From: Pagrus major
Taxonomy: Eukaryota > Chordata > Actinopteri > Spariformes > Sparidae
Assembly (NCBI RefSeq): GCF_040436345.1
Contig: NC_133216.1
Location: 1,872,033-1,936,032 of the forward strand
DNA length: 64,000 bases
Reading direction: 5' to 3'
Positions 1 through 64,000 of the stretch are shown in pieces. The notes beneath the pieces were generated by a model that saw only the letters and a program-made list of their open reading frames with translations, was not told where the DNA came from and made no database searches. The number at the start of each line of letters is the position of its first letter. Within the stretch, counting starts at the first letter, position 1. The translations under genes and the position numbers were made by a program.

Positions 1-120
1 TCCAACAGAGGACTGAAGGCGTATCTGACAAACACAGAGAGATAAACTGCATTTATGTCACAGTTACAAAGAGACAAACTGTCAAAGACAAACAGCCCTG
101 ACATCCCCCCCTCCCCTTAC

Positions 121-2543
121 CTCTGGTTATTGGCTGACGGTCGCCATAGGAACATGATGACCAATAGGATGATGGAGAACAAGAAGCGCCAGAACGCGTC
201 ATCTATCCACAGCTCCCTCCAGTCCTGCAGAGAAAGAGACATTTTTAATGAAAACACTTCAAAAGCACTCAAACGTCTTCATTTACTGGAAGAAAAAAAA
301 AGACAGAAGATGAAAAAACGTTCTGTCTTCTCCTCCGCCGGACTGAAAATCCTCCTGACAGGATTTAGAGAATGAACCAGAACACTCGGTTAAAAATGTA
401 GAAGTAGACGGGAGTCATTGAAACACCCTGACCAAAGGTGATAGAGTATTATGAGCAGATCATAAATATAACACTTCAGTTCATCCTCGAGTCCAAGTGG
501 ACGTTTGTGGCAAGTTTGAAGAAATTTCCTCAAAGTGTTCCTGAGATATGGAGTGTGACACGAGACACGAATCAATAAAACAAAAAGAAATAAAACTATT
601 GAATGCAGGAGGAGTTGAGACATGACGTGAGATGAGTTCTGCTCACAGTTTAAACTAAATCATCCAAAACCTGCAGCACTCACCGACTGACATTTGGACA
701 TCTTGAAGGTCTTGGTGGTCCAAATGATGAAGATGACCGACGCTGAAACACAAACATGTACGAAGCTTCAATGACTTGAAATGCGCTTCAAGCAAAACGT
801 TAAACACAAGCAGGACTTTTTTTTTCGTACCTATGACGGCGAAGATGAGCGTGTTGGTGAAGTGTCTGTAGAGAGAGAGCTTCACCACGTTCCTCCTCAG
901 CCTCAGCAGCTTCATCGTCTGAGCCAGACTCACGAAGATGTGACGGCACGGTCAAGGAAACATCAACGAAAGCAAACAGTCTGTCCAGCTTAAGATCAAT
1001 GTATCTGATCCTGACTGATTTATGTACAAGATCACATATTTACTGTCCCACACAAGTTTGTGTTTGCACAACAGGTGTGACGGATCCAAGACGGATCATT
1101 TCAAATGTTCTCAGTCTGGCTGTTGATGCTTTGAGGTGAACGAGCTCCATCAGTCTGAATGTTAAATTAGGGATGTCCTGATGATCCTCAGAGGATTACA
1201 GAGTCCTCTAAGGACCACGGCGAGAAATATTTTAGGTTTTTAGGTTTTGTACGTCGTAATGCTTTTTCCCCTTTCGTTCCCTCCGAGCCGCGTTATTATG
1301 GATCCAACCCGAGTTTCCACAAGAGCCCAGTTGTGTTCTTCATGCGAGACTCAAACTGTGAACTCACACAGGAGCTCTGGTGACGTCTGAAGTGTTTTTC
1401 ATTGATTTAACAAGAGCAGCATCTTCACTCTCAAACAGTAGGTGGCAGCAGACACCTTTAAAGTCAGGTTGCTATCTACCTTTACACACGATGAGTAGGA
1501 AGAAGAAGAAGGAGGAGGAGGAGGAGAAGGAGGAGAAGCAGAAGAAGAAGAAGGGGGAGGAGAAGGAGGAGAAGAAGGAGAAGAAGATGAAGAAGAAGAA
1601 GGAGAAGACAACCACGTTTTTGCCGCACAAGAATCGATTCTTTGGTACTTCAAGTGTTTCTGCTTTATATGAAATTATACGATATCTGCGTTCGATAGTT
1701 CTGACGGCACAAAGCTGTTAAAAAAAGAAGAGTATTTTTTACTTTTTGAATGTGTTCAGTGACTTTTTCTGTACCAACGATGTGATTCTCAACCTTTTTT
1801 CCTCACGTTATTGTAAAAGTTATTGGTATAGCTCTTTGCTCATTACGTCGTGCCTGTCTAACCCTCAGGTTATCTGTATCAGCTGGAAAAAAACATGCAT
1901 CCCTAATTACACTGTTCACAGATAATCACATACACTGAGTGCACGGGGTTTCTGTTGGACGCTGACTACACGTACGGACGAACAAAGCAGAAAAAGAGAA
2001 AAAGTGAGAGAGAAAACACATTTTCTGCAGCACTAAAAAGGGGGGGAGGTGCAGTAGCGGATATCCACCAGCAGAGGGTAGAGTCGAGCACAGCCAGAGG
2101 AATAGCAGCCAGGAGAACTACATCATCTTCAGCCTGGAGACAAAGAAAAGGATAACAGAAGAAGAAAGGGTGAAAGATACACAGGAGGAGGACGTGGGAG
2201 GGAAGAGGGTGAAGGAAACGATAGAGAGGACGAAGAGGAGGAGGAAGAAGAAGAAGAAGAAGAGTGTGTGGGGAGCAACCAGAGGGAGTAAGAGAAGGAG
2301 AGGAGAACAGAAATGCTGACACAGCGTAACCACTCAGGTCAATCAGCAGCTGCAGGTAACACTGACAAGTTTGTTTTATACAGCCGGGTGCACCAGGTGG
2401 GCGGGGTTTACCCGTCTGTCAAACAGGGTGGGTTAGTCTGATGTGGTGAAACCCTCAGAACCAACAAACACAGACAGACACAACACAACCAGAACCAGAC
2501 AGACAGACAGACAGACAGACCCTATTTGGCTTAGCTCAGCACT

Positions 2544-2585
<42 letters not shown>

Positions 2586-4009
2586 ATGTTAAAGGATATC
2601 CACCAGACAACACAGGAGTCAGTGAAGGCCAGAACTATGTCACACAAAAGTCTACTGCTGGTGTTGTCGCCTCGATCCTGGAGAGAGAGACACGTTAGAC
2701 ACACACACACACACACACAAGCAGACGCACACTCAAAGATACACTGTGTGTGTTTGTGTGTGTGTGTGTGACTCACAGCGTTGACTCGTAGGATCCCCTC
2801 GACGATGGAGAAGATCAAGTAAAGCAGACCGACGCCAACGACTCTGTGGAGCAGCGCACCGAGCCTGGGCCTGACGGACGGACGGACACGACATCATGTC
2901 GACTAAGTTACTGACACCGACACAGTTTGTGTCAAACTACAAGCGGCGCCACGAGAAGAAGAGGAGGACTTACTTGACGATGCCGTATCCCAGACTGGCG
3001 ATGATCACCAGCACCCGGGCCAGAGTCCTCTTCACGGCTGAGAGCACCTCAGCGAACACCACCGCCCCCTGGACTGCAGGAGGACACACGACAACGTATC
3101 ACCACCTGACCTTCACCTCAGCCACAGCAGCAGAATCACCTGTGTGTCTTCAGCTACCTGACAGGCCGTCGTATCTGATGCTCTGGAACTCGGCGTAGTA
3201 AACAGCCTTCTCCAACATGCCCAGGAAGATGACGCCTCCGATCCAGAACTGGATCCTGAGCAGGTCCCTCCAGTAACAGGCGGACAGAACCAACCACAGC
3301 ACCGCCAGCAGCACGTACACGATGCACATCACCATGTAGAACTGGAGACAGACAGGAAGTCAGACCGATCAACATGTTGTTGTTTGTTCTTTTCTTTACA
3401 TTTGTTGACGTTAACAGAAATATAAAGTGTGTGTGTGTGTGTGTGTGTGTTCTTACCACCATCAGAGGCCATTCAGAGGCTGATATGAAGTCGTGAGGAC
3501 CCTTCATGCTGATCTGCACTGGAAACACAAACAGACGCCGTCAGGTCGACTGCAACACGACGGACTTCACCTCTGATCAGGCCACGTTATTATGAGTTCA
3601 TCTTCAGGAGGTCCAGAGCTGATTCTCAGGATCAGGACCGGGCTGATCCAGACACCTTTTTACCAGTTCCAGAAGTCCATTTTGTTTGTGTGTTTGCTCC
3701 AGGTTCTGCATGTCACCTTTTAAAACCGCCTTGCTGTGACCCAACACATATTTTAAGGGTCTGAAATGTCACTTCTGGAAACATATTTTTATACAAAGAT
3801 ACTGCTGTATCTTTTGTTCTGTGTTGTTTAAACTTTAAACTGTTATTTAATTGTTTTAATCATCTCACTCTCACACTCTTCATGAACTCATCAGTCTAAC
3901 ACATTAAAACGTAGCGACTGAGTTTATTAAAGCCTTACTGTGCACTGAGCGGCTGTATCTTGTCGTAAAAGTTGGATAATAATTATTTTAAAAACAGTAA
4001 ATGTTCAGT

Positions 4010-4060
<51 letters not shown>

Positions 4061-5428
4061 TGTGTGGTGGGTAATGTGTGAGTGTGACTGACGCTGTAGA
4101 CTCCAGGGCTGAGGAGGGTTCGCCGGGTCGTTCGCTCGGCTCTTGTCTTTGATTTCTCTGATGTTCAGGATGAACATGTACGGTCCGTCCTCCCAGCTCT
4201 CCGCCACGGCGTCGAAGTACGGATGAGCCGCCTTCTGAGAGAACAAGGAGAAGAGTTCGGACATCTTTAGTCACATTTAGGGTTTATTCTGGTTTTGAAA
4301 CGTTGCTGACGAGGAGGAAATGGAGTGAAGTTCTGCTGCTTCAGGTTGAACGGAGGCAGATACGAGCAGAGAAGTGAAAACGTCCCCTGACATGAAATTG
4401 CTGGCTCGGCGTGTATCTATAATCCCAGACCTGTCTATGTATCCTGGGATTCAAACCTCCCGGTCACGAGCGCCTCTCATCTCTCAGCCTGCTGTAATAA
4501 GCACGTTTAACTAATCCAAACAGACGGACCGACCCGACCCGACCCGACCCGACTGACCTCTTTAGCTGCAGCGTCTCTTGTTTCTGCTGAAGCTCCTTCC
4601 TTCGGTGGCGCAGCAGCCTGAAACACAAGAGCAAGAAAATCATGTTCAGATATCTAATAACGTAACATCTGACTCCACGTTACTGATCCAACGACTTCAG
4701 CTACTGCTTCATGTTCTGCTTCATGTTCTGCTTCATGTTCTGCTGTGTGAGTGGGTCGAAGATGTTCACACCTTTGGTTTGGGAGGCTCCACCTCTCTCC
4801 TCCTCCTCCCGTGGTCTGACGTCTTCACTGTAGTCGGCTGAAAAACAAACGGTTGATTTTAAGACATTTTTAACGTCGAGATAATAAACAAAGTTCATGT
4901 TAAACATCTTGAAGAATGTTTTTAACTGTAAACGAACTCCGTCTTCATTAAAATAATAAACACGGTGCTAAGTTCACTGAAGAACCGTTTTCATCCGAGC
5001 TGCAAAATCTGGTCGAACCCGACGAACCAGAATGTGAGAGAACAAAAGGCCGGAGCCTTGTTGAGATCACAGAACGGGCCTGAGGGCCTGAAATAATACC
5101 TGTGGTCTGGAGGTCTAACACCTGCTGGATTTATTAGAGTTCACCTGTGAGAACATTCAGGTGGAGCTGCAGCAGTCACGAGTGTTTCTTCAATAACACG
5201 GCGACTTGTCGGTGCTACGTGGGGAGCAACATGAGCTGTGATTGGTCAGTCCGGGCTGGACAACAGAAAGTTGTTTCTCACCTGCAGCTGCGGCAGTTCT
5301 GTCAGTCGTGTCTTCAAGACGTCCAGTCCGAACTGTGTCGTAAAACAAACGCACCCACTTTAAACATACAGTCAGCAACATACACTCACTGTGTTACTCA
5401 TGTGTTTGCACTGTGTGTTAATGTATAC

Positions 5429-5466
<38 letters not shown>

Positions 5467-5835
5467 TCACCGTGTCCGGCTTCATCTGTGGCGTGCAGAC
5501 GATGGCAGGATACTGATGGAAGACATAGTATCCACTCCCCCCTCCTGGTCTGACCTCCGTCGACTTGAAGTAACTGGCGGCCCTCGACGCCTGAAGACGA
5601 ACAGACAGATAATAAAACAACGTGAGGAAGAGAATCCAGAACCGGAAGATACCGACCGACCCAGAGAGCGTTTGGGTCGAGGATCTGAACGGTTACAGAA
5701 CTGAGGCGAGAGGAAAAAGAGTTCGTCTCACGTCGAGGCCGAAGACTTCATCGTAGCAGTGCGAGTTCCTCAGATACCAGGACACGTTGAGCTGCACAGG
5801 TGACGAGGCGTTACAGGTGTCTGAAACCCCTGAGA

Positions 5836-5915
<80 letters not shown>

Positions 5916-8302
5916 GATCAGATTAACGCCCCTGCAGCAGGACTGTCAGGTGTGACGTGGCAGCAGGAGGGCGTCGCTCACTGACCTTTGAGGTGGATGG
6001 AGCTGCTGTTGAACAAAGTTTTGGCGAAGTAGAAAAAGTTCTGCTTCTTCAGAATCTCCTGAAACAAACAGGAACAAAAACAGCTGATCAAACTGAAAAC
6101 AACAACAACTTTTAGATGCTCGAAATGCTTCATGACGCCTGAGAGACGGAGCTGTTTGTGTCCTGAACCTGCTGGTTTACTGATTATTACATGACAGAAG
6201 AAGAACATCTGTTTGTTTTAACCTTCATGCTTCATTTTCACAGATTTATTTTATTTCCTCGGCTCTTTTGTCCGTATTCTGAGCTACATCAGTATTAATG
6301 AAGGAGCTTCATGGTTCTGTGCAGGAAGCTGAACACTAATAAAGTAATTAATCTTCTACGAATGTTACGATGACGAGATGTTTAAAATGTCCGGTCCAGT
6401 TCGGTCAACACTTGAGAACAGGCGGATGGAAAACAAGCGTCACGTGTTTGTTAATGACGAGCGGCGCCTCCTCGGTGAAATCTCTGCTTTGTGTGACTTA
6501 ATGGAGTTTATTGATGTATTGTTGACACACGAGGAGCGAGTCGGAGAACAAACAGAGCCGAGCTTCCTCTTCAGCTGCGACTCACAGACTGTTTCTGAGA
6601 GGAAAGACGAGCCGACTGTTTCAGCAGACGGACTCCTGTCTGCTGGTTTACTGATTCATTTGTTATCAGACCAGAAATAATCTGTTTCAGGTCCTGATGA
6701 AGGTCCAGCCGCCTGAAATTAAAGTTAATTACAAGAAGATAAATATTTAGTTATATTTTCTCATTTCTAATTTGGTGGACGGGGAAATAAATCTGCACGT
6801 CGTCTCCAGATGAAATAAAAAGAGGCGACGTCGCTCTGAGGCCGCCGCTCTCTCTCTCTCTCTCTCTCTCTGTGTGGGCGTGTTGCAAAGATCAATCAGA
6901 GTTTCTCCAGCAGGCGAGAACGTCACAGACATCTTTTCACTTTCACCCTCCACGACTGTAAACTACCTGCTGACAAAAAACTAGAACATCACAGACAATT
7001 ATATCTCATCACATGTATGAATATCTCTCTGTGTTTGGGCGGATAGGCGACAAGAAACATCAGTGCAAAGTCCCACAAGAGTCTCAGTATGTGGAGGATG
7101 ACATTAAAAGTGAGATATTAAAAAAAAGAAATGATTTCCTGCTGATAATTCAGACTCGCCCACATCACAACCACCACATACAACTTCTGTCGGTGTCTCT
7201 TATAATTCAGACTTCAGTCCAAAAGATTATTTTTGTAATAACTGATAAAAGTCCTGCAGAGCTCGATGAAGCATTTTAAATCCTTTAGTTTAATTAGATT
7301 TTCACTGTTGTGACCGAGCAGAGAAGATAATGATCAAAGTAACTGCTGATTAATATTCTGTCAATCAAGTTATTGATTAAAGGTTCAATATGTAAGAATT
7401 TTAGTTGAAAACAATAAAAAATAAATTATCCACAGAAATATGAAGAAATAACAGTTTGATTTTGTGATGTTCATGTTTTATATCACAGGGATATTTAGTG
7501 AAGTTAGCATGCTAACCAGCTAGCAGTGGAGCTTTGGCTCGCCAACACTTCCCCAGTGTTTTAAGCTAACTGTGCTAACTAGCTAACATCAGCTAGTTAG
7601 CAGTAACTATGTGGTGATGTGCTGCCCCCTGCTGGTTCTGGTGGCCACTTCTTACATATTGCACCTTTAATGGACGGATCCTTTCATGAGGATGGTGACA
7701 AACATTCAGAATTAATTTGTGATGAATATAAACATGAAACATAGAGACAACTGTGCTACTTCTGGATCAAACACTAGTGTTTAGCTACAGAACAGAGCAG
7801 AACAGAGCAGAACAGGTGTTCCCAGGTTAGTTTTAGCAGCATCGGTGGTTCCGTGTGACGAACAGCTCCACGCTGGACTCGGTCCTGCGGGACCTCATTT
7901 ATTTTCCGGTCCGCTGGTTTTGCTGAGCTGTTTGTCGCTCGTGTGATTAGCTAGCTAACGTTGTTTACATGTTTCTGACGCAGCTCAGTGAGCGACCCGC
8001 CGCAGTGGGTCGGACCCGCAGTGAGTTCAGCGCTTAAACCTCAGCAAACCCGCACGAGACCTCCTTCAGCTTCCAGTCCGACCCGTTTAACAAGTGAAAC
8101 TATGAGCTGACCCAGAAACACGACATCCAACCTGTCAGCTCGCTGCCACAATCAGGAAACTCACATTGTCCACGTTCAGGATCCATTTTCCCGGTTCAGA
8201 CACGGCACCGACCGGCCCACTCAGCCCCATCAGCACCAGCAGGAGCAGCGCCGAGGACCAGAGTCCCGGCCCGGTCCGACCCGGACCCGCGGTGCTCGCC
8301 AT
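121..8302 (-). CDS. tmem87b: TMEM87-family Golgi seven-transmembrane protein (TMEM87B-like), 3' end missing
   Basis: Fifteen coding exons read on the minus strand: 8302-8165, 6058-5986, 5829-5732, 5590-5471, 4837-4772, 4617-4558, 4234-4093, 3518-3457, 3341-3158, 3073-2974, 2870-2777, 2677-2600, 939-831, 742-684, 224-121. Together they give about 496 residues in one open frame; the acidic cytoplasmic tail lies beyond position 1. A signal peptide (residues 1-33), a lumenal GOLD-like part, then TM segments follow. Signature stretches are [85 protein letters not shown] and [19 protein letters not shown] and the poorly conserved DIVLAF segment resemble TMEM87B more than TMEM87A from memory, so the paralogue call is moderate. 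The ATG at 8302 is chosen because the frame upstream opens only with GTG. The family acts in Golgi trafficking or as a channel/receptor-like protein. Exon 12 is joined to exon 13 by an AT-AC U12-type intron. Confidence 0.92.
1498..1612 (+). repeat. Purine-only (GAA/GAG)n tract
   Basis: About 115 bases made almost only of A and G, with AAG, GAG and GGAGGA units. It lies in the TMEM87 U12 intron, where the transcript reads it as a pyrimidine tract. The ORF across it is low-complexity Lys/Glu and is not a gene. Confidence 0.9.
2157..2303 (+). repeat. Second purine-rich tract
   Basis: A run dominated by GAAG, GAGGA and AAGAAG units in the same intron as the tract at 1498-1612. Transcript strand is pyrimidine-rich. 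No coding signal. Confidence 0.8.
2497..2583 (+). repeat. (ACAG)n then (TG)n microsatellites
   Basis: A short CAGA tetranucleotide run at about 2497-2521 is followed by (GT)n at about 2549-2583. The GT run sits about 17 bases inside the U12 intron donor of the TMEM87 gene. Confidence 0.85.
4016..4062 (+). repeat. (GT)n microsatellite
   Basis: Uninterrupted GT dinucleotides, about 22 units, 30 bases inside the intron that follows TMEM87 exon 7. Similar short runs occur at 3428-3450 and 5429-5464, each just inside a donor site of the same gene. Confidence 0.9.
5837..5911 (+). repeat. (CA)n microsatellite at a 3' splice site
   Basis: About 37 CA units. On the transcript strand this is (TG)n ending a few bases before the acceptor AG of TMEM87 exon 3, so the repeat takes the place of the polypyrimidine tract. 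Confidence 0.9.
6209..7376. other. TMEM87 intron 1, first part: no gene seen
   Basis: Intron sequence between exons 1 and 2 of the minus-strand gene. It holds a (CT)n run near 6848-6871. The ORFs here lack homology, splice logic or codon structure. Confidence 0.6.
7377..7670. mobile_element. MITE with about 22 bp terminal inverted repeats
   Basis: The left end reads TTAAAGGTTCAATATGTAAG and the right end is its near-perfect reverse complement (CTTACATATTGCACCTTTAA). The 294 bp between them is rich in 'gctagc/gctaac' motifs, with no ORF. Both ends carry TTAA. It also contains GCTGCCCCCTGCTGG (7621-7635), a strong CTCF-like core on the minus strand. Confidence 0.8.
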
Positions 8303-8430
8303 TAGAGCCAGGAGGAAGAAGAAACCAGCAACTGCAACGCATCCGCGACAACTCACAACAAGCGGGACACTTCCTGCTTCCGGGTGACGTTACGGGGCAG
8401 CGATGATGCCTTCAGGGAGCGTCGGAAGTT
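7970..8430 (-). promoter_or_regulatory. CpG-rich promoter of the TMEM87 gene
   Basis: CpG density rises sharply here against AT-rich surroundings, around the ATG at 8302 and first exon. No TATA box stands out. A plus-strand transcript could share it (see the candidate gene at 8740-11201), but that is inference. Confidence 0.6.
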
Positions 8431-8589
8431 TAACAATTAATTGTGAATATGTTCCTTTTTCATTTTAAAAAAAACCCACATATTTGTTATTATTCACACT
8501 GAAGAATGTGGAGTTGTATTTCCTAACTATGACCACGAGAGATCAGCTGTATCAGCTGTTAAGTCATCGGTTATTGCTTCAGTTTGGTC

Positions 8590-10010
8590 GCTTTGATTTA
8601 TTTTGAAAGCATTGACAGGAAGCGGTACTATTCTACCACGTCTAGCTTGACGTAGATGAATGTAGTTCCTCATTGTGACCACTAGAGGGCAGTGAACGAC
8701 CTGTCGGCTCGCGGTCTGTAGCCAGTTTATCTTTTTACTTTGCTTCGTGTTTCTGTTTATAATCCACTTTATGTCGCATCTAAGCACTTTGAGCTGTCTT
8801 ATTACAAAGAACCACACAAATACAGCCGCCCTGCATTTCCCCAGAACCTAAAGAAGAAGAAACAGCTGGTTAAAGGTGAGACAGTTCGCACATTAGCTGC
8901 GTGTTTATGTCTTTTGAATGAAGTTTAAGCTTTTAAAAACACCTGTTGTATTTTGGTGGTAAACAGCTAGCGAGCTACACAAGCTAACGTTACGTTTTCA
9001 TGCTAACGGTTCCGAACAGATGCTACCCCCCCGTTGGTTAAGGAATAGACAGTTAATATCTTAATTTCTCGTTAAAGTTATCTGTAGAGGCAACTTTCTG
9101 GCTAGCTGCTAGCTAATTACCTATAATTACCTATATTGCTATGTTAGCTAGCTAGCGCGGGATGTCTAGTAGTGTGTGGTTTGCAGTAATAACGCTTTAG
9201 AAAATGGAGTATTGCTGAATATAAGTTTGTCGCCGTGAAGTTATTTATTTTCCAGCAAGTATTTTTTACGTATTATATCGCGTATTATATTTTTGTTGAC
9301 TTATTTCGAAAGTATCGACCGGAAGCTTTGTCGATGCTATCACGTCTGACTTGACACGTCTTGTCTTGCTGCAGTTCGTGTGTGTGACCACTAGAGGGCA
9401 GTGAACAACCTTCTGGAGGCTTTGTGTGGAAAATGCATCTATTTTTTGGGCTTTTAAAAACACCTGATGTCAGATATTCGACAGATATTCACTTTTTGAT
9501 CGTTTTGTCATGTGTCACACAATTCGGCATTAGTTTGGAGTCACTGGGTCACATGACACGGAAGCTAATGGGAAAAAATGCAGAATTTTCATTGTAAATA
9601 TTCATATAAAATAGAAGAAGCAGTAAAATCCATTTAAAAGAGACGTGTTGTGTTTGTCCCAGTCATTAATACAATTCGGCAGTGGTTTGGAGTCACACAA
9701 CACATTAGCAATCAACAGAAGTTGATTATTATTTCTCATTAAAGTTACGTGGAGAGCTAACCTTTTGGCTCGTGTCAGTACTGCTACTAGCTAAGTTAAT
9801 GTCAGTATTTAAAAAATCGGAAATGTATAGGTTTGTCTCTTTTATTTTCCAGCAAGCATCTTTACTTCGTTATTTCTTTGACTTATTTTGAAAGTGTTGA
9901 CCGGAAGTTTTACGATGCTATCATGTCTGACTTGACACGTCCTGTCCTGGTGTAGTTCTCGTGTGTGACCACTAGAGGGCAGTGAACGACCCAGTTCATG
10001 TGGCTCCGAT
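8590..10010 (+). repeat. Three degenerate tandem copies, each with a CTCF-like motif
   Basis: Copies at about 8590-8740, 9241-9425 and 9838-10010 share 'tta-ttt-gaaagt..tgaccggaag', 'atgctatca.gtctgacttgacacgtc' and 'tgtgaccactagagggcagtgaac'. Further matching blocks upstream of copies 2 and 3 (9070 and 9738; 9520 and 9670) show a repeat period of roughly 600-700 bp. Each copy holds the identical CCACTAGAGGGCAG at 8679, 9388 and 9969, all on the plus strand. Confidence 0.75.
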
Positions 10011-10059
10011 GGTGCCAAACTATCCAGAAAGCATCAGAAAACATAAACAAACAGAATAA

Positions 10060-10103
<44 letters not shown>

Positions 10104-11201
10104 TGAATAAACAAAATGAATATTAAGGCATTTTTCTGCTCTGTGGGTTAAAAACATCACTTGTTATTTTTCTCCTTTACATTTGATATCTTGTGTTTTT
10201 GGTCACATAGAAAATAATGCTTATATTACTTATGTAAAGTCATATTTTATATCATGTTTTTTTGATTGAAGTTCTTAAAAAAGGCTGTAAGGTGTCTACG
10301 TTTTGGCTTTTTAAAGGTGTTTTTGGCTGATTTAAAAAAAGAAAGAAAGAAAACACTTAGTGTGTTTGTTTGTTGGTTTCTGGCACAAAGGGGGATCAGA
10401 TGATATTTTATTGGGAAAAGCGATGATTAATATATAATTAATAAAAAAGATAAACTCTGATTTACTTTCCACACAGATGTTGGAGCTTTTGCAGCCAGAC
10501 GCTGGAGGCTGGTGGAGGATCTGTGTCAGGAAGTCAGTCGCTCTCTACGACACGCCCGACATCACAACAAAGGTCAGGTGCATAGTTTGAATATTTCTGT
10601 GTTTTGTAATCTGCAGGTGGAGTTATTGAACTCTATTCCAACAACAAAGCTTAAACAGTCGATAAACAGACGAGTCGATCGAGAGAAAACGAAGCAGAAA
10701 CAGTTATTGTAAGAAATTAATTGTTTTTGCCATTAAACAGTCGCACGACCCAGTCCTTCTTCTTCTTCTTCTTTGTGGACTGTTGGTTAGAAAACACAGA
10801 ACATTTGAAGGCATCATGTTTTTTAACTTGACAAGATAATTGTGAGATTATTTGAGATCAAACATAATGTTTAGTTGCTTCTCTGTTAAGCTAAAAACTA
10901 TATTTACTGAACTGTAAACTTACTTCAAGACAAAAAGACTGTCGACACATTTAATGTTGTTTCTGAGCGCTAGATTTATTCTTTGATCAGTCTATTTTTT
11001 ATATAAAATGTTGCTTCTTTCTTTTAATCGTATTTGATCTTGTTCTTCTTTTTATAAAATGATTATTTTCTGTGTCGAGGTTGAAATTTCCAACTAAAAC
11101 AGACTTAAACATCTGAACGTTCCTGCCGACCCCTGAACGCACCATCAACTCTGTTTGTTGTTCTCTCCATCTCAGGTATCTGGTGGACGTTAGGACCTTG
11201 A
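8740..11201 (+). CDS. Candidate three-exon fragment of an unrecognised small gene
   Basis: Three pieces join in frame: about 8740-8875 (ends GTT AAA G, donor gtgaga), 10477-10572 (acceptor cacacag, donor gtcagg, 96 bases, phase 1 at both ends) and 11176-11201 (acceptor ctcag, then GIWWTLGP and TGA). The middle exon encodes VGAFAARRWRLVEDLCQEVS followed by a basic RSLRHARHHNK segment, an amphipathic helix-like composition unlike the low-complexity ORFs nearby. No in-frame ATG is visible in the first piece, so an upstream exon or a different start would be needed. I do not recognise the product. It could instead be chance splice-like sequence or noncoding 5' exons of capns1. Confidence 0.3.
10055..10103 (+). 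repeat. (TAA)n microsatellite
   Basis: About 14 uninterrupted TAA units in intergenic sequence. Confidence 0.9.
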
Positions 11202-11221
11202 GCTCTCCCGGTCTGCCTCAG

Positions 11222-11222
<1 letters not shown>

Positions 11223-11302
<80 letters not shown>
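11223..11302 (+). repeat. (GT)n microsatellite
   Basis: About 38 GT units upstream of the likely first exon of capns1. Confidence 0.95.
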
Positions 11303-11304
<2 letters not shown>

Positions 11305-11399
11305 GCGGGTCTGATGATGCATTGAGAAAGAACTTGGTTTCTTTGGCTCAACTGGTTTTGTTGGACTCTGGCTGTGGGAGTGCCCTCCTGTCCTGTCTG

Positions 11400-11495
11400 A
11401 GTCTCTCTCTCTCTCTGTGTGTGTCAGTGTGTCTTTAGCTCTCTCGCCCGCTCCCTGTCGCTCTCTCCTCTCAGTCCTCTGCAGCAGAAGTCACA
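11400..11495 (+). other. Probable 5' noncoding exon of capns1
   Basis: A CT-rich stretch ends CAGAAGTCACA with a consensus donor gtaagt at 11496. The first coding exon of capns1 needs an upstream noncoding exon because an acceptor (tttcag, 12711-12716) precedes its ATG by only a dozen bases. The 5' limit is not determined. Confidence 0.45.
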
Positions 11496-12041
11496 GTAAG
11501 TCGCCTGCTGTTAAACCTGTTTTGTTAAGTTTGTACAGTTTTACTCAGGTCCGAGCTGTTGGACATGTGTGAGTTGTGTGTTTGTGTGTGTCTGTGTGAA
11601 ACCTGACACTGGATGGATTGTGTAAAGTTTTGCATCTTGTTCAGTCGCGTCTGCTGGAAAAGTACAGAAAGTGATCCCGTCCTCCAGAAAAGTTTGACTT
11701 GAAGTAAACAAGGAGCGGCTGTTTCCAGGTGCTGCAGTCAGTCAGTTCACTTCAGCAGAGCTGCGATTGATTATTGATCATTAATGAATGTGTAGAAAGC
11801 AGCTGAAGACCGACGGCTTCATTAAACCGTCAGCAGGAAGCGGAGGAAGTAACGAGATCCTGTAATTAAGTCAAAGTATTTAACACTGAAGTAAAAACAC
11901 TGCAGAAATACTTCACTACACGGAAAAGTCCTGTAATTCAGTGGAGTAGTGAAGTTTTCAAAATAAAAGCATTTATTAGTCCATACAAAGACTTTTAATT
12001 TGATCACCGGATCAATATTAGTGAAGAATGAACAGCAAGTG

Positions 12042-12455
12042 ATGTTGTTGTTATTATTATTATTATTATTGTTATTATTATTATTATTATTAACCAGAAG
12101 TCATACTGGAGTAAAAGTAAAGAGATCGTGTTAAAATATTACTTTGCTAAGAGTAAAAGTCTTTAAGTATCTGATATTAAATGTACTTAAGTATCAAAAG
12201 TACAAGTAAAAGTAACTGATAAATATATTTACATGTTTGTTTTTACTGTCGACTGATCATCAGATCTGATATTCAGTGTTTTTCTGATTATTTGATAATA
12301 AATACATTTAAAAATCAACTACTTTGGTGCTAATGCAGCATGTAATCTGCAAAGTAACTAGTAACTACAGTAATCAGATACATATAGTGGAGTTAAAAAG
12401 TGCAATATTTGCCTCCAGAGCCTCAAAAATTGTACTTAAGTCGAGTACTCGAGTA
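12042..12455. repeat. (TTA)n tract plus 'aagtactt' dispersed repeat
   Basis: An ATT/TTA microsatellite (about 12042-12092) is followed by sequence full of 'taaaagtaa', 'acttaagtatc' and 'cgagtactcgagtacattta', the same family as 20665-21435. It lies in the capns1 intron before the ATG. Confidence 0.7.
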
Positions 12456-12728
12456 CATTTACTGTTCATGGATCCAGTTTTAAGATGTTTTAGTCACATT
12501 ATAGTAAATTTATAATAAAAGTTCTTATTATATTTTCACAAGTTTAATATTTTATGACACAACAAACATTTGATACCATCAGTTTGTGATTTCAGGACTA
12601 TAAACACGACTTATTGTGCGTCTGTGATGGATTTTAGGTTTTTGTTGTTATTTTTTTATTATTAATTGTAATTATGATTGTTCCTCTCTCATGTTTTCAC
12701 TGTGTTTCTGTTTCAGACAGACGCCAAC

Positions 12729-15700
12729 ATGTTTATGGCAAAGGCGTTCATCAAAGGCATCATCAATGTCGTGAGGTGAGCGCACGCAACATGGAATAAG
12801 CTAGGCTAACAGTTTCCCTCCGCTTCCAGTCTTTGTGCTAAGCTAGGCTAACAGTTTCCCTCCGCTTCCAGTCTTTGTGCTAAGCTAGGCTAACTGTCTT
12901 CTGTTTGTTTTCTCCTCCGACAGCGACATCGACCCGTCACAGTTTTGTCCTGCAGACCCAGTAAGTAAAGTGTCGCCCTCACGTTTTCTTTGCATTATTT
13001 ATTCAAGTATATTTACTGTAACGTCCCACATATCATATATTTAATTCCCTGTTTGTTCTTAACGAGGACTCAACTTCCTCTAGCGGCGGTTAAACCACTG
13101 TTTAATTTATTTATTTATCTCATCTGACCGTGTTGTATTTAATTTCTCTTCTCATTTTCTTTTTATGTCCACTTTTTGAGCCAACTTCCTTTAATTTCAT
13201 CACCGTCTGTATGTTTATACGTCATGTAAACACTTTTTTATGAACCCTTTTTGTTTTATTATTTAGTTTTGTTGACAGGATAAAACCTCGTCTCTCTCTC
13301 TTTAAATCTTTTCTCTCTTAAATGTTTAACTTTCACGTCGCTATGAGTAGAAATGAGTGCGTTTCTTCCTGACGCTGATGTGGATGGAAGTATTTTACGA
13401 TAACTTCGCTCCTGAACTGTGAAACTTCATGAAATCAAACTTCTCAGTGGAAGATTTCATAAGCAAACAAACACTGAATGTGGAAATCGAGTTAGACTGA
13501 GGAATCTGTTTAGGAGTGTGTCCTAACAGTGGCTCTTTGTGTGTGTGTGTGTGTGTGTGTGTGCAGCCTCCTCCTCGCAGACCTCTGAACTTCGCCGAGT
13601 CTCATGAAAGCGACGAGGAGAAACAGTTTCGGAGGGTTTTCCATCAGCTGGCCGGAGATGTGAGTCCATAATATTCATCTTTAAATCCAGTTTGATCCTC
13701 CAGGTTCTGAACGCTCACTGTTAATAATATATAAATATAAATATATAAAGTTTAATCATGAAGATGTTCTTGTTGTCCTGAATAACTCTGGACTTTTTAA
13801 ATGACAAACATTTCTTTCAGTATATTTAAGTGAACTCGTCCTTTAACAGCGTCACACATCTGCAGCTGGTTTACAGTCCGACGCTCACATGACTTCAGGC
13901 CTCACAACAAAAACCACAGAGACTTTAATCTCGTCTGTAATTACAGCAGAATGAGTTGTTTACATCAGTTTTATCTTCATGGAGGAAGTCAACAAGAACC
14001 AAGAGGAGAGAGATGTCGGAGCAGGACTGTGATGTAGTGACCGTCTGTCTCCGCTTTAATCTGTCACCACATTTACAACTAAATTAGGACGTTTTAATCC
14101 ATAATATTCTGATTTAGATTCACCCGGAGTTGATAACGGACATTTGTCTTCTCGATCCAGCAGCTGACGGCTCAGATCTCAGGGAAGCTGCGACAACGGA
14201 TACTTTTTAAAATATCTTTAACTTCGGTCTCTCTTTTAAACTCGGCACCGACTGAACGATGTTCAAGCTGCTTTACGGAGACGGATGGAAAGACATTAAC
14301 AAGCCAGCGGCCCGAACGTCACGGCCTCTCGCCTGAGAAGGAGAGTAAATTAGCTGGTGGCCGATGTGAAAGGAGTGTCAGAGTATTATTTACACTTCGC
14401 TCCACCCTGTTAGAGGAAAACAGGAAGTGTTCAGTGTCCATATGGAGGCTGATTCCTGTTTTATTACTCTGATTACTCATCTGAAACATCTCCTCCTCAG
14501 AGATTTGATTCATGTTTTTAAAGATGCGTCTCTGTCAGTCGGTCTTCCTCTCTGTTTTTTCTTTTCTTTGACCCGACTCGTCTTCCTCTCGCCACACCTG
14601 TCTGTCTGCTGTCGGCTGCATTCCTGACTCCACCCTCCACTGTCCCATCGTCCCTGTTTGTCTGGTTCACCGTCAGGATTCAGGTCCTGTGGCTTCAAAC
14701 GGTCTTTAACTACAGCTGTTGTCAAATATCCACGAGATGAATCAGAAGCAGAGGAAGAGAAATGTTTGATTTAACACAAAGTCGACATCATCCTGCAGGA
14801 ATTTAATCTTTTGACAGTCTTCCAGTCTTCTTTATATCAACACATTGCAGCTGAGTGTGATTTCCAGCTGTTTCCCTTCTCTCTCTGCCGTCAGCATGAA
14901 ATAGACAAATACTTTCCAGCCACATCAAGCAGGTCCTTCCTGTGTGAGTGTCAGCTCCTGTGTTACGCGATTGGCTGCTGCACCTCTCCAGATGGTTCAG
15001 TGTAACAAACCGTCCGGCATATCGATTTTTTTTAAATGTGAAAATGGAGAAGAAAGTGTGTGTTTTCCTGTCGGAGACGACCGTTCGTTTACTCGTTGTT
15101 TCCTGAAGTTTTGATGACTCAGATGCTGGTTTCTGGTTCTGGTTCCTGATCCCACGTGTGTCATCGTGAACAATCTCTTATTGTATGTTAAAATCAATAA
15201 GCAGTGTTTCTTGTTCATTTACAGCTCGATCTTTACTGTTTGCATCTGTCATCTAGAGTCTGGCTGGCTGTTACATTAGCAGACAGGTGACAGGTGACTG
15301 TGGAGGATAAAACATGTGCGTAGACTTATTTCTTTGCATCAGCTGGACTTTAAATACGTTGTGTCGTCGTCTCTCCTGCAGAGATGAACAGTGAATCCAT
15401 TTATTGTGCAGCAGTGTCGACTTCAGGGCGTGTTAGACCGAGAGAACAGAGAATCTCTCTCTGCATTCCTGCCATTGTCTGACAGGGAGGCACTCATGAC
15501 TGCAGGGCGTTGTGTATTTATATGTGTGTATATTTGTGTGTCTGTGTATATAAGTGTGGTTTTCTCTGACTCATCAGAGGGGTGTGTGCACCAGTTGGAC
15601 TGGCTGTCAAGTGGGTGGATTTTCTAAGTCAACAGCAAGTAATGACAAGGAGGATGATGATGATGAAGGTGTTTGTAGTAGAGCATCCTCCACCCACCTG

Positions 15701-16601
15701 GCTGTGCTCCACCTGGCTGTGCTCCAGGTGGGTGGAGGTCAGGCGGCCGGTGAAGGTTTCTGTTACAAGAGCGCCGTCTCATCGAGGACGAGCGGCGTGT
15801 TTAGGAGGGAAGCAGGATAAATATCGGCCTGATGTCGGGAAGTTTATATTACGCGCCTGTAATTATGGAGAAGTGCAGCTCGCTGTTGTTGTGGGTTTGA
15901 GCCACACGGCGTCAAATATGTTGTTTTATGGTTTCAGACGTGATCGTGATTTACGACACAAGACATCGAGCTTTAACGACCGGTTATAAACTTTTTATTA
16001 AACTATAGACCTGTAAAATAATTGATTATCTTATCGATGTCGGCTGAAAAATATCTATTATCATCAATAACATCCCTCTAGAACCGTGTTCCTCAAACGT
16101 GTCCCACCTTAGAAAACATGAGGCTCTCCAAGTACATGAAGACCAACGTTAACACACATTAAAGGCCCACGCTTTTAATTTTAACTTACTTTTTGCTCCT
16201 CTTCTCTTCTCTAAAGCAACGTAATGCCCCTTTAAGTAGCTTTAAGCACCTGAGCTCAGTTCGCTGTCATCAGCTTCAGTTTCAGCAGGGCTGCTTTAAA
16301 AATATTCTCCTCCTACTTCCTGTTTTGAGCCACAGTCGTACTTTCAGTTTACCTCCGCTCCGTCTCTCCATCACGGTTTGAGTTTAGCTCGTAACTCGTC
16401 CTGGATGACAAAGACAAAACTGATTTTTGATTGGACCTCTGCAGCATGTTGATAAAATGAAATGTATGTTTTCAAAAGACAAACCTGGGATTCCTCCACA
16501 GTCCACTAGAGGGAGCTTGAGTACCACCAGAGAAGAATGAAACATCCAGAAATAATAAGCAACGATTTGACATTGATTTTAAAACACAAGCTCAGAGTGG
16601 A

Positions 16602-16651
<50 letters not shown>

Positions 16652-17033
16652 CCTGAACAACTTTCTCCTGATCATGTGAAACAAATGACCACACTCATGT
16701 TTTATCAGATTCCCTTCTGGCCTTTAGACGTCGGCTGTGTTCATCTTCGTTCACACATTCACACAGTCTCACCACAAAAATGTCTCTAGAACTGAAACCA
16801 GTCCAGGAATAAGATCTCGTGGTGATGAAACAGCTCGGCTAATGTGTCGTTGTTTTACTGTGTTTTGGCAACAGGGAGGAAATGTGAGAGTTGATCTTTT
16901 TTCTTCAGCAGTGAGTCAGAATCTGGACAGAAATCAACACGAATAAAAGGAAACAGCTTCGGTTTGAGTCACACTGAGATCAGCTGGGACTCACTTTGTT
17001 TGTGGGGCTTCCTCTGTGGAAAAACATTATCAC

Positions 17034-17111
<78 letters not shown>

Positions 17112-18551
17112 ACATGGAGGTGAGTCCTAAAGAGCTGATGAACATCCTCAACAAAATCGTTTCCAAACGTGAGTGTGCTGCATGTTTTTTCCAACACATC
17201 AAGTTATTTCTGTACATTTTCTGTTGAATCAAGGTGCAACTGAACTGAACTGAACGTTTCTGATCTCTTGTTTCAGATGGAAGTCTGACGACTGACGGCT
17301 TCAGCATCGAGTCCTGTCGGAGCATGGTGGCTGTCATGGATGTATCCTTTCACACTACAGTGATTCTCAGCTGCTGGATGTCTTTGTTAGCAGCAGCTTC
17401 AGTGACAGTTGTACTTCCCCCGGCTCTGGCTGCATGTCGATGTGTCACTGGGCAAGACGCTGAACCCTCATTTCCACGATCCTCCTCTGACATGACTCTC
17501 AGGGTGGGAAGCTCAAATATTGTACGCTTGGACTCCAGGTTGTGAGTCGTATAAACGTAGAAAGCTGACAAATCCTGAGCATTTTACAACTTCACAATTG
17601 ATCAGCAACTGTAAAAGACACCGGTTAGTAAAAATCGGAGGGACATCGGGACATATATCAAAGTAAGACAACATGTTTGATAACCTGTTAGCTCAGGAAA
17701 AAGACTCCCGCACACTCTCCTGTTTAATGACAACAACGTTTCAGTATTTAAACCTTCATCAGGTTATCTTGGAGAAAACCTGATATCTCATTTAATTTAA
17801 TTAAACGGTAACGTTAACGTGGTTGAATGCTAACGTTAGCTAACGGGTTGTCAAATGTGTTGTTTTCCCCTGAAATATGTCTCAACGTCCCTCCAGATTT
17901 TTCAGTATTCGTTGTCTTCTCAGCTGCTGATCAATCAGGAAGCGCTAAACGTCATCACAGCGAACTCTGACTTTACAACTTGTACATTGATCAGTTTATA
18001 GAAAACCTGGATAGTAATTGTGCAGTAAGACGCTCAGTGGTGGTGACGTTTAAGTCATGTGACCGTGATGTCGCCTGTTTGTAGCCTAGCATTAGCTTTT
18101 AGCATTTTTTTCTGGTTTCTGAGTTTGACCTTTGACCCGACTCCCTTCAGAGCGACAGCACAGGGAAACTGGGCTTCCACGAGTTCAAATACCTCTGGAA
18201 CAACATTAAGAGATGGCAGGTGAGTTCACCGTCTCTGTGAATGTAGAAACATTAAAAAAGAAAGAGTCGTTGATGGTTCAAGGCGTAAACGCTGTAAAAA
18301 AAAACCTCCGCGTCGTCTCTCTGATGTATTTTTCTGTGTTGTTTATTTGTTTGTTGTTTATTGTCTCCAGGGTATTTATATGTCCCATGATGCCGATCGT
18401 TCAGGTGTGATCTGCGATAGAGAGCTGCCCAAAGCCTTCAAGGCTGCAGGTTAGAAACACTGATGTGTGTGTGTGTGTGTGTGTGTGCGCTTAAATGACC
18501 AACGACATCATTAGGAGTGTGAACAGTGTTTAAAACTAACTGTTTGTGTGT

Positions 18552-18582
<31 letters not shown>

Positions 18583-19848
18583 CAGGTTTCCCTCTGAACG
18601 ACCAGCTCTTCAAGCTGATTATCCGTCGCTATAGCGATGAGCACGGCAACATGGACTTTGACAACTTCATCGGCTGCCTGGTGCGACTGGACGCCATGTG
18701 CAGTGAGTCTCTCCTTCCTGACAGCAGATCAGCGGCACAATAATCAGTATTGACTTGTTTAAATATTAATACGACTGTACTGAGTCGTGATGTGTGTGTG
18801 TGTGTATAATGTGTGTGTGTGTGTATAATGTGTGTGTGTGTGTATAATGTGTGTGTGTGTATAATGTGTGTGTGTGTGTGCTCTGCAGGAGCCTTTAAGA
18901 CCCTGGACAAGGACAACAATGGCACCATAGACCTGGACATCAAGGAGGTAAAACACAGTTTAGTTCAGTGTTTTACCGACTGACAGGCGTGTGTTCAGAA
19001 TGATCCTACTCTCTATAATAGTGGTTGTATAACAAGCCAAAAACATGTAATGTAATGCAACAAAAGCCCTGTACTGTAATCCAGCTTATAAACAGTGTTT
19101 CCTTCATAAATAACTGATACTTCAGTTCCATGCTGAAGTAAAGTCAGGTGAAGTTTAGTCGTCCACAAAACGTTTCTGGAGCTTCACAGTAAAACAGTGT
19201 TGCAGCATTCATAATAAAACAAACCTCCAAAACTACATTAAAACTTTGCAGAATCAGCTGTTAGCACTTCCTGTTTGCAGTGAACCTGTGGATGTCCAGA
19301 CAGCTATCACTGGATTACTTTGATACTGAAGAAAACTTAAAAACATGATTTTTCTAAGGCAAGTTCTGCACATGTAAGGAGCGTCTTTTTTGAGGATTTC
19401 TAAGCAGATTTATGGAGTCATCATCTCCTCCTTCCATGATGATATAAAGTCAGGTGAAGTCTCGTCGTCCACAAAACATTTCTGGAGCTTCACAGTAAAA
19501 CAGCGTTGAAGCAACTAGCTGGAGACTTGATTTAAAATGGAAAAAACAACCAAAAAGGAAAACTCCATTAAAACTTTGCCGAATTATCTGTTAGCACTTC
19601 CTGTTTGCAGTGAACCTGTGGATGTACAGACAACTATCACTGGATCACTTTGATACTGAAGGAAACTTAAAAACATGATTTTTCTCAGGCAGGTTCTGCA
19701 CATGTAAGGAGCGTCTTCTTTAAGGATGTCTAAGAACTCTTCTGAAATAAGTTAGTGCCGCCTGAGAGTCCATCGCTGAGTGAAAACATCTGGTGTTTCT
19801 GTGTCTCTCTCCGTCTCTCAGTGGCTTCAGCTGACGATGTATTCATGA
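12729..19848 (+). CDS. capns1: Calpain small (regulatory) subunit 1
   Basis: Ten coding exons: 12729-12775, 12924-12960, 13567-13659, 17111-17168, 17277-17341, 18151-18219, 18371-18449, 18586-18702, 18889-18947, 19822-19848. They join to 216 residues. The C-terminal penta-EF-hand domain is clear: QFRRVFHQLAGDDMEVSPKE, the EF loop DSDSTGKLGFHE (from about residue 100), DADRSGVICDRE, RYSDEHGNMDFDNF, DKDNNGTIDLDI and the conserved end EWLQLTMYS. The protein binds Ca2+ and dimerises with the large catalytic subunits of conventional calpains. The N-terminus is odd: about 28 residues (MFMAKAFIKGIINVVSDIDP...) replace the long glycine-rich domain V of mammalian CAPNS1. The intron after VAVMD has a U12-type donor. 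Four acceptors follow (TG)n tracts. Family assignment is near certain; which teleost paralogue (1a or 1b) is not decided. Confidence 0.96.
12797..12894 (+). repeat. 42 bp tandem repeat in capns1 intron 1
   Basis: Two exact copies of a 42 base unit starting TAAGCTAGGCTAACAGTTTC (12797 and 12839) and a 14 base third start. The two introns flanking the short second coding exon are otherwise unremarkable. Confidence 0.95.
13660..17110 (+). other. Large capns1 intron: no gene seen
   Basis: This 3.45 kb intron holds ORFs without splice logic or recognisable domains, a (GT)n at 16605-16648, a CTCF-like CCACTAGAGGGAG at 16503 and a long (GT)n (17037-17104) that ends just before the acceptor of coding exon 4. 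Confidence 0.6.
17037..17104 (+). repeat. (GT)n directly before a capns1 acceptor
   Basis: About 34 GT units followed by tttcag and coding exon 4 at 17111. Confidence 0.95.
17342..18150 (+). other. U12-type GT-AG intron of capns1
   Basis: The exon ends GTC ATG GAT and the intron begins GTATCCTTT, an exact match to the U12 GT-AG donor. Before the acceptor (cccttcag) lies ACCTTTGACC, a fair match to the U12 branch site, with its A about 15 bases from the AG, as the minor spliceosome requires. The join VAVMD-SDSTGKLGFHEF is collinear with human CAPNS1. Confidence 0.75.
18543..18583 (+). repeat. (GT)n at capns1 exon 8 acceptor
   Basis: GT/GCGT dinucleotides run directly into gcag and exon 8 (18586). 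Confidence 0.9.
18790..18880 (+). repeat. Compound (GT)n-TATAAT minisatellite
   Basis: Four repeats of 'gtgtgtgtgtgtataat' of slightly different length precede ctctgcag and capns1 exon 9. Confidence 0.9.
19110..19745 (+). repeat. Two tandem copies of a MITE-related repeat
   Basis: Copies at about 19110-19400 and 19438-19740 share 'aaagtcaggtgaagt', 'ccacaaaac.tttctggagc', 'ctgttagcacttcctgtttg' and 'cacatgtaaggagcgtctt'. The first block recurs at 46520, 47080, 54610 and 59770. Located in the last capns1 intron. Confidence 0.8.
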
Positions 19849-20175
19849 AGCGACGGAGGGAAACGTCCTCTCTTCCTTCATCTCATCCCTCGCTCCCTCT
19901 CTTTCTACTCGTGTGTGCTTACGAATGTGCAATACTGTTTAATAAACCCACCGTCTCCACGTTAACGGGACCAAAATGCCAGCGGAGCGGAGCTGAAGTC
20001 AGAAGGAAAACTCTTCACCGGGACCAAAAGTTGAGCTGCAGCTGCTGTTGTAACGTCCTGCTGCTGCCAGGCGGCGGCGCTGCAACATCCTGACATGTTA
20101 CACATTTATGTTTTATGTTTTTTAGGGCACATTTGAAGACTTCTTGATTTTTTATTGGCTGAAAATGTTAAAGAC

Positions 20176-20181
20176 AATAAA
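20176..20181 (+). terminator. Poly(A) signal, capns1
   Basis: AATAAA 330 bases after the stop codon. A weaker candidate (TTAATAAAC) lies near 19938. Confidence 0.6.
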
Positions 20182-21434
20182 GTGACCCAACTGACATTTT
20201 AAGGTTGTTGAGTAACTGTGTGTTTCTTTTTTCCCCCAAAATTAATTAAATAATTATGATTAAAACTGATCTGTGAACTTCTGATGTTTTACTTTCAGTG
20301 TGGCAGTAAATCAGACGAGAATAAGAGACAGAAATATAGTTTTAAACTGACGTCGTCTTGACAACGTGTACAAGACTGTATTTTGGATAAATCCACAGAT
20401 TAAACATTTCTAATGAGGATATTAATTCAATAAAACATGTTTACTCATGAGACTGAGACCTGATGTTGAGTTTATCGTGATGCTTAATGTCGTCGTTGTC
20501 GCAGACTTTACCTGTAAAACACGTCCTGACTGCAGTTTGTTGTTTTATTATATTTTATTTAAAGATGAACATTAATAACTGGAGCGCTCGGGTCCATCGT
20601 GTGAACGTTTCAGATTCAACCATACAGACTCATTTTCATCTGCAATGCTGGTAATATAAAGAAACCAGAGTTTGGTAGTAATTAGTTACATTTACTCTGT
20701 TACATGTACTTAAGCACAAAGTACAATTTACTTAAAAAAAGGTACTTAAGTACTATGTTGAGGTACTTGTACTTGAGTATCCCCATTTTCTGCTACTTTA
20801 TTCTTCCACTCCACCACATTCTGGAGGCAAATATTGTACTTTTTACTCCACTACTTTTATTCTCTAACTTTAGTTATTAGTTACTTGGATCCCCCACAGT
20901 ATACAGTAAATACATGTATAAATTATATGTATAAATTACTTTTACGTGTACTTTTGATACTTGAGTATATTTATTGCCATTACATTACTTTCAGGGTTCG
21001 GAGAGTAACTTTAAAAATGTATTCTAATACAGTTACCAATTACCTGCTAATCCAAGTATCACAGTATTAGAGTAATGTAACTAGATTACTTCTTTCCAAA
21101 CATGCAAATAAAAACACGAGAAGAGAAACATCAGAAAGATGATTTTTACTTAATCTGAGTGTAATCTGTAAGAATACTTTTATTTTGAAATTGTAATCCT
21201 GTCGATATTTCCTGTATCTGTAATCTAATTACATCTTTTTCCTGCAATTTTAACCGAATACAGTTACCTTTGTGTATCCTAATCCGGTTACATGTAGTCC
21301 GTTACTCCCCAAGACAGATTACTTTTGATACTTAAGTACTTTTACTCGAGTACTTTTTGTATGAGTGACTTTCACTTTCACTAAAGTACTTTTTTAACAC
21401 GATATCTTTACTTTTTAATCCATATTATTACTTT
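20182..21434. repeat. Intergenic sequence with 'acttaagtactttt' dispersed repeat
   Basis: No gene is seen. From about 20665 to 21435 the sequence is a dispersed element with 'gtacttaagtacttttactc' style motifs, related copies of which lie at 12100-12455, 27583-27760 and 47965-48110. Confidence 0.7.
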
Positions 21435-21439
21435 GATAC

Positions 21440-21650
21440 TTTTTACAGGAGCTGTGGTGTGTTGACAGTGTGGTGTGTTCGCTGCTGGGCGGGGCCGCCC
21501 GGTGTGCAGCAGAGAGGGGCGGTGCAGAGGAGCGAGGAGGGTCAGAGATGCTGAGGAGGAACCGCAGGTTGTTCCGCACACTGCGGGGGATTTAACGCGT
21601 TAAATCTGGACCGTAACTGACAGAGAGTCTGAGGAGGAGCTGATGAAAAG
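21440..21650 (+). promoter_or_regulatory. Promoter and 5' noncoding exon of the SNAP gene
   Basis: A GC-rich island contains GGGCGGGGCCGCCC (GC box, about 21487) and ends in a purine-rich exon with donor AAAAG|gtagga at 21650. It sits 2 kb upstream of the SNAP start codon. A further possible noncoding exon lies at about 22147-22179 (acceptor ctacag, donor gtaggt). Confidence 0.55.
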
Positions 21651-23425
21651 GTAGGACAGCTGATTCTTTATGTTGTTAAACAAATATCACATTAATTTAT
21701 TCATATTAAACAGAAACAGGTGGAGATTTCTTTAAAGTAGCTCAACTATCCGCCTGCAAAGACTGAAAACTAAAAGTAGTTTAATGATTTATACGAGATG
21801 AAAACATTTAACATTAATAATGTATTTAATTTACATGAGATAATTATAGGTCTTTATAAACCCTGCAGCTATCATGTAAAGTGAAAGCAAACTGAATGTA
21901 AGATCGGTTTAATTAACAATTAGCATACATTTATTATAAACTGTCCGGATGTACACGCTGCTAATTAGAGTATTTTTGGATCATTATCAACTTTCACAAA
22001 TCATCTTTCATTTAAATTCAGTATCTGCAAATATATATTTATTTATTTATTTCTAACAAAGAAGAATATTTGCAGAATGTAAGTTAATATACAAAGTGTA
22101 AAATAAACAGTAAAACACCTTTGACACCTTGTGTTTGACTTCTACAGACTGCAGGCTCAGAGCCCTGCAGAGACACAGGTAGGTCGTGAACAGGTGACGT
22201 CACAGTGTGCAGCAGGTGGCAGGAAGGACTCACTGTTTACTACAGATGTCCTGACGTGCTGCAGTCTCACTGCCAAGATGGTGCTGTGACCTGTATGTAC
22301 AGTTTTGGGATCTCTGACACTCAGCTAGACTGAGAGTCGAATAAGTCGACGAAATAAACTCAAGAAATGTCAAGAGAGGAAATATTTTTTACACCCGTCA
22401 TCCTAAACTAAACTGAAAATACAACCGTGCACGTGCTCCGTGATCGGAGGTCGTAGTCCAGATGTTTCTGGATGCATCACACTCAGTCCTGCTGTTTGTT
22501 TGTGACTTAATTTCTCCACATTTGCCCTCATTTGAACAATGTGTAAGAATGATAATTAAATCAAATCAAGTAAACTGGATTATTACACCTGCAGCCGTGT
22601 CACTTAATGAAATTGCCGTCTTTACAATACAAGAACCACGGCGCTGGAGGTCTGTTTCTGTTTCTGTGGCTGAGGTAAAGCATGAGCGCTTAAACAATTT
22701 AATTACATGATTAGTTCTGCAGGTTTCTGTCTGTATAACTGATTAACTGTTAACGTCAGTCAGCCAGAAAAAGTCCCAAACACTTGCTGGTTACAGTTTA
22801 TGTCAGACATAATCAATTCATCAATTAGTTCCAGCACCTTCTCTGTTCTGTGTGATTCCACTTTGCACCAAACAACAAAGAGTCTTTCTTCTTTTCTTTC
22901 CCTCTCTGCTGCACCTCCTTCCTCTCTTTTATTCCAGCAGGTGCTGATTAGTGGTTACGGCCTAATTATGATGCTCCAGCACGATAACATCATGTGTGAA
23001 AAGAAAAGCGTGTGTGTGTAAATCTGGAAATAATGCAGCATTTCAGGCATCAAATGTGCCCACATGTCCAGGAAAATGATGCATGTCCTTCAAGAGTTAT
23101 GAAGTAGAAACAGTGAGGTGACGTTGTGAACATTTGGTTTAGTTACTCTAAATCTTGTTATCCAAATCCAACAGATCTACATAACAAGAGACACTATCCT
23201 GCTGATCCTGTTCAGTGTTACAAGTTTCAAGAGTTCAGGAACTTCAAAATAAACAGAAACAGTTAAATAAGTGGAACCAGGTATGGAAACGTACCAGTAA
23301 TAATTAGCAGCTAACCAGCTAACTGACGTGCCTGGTCTCAACTGGCTGGTTGTCGGGAGAACAGCGCTACAATTTACTGGTTTCTTCCTCTGCAGCTACA
23401 GCAAACACTCAGGATATTGTTATAT

Positions 23426-23520
23426 TGAGCTAAGCGTCTGTCAGTCTATCTGTGTGTCTGTCTGTCAGTCTGTCTGTCTGTCAGTCCATCTGTCCGTCTG
23501 TCTGTCTGTCAGCTTGTCTC
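23426..23520 (+). repeat. (CTGT)n-type tetranucleotide repeat
   Basis: Imperfect TCTG/CTGT units with TCAG and TCCA variants upstream of the SNAP start exon. Confidence 0.85.
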
Positions 23521-23685
23521 TCTTCTATTGTCAGTCATTATAAATAATGATGGTGCCACTCTGCTCTCCAGGTGCCAAAACCACCTGATGCAGCAGCCTA
23601 ATCCGGTCACCTGGGACTGAGCACACACACACACACACGCAGACACACACACATACAAACACATACACACACAAGGACGGCAAAC

Positions 23686-24649
23686 ATGGCGTCAGACCCG
23701 CCCATCGTGACGGAGCAGGAGGAGCTACAGAGGAGAGCCAATCAGGTCACAGATGAGGTAAGAACTTAACTCTGCTGTAACCTTTTAGCGTTTCTGATCG
23801 TTTTGATCGTCACCTCACTAGCGAGGTTAGCCTAGCTTAGCTGGCTGCTAACATGAAGAAAAGCACTGTTTAGTCTATAAGCAACGAGGTTGGAGCTTTG
23901 CTGTGTACGTCAGTCAGACGTCATTATGGATCCCACTGGTTTTCTTGCAGTGTGTCTTTTTTTGTACGTGTTTTTCTCGGAGCTGATACAGCGGATTGTG
24001 AGCTGTAGTTCCCCCGGTAAACACACCGACCTCTTTGGCTGTCTTATCTGCAGTGTGCTGGACCAGCGGCAGGGCAGCCTGTCCCGTGTCCGTGTGGTGG
24101 GTTTGCCACCGGGCTGCCCTTGCTGCTGGTCCTTCGCCCGGCCTGTTTGCTCTTTCTGAACCAGCCCAGAAACACTCTTGCAGCGAAAAAGTGGTTTTGG
24201 AGGATGAGTGACACCGAGAGGAGCTGCAGCTGGGAGAATGGCCGAAGAGGTCGGTGTGTTTGCCGGGGAAACTACAGCTCATAAACCCACCTATCAGAAC
24301 TGCAAGTAAAACAGAGCTACACTACGAGTTCACCGTTTCAGCCGCACATAGAGAAGGCCACCATAAAGTAGCTAACTTGGCTAACGGTTGTCTAAGACGC
24401 TGTCGTGATATTACTTTCACTCAGCCGTATTCATAAAGATTCAAAATTATACCGGTGACAAGACGAACAACACACACAGGAGAAGAGATCAGAGCTACTG
24501 ATGTGAGCTACAGAGGAGGGGGAGGCGCCCCTTTAAGGACACCTGGCTCACCTGGTTACCATAGAGACGACTGGTCTCCTGGTGCAACAATCTGTAGGGA
24601 AACATCAGGCATGGATGAGCTCATACACTCAGTGTGTGGGGGCGGTGCT

Positions 24650-24705
<56 letters not shown>

Positions 24706-24801
24706 TCTGTGGGGTTTAAAGGCTACTGCAGGTCAAAGCCATTTGTAACCTCATCAACCCCTCTGTGGGGAAGTCCCGGAGGATTGACATGATATTTACA
24801 C

Positions 24802-24856
<55 letters not shown>

Positions 24857-25498
24857 ACACACACACACACCACACACAGCGAGGGGCGGAAAGACTGGAG
24901 GAGAGTATCCATGTGTGACTGTCAGTACAGTGTAAACGCAGATCGTTACGTCTGCTGTGTGTTGACTTTTATAAAGGTTCAGGGCAAAACAGCAGTTAAA
25001 GGTCCAATCTGTATATTTTTGACTGTGCGTGTACTCGTGAAATAAATGTCTATTTACATTTGCGTTCACTGAAACACGAGTTTGATTTAAAAACCTTCTG
25101 TGCATGTCAGTCAGTTTGTGATTGTGAAAATATCTTAAGCTTGTGTTCACCACGGACCTTATCGCAGGCATCAAACCAAAAAACTGACTCCAAGACGAGG
25201 AAACCCAGAAATGCTAACTCATTTCTGTGTTTTTGGAAGCTATTACTGTAATTACTGTCAGGAAAACTGAGAATAAATTATGAGGCATTTAAAATAACAT
25301 TTAGGCTGAGGAAATTAGATTATTTTTTACAAAATTTGGGGCAAGTTGTGGAAGTTTGAAGCAATTTCACTGCAGCAAACATGATAAAACAATTATTAAT
25401 GTAACTTGTTGAATGTTTTATCACTATGAATCTGACTGTAGTTTGTTGTGTTTCAGTCCCTGGAGAGCACGAGAAGGATGATGCAGCTGGTGGAGGAG

Positions 25499-25546
<48 letters not shown>

Positions 25547-28500
25547 ATATATGTGTATATATAGCCAGAGAACGAGTGAGAGAGAGAGCAAACCTCATCG
25601 TGAAGTTCATCCTCATTATCACGTCAGTGTCATCGTCTTTAAACAAGCTCTCTGTGTTTCCACTGTTGTTTCCACCAGAGGAAATGACCAAACATGTCTC
25701 AAGCAAATTATATTTTAAACAAGATGGATGCTGATTAACTCTGAGTTACTGGAAAATGATTGTGGGCTTTGACATATTGAAAACAAAAGTGGACGAGAGC
25801 GGAGACAACACAGCAGAGCACAGAGAGGAAAGGACAGCATCTTAATCAGTGAAGCCGAATATTACAAATGGATTATTTTTACATTCACCATTTTCAAAAC
25901 ACAAGATGAGTGTTTATATTGTCTGTCATCCAGGCAGCCTTTGGGTTCAGTTTATCTCTATAAAAACTAATGTACATGCTGCAGATAGACGATCTCTATC
26001 GTTGTGTTCGAGGACACTTGACCATCGTAGAGTTGATCTGAAACAGACGGCTGCCTGGAAGAAGTAAAATCAGCTTACTTGCAGATGGCAAACAGTAATG
26101 AATCGTGCATCTGTGTGGTTTATGTGCTCCTTTCTCCAGAGTAAAGATGCTGGCATCAGAGCTTTGGTCATGCTGGATGAGCAAGGAGGTAAACAGCTCT
26201 AGTTGATCTTTCCTTAAATACAACTTTTTTAGCCTTTTTCAATTACTTTAGAATAGAAAAGTCTGTTTCCAAGGAGGAAGGTAGGGAGCTTCAGGATATC
26301 TGCCCGTGGAGATCTCTATTATTTTATTCTCTGTGAGTCGTTCTGCAGGACAAAGAACAAACATGCGGGTCACACAGGCCCAGTTAAACACAAAGACAAG
26401 ATACAGGACAAGCTGCTTTCAGAGCTGTCCGGTTTACACATGTAGTGGTTTAACATGGCTGTTCCTGTTCTGCAGTGTTACACTTCAAGGAAGAAAATGT
26501 GTCTGCTTAAAGGTGTCATTTGTAAAATATGACCAGAATTCGAGGGTAGCTCCAAAAACATAGGGAGCAGCATATCACCTGAGTAACTGACAACTGCTGC
26601 TCTTTGCTAGTTATGCTTAGCTGTAACTAGCCACCGTTAGCAAATTGGCTCATGGCTCAGTTAGCCGTGGATTGGCCCAGGAGTTGGCGCGGACCGAACG
26701 CGGCCTGAGAGAAATGATGCACAGGAGTGGTACATTTTCAGATTCATTACCGGCAGCTGGTAAAGTTAGCTTCTCAATGCTTTTCCCGTCAGTCCACTGA
26801 AAGATGTATAAGCTTCAGTTAATCCACACTGAGAGGTAGCTGTCTCAACACAATGTCCACAATGTGTTTGAGACCTAAATGAGCTTTGATTTATGGGGAT
26901 TGTCAGCACTGTCTGAACACGTTGGTCTGAACACGCACTCGACCAATCAGATCAGTGGGTTTGTTGCACGCTGTCCGTCTCTGCTGTTTGTTACAACACC
27001 ATAAAACCCAGCACCATAAAACTCCTGTTCCTAACAGAGCAGTTGGAGCGTATTGAGGAAGGCATGGACTCCATCAACAGGGACATGAGGGAGGCAGAGA
27101 AGAACCTGACAGACATGGCTCAGTGCTGTGGTCTGTGTATCTGGCCAATCAGGAAGTAGGTCTGGTTTCCATCCAGGATCCGTGCCTTCACACGACCTCA
27201 GAAACCCAGTTCCATTAAATAAATATGGTGTTTATTGGGGTTTGGGTCCACAATAAGACCGCTATTTAGGGCATTTACACCACCCGTCCATGCATCTGTT
27301 CATCATTGTCCAATAAGACGGATGGTTTGTGACGCTTCAGTGTCTCCAACTGCTGTTCATTTGATCAGCAAATTAGATAAGTTACGTGCCAAAGTGTTGT
27401 TTGCAAACACGTTGTGCTCTCAGTCATTTCTGCACGACTTTACTACACTTTCCTTTATTCCACAACGGCCCCTCGAGCAGGTGTTTGGACGTAGTTACAC
27501 AAAATCTAAGAACAGCGATAGACGTTGCCCAGTAATTAAAATAAAACTCTGGATAAATATAAATAAAATAAAGATGTGAGAGTGACTTGATACTTGAGTA
27601 CATTTATTGCCAGAAAATTATGTTTGATACTTACAGTAGGCAACTTTTAATTTCAGATACTTTCAGACTTTTACAAGAGTTTTTCACAGACTTTCACTTT
27701 TTAACAAAATAATATTTTATCTTTACTTTTCCTCGAGTATGACTTTCAGGTACTTTTTACAACACTGAGGCTTAAAAGCAACTTAAATTTAACATAACAA
27801 AACATAATGGAACTGGGCACTGAGGCCAGAGTTGCAGGGAGCTGGCACAGCTCGGCATGGCACGGCCCTGTTAGCACAGCTATAGTTAGTGCTGAGTGAT
27901 GTTATTTATGATTTGAGAGTGAGTTTTTTATTTCAGTTGCTGGTGGCTGGTTTTTCAGTTCAGCTGTGAGGCTTTTAGGAATAATTTGGTGATTTTTTTT
28001 CCTGTGTTTGGATTTTGTTTCGCTCTCCTCCTCTGCTCCCCTCCAACATCCTCTCCCTTCATTCTGTCCATGCTCGCTCTTCTTCTCTTCACCGCCCTCC
28101 ATCCATCATCGTCCTACCTCTGTCATCCATACTGCCACATCATCTCCCCCTTATACTTCACCCCCTCTGTCATCCTTCTCCTTCCTGTCTTCCCACCTTC
28201 TTCTCCATGTCCTCCTTTCTTCTTCCTCTCCTCCTGCCTGCACCTCCGTCCTCCCCCCGTCCTCCTTCTCCTCTCATAGAGCAGTTGGAGCGAATAGAGG
28301 AGGGTTTGGATCAGATCAACTCTGATATGAAGGAGGCCGAGAAAAACCTGACCGACCTGGGCAAGTGCTGTGGCCTCTGCTCCTGTGATAAGTAGGTGGA
28401 GGGGTGTGTGTGTGTGTGCGTGTGTGTGTGTGTGTGCATGACTGGTACATTATTCTGAGGTAAGTATGTGATGATCAGTTATATATATATGTATATATAT

Positions 28501-31057
28501 TTTCCTCTGGCGAGCTTGATTAACGTTTTATTTAGTGTGTTTTACTGACAGGCTTGAATAAAAGTGTCCAAGATGTGCTCTGACATTTCAGAATTAATTT
28601 AAAGCCTCTCTCTATCATGCAACGCTATCAAACAGTAATGTTAGCGAGGAAGTGGTTTAATGCCAATGTCATTTCTAACAGTAGATCATCGGTTATCAAA
28701 TATGTAGTTTTATCTTGAAATAGGGACCGAAATTCTTCTGGATTTCACTGTTCAATGTGTCTCCAGTTGATCAATCAGGAAGCGGTGAATTAATAACGAC
28801 ATTCGAAGAGGTTGGTGTGTTTACCGGGGAAACTACAGCTCACAATCCGCTGCTGTCCATTTGTTTTACAAACCAACCGCAAGAAAAACACAGACACAAC
28901 CCGTTAACATCACACAATCAGCTCCATGAAAATCTCTGTCAGTTTTAAGACGCCTATCAGTTGAACTCTGTCGAAAAACTCGTTGGATGTATTTAGCACA
29001 GAGTACCAGGGCCAGGAAACAAAAAACAATTTACGCAAGCCAATCAGAGCCGGTGTAGCACAACAAAGTCGGAAATATTAACCATAAACACACTTTAAAA
29101 AAGACAAATAACAACACGACTAAACTACAGTAGCAGCACGAAAACCAAGGAGAAACGTTGTAATAAACACAAAACAGCGGACATGCTTATGTGGAATCAA
29201 GGGGTTAGCATGGCTTCAGAGGAAAATGGCCGCCAAGTGGATCTAGTCCATGCACATGGATAAAATACTTTGAGAAATACTTTCATGAATATGTGAGATT
29301 TGGCCAGAAACAATTGTTTTTCAAACTTGCCTCAGCTTTCTTTTGTTGCCTGCTTGCTTTGCTGCTGTAAAGATTTGCACCTGCTCAGACCTTCTTACAA
29401 AATGTTTTTGTCATCTCTAAGATATAAATACGCCACTGCTGCATCCATACTGATCTGTACCTAGCAGACACCAACAGACGTGCAGATTAGAGAAAGAAAG
29501 TCCAATAAAAAGCACATACTGTAGTGTGGCTGTTAGACCAGTGTGGGTACAATGTGGGTCTGCATCACATTTCAGTCATGAGGTCATCCTCTCTCTTTGT
29601 CTCTCTCAGACTGAAGGCCTTTGAGGAGAGCGGTGCGTACAAAGCAGTCTGGGGAGGAGCCTCGGGTCAGGACGGCGTTGTTTCCAATCAGCCGCCGTCA
29701 TCTCACGTGGTCGACGAGAGGGAGATAATGATCATGAGCGGAGGACACATACGGAGGTAGAGAGTAATAGAGTATAATGATGTGTGTTGTTGCTGGTTGG
29801 TGTGTCAAGTGAGGCAGCTGTGGTGTTGTTGTGAGTGTGTGTTTGCTCTCCTTTAGTACAGACTGACATGTAATACCACCAGTCATCAGTCATACAGGCA
29901 GCTGGCCAAACACTTTCACAAACACAGTTTACTCTGCTCTGTCTCAGAGTGACTAACGATGCCCGAGAGGACGAGATGGAGGAGAACCTGTCTCATGTCG
30001 GCAGCATCATCGGAAATCTGAAGAGCATGGCCCTGGACATGGGGAACGAGATCGATACGCAGAACGTGCAGATCGAACGCATACGGGGAAAGGTACTGCT
30101 GTCACATCACAACACGTTACAGCACCGTGTGTCATCGTGACGTCTCACAGTTTTATGTCACCGAATATCACCAAATACGTGAACAAACACCACTTCCTAT
30201 CACAGTGTGATGATCAGACAAGAGGTACCACCTAAAATAATTAAGAAAATACAAAAACAAAAACGAGAATGGCACTCAGTAGAGCGCATACCTCAGACAG
30301 GAGGCTCAGAGAGTTGCAGAGCTCGTGGCAGGCTGCTACATTTACTCCCTTTCTCCCAGTAGACCTGAGAGTCTCTGAGTCATTCTGGTGGAGTAACTCT
30401 GGGAATTATTGTGCAACTCCTGGCAGCATAGGGCTTTGTAGATAAGGGACGGTGGGTCACGTTTTCTTTTCTTCTCTCTTCAAGACATTTAGGGCTTGTT
30501 TTTGGATATGTAAGGGTCGAGGATATCAGCGTAATTCAGCTCTGAATGCAGAGTTTGGAGCTTTTCTCTGCACCCGGAGGAAACTTTTACAGAGCTCTGC
30601 ATGCAGGATTTGAATCGGATGTTTGTGCCATTTTGTCCAGGATTGTTTATCGGGGTTTTCGATAATGGATTTGAATATTTTGAGCCTGGTTCTAGTTGGA
30701 AGCTCAGTGTTGATTGAATCTATATCTTTCTTATATCCATATATCTATATCTTATCTACGCACAGGACTAAGACATACAGAACAAATGAAGGATTTCAAC
30801 TGACGCTCTGAAGCTCTGAGACTGAACAGTCTGTTTAATCTTCTTCAAACTGTGCGAGCGAGTCTCTTGCACAACCAACTTTGGGAAAAACTGTGATTTG
30901 ATTAGCTACTGCAATAAAGCCTGACTCTGAAAGACAGCTCCAGTGGTTCTTATTAACACCTCTTTTTTTCTGTCTTTCTCTCTTTCTGCAGGCCATCCTC
31001 AACGTGTCCCGCATCGACGCCGCCAACCAGAAAGCCAACAACCTCATGAAACGATAG
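23686..31057 (+). CDS. SNAP-25/SNAP-23 family Qbc-SNARE
   Basis: Coding exons: 23686-23757, 25457-25498, 26140-26188, then either 27038-27155 or 28280-28391, then 29610-29756, 29948-30092 and 30992-31057. With the first alternative exon the protein is 212 residues. The first SNARE motif has [20 protein letters not shown] with zero-layer Gln at residue 53 ([14 protein letters not shown]). The cysteine cluster CCGLC is the expected palmitoylation site that anchors these proteins to the plasma membrane. The second SNARE motif has [16 protein letters not shown] and [19 protein letters not shown] with the second zero-layer Gln. The family forms the Qbc part of exocytic SNARE complexes with syntaxin and [17 protein letters not shown] and IDTQN look SNAP-25-like, while CCGLC and [11 protein letters not shown] look SNAP-23-like, so I give no symbol. 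A donor immediately abuts (AC)n at 25499. Confidence 0.95.
23885..24440. mobile_element. Fold-back (inverted-repeat) element
   Basis: The arm around 23995-24045 ('gagctgtagttcccccggta', then 'aacacaccgacctcttt') is the reverse complement of 24244-24290 ('gaagaggtcggtgtgtttgc', then 'cggggaaactacagctc'). Inner arms also pair (24100-24130 with 24130-24190 region). A related single arm recurs at 28805-28850. No transposase is present. Confidence 0.7.
24652..24878 (+). repeat. Two (CA)n microsatellites
   Basis: Uninterrupted CA runs at 24652-24702 and about 24803-24850, the second continuing with single-base interruptions to 24878, in a SNAP gene intron. Confidence 0.95.
25499..25543 (+). repeat. 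(AC)n starting at a SNAP donor site
   Basis: The exon ends GAG at 25498 and the intron reads gt followed at once by about 21 AC units, so the donor is GAG|gtacac. Confidence 0.9.
27038..27155 (+). CDS. SNAP alternative exon, upstream version
   Basis: 118 bases, acceptor ctaacag, donor gtaggt. It completes the GAG codon of the previous exon and encodes [20 protein letters not shown], then [20 protein letters not shown]. The cysteine cluster has three Cys and ends in the unusual IWPIR. It corresponds in position to exon 5 of SNAP-25. Confidence 0.9.
27583..27770. repeat. Fragment of the 'acttaagtactttt' repeat
   Basis: Sequence such as 'ttgatacttgagtacattta' and 'ctcgagtatgactttcaggt' between the two alternative SNAP exons. 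Confidence 0.6.
28003..28279 (+). repeat. Long polypyrimidine tract before the second SNAP alternative exon
   Basis: About 275 bases dominated by C and T (CTCCTCC, TTCTTCC, CATCC units) end directly at the acceptor ctcatag of the exon at 28280. Three overlapping Pro/Ser-rich ORFs in it are composition artefacts. Confidence 0.85.
28280..28391 (+). CDS. SNAP alternative exon, downstream version
   Basis: 112 bases, same phases as the copy at 27038 and donor gtaggt. It encodes [20 protein letters not shown], then [18 protein letters not shown]. It is two residues shorter and keeps four cysteines. This version is the more typical of the family. The two copies are about 70 percent identical in protein. 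Confidence 0.92.
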
Positions 31058-32560
31058 ACGCGGCGCTCGTCCTTCTCGCTCTTACTCTACTTCATCCTAC
31101 TTGCAGTCGCTATGTTTTTGCGTGCCGTGCCAAAGTGCTGCCGCTTTTACTCTCTGCTTTACATAGGTCACTTTTTAAATCTAATATACTAATTATATAC
31201 TTGCTCTGGTCTTCTACGAGGTGTTCTGTATCTCTTTTCGCATGTTTATAGTATTCCTATTTATTCTCATAATACTCTGATAGGGGGAGTGATGTGATCC
31301 TAATATGACATAACGCCTTCGAAATGAGTCACAGAATTATTATAAGTCTATTTCCGTGGGGGGGTTTCGCAGCGAGCCCTCTGTCACTGTGCATTTCACA
31401 CTGCGTATTTCCCCTCCAGGTGGCCTCTGCCGTCACTCAGCAGCCAGTTAGAGGGAAGAAGGCTTTAATGATCCCTGCGGGGAAACTGGGTCACCGTCAC
31501 CACCGCCAGCAGTAGCAGCAGAGAGCAGAGTCACACTAATACATGAATCAAGAAAATTATCTCAGAAAAGGTGAACATGTGGAGACAAACACAGCGAAGA
31601 GCCAAGAAGTGGCCTTTTATCTCTACAACCGGACATCAGGGAAAAGACAGAATGACCCTGTGTGTGCAGAAAACATGAGGAAAAATTCATAGAGAGACAA
31701 AAATATATATACACACAACTATAAACAGGCAGTGTAAACACACCACTGTGCAACACACACCCATCCCCCCCCTTTCTCCAGCCTGAAACGCTGCACAGGA
31801 GGTGAAACACGTGCATGACGCGCCCCCTGCAGGCGCAGCCGGGTATTGCCCAGAGGAAGGAAACACGTATATTGTCCCCAGAGGAAGATCTCTGGCGACA
31901 CCAAGCGGACAGACGTGGAATCTGCTCCTCCTGGCCTCTCCATCTTCTCTCTCCTCCATGTTGATGTAAAATGGAGGTGAAAGTGACGATGGATCTGGTT
32001 GTTTGTCTGTCTGATCTCACCCCCTCATCTGAAGGGGGGGTTCTGGTCTCATGAAGGTCATGACTCAACATGAAATGCAGTTATTTTGTGCTTTTTGTGA
32101 CGTTTTTTTTTTTCCCATAATAGCCAGTTTACATAATGTTTTGGTTCGTGGCTGCTGTGGACGTGTTGGTTCTCCAGGTGTCATTACTGAGCTTGGTGGC
32201 GGTGTGCAGGACGACTGGAGGTCGGTTCCGGTGGTTTGTTTTGGATGGTGTGGGGGGGGATTAGCAGGACAATACAGCTCGTGACCTTTGCTGAACCAAA
32301 AGGCCTCAGCAGGTTTGCCAGAGAGCATGTTTACTGGTGTTTGTGTCATTAAATATGAACGTAATGAATAAAAACAGTGCCTATAATAAACATTGCGTGC
32401 ACGGCTTTGGCCTCATTAATTATGTGACGGCAGGGGGCGTGGCTGCGAGGGCCTCCAGCTTCCTCGTGAGGAGCTTTGATCTTCAGCTTCCTCGTGCAGA
32501 AACTCAAATGTGAGCTAATTGTGCAGATTTTAGTGAGTTTTGTGTGTTTTGCTGTGTTTG
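31058..32560 (+). other. Probable SNAP 3' UTR and spacer
   Basis: No further coding exon is convincing. ATAAA-type signals occur near 32366 and 32380 (AATAAAAAC, TAATAAACA). A minus-strand CTCF-like core, GCGCCCCCTGCAGG, lies at about 31820-31834. Confidence 0.5.
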
Positions 32561-32564
32561 GGCT

Positions 32565-33240
32565 GATTGGTGCACGCAGCCATGCGGGGCAGCTGCGGGA
32601 GGGGAGAGGGGGGCGGGGGGGGCAGCAGGATGAAAATGTTGCGCGTTCAAGGGAGGAAAAAAAAAAATCTCGCGCGCCGCGGAGTCTGCGCAGTGGCGCT
32701 CTTCTCGTCACTCCGAACTTTCGGGAGAATCACACGGAGGAAGGCGGGGAGGGAGAGGACAGCGCCATTTTCCTGGTAATCATTCTCCACACACACACTG
32801 AAACACTTTCCTTGCGTGTACTTTTTAACGCCGCGATTTATTCTCGCTAACGCACCGCACGCGGGGGGGGCGGTTTCACGTTAAAAAGCCGGTTTAGCTA
32901 CAATGCGGAAAAAACAAAACAGCGTCGCGACGAAGCTAGCAGGCATCTCGGCCACCGTTAGCTCGAGCTCAGCGCACAAACACAACTCCGCGCGTCTTTA
33001 AATCCGCGACGACTCCTCGTATCGTCGCCGCAGCTTCGCCGTTTCATTTTGTAAACGCAGCGGCGCCTCCGCGTTACGGACCGGGCGGAGATGGCGGAAC
33101 CAGTGGGCAGCTCCGCGTGCGAGCCGCCAGGCACGAGCGGCAGGGGGAAGAGGCAGGCACGAGCTCAACAAAGACAGCGAGGAGAGCGCCGCTGATTGGC
33201 TCAGACGGGCCACGTGGTCAGAACCGACGCAATGTTCGTT
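32565..33240. promoter_or_regulatory. CpG-rich island, likely promoter of the Myb/SANT gene
   Basis: CpG-dense sequence with YY1-like GCCATTTT (32764) and GAGATGGCGG (33088) motifs. The next plus-strand gene needs an upstream noncoding exon because its first coding exon has an acceptor at 36229. The direction of transcription is not proved. Confidence 0.6.
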
Positions 33241-34809
33241 TGGATCGTCTCATGTGCAGAAGAAGAAGTTCTGGACGGTCGATGTAATGTACGTGTTTAA
33301 CTCTGTACGGGCGTGTTGTGCTGAAATCACTGTTTCACTGTATTTAAAGACAATTACAGGGAAACTGTAGTTTGGGAGAAAAGATTCAAACTGGGCATTT
33401 TAATATTTACATTATTAATGAGATGATAATAATAATACAAACTCACATTTATCTATGTTTTCCCATAAGTGAATAAACAAGCTGTTCTCAGAGGGAAATA
33501 AGGTCCCAGAACACTGTATGATGCTAGAAAGGTGGCAGGGTCCGCCACATATAAACAATGTAAAACAGTATAAAACCGTGTTGTCCTTTTAAGGTCAGTT
33601 TGTATATTCAGTCATGAAAACAAAGAGAGTTTATGTGTTGTGTTTGTTTAGGCAGAAAGAAATCATCTTTATCTTCTCATTATCATTTCTTCCCCAAAAC
33701 TACAGAATGCTCCTTTAAAACAAACTGAAAAGAGAAGGGAAAATACACAAGTGTAATAATGTGACAATCTTTTTGTTATACATATTTAGATTTTTTGAGT
33801 GTGTCACATCATCTTAATGAAGGGCTCTTGTGAAAAATTAAACCTATTGGATATAGTTTTAACTCTATAAAGTGGGATAATGACACGGATTTTGGTTATT
33901 AAGTCAAAATGGACTCCCAGTCGCAGTACAACAACACCTCTCATCCTTGGGTGCAAAGCATATTTCCTTTATTTTACAGTCCAACCAGAAGGGGGCGGTG
34001 TCGCGACACAGGCTGAAGAAAAAACAAGATGTTCTCGGTCATTGCCCGTGAAAACACCTACAGCCCAGCCCTGCATGGTCCAGTCATGTCCTTACTTCTT
34101 GTACTTCCTGTTATTTTCAATTATCAGTATTTGTGTTGTTCTTTGTAGATGTTCTGCTACAGCGATGGCGTGCTCTCTCCTTTCTTGTGATCACAGTTTC
34201 TTTCCAGTGGAAACTACTTTGTTTTAAAAGTCAACTGGCTCAAACGAGCAGCTGTAGTGTTGGAGTTGCATGTTAAGACTCACAGGACGTAAGTGCCAAA
34301 ATTGTTGTGCTGCTTCTTATAGAGGATGAGTGGAGATATGTGACAGCTGAAAAGATATCAAATCTGCAAATCTGTACCTGTAATCACACCTGTATATTGA
34401 ATTGTTACCTGAAGTCGTCAGTGGCACACGATATGTGTGAAATGAGCACAGCAGTCATCGTGGGCCGATGTAGTAATGCTTGTGTTAATGTGTTGGACCG
34501 AGTCCGGCGAGGAGTTTTTGAGCCCATCACTTTGTGGCATCATTAAAACACGAGCTGCAGGCAAAGTCGACGTGCAGCTGCTGCCTGTGTAGTTGAGCAA
34601 TAATCTTGGGAAGAAGAAAAATGTCTGTCTCACAATTTTGTACTTGGGTTCTGGTGTATACTGCCACCAAGTGTCGGACAGGATGACCTACATGACAGGA
34701 ACCACCATTTTATTCAGCGTTGCCAAGTCATGAAAATTAGTAACATCTTTGAAAGTTTTTGAAAAGTCATGGAAGTGTCTCGGGTGAAACGGTATTAACT
34801 GATTCCAGG

Positions 34810-35131
34810 CAGGGTTCCCACATGTCCTGGAAAATCTTGTGTTGTCCTGGAACATTATTTAAACTCGTAGTGTAAAAAATGTGGATTTTTCTCAAAAGGA
34901 AACCAGTGAGTTGTTCGTTTTAAGACACTTGTCCAGCAACCCTTGGTTATCGGTGTTCAGGCAGCCATGGATAATACACTGTAATTCACAGGAGAAAAAA
35001 GGCAATAGGGTTATAATTTAATTGATTAAGGAACATATTGGTGTACGCGTGCGCTCCCTGTTTGTCGTACCAGCTAGATCATCGCTGAAAATGTCCTGGA
35101 AAAAGATCTGTAGAAAAGAGTGGGAACCCTG
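34810..35131. mobile_element. hAT-like MITE
   Basis: Terminal repeats CAGGGTTCCCAC (34810-34821) and GTGGGAACCCTG (35120-35131) are exact reverse complements of the type seen in hAT elements. The inner 'gtcctggaaaa' blocks near both ends also pair. No transposase, 322 bp. A clear 8 bp target duplication was not found. Confidence 0.75.
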
Positions 35132-35132
35132 C

Positions 35133-35345
35133 CAGGGCTGCAACTGGAGATTATTTTCACTGTCAGTTAATCTGCGGACTTTCTTCTTGGTTAATCGAGC
35201 TGTTGTTCGGTCGATAAAATGTCAGAAAATAGTGAAAAATGTCGAGCAGTGTTTCCCATTGCCCAAGATGACAACGTCTTTGTTTGTACACGACCCAAAT
35301 ATATTCAGTTTACTGTCATAGAGGAGGAAAGAAATCTGAAGATAT
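35133..35345. repeat. Dispersed teleost repeat
   Basis: Sequence of the form 'gctgcaact..agattatttt', 'ggtcgataaaatgtcagaaa' and 'gaaaaatgtcgagcagtgtt', then 'attcagtttactgtcataga', which I recognise as a common fish repeat. It directly abuts the hAT-like MITE. Confidence 0.55.
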
Positions 35346-36370
35346 TCACATTAAGTGCCAAGGGACTTTTACATGTCTGACCTGTAAAGCTCTGAATTTA
35401 AAAACAGTGCACATACTTTTTTTCTCTGCTTTGTTTATTTAGCTTTCACAATAGAAAAATAAACTATAAAATGAACAGTGCACCTTTTAAATCTTAGAGG
35501 TGGTCGTTTGATTCTCGTGAACTGCCTCTGCTTTAACGGCCGCGGTTAAACCTTTTTAACAAAGAGCATTTTTGTGCTTACCAACAGACATAACTAATGA
35601 AAGGACTTGTTTGAAATGTCCATAAAAATGTCATTAAATTTAATGCGTTTAGGTGGAGCTGTTAATGCCACTAGTAATCAGAAAAACAGCCCAAAGAATT
35701 AATAACTAAGTAAATGAGACATTATTCACATTTATTTACACGTAGCCTATTCATTGTGACACTTCTGTCCGAAGCAACATATCGACTAATATGTCAAGAA
35801 ACACCCTAAAACCTTCCCCGCTTTCAAACAAACTGTTTCTGTGTGAAGTAGATTTGCACCTTTACTAGAACGTGTCACATAAAAACCTTGTTAATTAATA
35901 AAATTTTCCAAGTGGACAATTCTTCTGAGGAAAATGACTTTTATTTTTCTGTTTAAATAAATGCTATGATATCAGTTTATTCTCATAAAACTCTTGCTGG
36001 GTAAAAAGCAAACAATACTCATGCAACTCTCATGATGCTGGTTAATCTTTATACGCTTGTGTGTAGTTATTTAATATTTAATATATTATGCATTTCATGA
36101 ACAGAGCTCTGATTTCTGTTGATTTAAAGTTAATTAATCTTTTTATGCATTCTCTCCCCCCTGTTCTGTCTCTTTCCTGCCTCTCTCCATAATCTTCATC
36201 TATTCTCTTTCCTCTGTCCTTTCTTGCAGGCCCTCTGCAGGTGTCTTTGGTCCAGACTGGCAGGTGGATCAGGGCGAGACGGTCCTGGAGGGAGGTGAAA
36301 TTGGCCTCAGTTTCACACTGAGTTGTATTGGGCCGTCAGTAGAAGAGGTGGAGGAGGCGGAGGTGCAGCC

Positions 36371-39300
36371 ATGTCGGCCCCGTGGCGTGATGACGATGAC
36401 GAGTTAAGGACGGGAGGAGTGAAAGGAGGGTTGAAGGCCAAACCGAGGTTCTCCTTCACTGAGGTCAAAATGCTGCTGGAGGCCGTGAAGAGGAACAGAT
36501 ACATCATCCTCAGTGAGTAGGAAAGACTGTGTGTTTGTTGGCGTTGTTCAGTTCGATCTTTGGGGTGCCGCTCATCCAAACCTTGTAGAAAGCAGTGTGA
36601 TTTATTTTATACACTAAGCTTATCGTCTTCCGTCTTGCAGGATAAGAGGAGTGAACTTTGGTTATTGTTTATTTCTTTACTTGGATCAGATCCAGCTAAG
36701 AACATGTGAAACAGATTTGGTTCTGATATCAGACTTGTGAAGTGAAAAGAGTCGCTGGTTCTGGGAATGTTTTTTGTTGCCATTTCTTTTGTTTGTTGTA
36801 TTTATATCCTCAAAGTAGCTTAACACAGAAACATGGGAGTCTCCTGGATAGTGTAATGATCCTATATGTTTGTTATGAACACCACTGTAAGGTATTAACT
36901 TTTGTTCCTTAGTAATTATGGTTGATCAGTTTGCTAGATTCATCCATGATTGGATGGTTTTCAGAGAGACGCTGCTCTGGAGTCAAAGTTGATTTTAATG
37001 TCCTCAGCCTTGTTGTTGCTTTAACGTCTTATCAGAGAAACAGATATTTTATAACTCGAGCTGCATAATTTATTGAAATATTATCGAACTCGCAAGTACA
37101 TGATCGAAATTGTAAAAAACAGATGTTTGATCATTTGAAATGTGTGACAAAACAGCATTATAATGAGGTACTGCAGAGATGCCACAGTATGTACGACCAT
37201 GTTAGTGTGGTACTGACTCGAACGGGGCTGCGTGATATTGATATAAACTGACTTGGTGACATTTTGGTTTTCTGCGACTATGAAATGAAATAAAAAAAAA
37301 CAGGTGTTCACAAGATTAATTTGGAAATCTCTGTGGGAATAATCGTTCTGGAGTGATCATGGTTATTTTGTAGGGAAGTGCTTTTTATTAAACAACCAAA
37401 ACATGCTCTGCTTTGTTTCATAAACTGGGCAAGAATGATTGTGACTGGTGGTTTGCAGTGGATGAAGAGCCCGCATGTCATCAAATCTTCTCAAGAACCC
37501 TTAAATCAGACTAAATTGTGTTTTATCAGACAGACTTCTCGAGTAGATTAATCATGGACAATGAGAAGTGTGCAAGTTTTCTTTTGTATCAAGCTGCAAA
37601 AATGTTGTCTGTGGTTGCTGCTTTTGGTGAGCTGAGACTGAAGTTTTGTTTATCTGGTTGCAGTTCAGATGTCGGATGTTGGCAGTTTGGGTTTCTGGGT
37701 CTAACACATCTTCTGTCCCTTGTAGGGAAGTTTAACCAGGGAGTGTCGGCTGAAACCAAGAAACAGACGTGGGCCGAGATCACGAATCAGATCAACGGTC
37801 TGGGAGAGAATCACAGAGAGGTTTGTTATTGTCATCTTACTGATACAACATGTGAGAACTGACAGCCTTTTTTCACTGTATAAATGTGAGGTATACAGTT
37901 TGTATTTAAATGTGTTTTCACATGCAGTCCTTTAAACAAGGATGTGTCTTTGTGGAACAAAACATTTGTCAGCAGGTTGTGACGAAATTTTATTTGAATA
38001 ATTTCTCAAGGCCTTTCAAGGAAACACAGAAGAGAAAATAAAATACGGTTTATTAAAGTAATATTTCATTTTTATTTTCTATGCTGAAGGATTAGTACTT
38101 CAGTTCATAATTTTCAACAAGTAAAAAAATGTTTTTCGTCCAACCAACCATTTAAAACCCGAAGATGTTTGTGTGTTTGTTGTGAGTCCTCGATAAACGA
38201 CTAATTTATCAGCGAAATTACTGGCAATCATTTTTCTGTTCATTGACTAATCCACTCGTAGTAGTAGTGGCAGTAGTAGAAGCAGGGTCCTATATGTAAA
38301 GGATGTCAGTCATCACAGCAGTGTACTTTAAAGGAGGTTTTATTTTCTCACAGGTGCGTCAGATCATGAAGAAGTGGGCGGACCTCAAATGTGATGGAAA
38401 GCGACGCATCGTGGCCCTCCGGGGGCCCAATGGCAGCAACCTGAGGAAGAAGAACTTAGGCCCTGTGGAGAGGATGGTCCATAAGATACTGATGATGAGT
38501 CCTCGAGGAGGTGAGGAGAAGAGAGTCGCACACCGTCTGTCAGATCTAGTTTTACCAGGCGAACGTGAATTTATGGCAGGGCTTTTGTTGTGAAAGCGTT
38601 GTATCGTACAGGGTTTCAGCAGATCCTTAAAAACTAAAAAAATCCAATAATCAGAATTTTAGGCCTTAAAATATCTTAAAAGTGATTGGATTAATGAGTT
38701 AACATTACTTTTATAACCTTTAATTATCAGTCTCATTTTTAAATGTGTTTTTAGGGAAAGAAATGTGTCCTTATCACGCTGTTACCAGATGAAGCTGACA
38801 TTGAATTAGTCACCACTGATTCAAACCGCAGCCCAGTCAGAATTCACTGGAGCACATCTGGCTACTCTGTCGTGATGTGGTTTATTGGCTCTCACCAAAA
38901 AAATATCTGCTTGTAGAAATAAGGCAAAAAATATATGTATGTTCATTTTCTTTTATTTAAGACGGGAAAGTGCAAGTCCAACAAGATCATGGTTAAAGTC
39001 TGTTGAAAATAAAAAAATTGCCTCAATGAAATCTACGTTAAACAAAAAACATAAAGGTCCGACTAGAAAAGAGACTGTATGGACAAATAATGTTTATTTA
39101 GTTGAATCAAAGTGTCATCATTTCTCCTCCATCAACCAGTTTTGATTTGTTGGTTCTCAGATGGCGGCAGTGATCCTGAGTTTGGTGAAGAAGAGGATTT
39201 TTCAAAGCTTTACAGTAAAGGGCCAAACCCTAGCTACTCCTACCTCAACCTGACAGACTCCTCCTACTCCTTACCTGGTGGATCCTCCTTCGACATTTCT

Positions 39301-42300
39301 CCTCTGTCCTCACCAGAGAAAGAACTTGGTAAGTAGCGCTGAATACTAAGAAAAGTGTGTGCACCAGTGACATGGCAGGAAAGTGACTTGTGTACATTAC
39401 ACTAATATGAATATACTCAATATCTCTACATAGACTGCTCATATACGTCATCAAGCTAAAACTAGAGTAAGATCACAATCGCTGTGTTTTCCTGGTGGGA
39501 AACCTAAAAAAAAAATTTGTAATGCAGAAGTTTCAGAAAAACATTTTAACAAAAGAAAGTTGCAGAAGCTCTGAGAGGCAAGTGACGAGAAGTTTTTCTT
39601 TCTGGTGATCCATTTTCTACATCATTTTCTCTCCTGTGTTTATGACTTAGGAACTGGTGGAAAACATTTTGACAGGATAATCTTCCTCAATTTATTTTTC
39701 CATCTGCGAAAATGCGTTGGAAAAAAATGATCTTTTTCTTGTGTGAAACCAGGTGAAAACATTTTTCAGGAGAAACCAATTTTTTCCCCCCACAGAAATT
39801 GAGAAAGATTAAAATTGGGAAAATGTTTTTTGTGGGAAAAAAATCAGGAGGAAAAAATGTGTGAAACAAAGTAAAAAAAGTTATTTTGGGAGAAAACTTT
39901 TTTTTTTTTGTTGTTCCCTACGTGAAACTGAGTGAGTGAAACATTTTGTTGGAAGATTTAGTTTCGTCTGTTTTCATGAGTGAAATCAAGTGAAAAAAAA
40001 ATGAGGTTTTAGATTTTTCTTTTTCCTGAAATTCTGAAAAAAATTGGGATTTTTCTTCTTTTTTTCGTTTGTGTAATTGAGTGAAAAAAAATGAAAACAA
40101 AATCTTCCAAAAATATTTTCTCATGAAAATGTTTTTTTCACTTAGTTTCAGAAACAAACAAAAAAAAAATCCCCAATTTTTTTCTTTAGGAAAAAAATTG
40201 TTTTACAGATGGAAAAAGCAACTTCGAAACATTATCCTCGCAAAACTTTTTTTCCACCAGTTCCCAAATCATAAACACAGCAGAGAGAACAATTAGATCA
40301 GACTTTATTGAAAATGGATCACTAGAAAATAAAAATCTTCACTTGCTCTTCAGGGCTTCTGTAATAAGTACATTTAACATCAGATACTTTAAGACCTTCA
40401 CTCACATACAATCAGTATGAGTGTCTTTCACTTTTACAACACTGTTTATTTGTCGTATGTGGAGTCGTTGCTTGGATGAAGATCCACAGGAAACACTTTC
40501 CAATCAGGCAGTCAAAAAACTTTAATTGCAAAGAAAAGCAGGAAAAAAAAGTTTATGAAGATCAACAAAGACAGTCGGGCATTAATAGGATATTTAACAG
40601 CATGAAAGAAAAAGTCTGTTGTAGATGACTAAGATTAGTTGTGAACATTAGAGACTTTTTAGGGTCACAGCATCAAAAATATATGAAGTACTTTGTTAAA
40701 TATCTTAATTGGTAAACAACCATTAATATGAAAAGATGAAAGAAAACTAAGAACAGGTTAATTTAACATCTGAACAAGAACCCCGACTGAGAACACAAAG
40801 GAGAAGATGTTAACACAAGACCAAGTGCAATATGAACCATTTGTGACTCTTTGAAGGGATTTCACTCCAGAACGCTCTTCAAAGTTTGTTTACCCTCAAT
40901 TTAAGTATAATTCAAGAACGTGACCCACATTTGATCAAATACTGATGGTTTGTCCTCGAGCCATGCTGAGATTCATCAGAAGTCTACTGAAGTAAAACGC
41001 TCCTCCTTACGCCAAAGAACAGGAAAACATCCACAACACAAAATAAATAGTATGAACTGACTAAGTTCATTTTAATGAAGAGTAAAACAAATAGAAGTCT
41101 TCAGACATTTTGTGAGTTTTATTCCGCTTTGAAACAAACATGAAAACGATAACCGAGACACAGACTGCAGAGCTCACAGTTTATTTACAGAGTGAAAACC
41201 TCAGCGATGGCAGAGAGAGTCAGCAGTTTGATTTGATGCATGTTTGAAGTTTTCCTTCACACATCGACTGTTGCTGAGCCCTCCATGGTGATGTGACGTT
41301 GTCGTGTTTTGCAGGCGATCCGTTCCATTCCTCCTCCGACTTTGACTTGGACCTGGCTGAGGATGGAGGTAAGAACGTAGTTTTATTCAGCTCGTATATT
41401 CACACTGTTTGGTTCTGGATCATCTTCAGCGAACATTTAAATTCAGATGAAAGAAGCATATGAGATGGATTTGTTGGTGCTACAAGATGATTGTAGTGAT
41501 GATTTTATAAGTCATCACTCAATTTTACAGAATCTTAAATGTTGGTGAATGAAGCATCATAGTTGAAAATAACTTTAATTTTCTTACACATTAAAGAATT
41601 ATCCAATGAGATCATCAGTAAGGAACAAAGACAAAATAATCGTCTAAATGATGTGAAATTGTGTCTTTTATTGTAAAATTTTAGAATTTCGATTAGTTTG
41701 CAGGTAAAGTTCATGAAAATCAGAATTGGTAACGTTACGCAAACTGGATCTGTTGAGATTTGGAGCTTTTCTGAGGCTTCTTATAAAACTAATGAGAAAA
41801 AACCCCAAACGGAAATAAATTATCACAACATCTAACAAATGTTGTTTCCCCTGTGGCTTCGTGCAGTGACTAATAGGTTTGAGGTAAAGCTGATGAAGAA
41901 AACCTCGCATTGATTTTAGTTTAAACAACAAGTAACTTTTTTAAACCAAAGAAATGATTCCTGTACGGAGGCCATGAGCGGCAGGTTAAGTAAAGTTTTT
42001 TTTGGTGATCCATTTTCTAAGTCTGATCTAAATGGTTTCCTCTCCTGTAATTACAACTTGAGAACTGGTAGAAAAAAGTGGCTAGAAATTTGTTTCTTAG
42101 TTCCTAAAAAAAATGTTTCTTTGGACAATTTCTTTCCTCGGTTCATCTGCGAAACGAGAAAAAAAAAAATTCCTGGAGGAAATGTTTTTCCCCCCGTATG
42201 AAAAGTTTTTTTTCCACATGGGGGATGAAAAAATAAAAACATTGTTTGAAGAAAATTTTCAATAAATCTAACTTGTGGATTTTTGAAAAATTCTAACTTT

Positions 42301-43591
42301 TTCTGAAAATGTGTTCTTGAATTCATAGGTGGAAAAAAAATTAGGAACTTAGATTGTGCTGTATCATAGGGAGCTGGACTTGTTTGAGTTTCTTGAAGAC
42401 GTTTCTTCAGGTCTAACTAACTGGAGGGGACCTGCAGGCTTTTAAACTCTGTGTGGGAGTGTCCTTACAGAGTCGTTGGTCAAACCGGCCTTCGTGTGGG
42501 TTTCTAAAGCTAGCTGAAACCCACATGAAGGCCGGTTTGAGTCCAGTTAGCTACGATACAGCACCTAGACTTAACCTGGATTACTGAGAACCTTCATCAA
42601 CATGTTAGATTATGCTCGCAAAACCTTTTTCCCACCAGTGTTCAAGGCTTAAACAGTTTAGATCCGATTTAGAAATCGGATCGCCAAAAATAAAAACATG
42701 TCTTGGTCCATGTTCCTGTGATGATGACTGCTCACCGGACACTGTTCTCTCTCTCATCCACCAGATCGTACGATGGATTTTGATGAAAATGACGACCCCA
42801 TGTTCTCCTACTCTTCTAATCTCGCCCCGCCCGCCGCCTCCCTGGACCCCCTGCCTGACGACGTCACGCCGAGGGTTAAGCCGGTCCACACCTACTCCCG
42901 AAACAACAACAACAACCAGAACCACACCGCGCCCTCCAGACCTCCACCTGGACCCTCTTCCTCTGTGGCCTCCACCTCCTCTGTGTTCCCCTCTGATGCC
43001 GACACCGCCTCGGCTGCTGCGCCTCCCCCGTCACACTCCCCCTCAAGCTCCACCCTCACTGCCTCCTCTGTCCCTGCGTCCTCCTCCTCTTCTTCCTCCT
43101 CACTTCCTACCCCACCTGCCTCTAAATCTGATGCAGCCAATGACTCTCGCCCTGCGCCCTCCACTTCCTCGCTCCCACCACCACCTCCTGCTCCTCCCGT
43201 GTCATCCTCTGCTGCTCCCACCTCCAACTCTCATCAACCTCCACCCTCCAGCTCAGGCTCAAACCCATGTGACCCTCTCCCAGCCGGGGCGTCCTCTCGC
43301 AGGGCCCAGGACCACGTGGCCCAGATGGCCTCTCAGAGCCTCCAGCAGCAGCGGGCCAGCAGGATGCTCCTGACCTCGGTGTCTCAGTCTCTGGAGATGT
43401 TGGCTCAGTCGGTCCAGCTGCTGGTGGAGAGCCAGCAGGAGTTTGTGCAGGAGTCTCTGCTGCTGCAGAGGGAGACGGTGGACATCCTGAGGGACTTCTC
43501 CAACACCGCGCTCACTATGCTGAGAGACAAAGCCAACGCTGGACAGCTGGCGACACATCATCATCATCATCACCCGGCGTCACGCTTCTGA
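36371..43591 (+). CDS. Myb/SANT-like DNA-binding protein with Pro/Ser-rich centre
   Basis: Six coding exons: 36371-36512, 37726-37820, 38354-38510, 39161-39328, 41315-41368, 42765-43591. They give 480 residues. Residues about 23-105 form a Myb/SANT-like (Myb_DNA-bind_5 type) domain: KPRFSFTEVKMLLEAVKRNR, NQGVSAETKKQTWAEITNQI and REVRQIMKKWADLKCDGKRR, as in NAIF1, MYPOP and related transposase-derived regulators. An acidic region (FGEEEDFSKLY, DFDLDLAEDG) follows, then Asn, Ser, Pro and Ala runs encoded by the large last exon, then a Gln/Leu-rich predicted helix (AQSVQLLVESQQEFVQESLL) and a six-His run just before the stop. A nuclear DNA-binding regulator is likely. The exact orthologue is not recognised. 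Confidence 0.88.
39593..40343. mobile_element. Large fold-back element, copy 1
   Basis: Left arm ('ggtgatccattttctacatc', 'gaactggtggaaaac', 'tccatctgcgaaaa') is the reverse complement of the right arm ('tttttccaccagttcccaaa', 'gaaaatggatcactagaaaa'). The centre is dense in A and T runs. No coding capacity. Lies in the intron after exon 4 of the Myb/SANT gene. Confidence 0.75.
40344..41314 (+). other. Intron remainder of the Myb/SANT gene: nothing seen
   Basis: AT-rich intron sequence between the fold-back element and coding exon 5. No exon, RNA or repeat structure was recognised. Confidence 0.5.
41985..42697. mobile_element. Large fold-back element, copy 2, with a nested insertion
   Basis: The arm at 42000 ('tttggtgatccattttctaa', 'gagaactggtagaaaa') pairs with 42615-42697 ('ctcgcaaaacctttttccca', 'gatttagaaatcggatcgcc'). 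It is the same family as 39593-40343. A second element (42357-42563) lies inside it. The right end stops 67 bases before the acceptor of the last coding exon. Confidence 0.7.
42357..42563. mobile_element. Nested MITE with an internal hairpin
   Basis: Ends TGCTGTATCATAG...CTGGACT and AGTCCAGTTAGCTACGATAC are inverted repeats. Inside, 42480-42504 and 42516-42540 form a 25 bp stem with one G-U type difference and an 11 base loop. Confidence 0.7.
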
Positions 43592-45840
43592 AAACCGAGA
43601 GAAACAATCTGCTAGTTTGGATTTCAACATGAGCAGGAAGTGAAGAAAGTCGATCAGCCACCACGTGGAGTCCCTCTGATTTAATCACCCATCACGTCAG
43701 AAAAAAACCCAATAAAGAGACGGCTGATATTTGACTTTTGTAGCCGGTGTGGCTGCTGGACAGAAAAGTTGCTTTCCATCCCTGAAAATGGGACAAAACT
43801 TTGGCACAAACACATTCAGGCTGGGGGTAATAAAAACTTAAAATTTAGTGTATAAACTTGTTTTCCCTTTTTTTTTTTTTTTTACTCAAATAATGGTTAT
43901 AAGTTTACTACAAAAGTATGTGGCTTTGTTTTGTTTATTTTCATGTTAGTTCATTATTAGATTCCTTATACTTAGAAGTTTTTCATGCATCTCACTGAAT
44001 CCAGATAACAGGAGAGAGTTCAGTCCAGTCAGCTAAACAGCACATAATGGGGTTGGGCCGTAACATCATAACATCGTCATTTAAAAAAATTAGAAAATTA
44101 AGAAAATGGTTCGTCTCCATGTCCTGTTTTTTTTGTTTTCTTATTAATCCTGCCCAGTTTGGAGAACCAAAGACGCTCAGTTACATCACGGTTTCTTTTC
44201 TTATGTGTGTTTGATTCGCTTCGTCAGTACAGCTGGCGTCTGAGCTGAACGCAGCTTAGTTACAGACATGTAGTGCAAAGATGAAGACCTTTTAAAAACC
44301 CGGCCAGAATATTAATTTAACGTTTAAACATACTGTACTGTACGGAGTCTCTAACAGACGGTGGCAGCTGAGTTGAATGAACGGGTCCAGCGCGGGTTGA
44401 AAACACATCGTTATCTACAGAACGTCTCCTGTATGAGATGGCTGCATCGTCACTACGCTGATAATCGGCTCATGGGTCGGATCTCTTCCCCTCCGAGTCG
44501 AGTCTTGACTGATCACTGAATGTTTTCTTTGATGATTATCTTGGTGAAGGTCTCCCAGCAGAAACACTGAGCTGTAGGTCACGATATCTTCGGCTATATA
44601 TTAATGTGCCTAAATCTTTTTGTTCCTCTGTATTTCCTGTTTGTTATTAAATTGTGTTTCAAGCACGTATATGTAAACTTCTACGCAACCGCAGACCGAC
44701 TGACTGGATTGTGCTGATGTGTGGAGATGAAAACACATCATCATTTCACATGTTTACTTCCTGAGTGCACGGGGCCTGTTGGTTTAACCGGCTCACTGAA
44801 TTAAAGAAAATTAACTAACGTGGAGAAATCAATTAGAAAAATAAGTAACTTCCTCCAAAAGGATTAATAAAGTAATCCTCATTGTTGTACCAGGTATTTA
44901 ACCACTTTTGGTACAAAAATGAAGAAGTGAAGATCTGCTGGTGTCGTGTTTAAGTATTTAATTCTTATATCGTGCAGATAAATCAACTTACTTGTGTGTC
45001 GACTGGAGGAAGTCTGCACTTTGACTTTACATCCGTGCAAAACATCTTCTGTGGTTAGATCGTCTGGAGGGAGTTTGAACAGGCTGAAACTAATAATCTA
45101 ATAAAGAAACAGGAACAACTGAAGCTGAACGGTGTTTGAACATTAGAAAATCTACAGTAAACACAATAAAATGAATAAAAGGAGATGGATCGAGATAATA
45201 AAAACGCTTTGGAGACATTAGATTTATTTTTTAATCGACTAACGACTTTGTGTCACGCTCACTGTTACTTTTACAACCTGGATTTTTGTTGAAAGCTCTT
45301 CTCAAACTTTCTCTTTGGTTTTGGATGTTTTTTAATATTTGATTAATCTCTGTAGATGGAGCAGAAAACAAGTAAAACCTTTGTGACATGATTTGCCGTT
45401 TGGAAGCTATTAAATACGAAGCTGTGATGGAACAAGGTGAATTTTCTAACGTAGATTTAATGTAGAATAAAACTCGAGCTAACTTTGTCAGCCTCCTTTA
45501 ACCGGTCACGCATCAACTTTCTGTTTACTTTACGAGTGATTGTGGAAATATGTGTTTAAGTGCTTTCAAATATATACAGAATAGCAGTTTATGAAAAATA
45601 CTGGTGTATGTACGCACACCTATGCAGATCTCGCGCTCTGGAACAGACCAACGGAGGAACGAACACGACCGTCTGAGCCGAGAAACAGTTCAGTTCATGT
45701 AAATGTTAATTATTTCAGATGTTCGCTGTCTGACGACTGACTGACCAAACGACTCGTATCTTGTCTGCTGTGACTCCAGACTGTGTGATGTTTCCTACAA
45801 CCAAATCCTGAGAATAAAGATTTTATTATTAAAAGAGGAC
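43592..45840 (+). other. 3' UTR of the Myb/SANT gene
   Basis: No ORF of note. A first AATAAA lies at 43711-43716 and a second at 45813-45818, so a short and a 2.2 kb 3' UTR are both possible. Confidence 0.5.
45813..45818 (+). terminator. Distal poly(A) signal, Myb/SANT gene
   Basis: AATAAA followed by an AT-rich stretch and TGTGAGG. The proximal alternative is 43711-43716. Confidence 0.5.
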
Positions 45841-46472
45841 ACGTGTGAGGAGAGTCGTCTTTGTGTTATTGGGCAGAGTTTTTAAAAATGTTGTTTTCTT
45901 TCCTTATTATTTTATCAAACCATCATCCTGTCATCTGCTTTACTGAGAAGTCAACCTTCAGTATTATCACCATCTGTGTGCAGGAGCAGCGTCACAGGCA
46001 GCCTCATTTTACTGATTATTGCTCAACACAGATAAACATCATCGGCGTCTCATTTCGAGTAAACTGAAAGCTTTAAAATGGGGTCTTACTGTAATGTTGA
46101 GTTTTCTCTCTACCAGTAGGATGAGATTTCCACTCTCGTCCGGATGGCCCGTTCCAGTAACTAACCAGAGGTGCAGTGCCTGGAAATTAAATGAAATGGA
46201 CAGGTTTGTGTTAAAAGTATAATAAAAAGCACATAAAAACACCAGTATTACATCAGCACGTCCAGCAGGAAACGTGGGACTAATGATCAAAACCACATAA
46301 AACTGATGAGATGATTAAAAGGTGGAGAGGAAACAGCTCATCTCACCAGACGACCTTGTGTCTGTTGACGAGTTCGGCTGTCAGGATGTTAACGTCACAA
46401 CTTGAGCACCGCCGACTCGTACTGAACACTGAAAACTCCAACTGAAACGCCAAGATCTGTTTGAAGGGAAAG
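45841..46472. other. Spacer between the Myb/SANT gene and the MITE: nothing seen
   Basis: Small overlapping ORFs (45861, 46019, 46039 minus) have no domain, splice sites or composition typical of coding sequence. Confidence 0.5.
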
Positions 46473-47195
46473 TTCAAATGACAATTATCACTCATCATCT
46501 CCTCCCTCATGCTGATATAAAGTCAGGTGAAGTGTCGTAGTCCACAAAACATTTCTGGAGCTTCACAGTAAAACAGAGTTGCAGCGTTCTGCTTAACAAC
46601 TGAAGCAGCTGGAGAAAAACCAATCCAAGTCTCTGGAAGCCCTGAGATCCCAAACTGTGCCGTTAAAACACCTTCAGCAGGCATCTATATCAGAATAAGA
46701 CCATTAAATATTACTTTTACTATGAATATTACTTGAACTCTGACTTCTGACCTTTTTTCTTCTTCTGAGGACAATACATTTTCATGAAAACAAAAAGTTT
46801 CATACATAATCAAAAACCTTGATTTTTCCTGGAAAATACATTTTCACAAAAACAATCTCCTGAATTTTTTGTCTTCATTTGGTTTAAAACAAAAACAATT
46901 TTCTCCTAAAAAACTTTTGTTTTCCAAAAAATTCTCCTGAAAAACAAAAACAAAAAAACGTCTACAAATAAAAAAAAATCACGCGGTTTCACACATGAAC
47001 AAAAAACTTTTTTCTCCTGAAGACAAAACATTTTGATGAAAAAAAAAAAATCTCCCAGAAAAAGTTTTCCATCATTTGGCTCCAGAAATGTTTTGTGATC
47101 TAACGAACTTCACCTGACTTTCCATCGGAGTGGCGCTGAAAACAAAGACTGACTTTACATTATTTGGGTGAACTGTTCCTTTAAGAGCGCATTTT
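46473..47195. mobile_element. Palindromic MITE
   Basis: The left arm ('aaagtcaggtgaagtgtcgt', 'ccacaaaacatttctggagc') is mirrored at 47080-47125 ('tccagaaatgttttgtgatc', 'acttcacctgactttc'). The ends resemble 'aaagttcaaatgac' and 'gggtgaactgttcctttaag'. The AT-rich centre resembles the fold-back cores at 39.6 and 42.0 kb. Confidence 0.65.
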
Positions 47196-47558
47196 TTGCT
47201 AAATGATGTCAAATTAAAATTACAGACTTTGGCCTCAGGTTAGACACAGGCTGTGAGCCGGTGAATTAAAGACTGCTTCCTTCTTCTAAAGCTGGTTCAG
47301 GACTTTCAGAGGGAAGAAGGCAAAAAATGACGATGCCATGTCTCCTTGGATATTGATGACGCTCTATCTGAACTCATATTTTGCTACATAGATGCGCTGA
47401 GATATTACAGCTTCATGATGGCCCGAAGTAGAAGAGAACAGGAAGTAGATAAAACATTAAAGCAGAGGCATCCTGGGGGCTGAACCTGACTGCTGTCCTG
47501 ATAAAACCAGAGACAGCTGCACACTGACAGGCAGATTGAGACGACACGCTGACTGGAC

Positions 47559-50500
47559 ATGGATCTCACGGTGCTGGTTGTGTTTCTGTCACTCTGGAGC
47601 TCAGGTAGGACTCTGGTTCTGGTTTTACTTCGTTAGAGGCAGAGACATAACATGAAATGGGCCCAAGTGTGTTCAAGAAATACACTACAGAAAATATACA
47701 GTGTGTGTGTGTCTGTCATTGATTATGTGTGTGAGCTCACTTCATTTCATAGGAAAATATCCAAACTCCTGCTTGTACTGAAAACTCTCCTGAGCGTCAG
47801 CAGAAGTTGTTGCTGCTGCCGTCCAGTTAGCTGTCAGACTGTTAGCAGACTATAGAGCTGGAAATGTTATACTGCGTTTGTCGTTCCTGCTGTCAGGCTG
47901 CAGAGTTACCGACTGTGGGCCGTAAGAAAGCTACATAGATGCGCAACAAGTCACAAAAAGGTTTTACCGTAATTTTTGGTAACTCTTAAGTACTCTAACA
48001 CGTTACTTTTCCCAGTAGATAATGCAGTAACGTAACAAGTTACTTTTTAATGGCAGTAATCTTGTAGCATCATGAGTAACATTACCCAACACTGGTGTCA
48101 TTCAACCGGTACAGGAAAACATTTCGGCATCCATTTTAGGTCAGTGGGTCGCTTTACTTGGAGGCTATTGACAATAAAAAATGATTTTTAATTAAAAATA
48201 TTAATTTAAAAATATATTAAAAATATTGAAAAAACACTAAAATCCAATAAAAAGGAGGCGCGTCTCATTCAACCAGTACAGGAAGACAATTTTGGCTTTG
48301 ATTTTGAGCCAATGGGTCAAATGACCTGGAAACTATTGAATAAATGACAATTTTGTATTAAAATATTATTAATTTATTATTTTTATTTTCATTAAAAATA
48401 TTGATGACATTTTTTTTTCAACCTCTTGTATCTTTAAAACAGGGATGTTGAAGCAGCAGGAGGGTGATGCCAGACTTAAAACTTTTGTTATATCCAGTTA
48501 AATTATTCTTATATTATTATATTTAATTGATTTTCACGTAGATTTCTCTCTTCAGGACTTCGGGGCTGAAGACACGAACAGTTCAACGAGTCATTAAAAA
48601 CAGAATTATAAGTGAAGAAACTGACTTCCTGTGACGATGATGTTTGTGTCTGTGCTCAGTGGTGGCTGAGGATGTCAGGTTGGTGGGAGGAGCCGGCCGC
48701 TGTGCTGGGAACCTGGAGGAGAACCAGCAGGGAGTCTGGAAACCAGTGGCGGACGAGCACTATGAGTGGAACCTGACGTCAGCAGCTGCGGTGTGCAGAC
48801 AGCTCGACTGTGGTTCTGTGGTGTCGTTACGAAGAACCCAGCGTTCCTCTAATATACTGACTTTCTCAGAGTTTAGAGAGATTTTTCGATACAGCTCAGA
48901 TAGATCGGCCTCTTCCTCTCTGGAGATCAACTGTTCAGGTCAGTGTCATTAACTTTTTAAGATTTCTACAACACTTCAGTTTCCCTCTTTGTCGACCGCA
49001 GTGGAGGAGGAAGGATCTGTCTTTGTACTCGGGAAGCACTGAACTCAAAACAGACGTGAGTTCGAGTATCAGGATGTTGTTTATTTAAGCCTGAAATCGA
49101 TGCGTTGATCAGAAGTTGCTTAATTTATTATTTTGTTGAAGCCTCAGAATTTAGCTTCAGATCAATGTTTTGGATCACAAGAGTAAAATAACTATTTACA
49201 GAACACCTTTTTTAAAATAAATTTGAATGTATAAACTTCCGTCAGCTACTAGACGAGGATTTTTTTTCAGATATTGACACATTTTATTTGGATGATACTC
49301 GGATTCGTTCTAAAAATGACATTATCTGTACCAGACTGAAACATTTTAAAGTTTTCTGAAATGACGGAAAAACAATATTAACTGAGAGAAAGAGGTGTGA
49401 CATGTAAGAAACGTACCGGGTCAAACCAGCAACGCTGCAGTTATGTTTCTGTCTGAACCTTTGGGCTATCGGGACGCCTGCAGATGGTCCATTTCTGGGT
49501 CTGATAACAATCCTGATATTAGGGAGCAAAAAATTCCAGTATCAATAAATCGGCCAATATACAGTAGAACCATTTTTGCAATGATCCCTCAAACTTTCAC
49601 TATGATACTCTTGCGATATCGGCCAACCGATGAAGCTAAACTATAATCTTTATGAGAAATATGGTAAATTATGGCCCGTATAACTAGAGACATGGCATCA
49701 GAAGGAGCTGCGTACAGCTGTGTTTCTCTGCGTTTTAGGTCGGTATTGTCTCAGGTTTGCACACGTTTGTTGTGTTACAGTATGTGTCAGATTTCAGACT
49801 TGAATTGAAGGCATAAATCATTCACTCTGTCTCTTCAGACTCTGTCAGGCTGGTGAACGGGACCAACCTGTGTTCAGGCAGACTGGAGGTGAAGTCTAAC
49901 CAGAGGTGGTCCTCAGTGTGTGAAGATGACTTTGACCAGCAGGATGCAGAGGTGGTCTGTAGGGAGCTCGGCTGTGGGGCTCCTTCAGTCCTCCAGGGGG
50001 CGCTCTATGGAGAAGTGGAGGCTCCAACGTGGACCAAAGAGTTCCAGTGTGGAGGCCGTGAGTCTGCTCTCCTGGACTGTAGAAGCTCAGGCTCAGACAG
50101 AAACACCTGCTCACCTGGAAAAGCTGTTGGACTCACCTGCTCAGGTAGGAGAAAATATTCCCATCAGTTTGCATTATTATTTTTTAAGCTAACTGTCCCT
50201 AGTTGTGAATGTGAGTGTGGTTGTCTGTCTCTATAGCCACGTTTCCACCACAGGATCGTTTCCCAGAGAGGGAACAGGGCACACTACGTTCACAGTGCTT
50301 TGTCGTACGTCAGCAGGCAAACTGGCCCAATGCTCTTCTGTCTTCAGACTGCAGTGGAAACACAGAAAAAAATGGGCAAAGGGATCATTTCAGTTCCTTG
50401 AAAAGAAAGCCCTGAGGCTAAAAGTTCCTGGTAGTTTTTGTGGAAACGCGGCTAAAGAAGCAGCCTTTTGATTGTCTGGCAACCTGTCCAGGTGAACCCC

Positions 50501-53500
50501 GCCTACAGTCCTGCCAGTGACTGACATCGTCATAGTGTTCATTTGTTTCTTCTTGTTTCTACCCAGCACCCGGTGATGTCAGGCTGGTTGGAGGAGCCTC
50601 CCAGTGTGGTGGCACACTGGAGATTAACCAACTTGACGAATGGAAACCAGTGAACGACGTGAACTGGAACCTGAGGTTAGCAGGCGTAGTGTGTGGACAG
50701 CTGGACTGTGGCTCTGCTGTTTCAATCAGAAGAAGACAGACGCCCTCCAGCAGATTTATTTGGGAACTCAAGACCTACTGTGAAGGATCTTCACTGATGA
50801 AATGTTTAAGACTTACATCTTCATCTGCTGTCCTCGAAATAACCTGCTCAGGTAACAACATTAATATTTACTAGTAATCTTTACTCACACATCTGTTAGC
50901 TGACTAACTTTGACAAAAAAAAAGTTATCCAGGACAATGACAGCATAAAAGTCAGAGTAGGTGGCTCGTATAAAGACATCAGCGCCACCTTTAACCGCCG
51001 AAGAAGTAAATCAAAATCAGTACTGAAACATGGCGACACATTGCTTCCTTTTTTTTTTTATATAAGCAGGCAGGTCTAGTCTATGGACTTGGTCTAGTTT
51101 CAGAAACGGTGCCTTCAAAACGAGCCACTGGGACTTCCGAAAAGTTGTGATAATACACCCCAAACACAGCCATGGCTGCAAAAACACTGCTCAGGCCTGT
51201 GAGAGTTGACCAATCAGAGCAGACTGGGCTTTTTCAGACAAAACAGAGTGTTCAGATAGAGGGTGAGACTACAGGTGCTGCAACACTGGACAGCCAAAGA
51301 AAATTAAAGTGTTTTTTGAACATTAAAGTATATAAACAGTATAAAAGTATGAACCCAGAAATGAGCATTATATTGGATCTTAAAGCTTTTCTTATGGTGC
51401 TGTTTCTTTTCCCAGACTCTGTCAGGCTGGTGAACAGGACCAACCTGTGTTCAGGCAGACTGGAGGTGAAGTCTAACCAGAGGTGGTCCTCAGTGTGTGA
51501 AGATGACTTTGACCAGCAGGATGCAGAAGTGGTTTGTAGGGGGCTCGGCTGTGGGGCTCCTTCAGTCTTCAATAATCCCTGTGATGGCCACGAGTCTGCT
51601 CTCCTGGACTGTAGAAGCTCAGTTGAAAACACCTGCTCACCTGGCAAAGCTGTCAGACTCACCTGCTCAGGTAGGAGAGGAGCCACGACTTTGATTTGAT
51701 TCTCTTTGATTTCAAGTCACTTCCGTTCGTTCCCTAATCATTCACTTGTCTTTGTTCAGACCCTGTTGATGTGAGGTTGGTGGGAGGAACCAGCCGTTGC
51801 ACTGGTAGACTAGAGGTGAAACACCATGAGATCTGGAAAGCTGTGGATATTCAAGACTTTGACTGGGACCTGAAAGCATCATCTGTAATATGTCGAAGGC
51901 TGGACTGTGGCTCCTCTGTTTCTACGGGAAAGAAAATGGGCTCCCCTGAAGAATCTGTGTGGTGGATCAACTCTTCCTGCGTTCGATCCAATTCTACACT
52001 GAAGGAGTGTATGACAACAAAAGATGTGCCCAGCACTTACAGTCTGGAAGTCACCTGTTCAGGTAACACCATTAAAGATGCTGTACGTGATATATTTTTA
52101 TTTAAATAAGTGTTAAATAGCTCTATATTGTTGAGTGTTTGGTTACCAACCCCTGAATGAAACAGACAGCTCAAACGGCATCAACGCTTACAGCTGCTTT
52201 AATGAAACTTGTCCTCGCCTACCACGTCTTCGCGTCCCTAGAGTTTGATATGGTCAGCTCAGTTTCTTGGTAACTTTTGGTGTTTGAAAGGCGGAAGTTG
52301 GAAATCTCAACCAGGAAATTCTGACATCCGACGTTTACTGGAACGCGGCAATAGTCCTGGTCAGAGCTGCTGTAAATCACCTCCATACTGTATCTCCCCC
52401 ATCGCCAAACTGATCCCCTCAGTCTTAGAGGCTGTGTCCAGTCCCAGTCCGGTGACTGGGAGGCGGCTGAGGCCCATTGCCTGTGGTGACTTCCCCAATG
52501 ATCTGAGGTTGTGGTCCAGGCAGACTTCAGGGAGCTAATAGGCAACGGATAAGTCCCTTCGTGGGGAGGTTACAATCATGAATATTTCCATTGCTCGTCG
52601 GAACAAGTGCAAGTAAGAAAGTATCCTAATAACTGACGCACAGGCAGCACTTTCAAAGCATTTTAAGTTTTAGCTGTATTGACTCAATAAAGTGCCAACC
52701 TAGATCTTACTGTACCACAACAGTCGCTCTATAAAATAAATTTGGATGATAGTTCAACAAAAATACCAAATCTTCTCACTGATGGTGAAGATTGCTTACG
52801 TAGGTCATATAGAGACATCTTAAGACTGTTTCATAGCCAGTTAAAAGGGTCCTTGTGGGAGTATTTCTATGCTGTAGTATTGCTTCCTGTACTTAAGTGA
52901 AAGATCTGAGTACTTCTTCCACCACTGTCGTATCCACAGACTCCATCAGGCTGATGAATGGTGCTAGTCGGTGTTCAGGTGGACTGGAGGTGAAGTCTAA
53001 CCAGAGGTGGTCCTCAGTGTGTAAAGATGACTTTGACCAGCAGGATGCAGAGGTGGTCTGTAGGGAGCTCGGCTGTGGGGCTCCTTCAGTCCTCCAGGGG
53101 GCGCTCTATGGAGACGTGGAGGCCCCGATATGGACCAAACAGTTCCAGTGTGGAGGCAATGAGTCTACTCTCCAGGACTGTAGAAGCTCAGGCTCAGATA
53201 GAAACACCTGCTCATCTGGTGAAGCTGTTGCACTCACCTGCTCAGGTAGGAGAGATGCAGCTTTGATGTGGCTCACTAGCTTTATTCCTCTACTAATTAC
53301 TTTCCTGTCTCTGCTCAGATTCAGATAACATCAGGTTGGTGGGAAAGAACAGTCGCTGCGCTGGTATACTGGAGATGAAGAACCAGGGAGAGTGGAGACC
53401 AGTGGCTGACTGGGATTCTCAATGGGACGAGAAGTCTGCATCCGCCGTTTGTCGACGGCTGGATTGTGGTTCTGTTATTTCAACAGAGGTGACAGATGAT

Positions 53501-55341
53501 GCTCCAGATCGACTGGTGTGGTGGATCACGTCGCCCTGTGTCCAGTCAGCATCTGCTCTGATGGAGTGTTTAAAAGTGACTGATGATACTGAAAGCTATT
53601 TCAGCCTTGAGGTGGTGTGCTCAGGTACGACTGAACAGTCACATCTGAAGTTTTCTTCATGTCTCTTTGTGATTGCTCATAATCTCGTCACTGATGATCA
53701 CAAAACAGGAGGGATGAGATAAAGTAACCTGATGCGCCAGATGGTTTGGAAAAGGTCCGACAATTTAAAAAAACAAACAAAAAACGTCAGATCAAAGAAC
53801 CATATGACTGGCAGAAGTCCGGTACCACCAGCAGAGCCCGATGGTATATAAAAAACTAAAAAAAAAAAACACCCTCGCAATGTAGGAGAACTTAAGGAGG
53901 TCTATTCTGGATCAAGACCCATCCTCCATTCGAGTTTTGTGAAAATCTGTTGATTAGTATTTTGTGTAATCCTGCTGACGAACCAGCCGACGGAAAGGGC
54001 AAAAACATGTCTCTTTCTATAACGAATTTCTGATTCATAGAGGTTTTATATTTGTAAAACTTTCCTTCGCGCCCAGAAAAGCGATTTAAAAATCTGTGAC
54101 GTCATCACAATGTAAAGTCATGCAGAACATGTGGGGCCCGCTGGAGAAACCCGACTGCACATATTCAGTGTTGAACTTGCCCTTTATCCCTCTGTTGACA
54201 TGTCTGCTCTCTTTCTGTTAACAGATTTGCTCGTTCAGCCAAAGATCTCGCCCTCTCCCTCCACTGATGGGGTCTCCAAGGCACGGCAGCAGGGGCTTCA
54301 GGTGCTCCTGGGCTCCAACTTCCCCATCACATGCTCCATCGAACCACAGTACCAAGGAGGCTCCTTCCAGCTCATCTTCACCTCCTCCAACACAGTGCAG
54401 AACTACACCCAGCCAGCTGTCAATCACTCCGCCCACTTCCTGTTCTCTGCCGCAGACCACACCCACCAAGGGGACTACAGCTGCGTTTATCACGTCCATG
54501 TTTTCTCCCATAACTTCTCCTCCGAGAGCCGGCATCTCTATCTCACCGTTGCAGGTATCGCAAGATAATCAGGGGAACGTGAAGCTGACTATCTTAACAT
54601 GCAGACACAACATTTCTGGAGCTTCACGGTAAAACAGAGCTGCAGCATTCTGCTCAACAACTGAAGTAGCTGGGGACTTGTTTTAAAACGTAAAAAAACC
54701 CAACTGAATTGGCAGCATTCAGCTCGTCTGGCATAATCCAAGTCTCCAGAAGCCCTGAGATCCCAAATTGATCTGAAAAGACGGTTTTTACAACCTTTTT
54801 TAAGCTGAAATCTTCACTGCACAAACTCAACAGCACATCGAGGGTGTTAATAACGTGTTTTCAAATGACTTTGGGGTCTCAGGGCTTCTGGAGACTTGGA
54901 CTCACCAGACAAGCTGAATTTTGTTTATTTTATGTTTTGAAACAGGTCCAGAGAATGCTGCAAAGCTATTTTGCTGTGAAGCTCCAGAAATGTTTTGTGG
55001 ACTATGGATCTTCACTCAGTATTAGATAATGACTGAATTTTCATTTTTGGGTGAACTCTTCCTTTAAGGCACCTTAGCTTTTAATTATAATGATGTGATA
55101 TTATAAGATGTGATGGTTTAAATCTGTTTCAGCCCCTCTAACAGAGCTCCTCATCAGACTTGTTGTCCTCCTGCTGGGTATGATGTCACTAATCACTGCC
55201 CTCTGCTGCCACTCGAAGGTACAGTTACACTGAGTGTTCAGCACGATGTATTTAGTTAGCAGACAGCAGTTATTTTTACACTAACAAGACATGTTTTCTA
55301 TCATGTATGTGCAGGCCTGTAGAGTCCAGAAGCCGGGATGA
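47559..55341 (+). CDS. SRCR-Ig membrane receptor (seven SRCR domains, one Ig, TM)
   Basis: Eleven exons: 47559-47604 (signal peptide MDLTVLVVFLSLWSS), SRCR exons 48660-48938 (A1), 49839-50144 (B1), 50567-50851 (A2), 51416-51670 (B2), 51760-52062 (A3), 52940-53245 (B3), 53319-53624 (A4), Ig 54225-54554, TM 55133-55218, tail 55315-55341. 842 residues. All ectodomain exons are phase 1. B domains carry eight cysteines (RWSSVCEDDFDQQDAEVVC, RELGCGAPSVLQG). A domains begin VRLVGG and have CRQLDCGS. The Ig domain pairs FPITCSIE with GDYSCVYH. The TM is LVVLLLGMMSLITALCC with a 10-residue tail lacking signalling motifs. SRCR proteins of this type (CD163, WC1, DMBT1) bind microbial or host ligands on leukocytes or mucosa. 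Function here is inferred only from family. Confidence 0.9.
51416..51670 (+). CDS. SRCR exon B2 with a shortened middle loop
   Basis: 255 instead of the usual 306 bases, still phase 1 at both ends. The stretch LQGALYGEVEAPTWTKEFQC of other B domains is replaced by FNNPC, deleting 17 residues overall, yet eight cysteines remain. Confidence 0.9.
53895..53995. repeat. Fragment of a dispersed fish repeat
   Basis: 'ggtctattctggatcaagac', 'ccatcctccattcgagtttt' and 'gtgtaatcctgctgac' recur at 61190-61290. Confidence 0.7.
54596..55067. mobile_element. Palindromic MITE between the Ig and TM exons
   Basis: 'acatttctggagcttcac', 'aagtctccagaagccctgag' (left half) are mirrored by 'ttggggtctcagggcttctg', 'gaagctccagaaatgttttg' (right half). 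The right end has 'tttttgggtgaactcttcct'. Same family as 46473-47195. Confidence 0.75.
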
Positions 55342-57602
55342 GAGAAGAACACTGAGATTAATGATTATGTTCCTGGTGGCTGGAGATGCTGGAGCTCAGA
55401 GGAAAGATGATTGTATCTGCTGAACAAACAGTGAACACAGTGGATGACTCAAGACAGCCGGTTCCTCCAAAACCCCCTGGAAATCTTGTTCATACTGACT
55501 TTCGGTGGTTTAGTTTGGTTACAGGTGCGACAAAGCACAATAAAACTTGATGAAATATAAGTTATCTAATAATGTATGAGCACTTAAAACAGTTTCTATT
55601 CGTTTTATTTGTATTAATTTGCTCTTGTTGTCTTTTTCATTGCTCTTTTGTTCTCATGACATTTAGCAATTTGCATTTTCCATCTTCTTGTCTTTTTCTC
55701 ACCGATACACGAATCCGGACCTGCTTCAGTTATATTAACTTCCCGATTCTCTCATTTTTCCTTCATCTGTTAAAACACTTTGTATGCTCTATTTTTAAAA
55801 TGTGCTATACAAACAAAGAAGCTTATTTTGAGTGTAATAAACTTTTATACAAAAGCTATTACTCTGTTATTGATTGACTGATCAGTATGATGTTATCCTT
55901 GTTGCAGCCTGTCTGCAGCGGAGGAAATCTTCGTGTTTACAGAACCGTTCTTTGGTTCTTACTGGACTCATGCAGTCCAACAGCAGAGAAGTGTTTTTAC
56001 TGTTCGGCGTGGTCGACTCTGGAAGCTAAATCCATGAACTATGCACAAAAACACGGCTGTCAGTTCTCCTTTTTTATTACATCAACCTGCTGAGTGCTGC
56101 CAGAATTTTATTGAGCTCAGCTGCTGAAATATTTAACTTAACAGCACCATCTGCTGGCTACAGAGACATGTTAGCTGTGAATACACTAATGTATAATAAC
56201 TGAATAACTTTCTGATTTGTTGATATTATGGAGGTGTAACAGTTGTTTTTAGAGTTTATAACTTCACTTGTACATGAGGATTGTTTTGGAAATTGTGCGT
56301 AAACCTATGTTTTAGAGAAGATGAAGAGTTTGTACTTGCAGACGGACGGAAGTGAAGATGCTGGAGTAGCAGTTTGACCTCATTTATAAAACTCAGAATA
56401 CCTCAGAATCTAAGCAAGAACATGTTCAGGTCAATAAAATCATGTGGCACGAACCTGTACACAGTCCTCTCATTACAAATACTCTCCTGGGGTGTATTGT
56501 GCATGCGTGTCCTCCTCCCAGTGTCACCTATGCTGAGATTTTAAAGAGTCTCGGTTTGATTATCAATGAGGGAAAGATAAGAAAGGAAAAGGCAAAATTG
56601 TGGACTGCGAGGTCAAAGTGCAACTATTCCAGACCAAATAGTCGCAGTAGACAGAAAGTCCAGAGTGGTCATTATCTGGACCTGTTCTGCCAGGAGGTTC
56701 ATTCCTAAACTGGGCCCAATCCCGCACAGATTTACAAGAGAAACATCATCACAGGAACAGGAAGTCCTGTTTGCCCCCGGACATGTGCTCAGGGTCTCAA
56801 ATCTTCAAGTCATGCCAAAGCAGCCAAAAGCTGGGCAGGCGGGAAGAGGTGCTGCTCAGCTGCTCAGATCTGGTTAGAGAGTCTGGATCAGAGCCAGACC
56901 CTCTGGAGAATAAACACCTGGAGTCACTCTGATCTGATCCAGAGCGTGTGCCAAGGGGAGGAGAGCTCAGAGATTACTCTTTTAACTTTTGGGATTAAAA
57001 AGTGGATTTATCCTCACTCCTGTTTATCAGCCTGACTGCAGCAGCGATCCATGGAGCTGACCTCCGTTTTCAGGTGTTTATGATTTGTAATGTTGACTGG
57101 AGCTCGGAGGGGGAATGCGTTTAAGTTTAAGTGTTAAATAATGTACCTGGGCGACCTGTGACACCTTGTAAGTAAAGTGTAGGATTTTAAAATGTAATCT
57201 AAAAGAAACTAGTAGCAAACACTTAAAACGAAGTAAATGGGGGTAAATTGGGCGACGTAAAAATTAATCAGGCAATCAGTAGATCTGCACTGGCCTCATG
57301 CCGATAGGTTTACAGCAAAGATGCATTTACGCAGCAAGAGAAAATGTCCGGTCACAGATGTGAAACAGCTTCACACGTTTACTGGAACATATTCTAGTTC
57401 CAGTAAATGATACTGTGGTACCTGAAGTTTAAGAGCACAGGATGTCAGCTTACGATTATCTCAGGCAGCTTCCTGTTTGCCCGTCATAGAGATTAAAAGT
57501 TAAAGAGGAAACTGCACATTTGATGAGAGCTGATAAAGACATATACGATCAACAGACAGTAAGTGAGAGTGACAGACTGTTTGGACAACACGCCAGCTGG
57601 AC
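55342..57602. other. Spacer between the two SRCR genes: no gene seen
   Basis: It begins with the 3' UTR of the upstream gene, with AATAAA at 55539-55544. Several small ORFs (55572, 56442, 56665) lack domain or splice support. Confidence 0.55.
55539..55544 (+). terminator. Poly(A) signal, SRCR-Ig gene
   Basis: AATAAA about 200 bases after the TGA stop. Confidence 0.6.
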
Positions 57603-60600
57603 ATGGATCCCGTAGACCGACTGCTGGTGTTCACGTTGCTCTGGAGCTCAGGTACGACCTCGGCCACTTAAACCTCACTGACTGCTTCCTACATATCATG
57701 ATTTGGATTGTGTGATCCACCGGAGAATAAGCGAAATTCATTCAAGCCAATATTTTAAACTTTCGGAAAATATAATAAACTTGTGAAAGTGGGTATAAAA
57801 TGATGAAGAAATCTCATCTAGACTAGTCAGGCTGCTGACAACTGACTGCTATAAATCACAAATATTAGGATATAATATTTTTAAGGATGTTATTAGTAGT
57901 TTTATGGGGAGGTGCATCCCCCTCTGTTTTACTTTTACATTTTTTTTGTTTAATTGCTGTTAAATGTTCTTTTTAATGTGTTGATTTATGACCCTGACGG
58001 CCTAAACACGGAGACTTCCTGAGTATATATTTCTAAATTGTGTAACAAATGTTTTTTATTTTATTTTAGTGATTTCATCACATTGACAGAGTTACAGTTG
58101 ATTAAAGATGACTTTCAGCCACAACATTATTTATGAAATCTTGGTTATAATGGGGATATTGCCTTTGAAATTTGGATATACTCAGCATGGATGAAAATCT
58201 TACTTTTTGTTAAATTGCAATAGTAATAGAAGTAGGTTCATTTTCAATGGATTCATATTCTGTAGCTTCTTACCTTTCAAATGAGACCAAAATATGCATA
58301 AAAGCCTTATTCCTGATTCATTTTGGGTATTTTTATTCTAGGAATTTTTTTTCTGAGGCTAGGAAGAGGTTCAAGCCTTCTGACACCACATAAATGTCAC
58401 ATCCTTGGTATCAACATGTTGCATCTCTACATCTTTCCAGGAAGCGGTTTTTGTTTTTGCATTTATGATGATGAAAAAAGCGATTCGGGGGCATTTTGTC
58501 ACTTATTGCATGATATATACAAGCCAGTTGCCAGAATAAATGTTAGCCAAGTAAACTTCTGCAAAACCACAGATTAGTTAAAACTACACGTTTATTTAAG
58601 TTGCAACTTAAAGTGTAACTCTCGCCAAAATGCAACCTAGGCTTTTTTTGTGAATGTACCCGAGTCAAACCTTCGTGTAAAAGCCACTTTTAAGATTTAC
58701 CGTGTTTTCGTTTTCAGGTCAAAATTGGAGATGGTCCGACTTCCTGTGAAAAATATCTGGTTTTGTTCCCACAAAAATGGCTGGCAATATCCCCAGGTCT
58801 CTTTAAAAATACCCAGTGGTGTTGGATTGTAATAACGCCAACACCATTACCCTACACACCTGTGGATGTGAAAGGTGGCTAATAAGCTTGTAATGTGAAT
58901 GCAATATGCCACTTTTGTTACACATGTCAACCTTGGATGTTATCTGTGGCTTGCAGCAACGTTAATACATTTTATATGCAACCATCATCAAACATAAACA
59001 TTAGAGGCTCATTTTAGTTTCCCAGAGTCCTACGTTTCCTCATTGTGCAGTCAACCCATGGCGCTAAGAAAGACCTCAGAAAATCGGACCCTATCCCTTA
59101 ACAGAGTAATGTTAGGAGGTAATCCCTTCCTCGAGTTCCTGCAGTTGAAGAGATTGAAGACAATATCCACAGTCCTGTCATGCAACCGCCACACCTGATC
59201 TTATTAGTACCTTTATTTGAAATGATTGTTTCTGTTTTTAGGATTCTCCCCAGGTCTCCTGACAGAGGAAACTGATACTTCTGAAGGTAAACTGATACAT
59301 TAAATAGAGTCCTAATGGAAGAATAACGCAAGAGATTATTACACTAACAACTCTTACCTGTGCTCAGAGGTTGATGATATCCAGTTGGTTGGAGGATCCA
59401 GCCGCTGTTCTGGTGAACTACAGGTGAAGAGCTGGGGAGATTGGAGAGAAGTGAATGGCCGTGACTGGGACCTGAAGTTAGCAGATGCAGTTTGTAGACA
59501 TCTGGACTGTGGTTCTGTGGTTCAGGTTCTCTCAGGAAATCACACACTGTCATCTTCATGGGTAATGACGCCTTTCTGTCTGAATTCTGGAACTGGACTG
59601 AGGAAATGTTTAATAAAAAGGTCCATAACTCCTGGTAACAGTCTGTGGATCACCTGTTCAGGTAATGCCATCAGAAGCCATAACACAAAAACACTAATCA
59701 CAAACAAGCTCAGTCTAAGAGGACTACATTTTCAGTCTTTATCTAACCATCCCCATGATGATGGAAAGTCAGGTGAAGTTTCCTGGTCCACAAAACATTA
59801 CACAGCAAAACAGTGCAGCAGCATTCTCCTCAACAACTGAAGTAGCTGGAGACTTGTTTTAAAAACACAACTTCTTATTCGTTCTCTCTCTTCCCCCGAT
59901 AGACTCTGTCAGGCTGGTGAACGGGAACAGTCTGTGTTCAGGCAGACTGGAGGTGAAGTCTAACCAGAGGTGGTCCTCAGTGTGTGAAGATGACTTTGAC
60001 CAGCAGGATGCAGAGGTGGTCTGTAGGGAGCTCGGCTGTGGGGCTCCTTCAGTCCTCCAGGGGGCGCTCTATGGAGACGTGGAGGCTCCAACGTGGACCA
60101 AAGAGTTCGAGTGTGGAGGCCGTGAGCCTGCTCTCCTGGACTGTAGGAGCTCAGACTCAGACAGAAACACCTGCTCATCTGGAAAAGCTGTCGGACTCAC
60201 CTGCTCAGGTAGGAGAGGAGCTTCAGCTTGAATTTGATTTAAGTTTCTATTAAATGTGACTTCTTTTTTTTTTTTCATCTTTTACTCTTGTCTGCTCAGA
60301 GCCTGATATTGTCCGGTTGGTGGGAGGATCCAGTCGCTGTGCTGGTGAACTGGAGGTGAAACAACGAGGCGTGTGGAGAAAAGTGGATGAAGAAATGGGT
60401 CAGTGGAATCTAAAGACAGCAGATGCAGTGTGCAGACAACTGGACTGTGGCTCTGCTGTTTCAACAGGGGGGATACAGAGTTTAACACCCGTACCTGTCT
60501 GATGGATTAGATCAACTTGTCTTCAGTCCAGGTCTGCAGTTAGAGAGTGTATATCTACAAGAATTCATTCTACTGAATACCACCTGGAGGTCAAGTGTTC

Positions 60601-63600
60601 AGGTAACACCAGCAAACACATCAGCTATGATGGTTGTCTTGTTGTTTACATTTCCATTTCTTCATTCAGTAGATCCAGCCACAGTAGATCATGGAGAAGT
60701 CATCAAGGATACGTGCTCAGTTTTATATTCCACCTGACAGACTGTTGCAGGTATATGAGGGAAGACATAAGTACATAGTAAACTAGAATGGCAACTCAGA
60801 GTGCATACCTCCGCCAAAAAATACACCAAAAAATTCTTGTGCCTGAGATTGCTACAAAAATTTACAGCACAATAGAAAAAACAGTAACAAAGGGCAGGTC
60901 TCGTTTAGGCCGTGTTTGTTGAGCCCTCTCATCACTTAATCGGCCGCGTTCACTGGGAGCTCCCGGTCCAGCAGAGTTGGCTACATTGACATGTCGCTGC
61001 ATGGCAGGGGGCGCAATTCACATTCAGTGCTAACGCTATTAGCTACAATAAAGGGCAATCAATATCCTCGACAACTCCCTCCCTACCTGACCGTTTTTAG
61101 AGGAAACATGTAAGTATGAGGAAGGAAATAACACTCATAGGGACTTAAAAATCCTTTGATCCGTCCTTTAATCCGTATCACAACCTAATGGGGTCTATTC
61201 TGGGCCAAGAACCATCCTCCATTCAAGTTTTGAGAAATCTGTTGAGCAGTTTTTGTGTAATCCTGCTGACAAACCAATCGACCAACAAATGGGCACAGGT
61301 GAAAACCTAACCTCCTTGGCACAGGTAATAAAAAGGCAGTATTGAATTAGATACGTTATTCAGCCATCAAGGGAGAAAAACGCAGAAAAGTTTGGACTAC
61401 GATTTCCAGCCTTGCTGTGCCAGTGGGACGAGCTGTTTTTCACCTGCTGATTGTAGAGAAAGACAGCTCATGAACCTGAATGCAGGAGTTAAAATCTTTC
61501 TGTCTGTTGCCGTCTTTCTCCAGACTCTGTCAGGCTGGTGAATGGGAGCAGTCTGTGTTCAGGCAGACTGGAGGTGAAGTCTAACCAGAGGTGGTCCTCA
61601 GTGTGTGAAGATGACTTTGACCAGCAGGATGCAGAGGTGGTCTGTAGGGAGCTCGGCTGTGGGGCTCCTTCAGTCCTCCAGGGGGCGCTCTATGGAGACG
61701 TGGAGGCTCCAACGTGGACCAAAGAGTTCCAGTGTGGAGGCCGTGAGTCTGCTCTCCTGGACTGTAGAAGCTCAGACTCCGATAGAAACACCTGCTCATC
61801 TGGAAAAGCTGTTGGACTCACCTGCTCAGGTAGAAGAGGAGCTTCAGCTTGAATTTGATTTAAGTTTCTATTAAATGTGACTTCTTTTTTTTTCATCTTT
61901 TACTCTTGTCTGCTCAGAGCCTGATATTGTCCGGTTGGTGGGAGGATCCAGTCGCTGTGCTGGTGAACTGGAGGTGAAACGACGAGGCGTGTGGAGAAAA
62001 GTGGATGAAGAAATGGGTCAGTGGAATCTAAAGACAGCAGATGCAGTGTGCAGACAACTGGACTGTGGCTCTGCTGTTTCAACAGGGTGGATACAGAGTT
62101 TAACACCCGTACCTGTCTGGTGGATTAGATCAACTTGTCTTCAGTCCGGGTCTGCAGTTGGTGATTGTGTATATACAACGACTTCTTCCGCCAATTTCAA
62201 CCTGGAGGTCAAGTGTTCAGGTAACACCAGCAAACACATCAGCTATGATTGTTGTCTTGTTGTTTACATTTCCATTTCTTCATTTAGCAGATCCAAGCCA
62301 CAGTAGATCAAGGCAAGGCAAGGCAAGTTTATTTGTATAGCACAATTCAGACACAAGGCAACTCAAAGTGCTTCACAGGGGAATAAAATTACATTAAAAG
62401 AAATTAAAAATTGCATTTAAAATACATTAAAACAAAACATTAAAACAAATTAAGAACTAGGAAAGTAGGCTAAAATAGAATAGGTTTAAAAGAGACAAGA
62501 ATAGAAAATAAAAGTCAGAGTGCAGTTCAAAGCCTTAAAATTGCTTCAGTGACAGTCTGTGGCAAACAGAAAGGTCTTCAGCGTTGATTTAAAAGAGGTG
62601 AGAGTTGGAGCAGACCTGCAGTTTTCTGGGAGTTTGTTCCAGATATGTGGTTCATAATAACTGAACGCTGCTTCTCCATGTTTAGTTTTGACTCTAGGGA
62701 CTGAAAGCAGTTCAAGGAGAAGTCATCAAGGATACGTGCTCAGTTTTATATTCCAGCTCACATAAGTGTCAGGTTGTTGCAGGTATATGCAGGAAGGCAT
62801 ACATGCATAGGGAAGGAAACGGCAGTATTGAATTATAGGAGTTATTCAGCCATCAAGGGAGAAAACAGCAGAAAGGTTTCATACAATCACCTGCTGATTG
62901 TAGAGAACGAGAAGGTTCCTGAACCTGAATAACGGAGTAGAAATCTTTCTGTCTGTTGCCGTCTTTCTCCAGACTCTGTCAGGCTGGTGAACGGGAGCAG
63001 TCTGTGTTCAGGCAGACTGGAGGTGAAGTCTAACCAGAGGTGGTCCTCAGTGTGTGAAGATGACTTTGACCAGCAGGATGCAGAGGTGGTCTGTAGGGAG
63101 CTCGGCTGTGGGGCTCCTTCAGTCCTCCAGGGGGCGCTCTATGGAGACGTGGAGGCTCCAACGTGGACCAAAGAGTTCCAGTGTGGAGGCCGTGAGTCTG
63201 CTCTCCTGGACTGTGGAAGCTCAGGCTCAGACAGAAACACCTGCTCACCTGGAAAAGCTGTTGGACTCACCTGCTCAGGTAGGAGTGGAGCTTCAGCTTT
63301 GATTCTAAAACAAGTTACGTCATTTATTTGATCAATTACTCTCATGTAACTGTGCAGAGCCCAATGACATCCGGTTGGATGGAGGATCCAGCTCCTGTGT
63401 GGGCACACTTGTGATGAAACATAAGGGAAACTGGAAACCAGTGGCTCCCTTCTTCATTTCTACGTGGGATCTGATGTCTGCAGCTGTTGTATGTAGACAG
63501 CTGGACTGCGGCTCTGCTCTTTCAATAGAAACAACACAGGTGGACAACCAAGATGCATGGATAATTGCAACTTCCTGTGGTCAGTCTGAGTCTGCAATCA

Positions 63601-64000
63601 GGGAATGTTCATCAATATGGATTTTTTCTTTCCCAAATACTCTGCAAATCACCTGCTCAGGTAACAAACAAACAAAGGCAACAACTTCAACAGTAATCCT
63701 TAAAAAAAAGCAGTAGTCACCCGGGGAACATATTTTGGCACCTTATATCTATGTCCGTCACCATATATTAAGTTACATTAAACACTGTTAGAATGAACAA
63801 CAGTGTTTTAAATTAGTTCCTTTTTTTAAACTGATGCAATAAGAACCGAAACTGGACTCACCAAAATAACAAAATCACTGTCATCTTGTTCACTTGCATT
63901 GTCCACTCGCCATCTTTTTGGTTAGTTTTAAAACTTAAAAAAAACATCTTATTCGTTCTCTCTCTTCCCCTGATAGACTCTGTCAGGCTGGTGAATGGGA
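57603..64000 (+). CDS. Second SRCR-domain gene, 3' end beyond the window
   Basis: Exons: 57603-57651 (signal peptide MDPVDRLLVFTLLWSS), 59242-59286 (15-residue acidic linker), SRCR exons 59368-59661 (A), 59903-60208 (B), 60300-60602 (A, with TGA), 61524-61829 (B), 61918-62220 (A), 62973-63278 (B), 63358-63660 (A) and the start of another B at 63977. All are phase 1. The first exon and the sequence before it resemble those of the upstream SRCR-Ig gene ('ctggacatggatc', 'ctctggagctcaggta'), so the two are tandem duplicates. B domains are nearly identical to each other and to B1 of the neighbour. A domains have six cysteines, lacking C2 and C7. Ig, TM or further domains are not visible. If the A exon at 60300 is always included the protein would truncate early. 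Confidence 0.88.
57652..59241 (+). other. First intron of the second SRCR gene: nothing seen
   Basis: AT-rich, 1.6 kb. ORFs at 58323 and 58650 have no recognisable domain. Confidence 0.5.
60300..60602 (+). pseudogene. SRCR A exon with in-frame TGA
   Basis: Near-identical to the A exon at 61918-62220. At 60500-60502 the codon is TGA where the sister exon has TGG (VPVWWIRS). Splice sites are intact (tctgctcag / gtaaca) and both ends are phase 1, so skipping the exon would keep the frame. Confidence 0.85.
60779..61334. mobile_element. Repeat insertion in the first B-A unit
   Basis: The sequence from 'aactagaatggcaactcaga' to 'cctaacctccttggcacagg' has no counterpart in the sister unit, where 'catacatgcatag' continues straight to 'ggcagtattgaatta'. 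It starts with 'gcatacctccgccaaaa' and ends 'aacctccttggc', the ends of a common fish repeat. Confidence 0.75.
62308..62717. mobile_element. Repeat insertion in the second B-A unit, with target duplication
   Basis: Begins 'aaggcaaggcaaggcaagtt' 'tatttgtatagcacaattc', a very common fish repeat. Both ends carry TCAAGG (62308-62313 and 62712-62717), and the sister unit lacks it ('gtagatcatggagaagtc'), which defines the insertion to a few bases. Confidence 0.8.

Follow-up and report, generated by a model that had tools for sequence, protein, structure and literature searches.

Group A SRCR domains are described as lacking C1-C4, keeping C2-C7 and being split over two exons (cited passage of PMC11058800), and the cysteine count of group B is worded as 6-8 (cited passage of PMC2906472). 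Group B domains without C2 and C7 are already in print; bovine CD163A SRCR8 and CD163c-alpha SRCR5 are both of this kind (Herzig et al., 2010, PMC2906472), the latter being domain 'n' in the CD163c-alpha (SCART) order m-l-b-c-n-d-e-d' (section 9 of the same paper). The WC1, SCART and CD163 receptors have tyrosine-based motifs in their tails (PMC2906472, cited passage). A single FCRLS protein combines FcR-like Ig domains with type B SRCR (cited passages of PMC7940838 and PMC4016189); it is soluble and has one SRCR domain (PMC7940838). Among fish, the Atlantic cod m130-like gene of CD8-negative T cells is a group B SRCR gene, nearer to CD163 than to other members of the superfamily (PMC9276791, cited passage). 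In zebrafish, Ig_3 is also one of the domains that most often accompany SRCR in a protein (PMC10855680, Table 1), so the combination of SRCR and Ig has at least been tabulated. In a search of the open-access literature, covering titles and the openings of abstracts, we recognised no fish SRCR-plus-Ig receptor among the matches listed.

Human CD5 domain 2 would be a further case without C2 and C7. Outside the SRCR superfamily, FcR, LILRA and NKp46 are activating Ig receptors coupled to FcR-gamma, with an Ig domain, a basic transmembrane residue and a short tail. We know of no Ig domain in the CD163/WC1 family.

The window, meaning the whole 64,000-nt stretch of Pagrus major DNA analysed here, contains 14 complete SRCR exons of two strictly alternating kinds, eight A and six B. 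Each domain is encoded by a single phase 1-1 exon. The order is A-B-A-B-A-B-A-Ig in gene 1, followed by A-B-A-B-A-B-A and 24 nt of a further B exon in gene 2. The features are as follows, in window coordinates:

47559..47604, + strand, gene 1 signal-peptide exon (MDLTVLVVFLSLWSS); ORF and donor GT, signal peptide by inspection
48660..48938, + strand, A1 SRCR exon without C2, C7, C5 and C6; exon alignment, Pfam SRCR 1.5e-9
49839..50144, + strand, B1 SRCR exon, eight cysteines; exon alignment, Pfam SRCR 3.5e-24
50567..50851, + strand, A2 SRCR exon without C2 and C7; exon alignment
51416..51670, + strand, B2 SRCR exon, eight cysteines, shorter upstream of C5 than other B exons; exon alignment
51760..52062, + strand, A3 SRCR exon without C2 and C7; exon alignment, Pfam SRCR 2.3e-15
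52940..53245, + strand, B3 SRCR exon, eight cysteines; exon alignment
53319..53624, + strand, A4 SRCR exon without C2 and C7; exon alignment
54225..54554, + strand, gene 1 Ig exon; Pfam ig 2e-6
55133..55218, + strand, gene 1 transmembrane exon, APLTELLIRLVVLLLGMMSLITALCCHSK, helix with arginine; sequence
55315..55341, + strand, gene 1 tail exon, ACRVQKPG and stop; sequence
57603..57651, + strand, gene 2 signal-peptide exon (MDPVDRLLVFTLLWSS); signal peptide judged by eye
59242..59286, + strand, gene 2 small exon (GFSPGLLTEETDTSE), phase 1-1; predicted only
59368..59661, + strand, A5 SRCR exon without C2 and C7; exon alignment, Pfam SRCR 5.8e-13
59903..60208, + strand, B5 SRCR exon, eight cysteines; exon alignment
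60300..60602, + strand, A6 SRCR exon without C2 and C7, in-frame TGA stop; exon alignment
61524..61829, + strand, B6 SRCR exon, eight cysteines; exon alignment
61918..62220, + strand, A7 SRCR exon without C2 and C7, near-copy of A6; exon alignment
62973..63278, + strand, B7 SRCR exon, eight cysteines; exon alignment
63358..63660, + strand, A8 SRCR exon without C2 and C7; exon alignment
63977..64000, + strand, start (24 bases) of another B exon, truncated by the window edge; gene 2 continues on the contig

Beyond the window edge, gene 2 runs on along the same contig with the B exon begun at 63977, then A, Ig, transmembrane and tail exons. A single Ig exon is therefore preceded by seven SRCR exons in gene 1 and nine in gene 2. 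Pfam searches with five pieces of upstream ORFs gave no match.

The preliminary description had located the A exons correctly, as each proposed start is that of a true phase 1-1 exon with an AG acceptor, a GT donor and a length that is a multiple of 3. Its central observation also stands; C2 and C7 are absent from 8/8 A exons in the window, where the C2 position holds A, N or D and the C7 position R, T, V, I, H, S or F, and all eight cysteines are present in the six complete B exons. It had further held that exactly one bonded pair is missing, which is true of the seven A domains with six cysteines; A1, however, also lacks C5 and C6 and is left with four. A6 has its in-frame TGA at the site where its twin A7 has Trp. 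As had been claimed, the missing pair is C2 and C7 rather than C1 and C4, which the alignment retains in 14/14 domains, and every A domain in the window sits in one exon. On these three grounds we rejected an assignment of the A domains to group A. All 14 complete domains have the single exon and the C1/C4 of group B. Measured against the eight cysteines of group B, all six B domains have eight, seven of the eight A domains six and A1 four, and the status of a six-cysteine domain varies with the definition adopted. A count of six cysteines alone should thus not place an SRCR domain in group A. Four of the 14 complete domains were scanned against Pfam SRCR (PF00530; gathering cut-off 26.1 bits), and all exceeded it, scoring 38.5 (A1), 57.1 (A3), 49.5 (A5) and 85.4 bits (B1). 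A structure predicted for A4, with 13 window domains, had a mean pLDDT of 46.5 and was too poor for use; that of the Ig exon alone (mean pLDDT 50.9) was not used.

The domains had also been read as a two-domain building block, and they do belong to a repeat unit of two domains. This unit is more aptly described as B-A, not A-B, for two reasons: the distance between profile hits is 83-104 nt from B to A in 13/16 cases but 245-2285 nt from A to B, and B5-A6 recurs as B6-A7 in a 796-bp copy with 95% identity. B-A may hence be the unit of tandem duplication. Identity between copies of the window's short B-to-A introns is 69-81% in nine of ten pairs (99% for B5-A6 against B6-A7), compared with 84-98% for the B exons; comparisons involving the B1-A2 intron were set aside, since its length of 422 nt against 73-91 makes aligned identity meaningless. 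The strict alternation previously described applies within the window, but sister loci deviate from it on chromosome C12 (A-B-A-A-Ig), at 34.85 Mb on C1 (A-B-A-B-Ig-A-Ig-A) and at 26.9 Mb on C20 (A-A-B-A). The usual layout, A-(BA)n-Ig-TM, is mostly followed.

The A type occurs at no fewer than seven loci of the host genome, with 28 A and 17 B domains in the stretches fetched (six of the 65 genome matches, on C7 at 28.9 Mb, C13 and C16, fall outside the stretches counted). C2 is absent from 28/28 A-labelled domains and C7 from the 27 that could be read to the end; the 28th is A6, cut by its stop, whose exon alignment has no C7 either. Both cysteines are kept in 17/17 B-labelled domains. Labels were given by profile score except for four domains labelled by locus: two weak ones on chromosome C1 set as B, and two on C22 (A/B scores 64.1/58.5 and 63.7/59.0; C2 and C7 kept) set as 'other', so that by raw profile score alone the loss in A stands at 28/30. 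These two (22002652 and its copy 22019154), slightly nearer to A by score, group with other C22 domains in the tree. The labels are not fully blind, because C2 and C7 themselves add a little to the profile scores; the A-minus-B score gaps of the 28 A domains start at 17 bits, the four smallest all being at the C1 34.85-Mb locus. On these counts from the stretches fetched, the C2/C7 loss in A is not a matter of chance. Four A domains at three loci have additionally lost C5 and/or C6, a possible sign of relaxed constraint. No relative turned up in a scan of viral contigs.

The domain tree that the preliminary description had called for places the A domains in a single clade (27 domains, support 96/98) and the B domains in another (17 domains, 99/96) among the 71 domains compared, which include five human CD163 domains and other fish SRCR domains fetched, although its columns are few, its branches long and its bootstrap not settled. 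A and B also form their own clades in a smaller tree with eight human CD163 domains; the deep forks are weak in both. CD163 SRCR8 and the fish domain C22:22005366, which also lack C2/C7, fall outside the A clade. The loss in SRCR8 is therefore independent as far as the tree tells, CD163c-alpha SRCR5 being absent from it. A shared origin of A with CD163 SRCR8 was considered and is unsupported by the trees, in which SRCR8 is a long branch of unsure placement. The A domains would then be a group-B-type lineage that lost the C2-C7 bond once, before the arrays expanded, the remaining bonds holding the fold together as they presumably do in CD163 SRCR8.

The A type had been proposed as a new SRCR subtype, unless such domains were already known. 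They largely are, in published CD163-family domains (CD163A SRCR8 and CD163c-alpha SRCR5; PMC2906472, cited passages), and human CD163 SRCR8 in PDB 9nb8 also lacks C2 and C7. Novelty of the cysteine pattern therefore fails, and the pattern itself matters little, being in print. Like these, the fish A domain is of group B type and lacks C2 and C7, and the Atlantic cod m130-like gene is likewise fish group B SRCR; however, CD163 SRCR8 and CD163c-alpha SRCR5 are single such domains in their arrays and do not alternate. What is new here, as far as sequences go, is the A-type family of at least seven loci and the unusual evolution of its two domain kinds.

The same precedents raise the possibility that this is an ordinary fish multi-domain SRCR gene of the CD163/WC1/SCART kind, in which the C2/C7 loss is one more random and meaningless loss of family cysteines. 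In mouse, chicken and platypus, scattered domains of the CD163 family have indeed lost C2/C7 or other cysteines (PMC2906472, section 9), Pfam assigns plain SRCR to the window domains scanned, the best PDB matches are CD163, and the fish genes resemble WC1, SCART and CD163 in being multigene SRCR arrays with repeated cassettes. Yet the loss is fixed in 28/28 A domains at seven loci and in 0/17 B domains, the two kinds form separate clades, and the layout includes an Ig exon and a transmembrane arginine; the cited passages of PMC2906472 describe no Ig domain for CD163/WC1 genes. The fish genes also differ from WC1, SCART and CD163 in their short tails, where no tyrosine motif was seen, and so depart from the CD163/WC1 family in both tail motifs and Ig content. 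We regard this explanation as unlikely, though deserving of weight.

Silent divergence separates the two domain kinds further. Between chromosomes C2, C5, C12 and C20, mean dS is 0.10-0.20 for B and 0.31-0.96 for A; for Ig it is 0.30-0.55 in the six pairs having the exon. Such low divergence in B beside diverged A on four chromosomes suggests gene conversion. We compared the most divergent B pair with Ig by Fisher tests in 10 of 15 pairs of Ig-bearing genes (rounded counts, uncorrected p). The difference was clearest between C2 gene 2 and C5 (p = 0.0005) or C12 (p = 0.0008); of the six pairs among C2, C5 and C12, three were non-significant (p 0.051, 0.084, 0.12) and a fourth gave 0.045. Pairs with C1 loci showed no effect (p 0.58, 0.85, 0.39), except C5 with C1 34.85 Mb, where it was reversed, B being more diverged than Ig (p 0.004). 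The least divergent A pair between C5 and C12 (10.0/66.8 silent sites) is close to B (8.0/73.0). Within the window, B1 and B7 share 98% identity along 320 bp, a stretch extending 7 bp beyond the exon at either side. In gene 2 and the B-A units, likeness continues at about 70-80% into the intron and the first half of A, so there the tract of likeness is not sharply limited to the exon. Gene conversion within and between chromosomes would keep the B exons alike while the A exons diverge. It is improbable that the silent likeness instead reflects nucleotide-level constraint (splicing enhancers, codon use) or a recent spread of B exons; the likeness of B1 to B5, B6 and B7 does end no more than 8 bp from the exon edges, an unexpected pattern if conversion tracts fall at random, but B exons of the two C1 loci have dS of 0.46-0.57 and 1.1-1.4 against C2, C5, C12 and C20, similar to or above Ig, so that the exon has no fixed silent constraint, and a recent spread would itself require copying in exon-sized pieces.

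Divergence among the A domains is uneven along their length. A6 and A7 differ by 1 change in the first 52 codons and about 19 in the last 47. Silent change is also higher in the C-terminal half of A domains (pS 0.61 vs 0.47), so faster protein change there is no proof of selection. A domains appear to diverge most in this half and would carry a variable, ligand-facing surface, with B as a constant spacer or a shared binding module.

The Ig exon of gene 1 has weak PDB matches to Fc gamma RII (the best, E 0.003) and KIR (E 0.3-0.4), and nine further matches in the genome (ten in all, four of them outside the six Ig-bearing genes in which transmembrane exons were sought). Four of these six have a transmembrane exon (C2 gene 1, C2 gene 2, C5 and C1 25.2 Mb), and the helix contains an arginine in 4/4; no such exon was found in the other two (C12 and C1 34.85 Mb). 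The four tail exons are 8, 37, 55 and 38 codons long, and no ITAM or ITIM was seen in them by eye. Four of the six Ig-bearing genes thus have the Ig domain, basic transmembrane residue and short tail of FcR, LILRA and NKp46, and the arginine and short tails suggest an adaptor-coupled activating receptor. The fish proteins resemble FCRLS in uniting an FcR-like Ig with type B SRCR; FCRLS, however, has one SRCR exon and no transmembrane segment, whereas an array of seven (gene 1) or nine (gene 2) SRCR exons here precedes one Ig and a transmembrane exon.

We consider it probable that the two tandem genes in the window belong to a fish receptor family spread over several loci, are built as signal peptide-A-(B-A)n-FcR/KIR-like Ig-transmembrane arginine-short tail, and act by the mechanism outlined here. 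The SRCR array would bind a ligand, and the arginine would pair with an FcR-gamma-type ITAM adaptor, giving an activating scavenger-type receptor. More tentatively, an array of variable A domains that lack C2-C7 and constant B domains homogenised by gene conversion, borne on an FcR-like Ig stalk, might make this adaptor-coupled activating family a germline 'constant/variable' receptor, produced by concerted evolution of alternate exons across chromosomes. If so, neighbouring exons of the same tandem arrays have met opposite fates in this gene family, A diverging while B stays alike on four chromosomes, and fish would possess a receptor that couples scavenger-type recognition to activating signalling.

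Two tandem genes on the + strand span 47559 to the right edge of the window, which belongs to contig C2 of the genome searched (786 Mb, 25 contigs). The gene content points to a bony fish. Each SRCR domain is encoded by a single phase 1-1 exon bounded by AG and GT (14 complete exons in the window), and the domains are of two types: A, without cysteines C2 and C7, and B, with all eight cysteines.

Gene 1, + strand: signal peptide, A1-B1-A2-B2-A3-B3-A4, Ig, TM, tail
Gene 2, + strand: signal peptide, small predicted exon, A5-B5-A6-B6-A7-B7-A8, then a B exon
From 63977, + strand: last B exon of gene 2 in the window, cut by its edge

Beyond the window, A, Ig, TM and tail follow the edge-cut B exon. 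An isolated B-like fragment (77% across 44 residues) lies close to where contig C2 begins, at C2:49797-49928, ~1.87 Mb from these genes. Elsewhere in the window, two adjacent + strand open frames (26917-28395) resemble SNAP25's pair of alternative exons 5; short pieces of them had no Pfam match. A 287-aa open frame at 42728-43591, Pro/Ser-rich where it starts and apparently helical where it ends (MASQSLQQQRASRMLLTSVSQSLEML...), had none either.

Since cysteines C1, C3, C4 and C8 align across all 14 complete SRCR exons, the assignment of positions is clear. C2 and C7 are absent in 8/8 A exons, and all eight cysteines are present in 6/6 complete B exons. The preliminary description had A exons missing exactly one bonded pair, which does not hold for A1, where C5 and C6 are missing as well. 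The reading frame of A6 (60300-60602) is interrupted by a TGA at a codon that is Trp in A7, a copy with 93% identity; the length of A6 is a multiple of three, so skipping it would preserve the frame. Gene 2 may be a pseudogene or an allele, or may skip the symmetrical exon A6.

Genome searches for sister loci gave at least 65 matches with A7, at least 10 with Ig and at least 99 with B1. We scored 69 SRCR rows in the fetched stretches (28 A, 17 B and 24 other, four labels being assigned by locus rather than by score). C2 is absent in 28/28 A rows and C7 in all 27 read to the end, while 17/17 B rows have both. Two of the other rows are partial, and 21 of the remaining 22 have both; the one left, a domain in a CD163/DMBT1-like array (contig C22:22005366-22005659), lacks C2 and C7. 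Besides A1, three A domains are short of C5 and/or C6:

Contig C1:25208090: both C5 and C6 lost
Contig C1:25210531: C5 lost, C6 kept
Contig C5:15899898: C5 kept but Tyr at C6, so that one cysteine is unpaired; the reverse of C1:25210531

The A type had been proposed as a distinct, new SRCR subtype. The observation itself is largely right, but the claim of novelty is not: loss of C2 and C7 is already in print for bovine CD163A SRCR8 and CD163c-alpha SRCR5 (Herzig et al., 2010, PMC2906472). The eighth SRCR domain of human CD163 (SRCR8) shows the same pattern, with no cysteine at C2 and none between C6 and C8. As several solved CD163 structure entries have chains that include SRCR8, a C2/C7-less domain presumably occurs in a folded receptor. 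In a tree of 71 rows (deep forks weak, bootstrap unsettled, SRCR8 a long branch), A forms one clade (96/98) and B another (99/96), with SRCR8 and C22:22005366 outside both. From this placement, a single loss of the C2-C7 bond probably accounts for all A domains, with independent losses probable in two or more further lineages.

Gaps between profile hits are 83-104 nt from B to the next A in 13/16 cases and 245-2285 nt from A to B. The first domain of every array is A, and a 796-bp copy at 95% identity spans B5-A6 and B6-A7. Judging from these short gaps and the copied segment, the unit of duplication is B-A. The two-domain building block described previously would then be B-A, and strict alternation fails in some sister loci: A-(BA)n arrays occur on contigs C2 (both genes), C5, C1 (25.2 Mb) and C20 (27.2 Mb), whereas those on C12, C20 (26.9 Mb) and C1 (34.85 Mb) depart from it. 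The locus at C1:34851193-34854303 has Ig matches interspersed among its SRCR exons (A-B-A-B-Ig-A-Ig-A); this mixed arrangement sets it apart from the others.

The Ig exon has a Pfam ig match and weak matches to Fc gamma RII and KIR. It is followed by an exon for a hydrophobic helix in which an arginine lies close to the outer end; the helices were found by a hydrophobicity scan in which arginine was not a criterion (the C5 helix by eye):

Contig C2, gene 1: TELLIRLVVLLLG
Contig C2, gene 2: TDQIIRVVLLVLV
Contig C1, 25.2 Mb: VVYIPRFTVLLLT
Contig C5: VLIIRVVVILLMA

At the C12 locus and at C1 (34.85 Mb), no TM exon was found. The four tail exons (8, 37, 55 and 38 codons) showed no ITAM or ITIM by eye. 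Receptors signalling through FcR-gamma are built in this way, with an Ig domain, a basic TM residue and a short tail. By analogy, we infer that this gene family may use such an adaptor. FcR-gamma is present in bony fish (PMC4016189). FCRLS combines FcR-like Ig domains with type B SRCR domains and, unlike these genes, has no TM segment (PMC7940838). In cod, most T cells without CD8 and MCP1b express an M130-like SRCR gene (PMC9276791). Ig_3 is listed among domains co-occurring in zebrafish SRCR proteins (PMC10855680, Table 1).

The two types have diverged differently. Protein identity in the window is 74-97% among B exons, 36-52% among A exons (except A6-A7, 86%) and 25-35% between A and B. Between the loci on contigs C2, C5, C12 and C20, mean dS is 0.10-0.20 for B, 0.31-0.96 for A and 0.30-0.55 for Ig (pairs with an Ig exon in both). 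The most similar A pair between C5 and C12 is almost as close as B. Fisher tests comparing Ig with the B pair that had diverged most, locus pair by locus pair, found B less diverged in two pairs (p = 0.0005 and 0.0008); four others gave p = 0.045, 0.051, 0.084 and 0.12, pairs with C1 loci 0.58, 0.85 and 0.39, and C5 vs C1 at 34.85 Mb differed in the opposite direction (p = 0.004). B1 and B7 are 98% alike across 320 bp, ending 7 bp outside the exon. B-to-A introns of other units are 69-81% alike (one pair 99%), and likeness of B-A units continues, at about 70-80%, into the N-terminal half of A. These observations are consistent with gene conversion that centres on B exons; rival explanations are constraint or a recent spread.

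Within A domains, the C-terminal half is more variable (pN 0.47 vs 0.29), and silent change is also higher there (pS 0.61 vs 0.47); between A6 and A7, the first 52 codons contain 1 change and the last 47 about 19. WC1 diversity arises mostly from domain a (PMC2906472). The four locus-set labels and the B tracts running into introns in some units weaken details, not the reading. The most notable aspect of this gene family is the contrast between the evolution of A and that of B.
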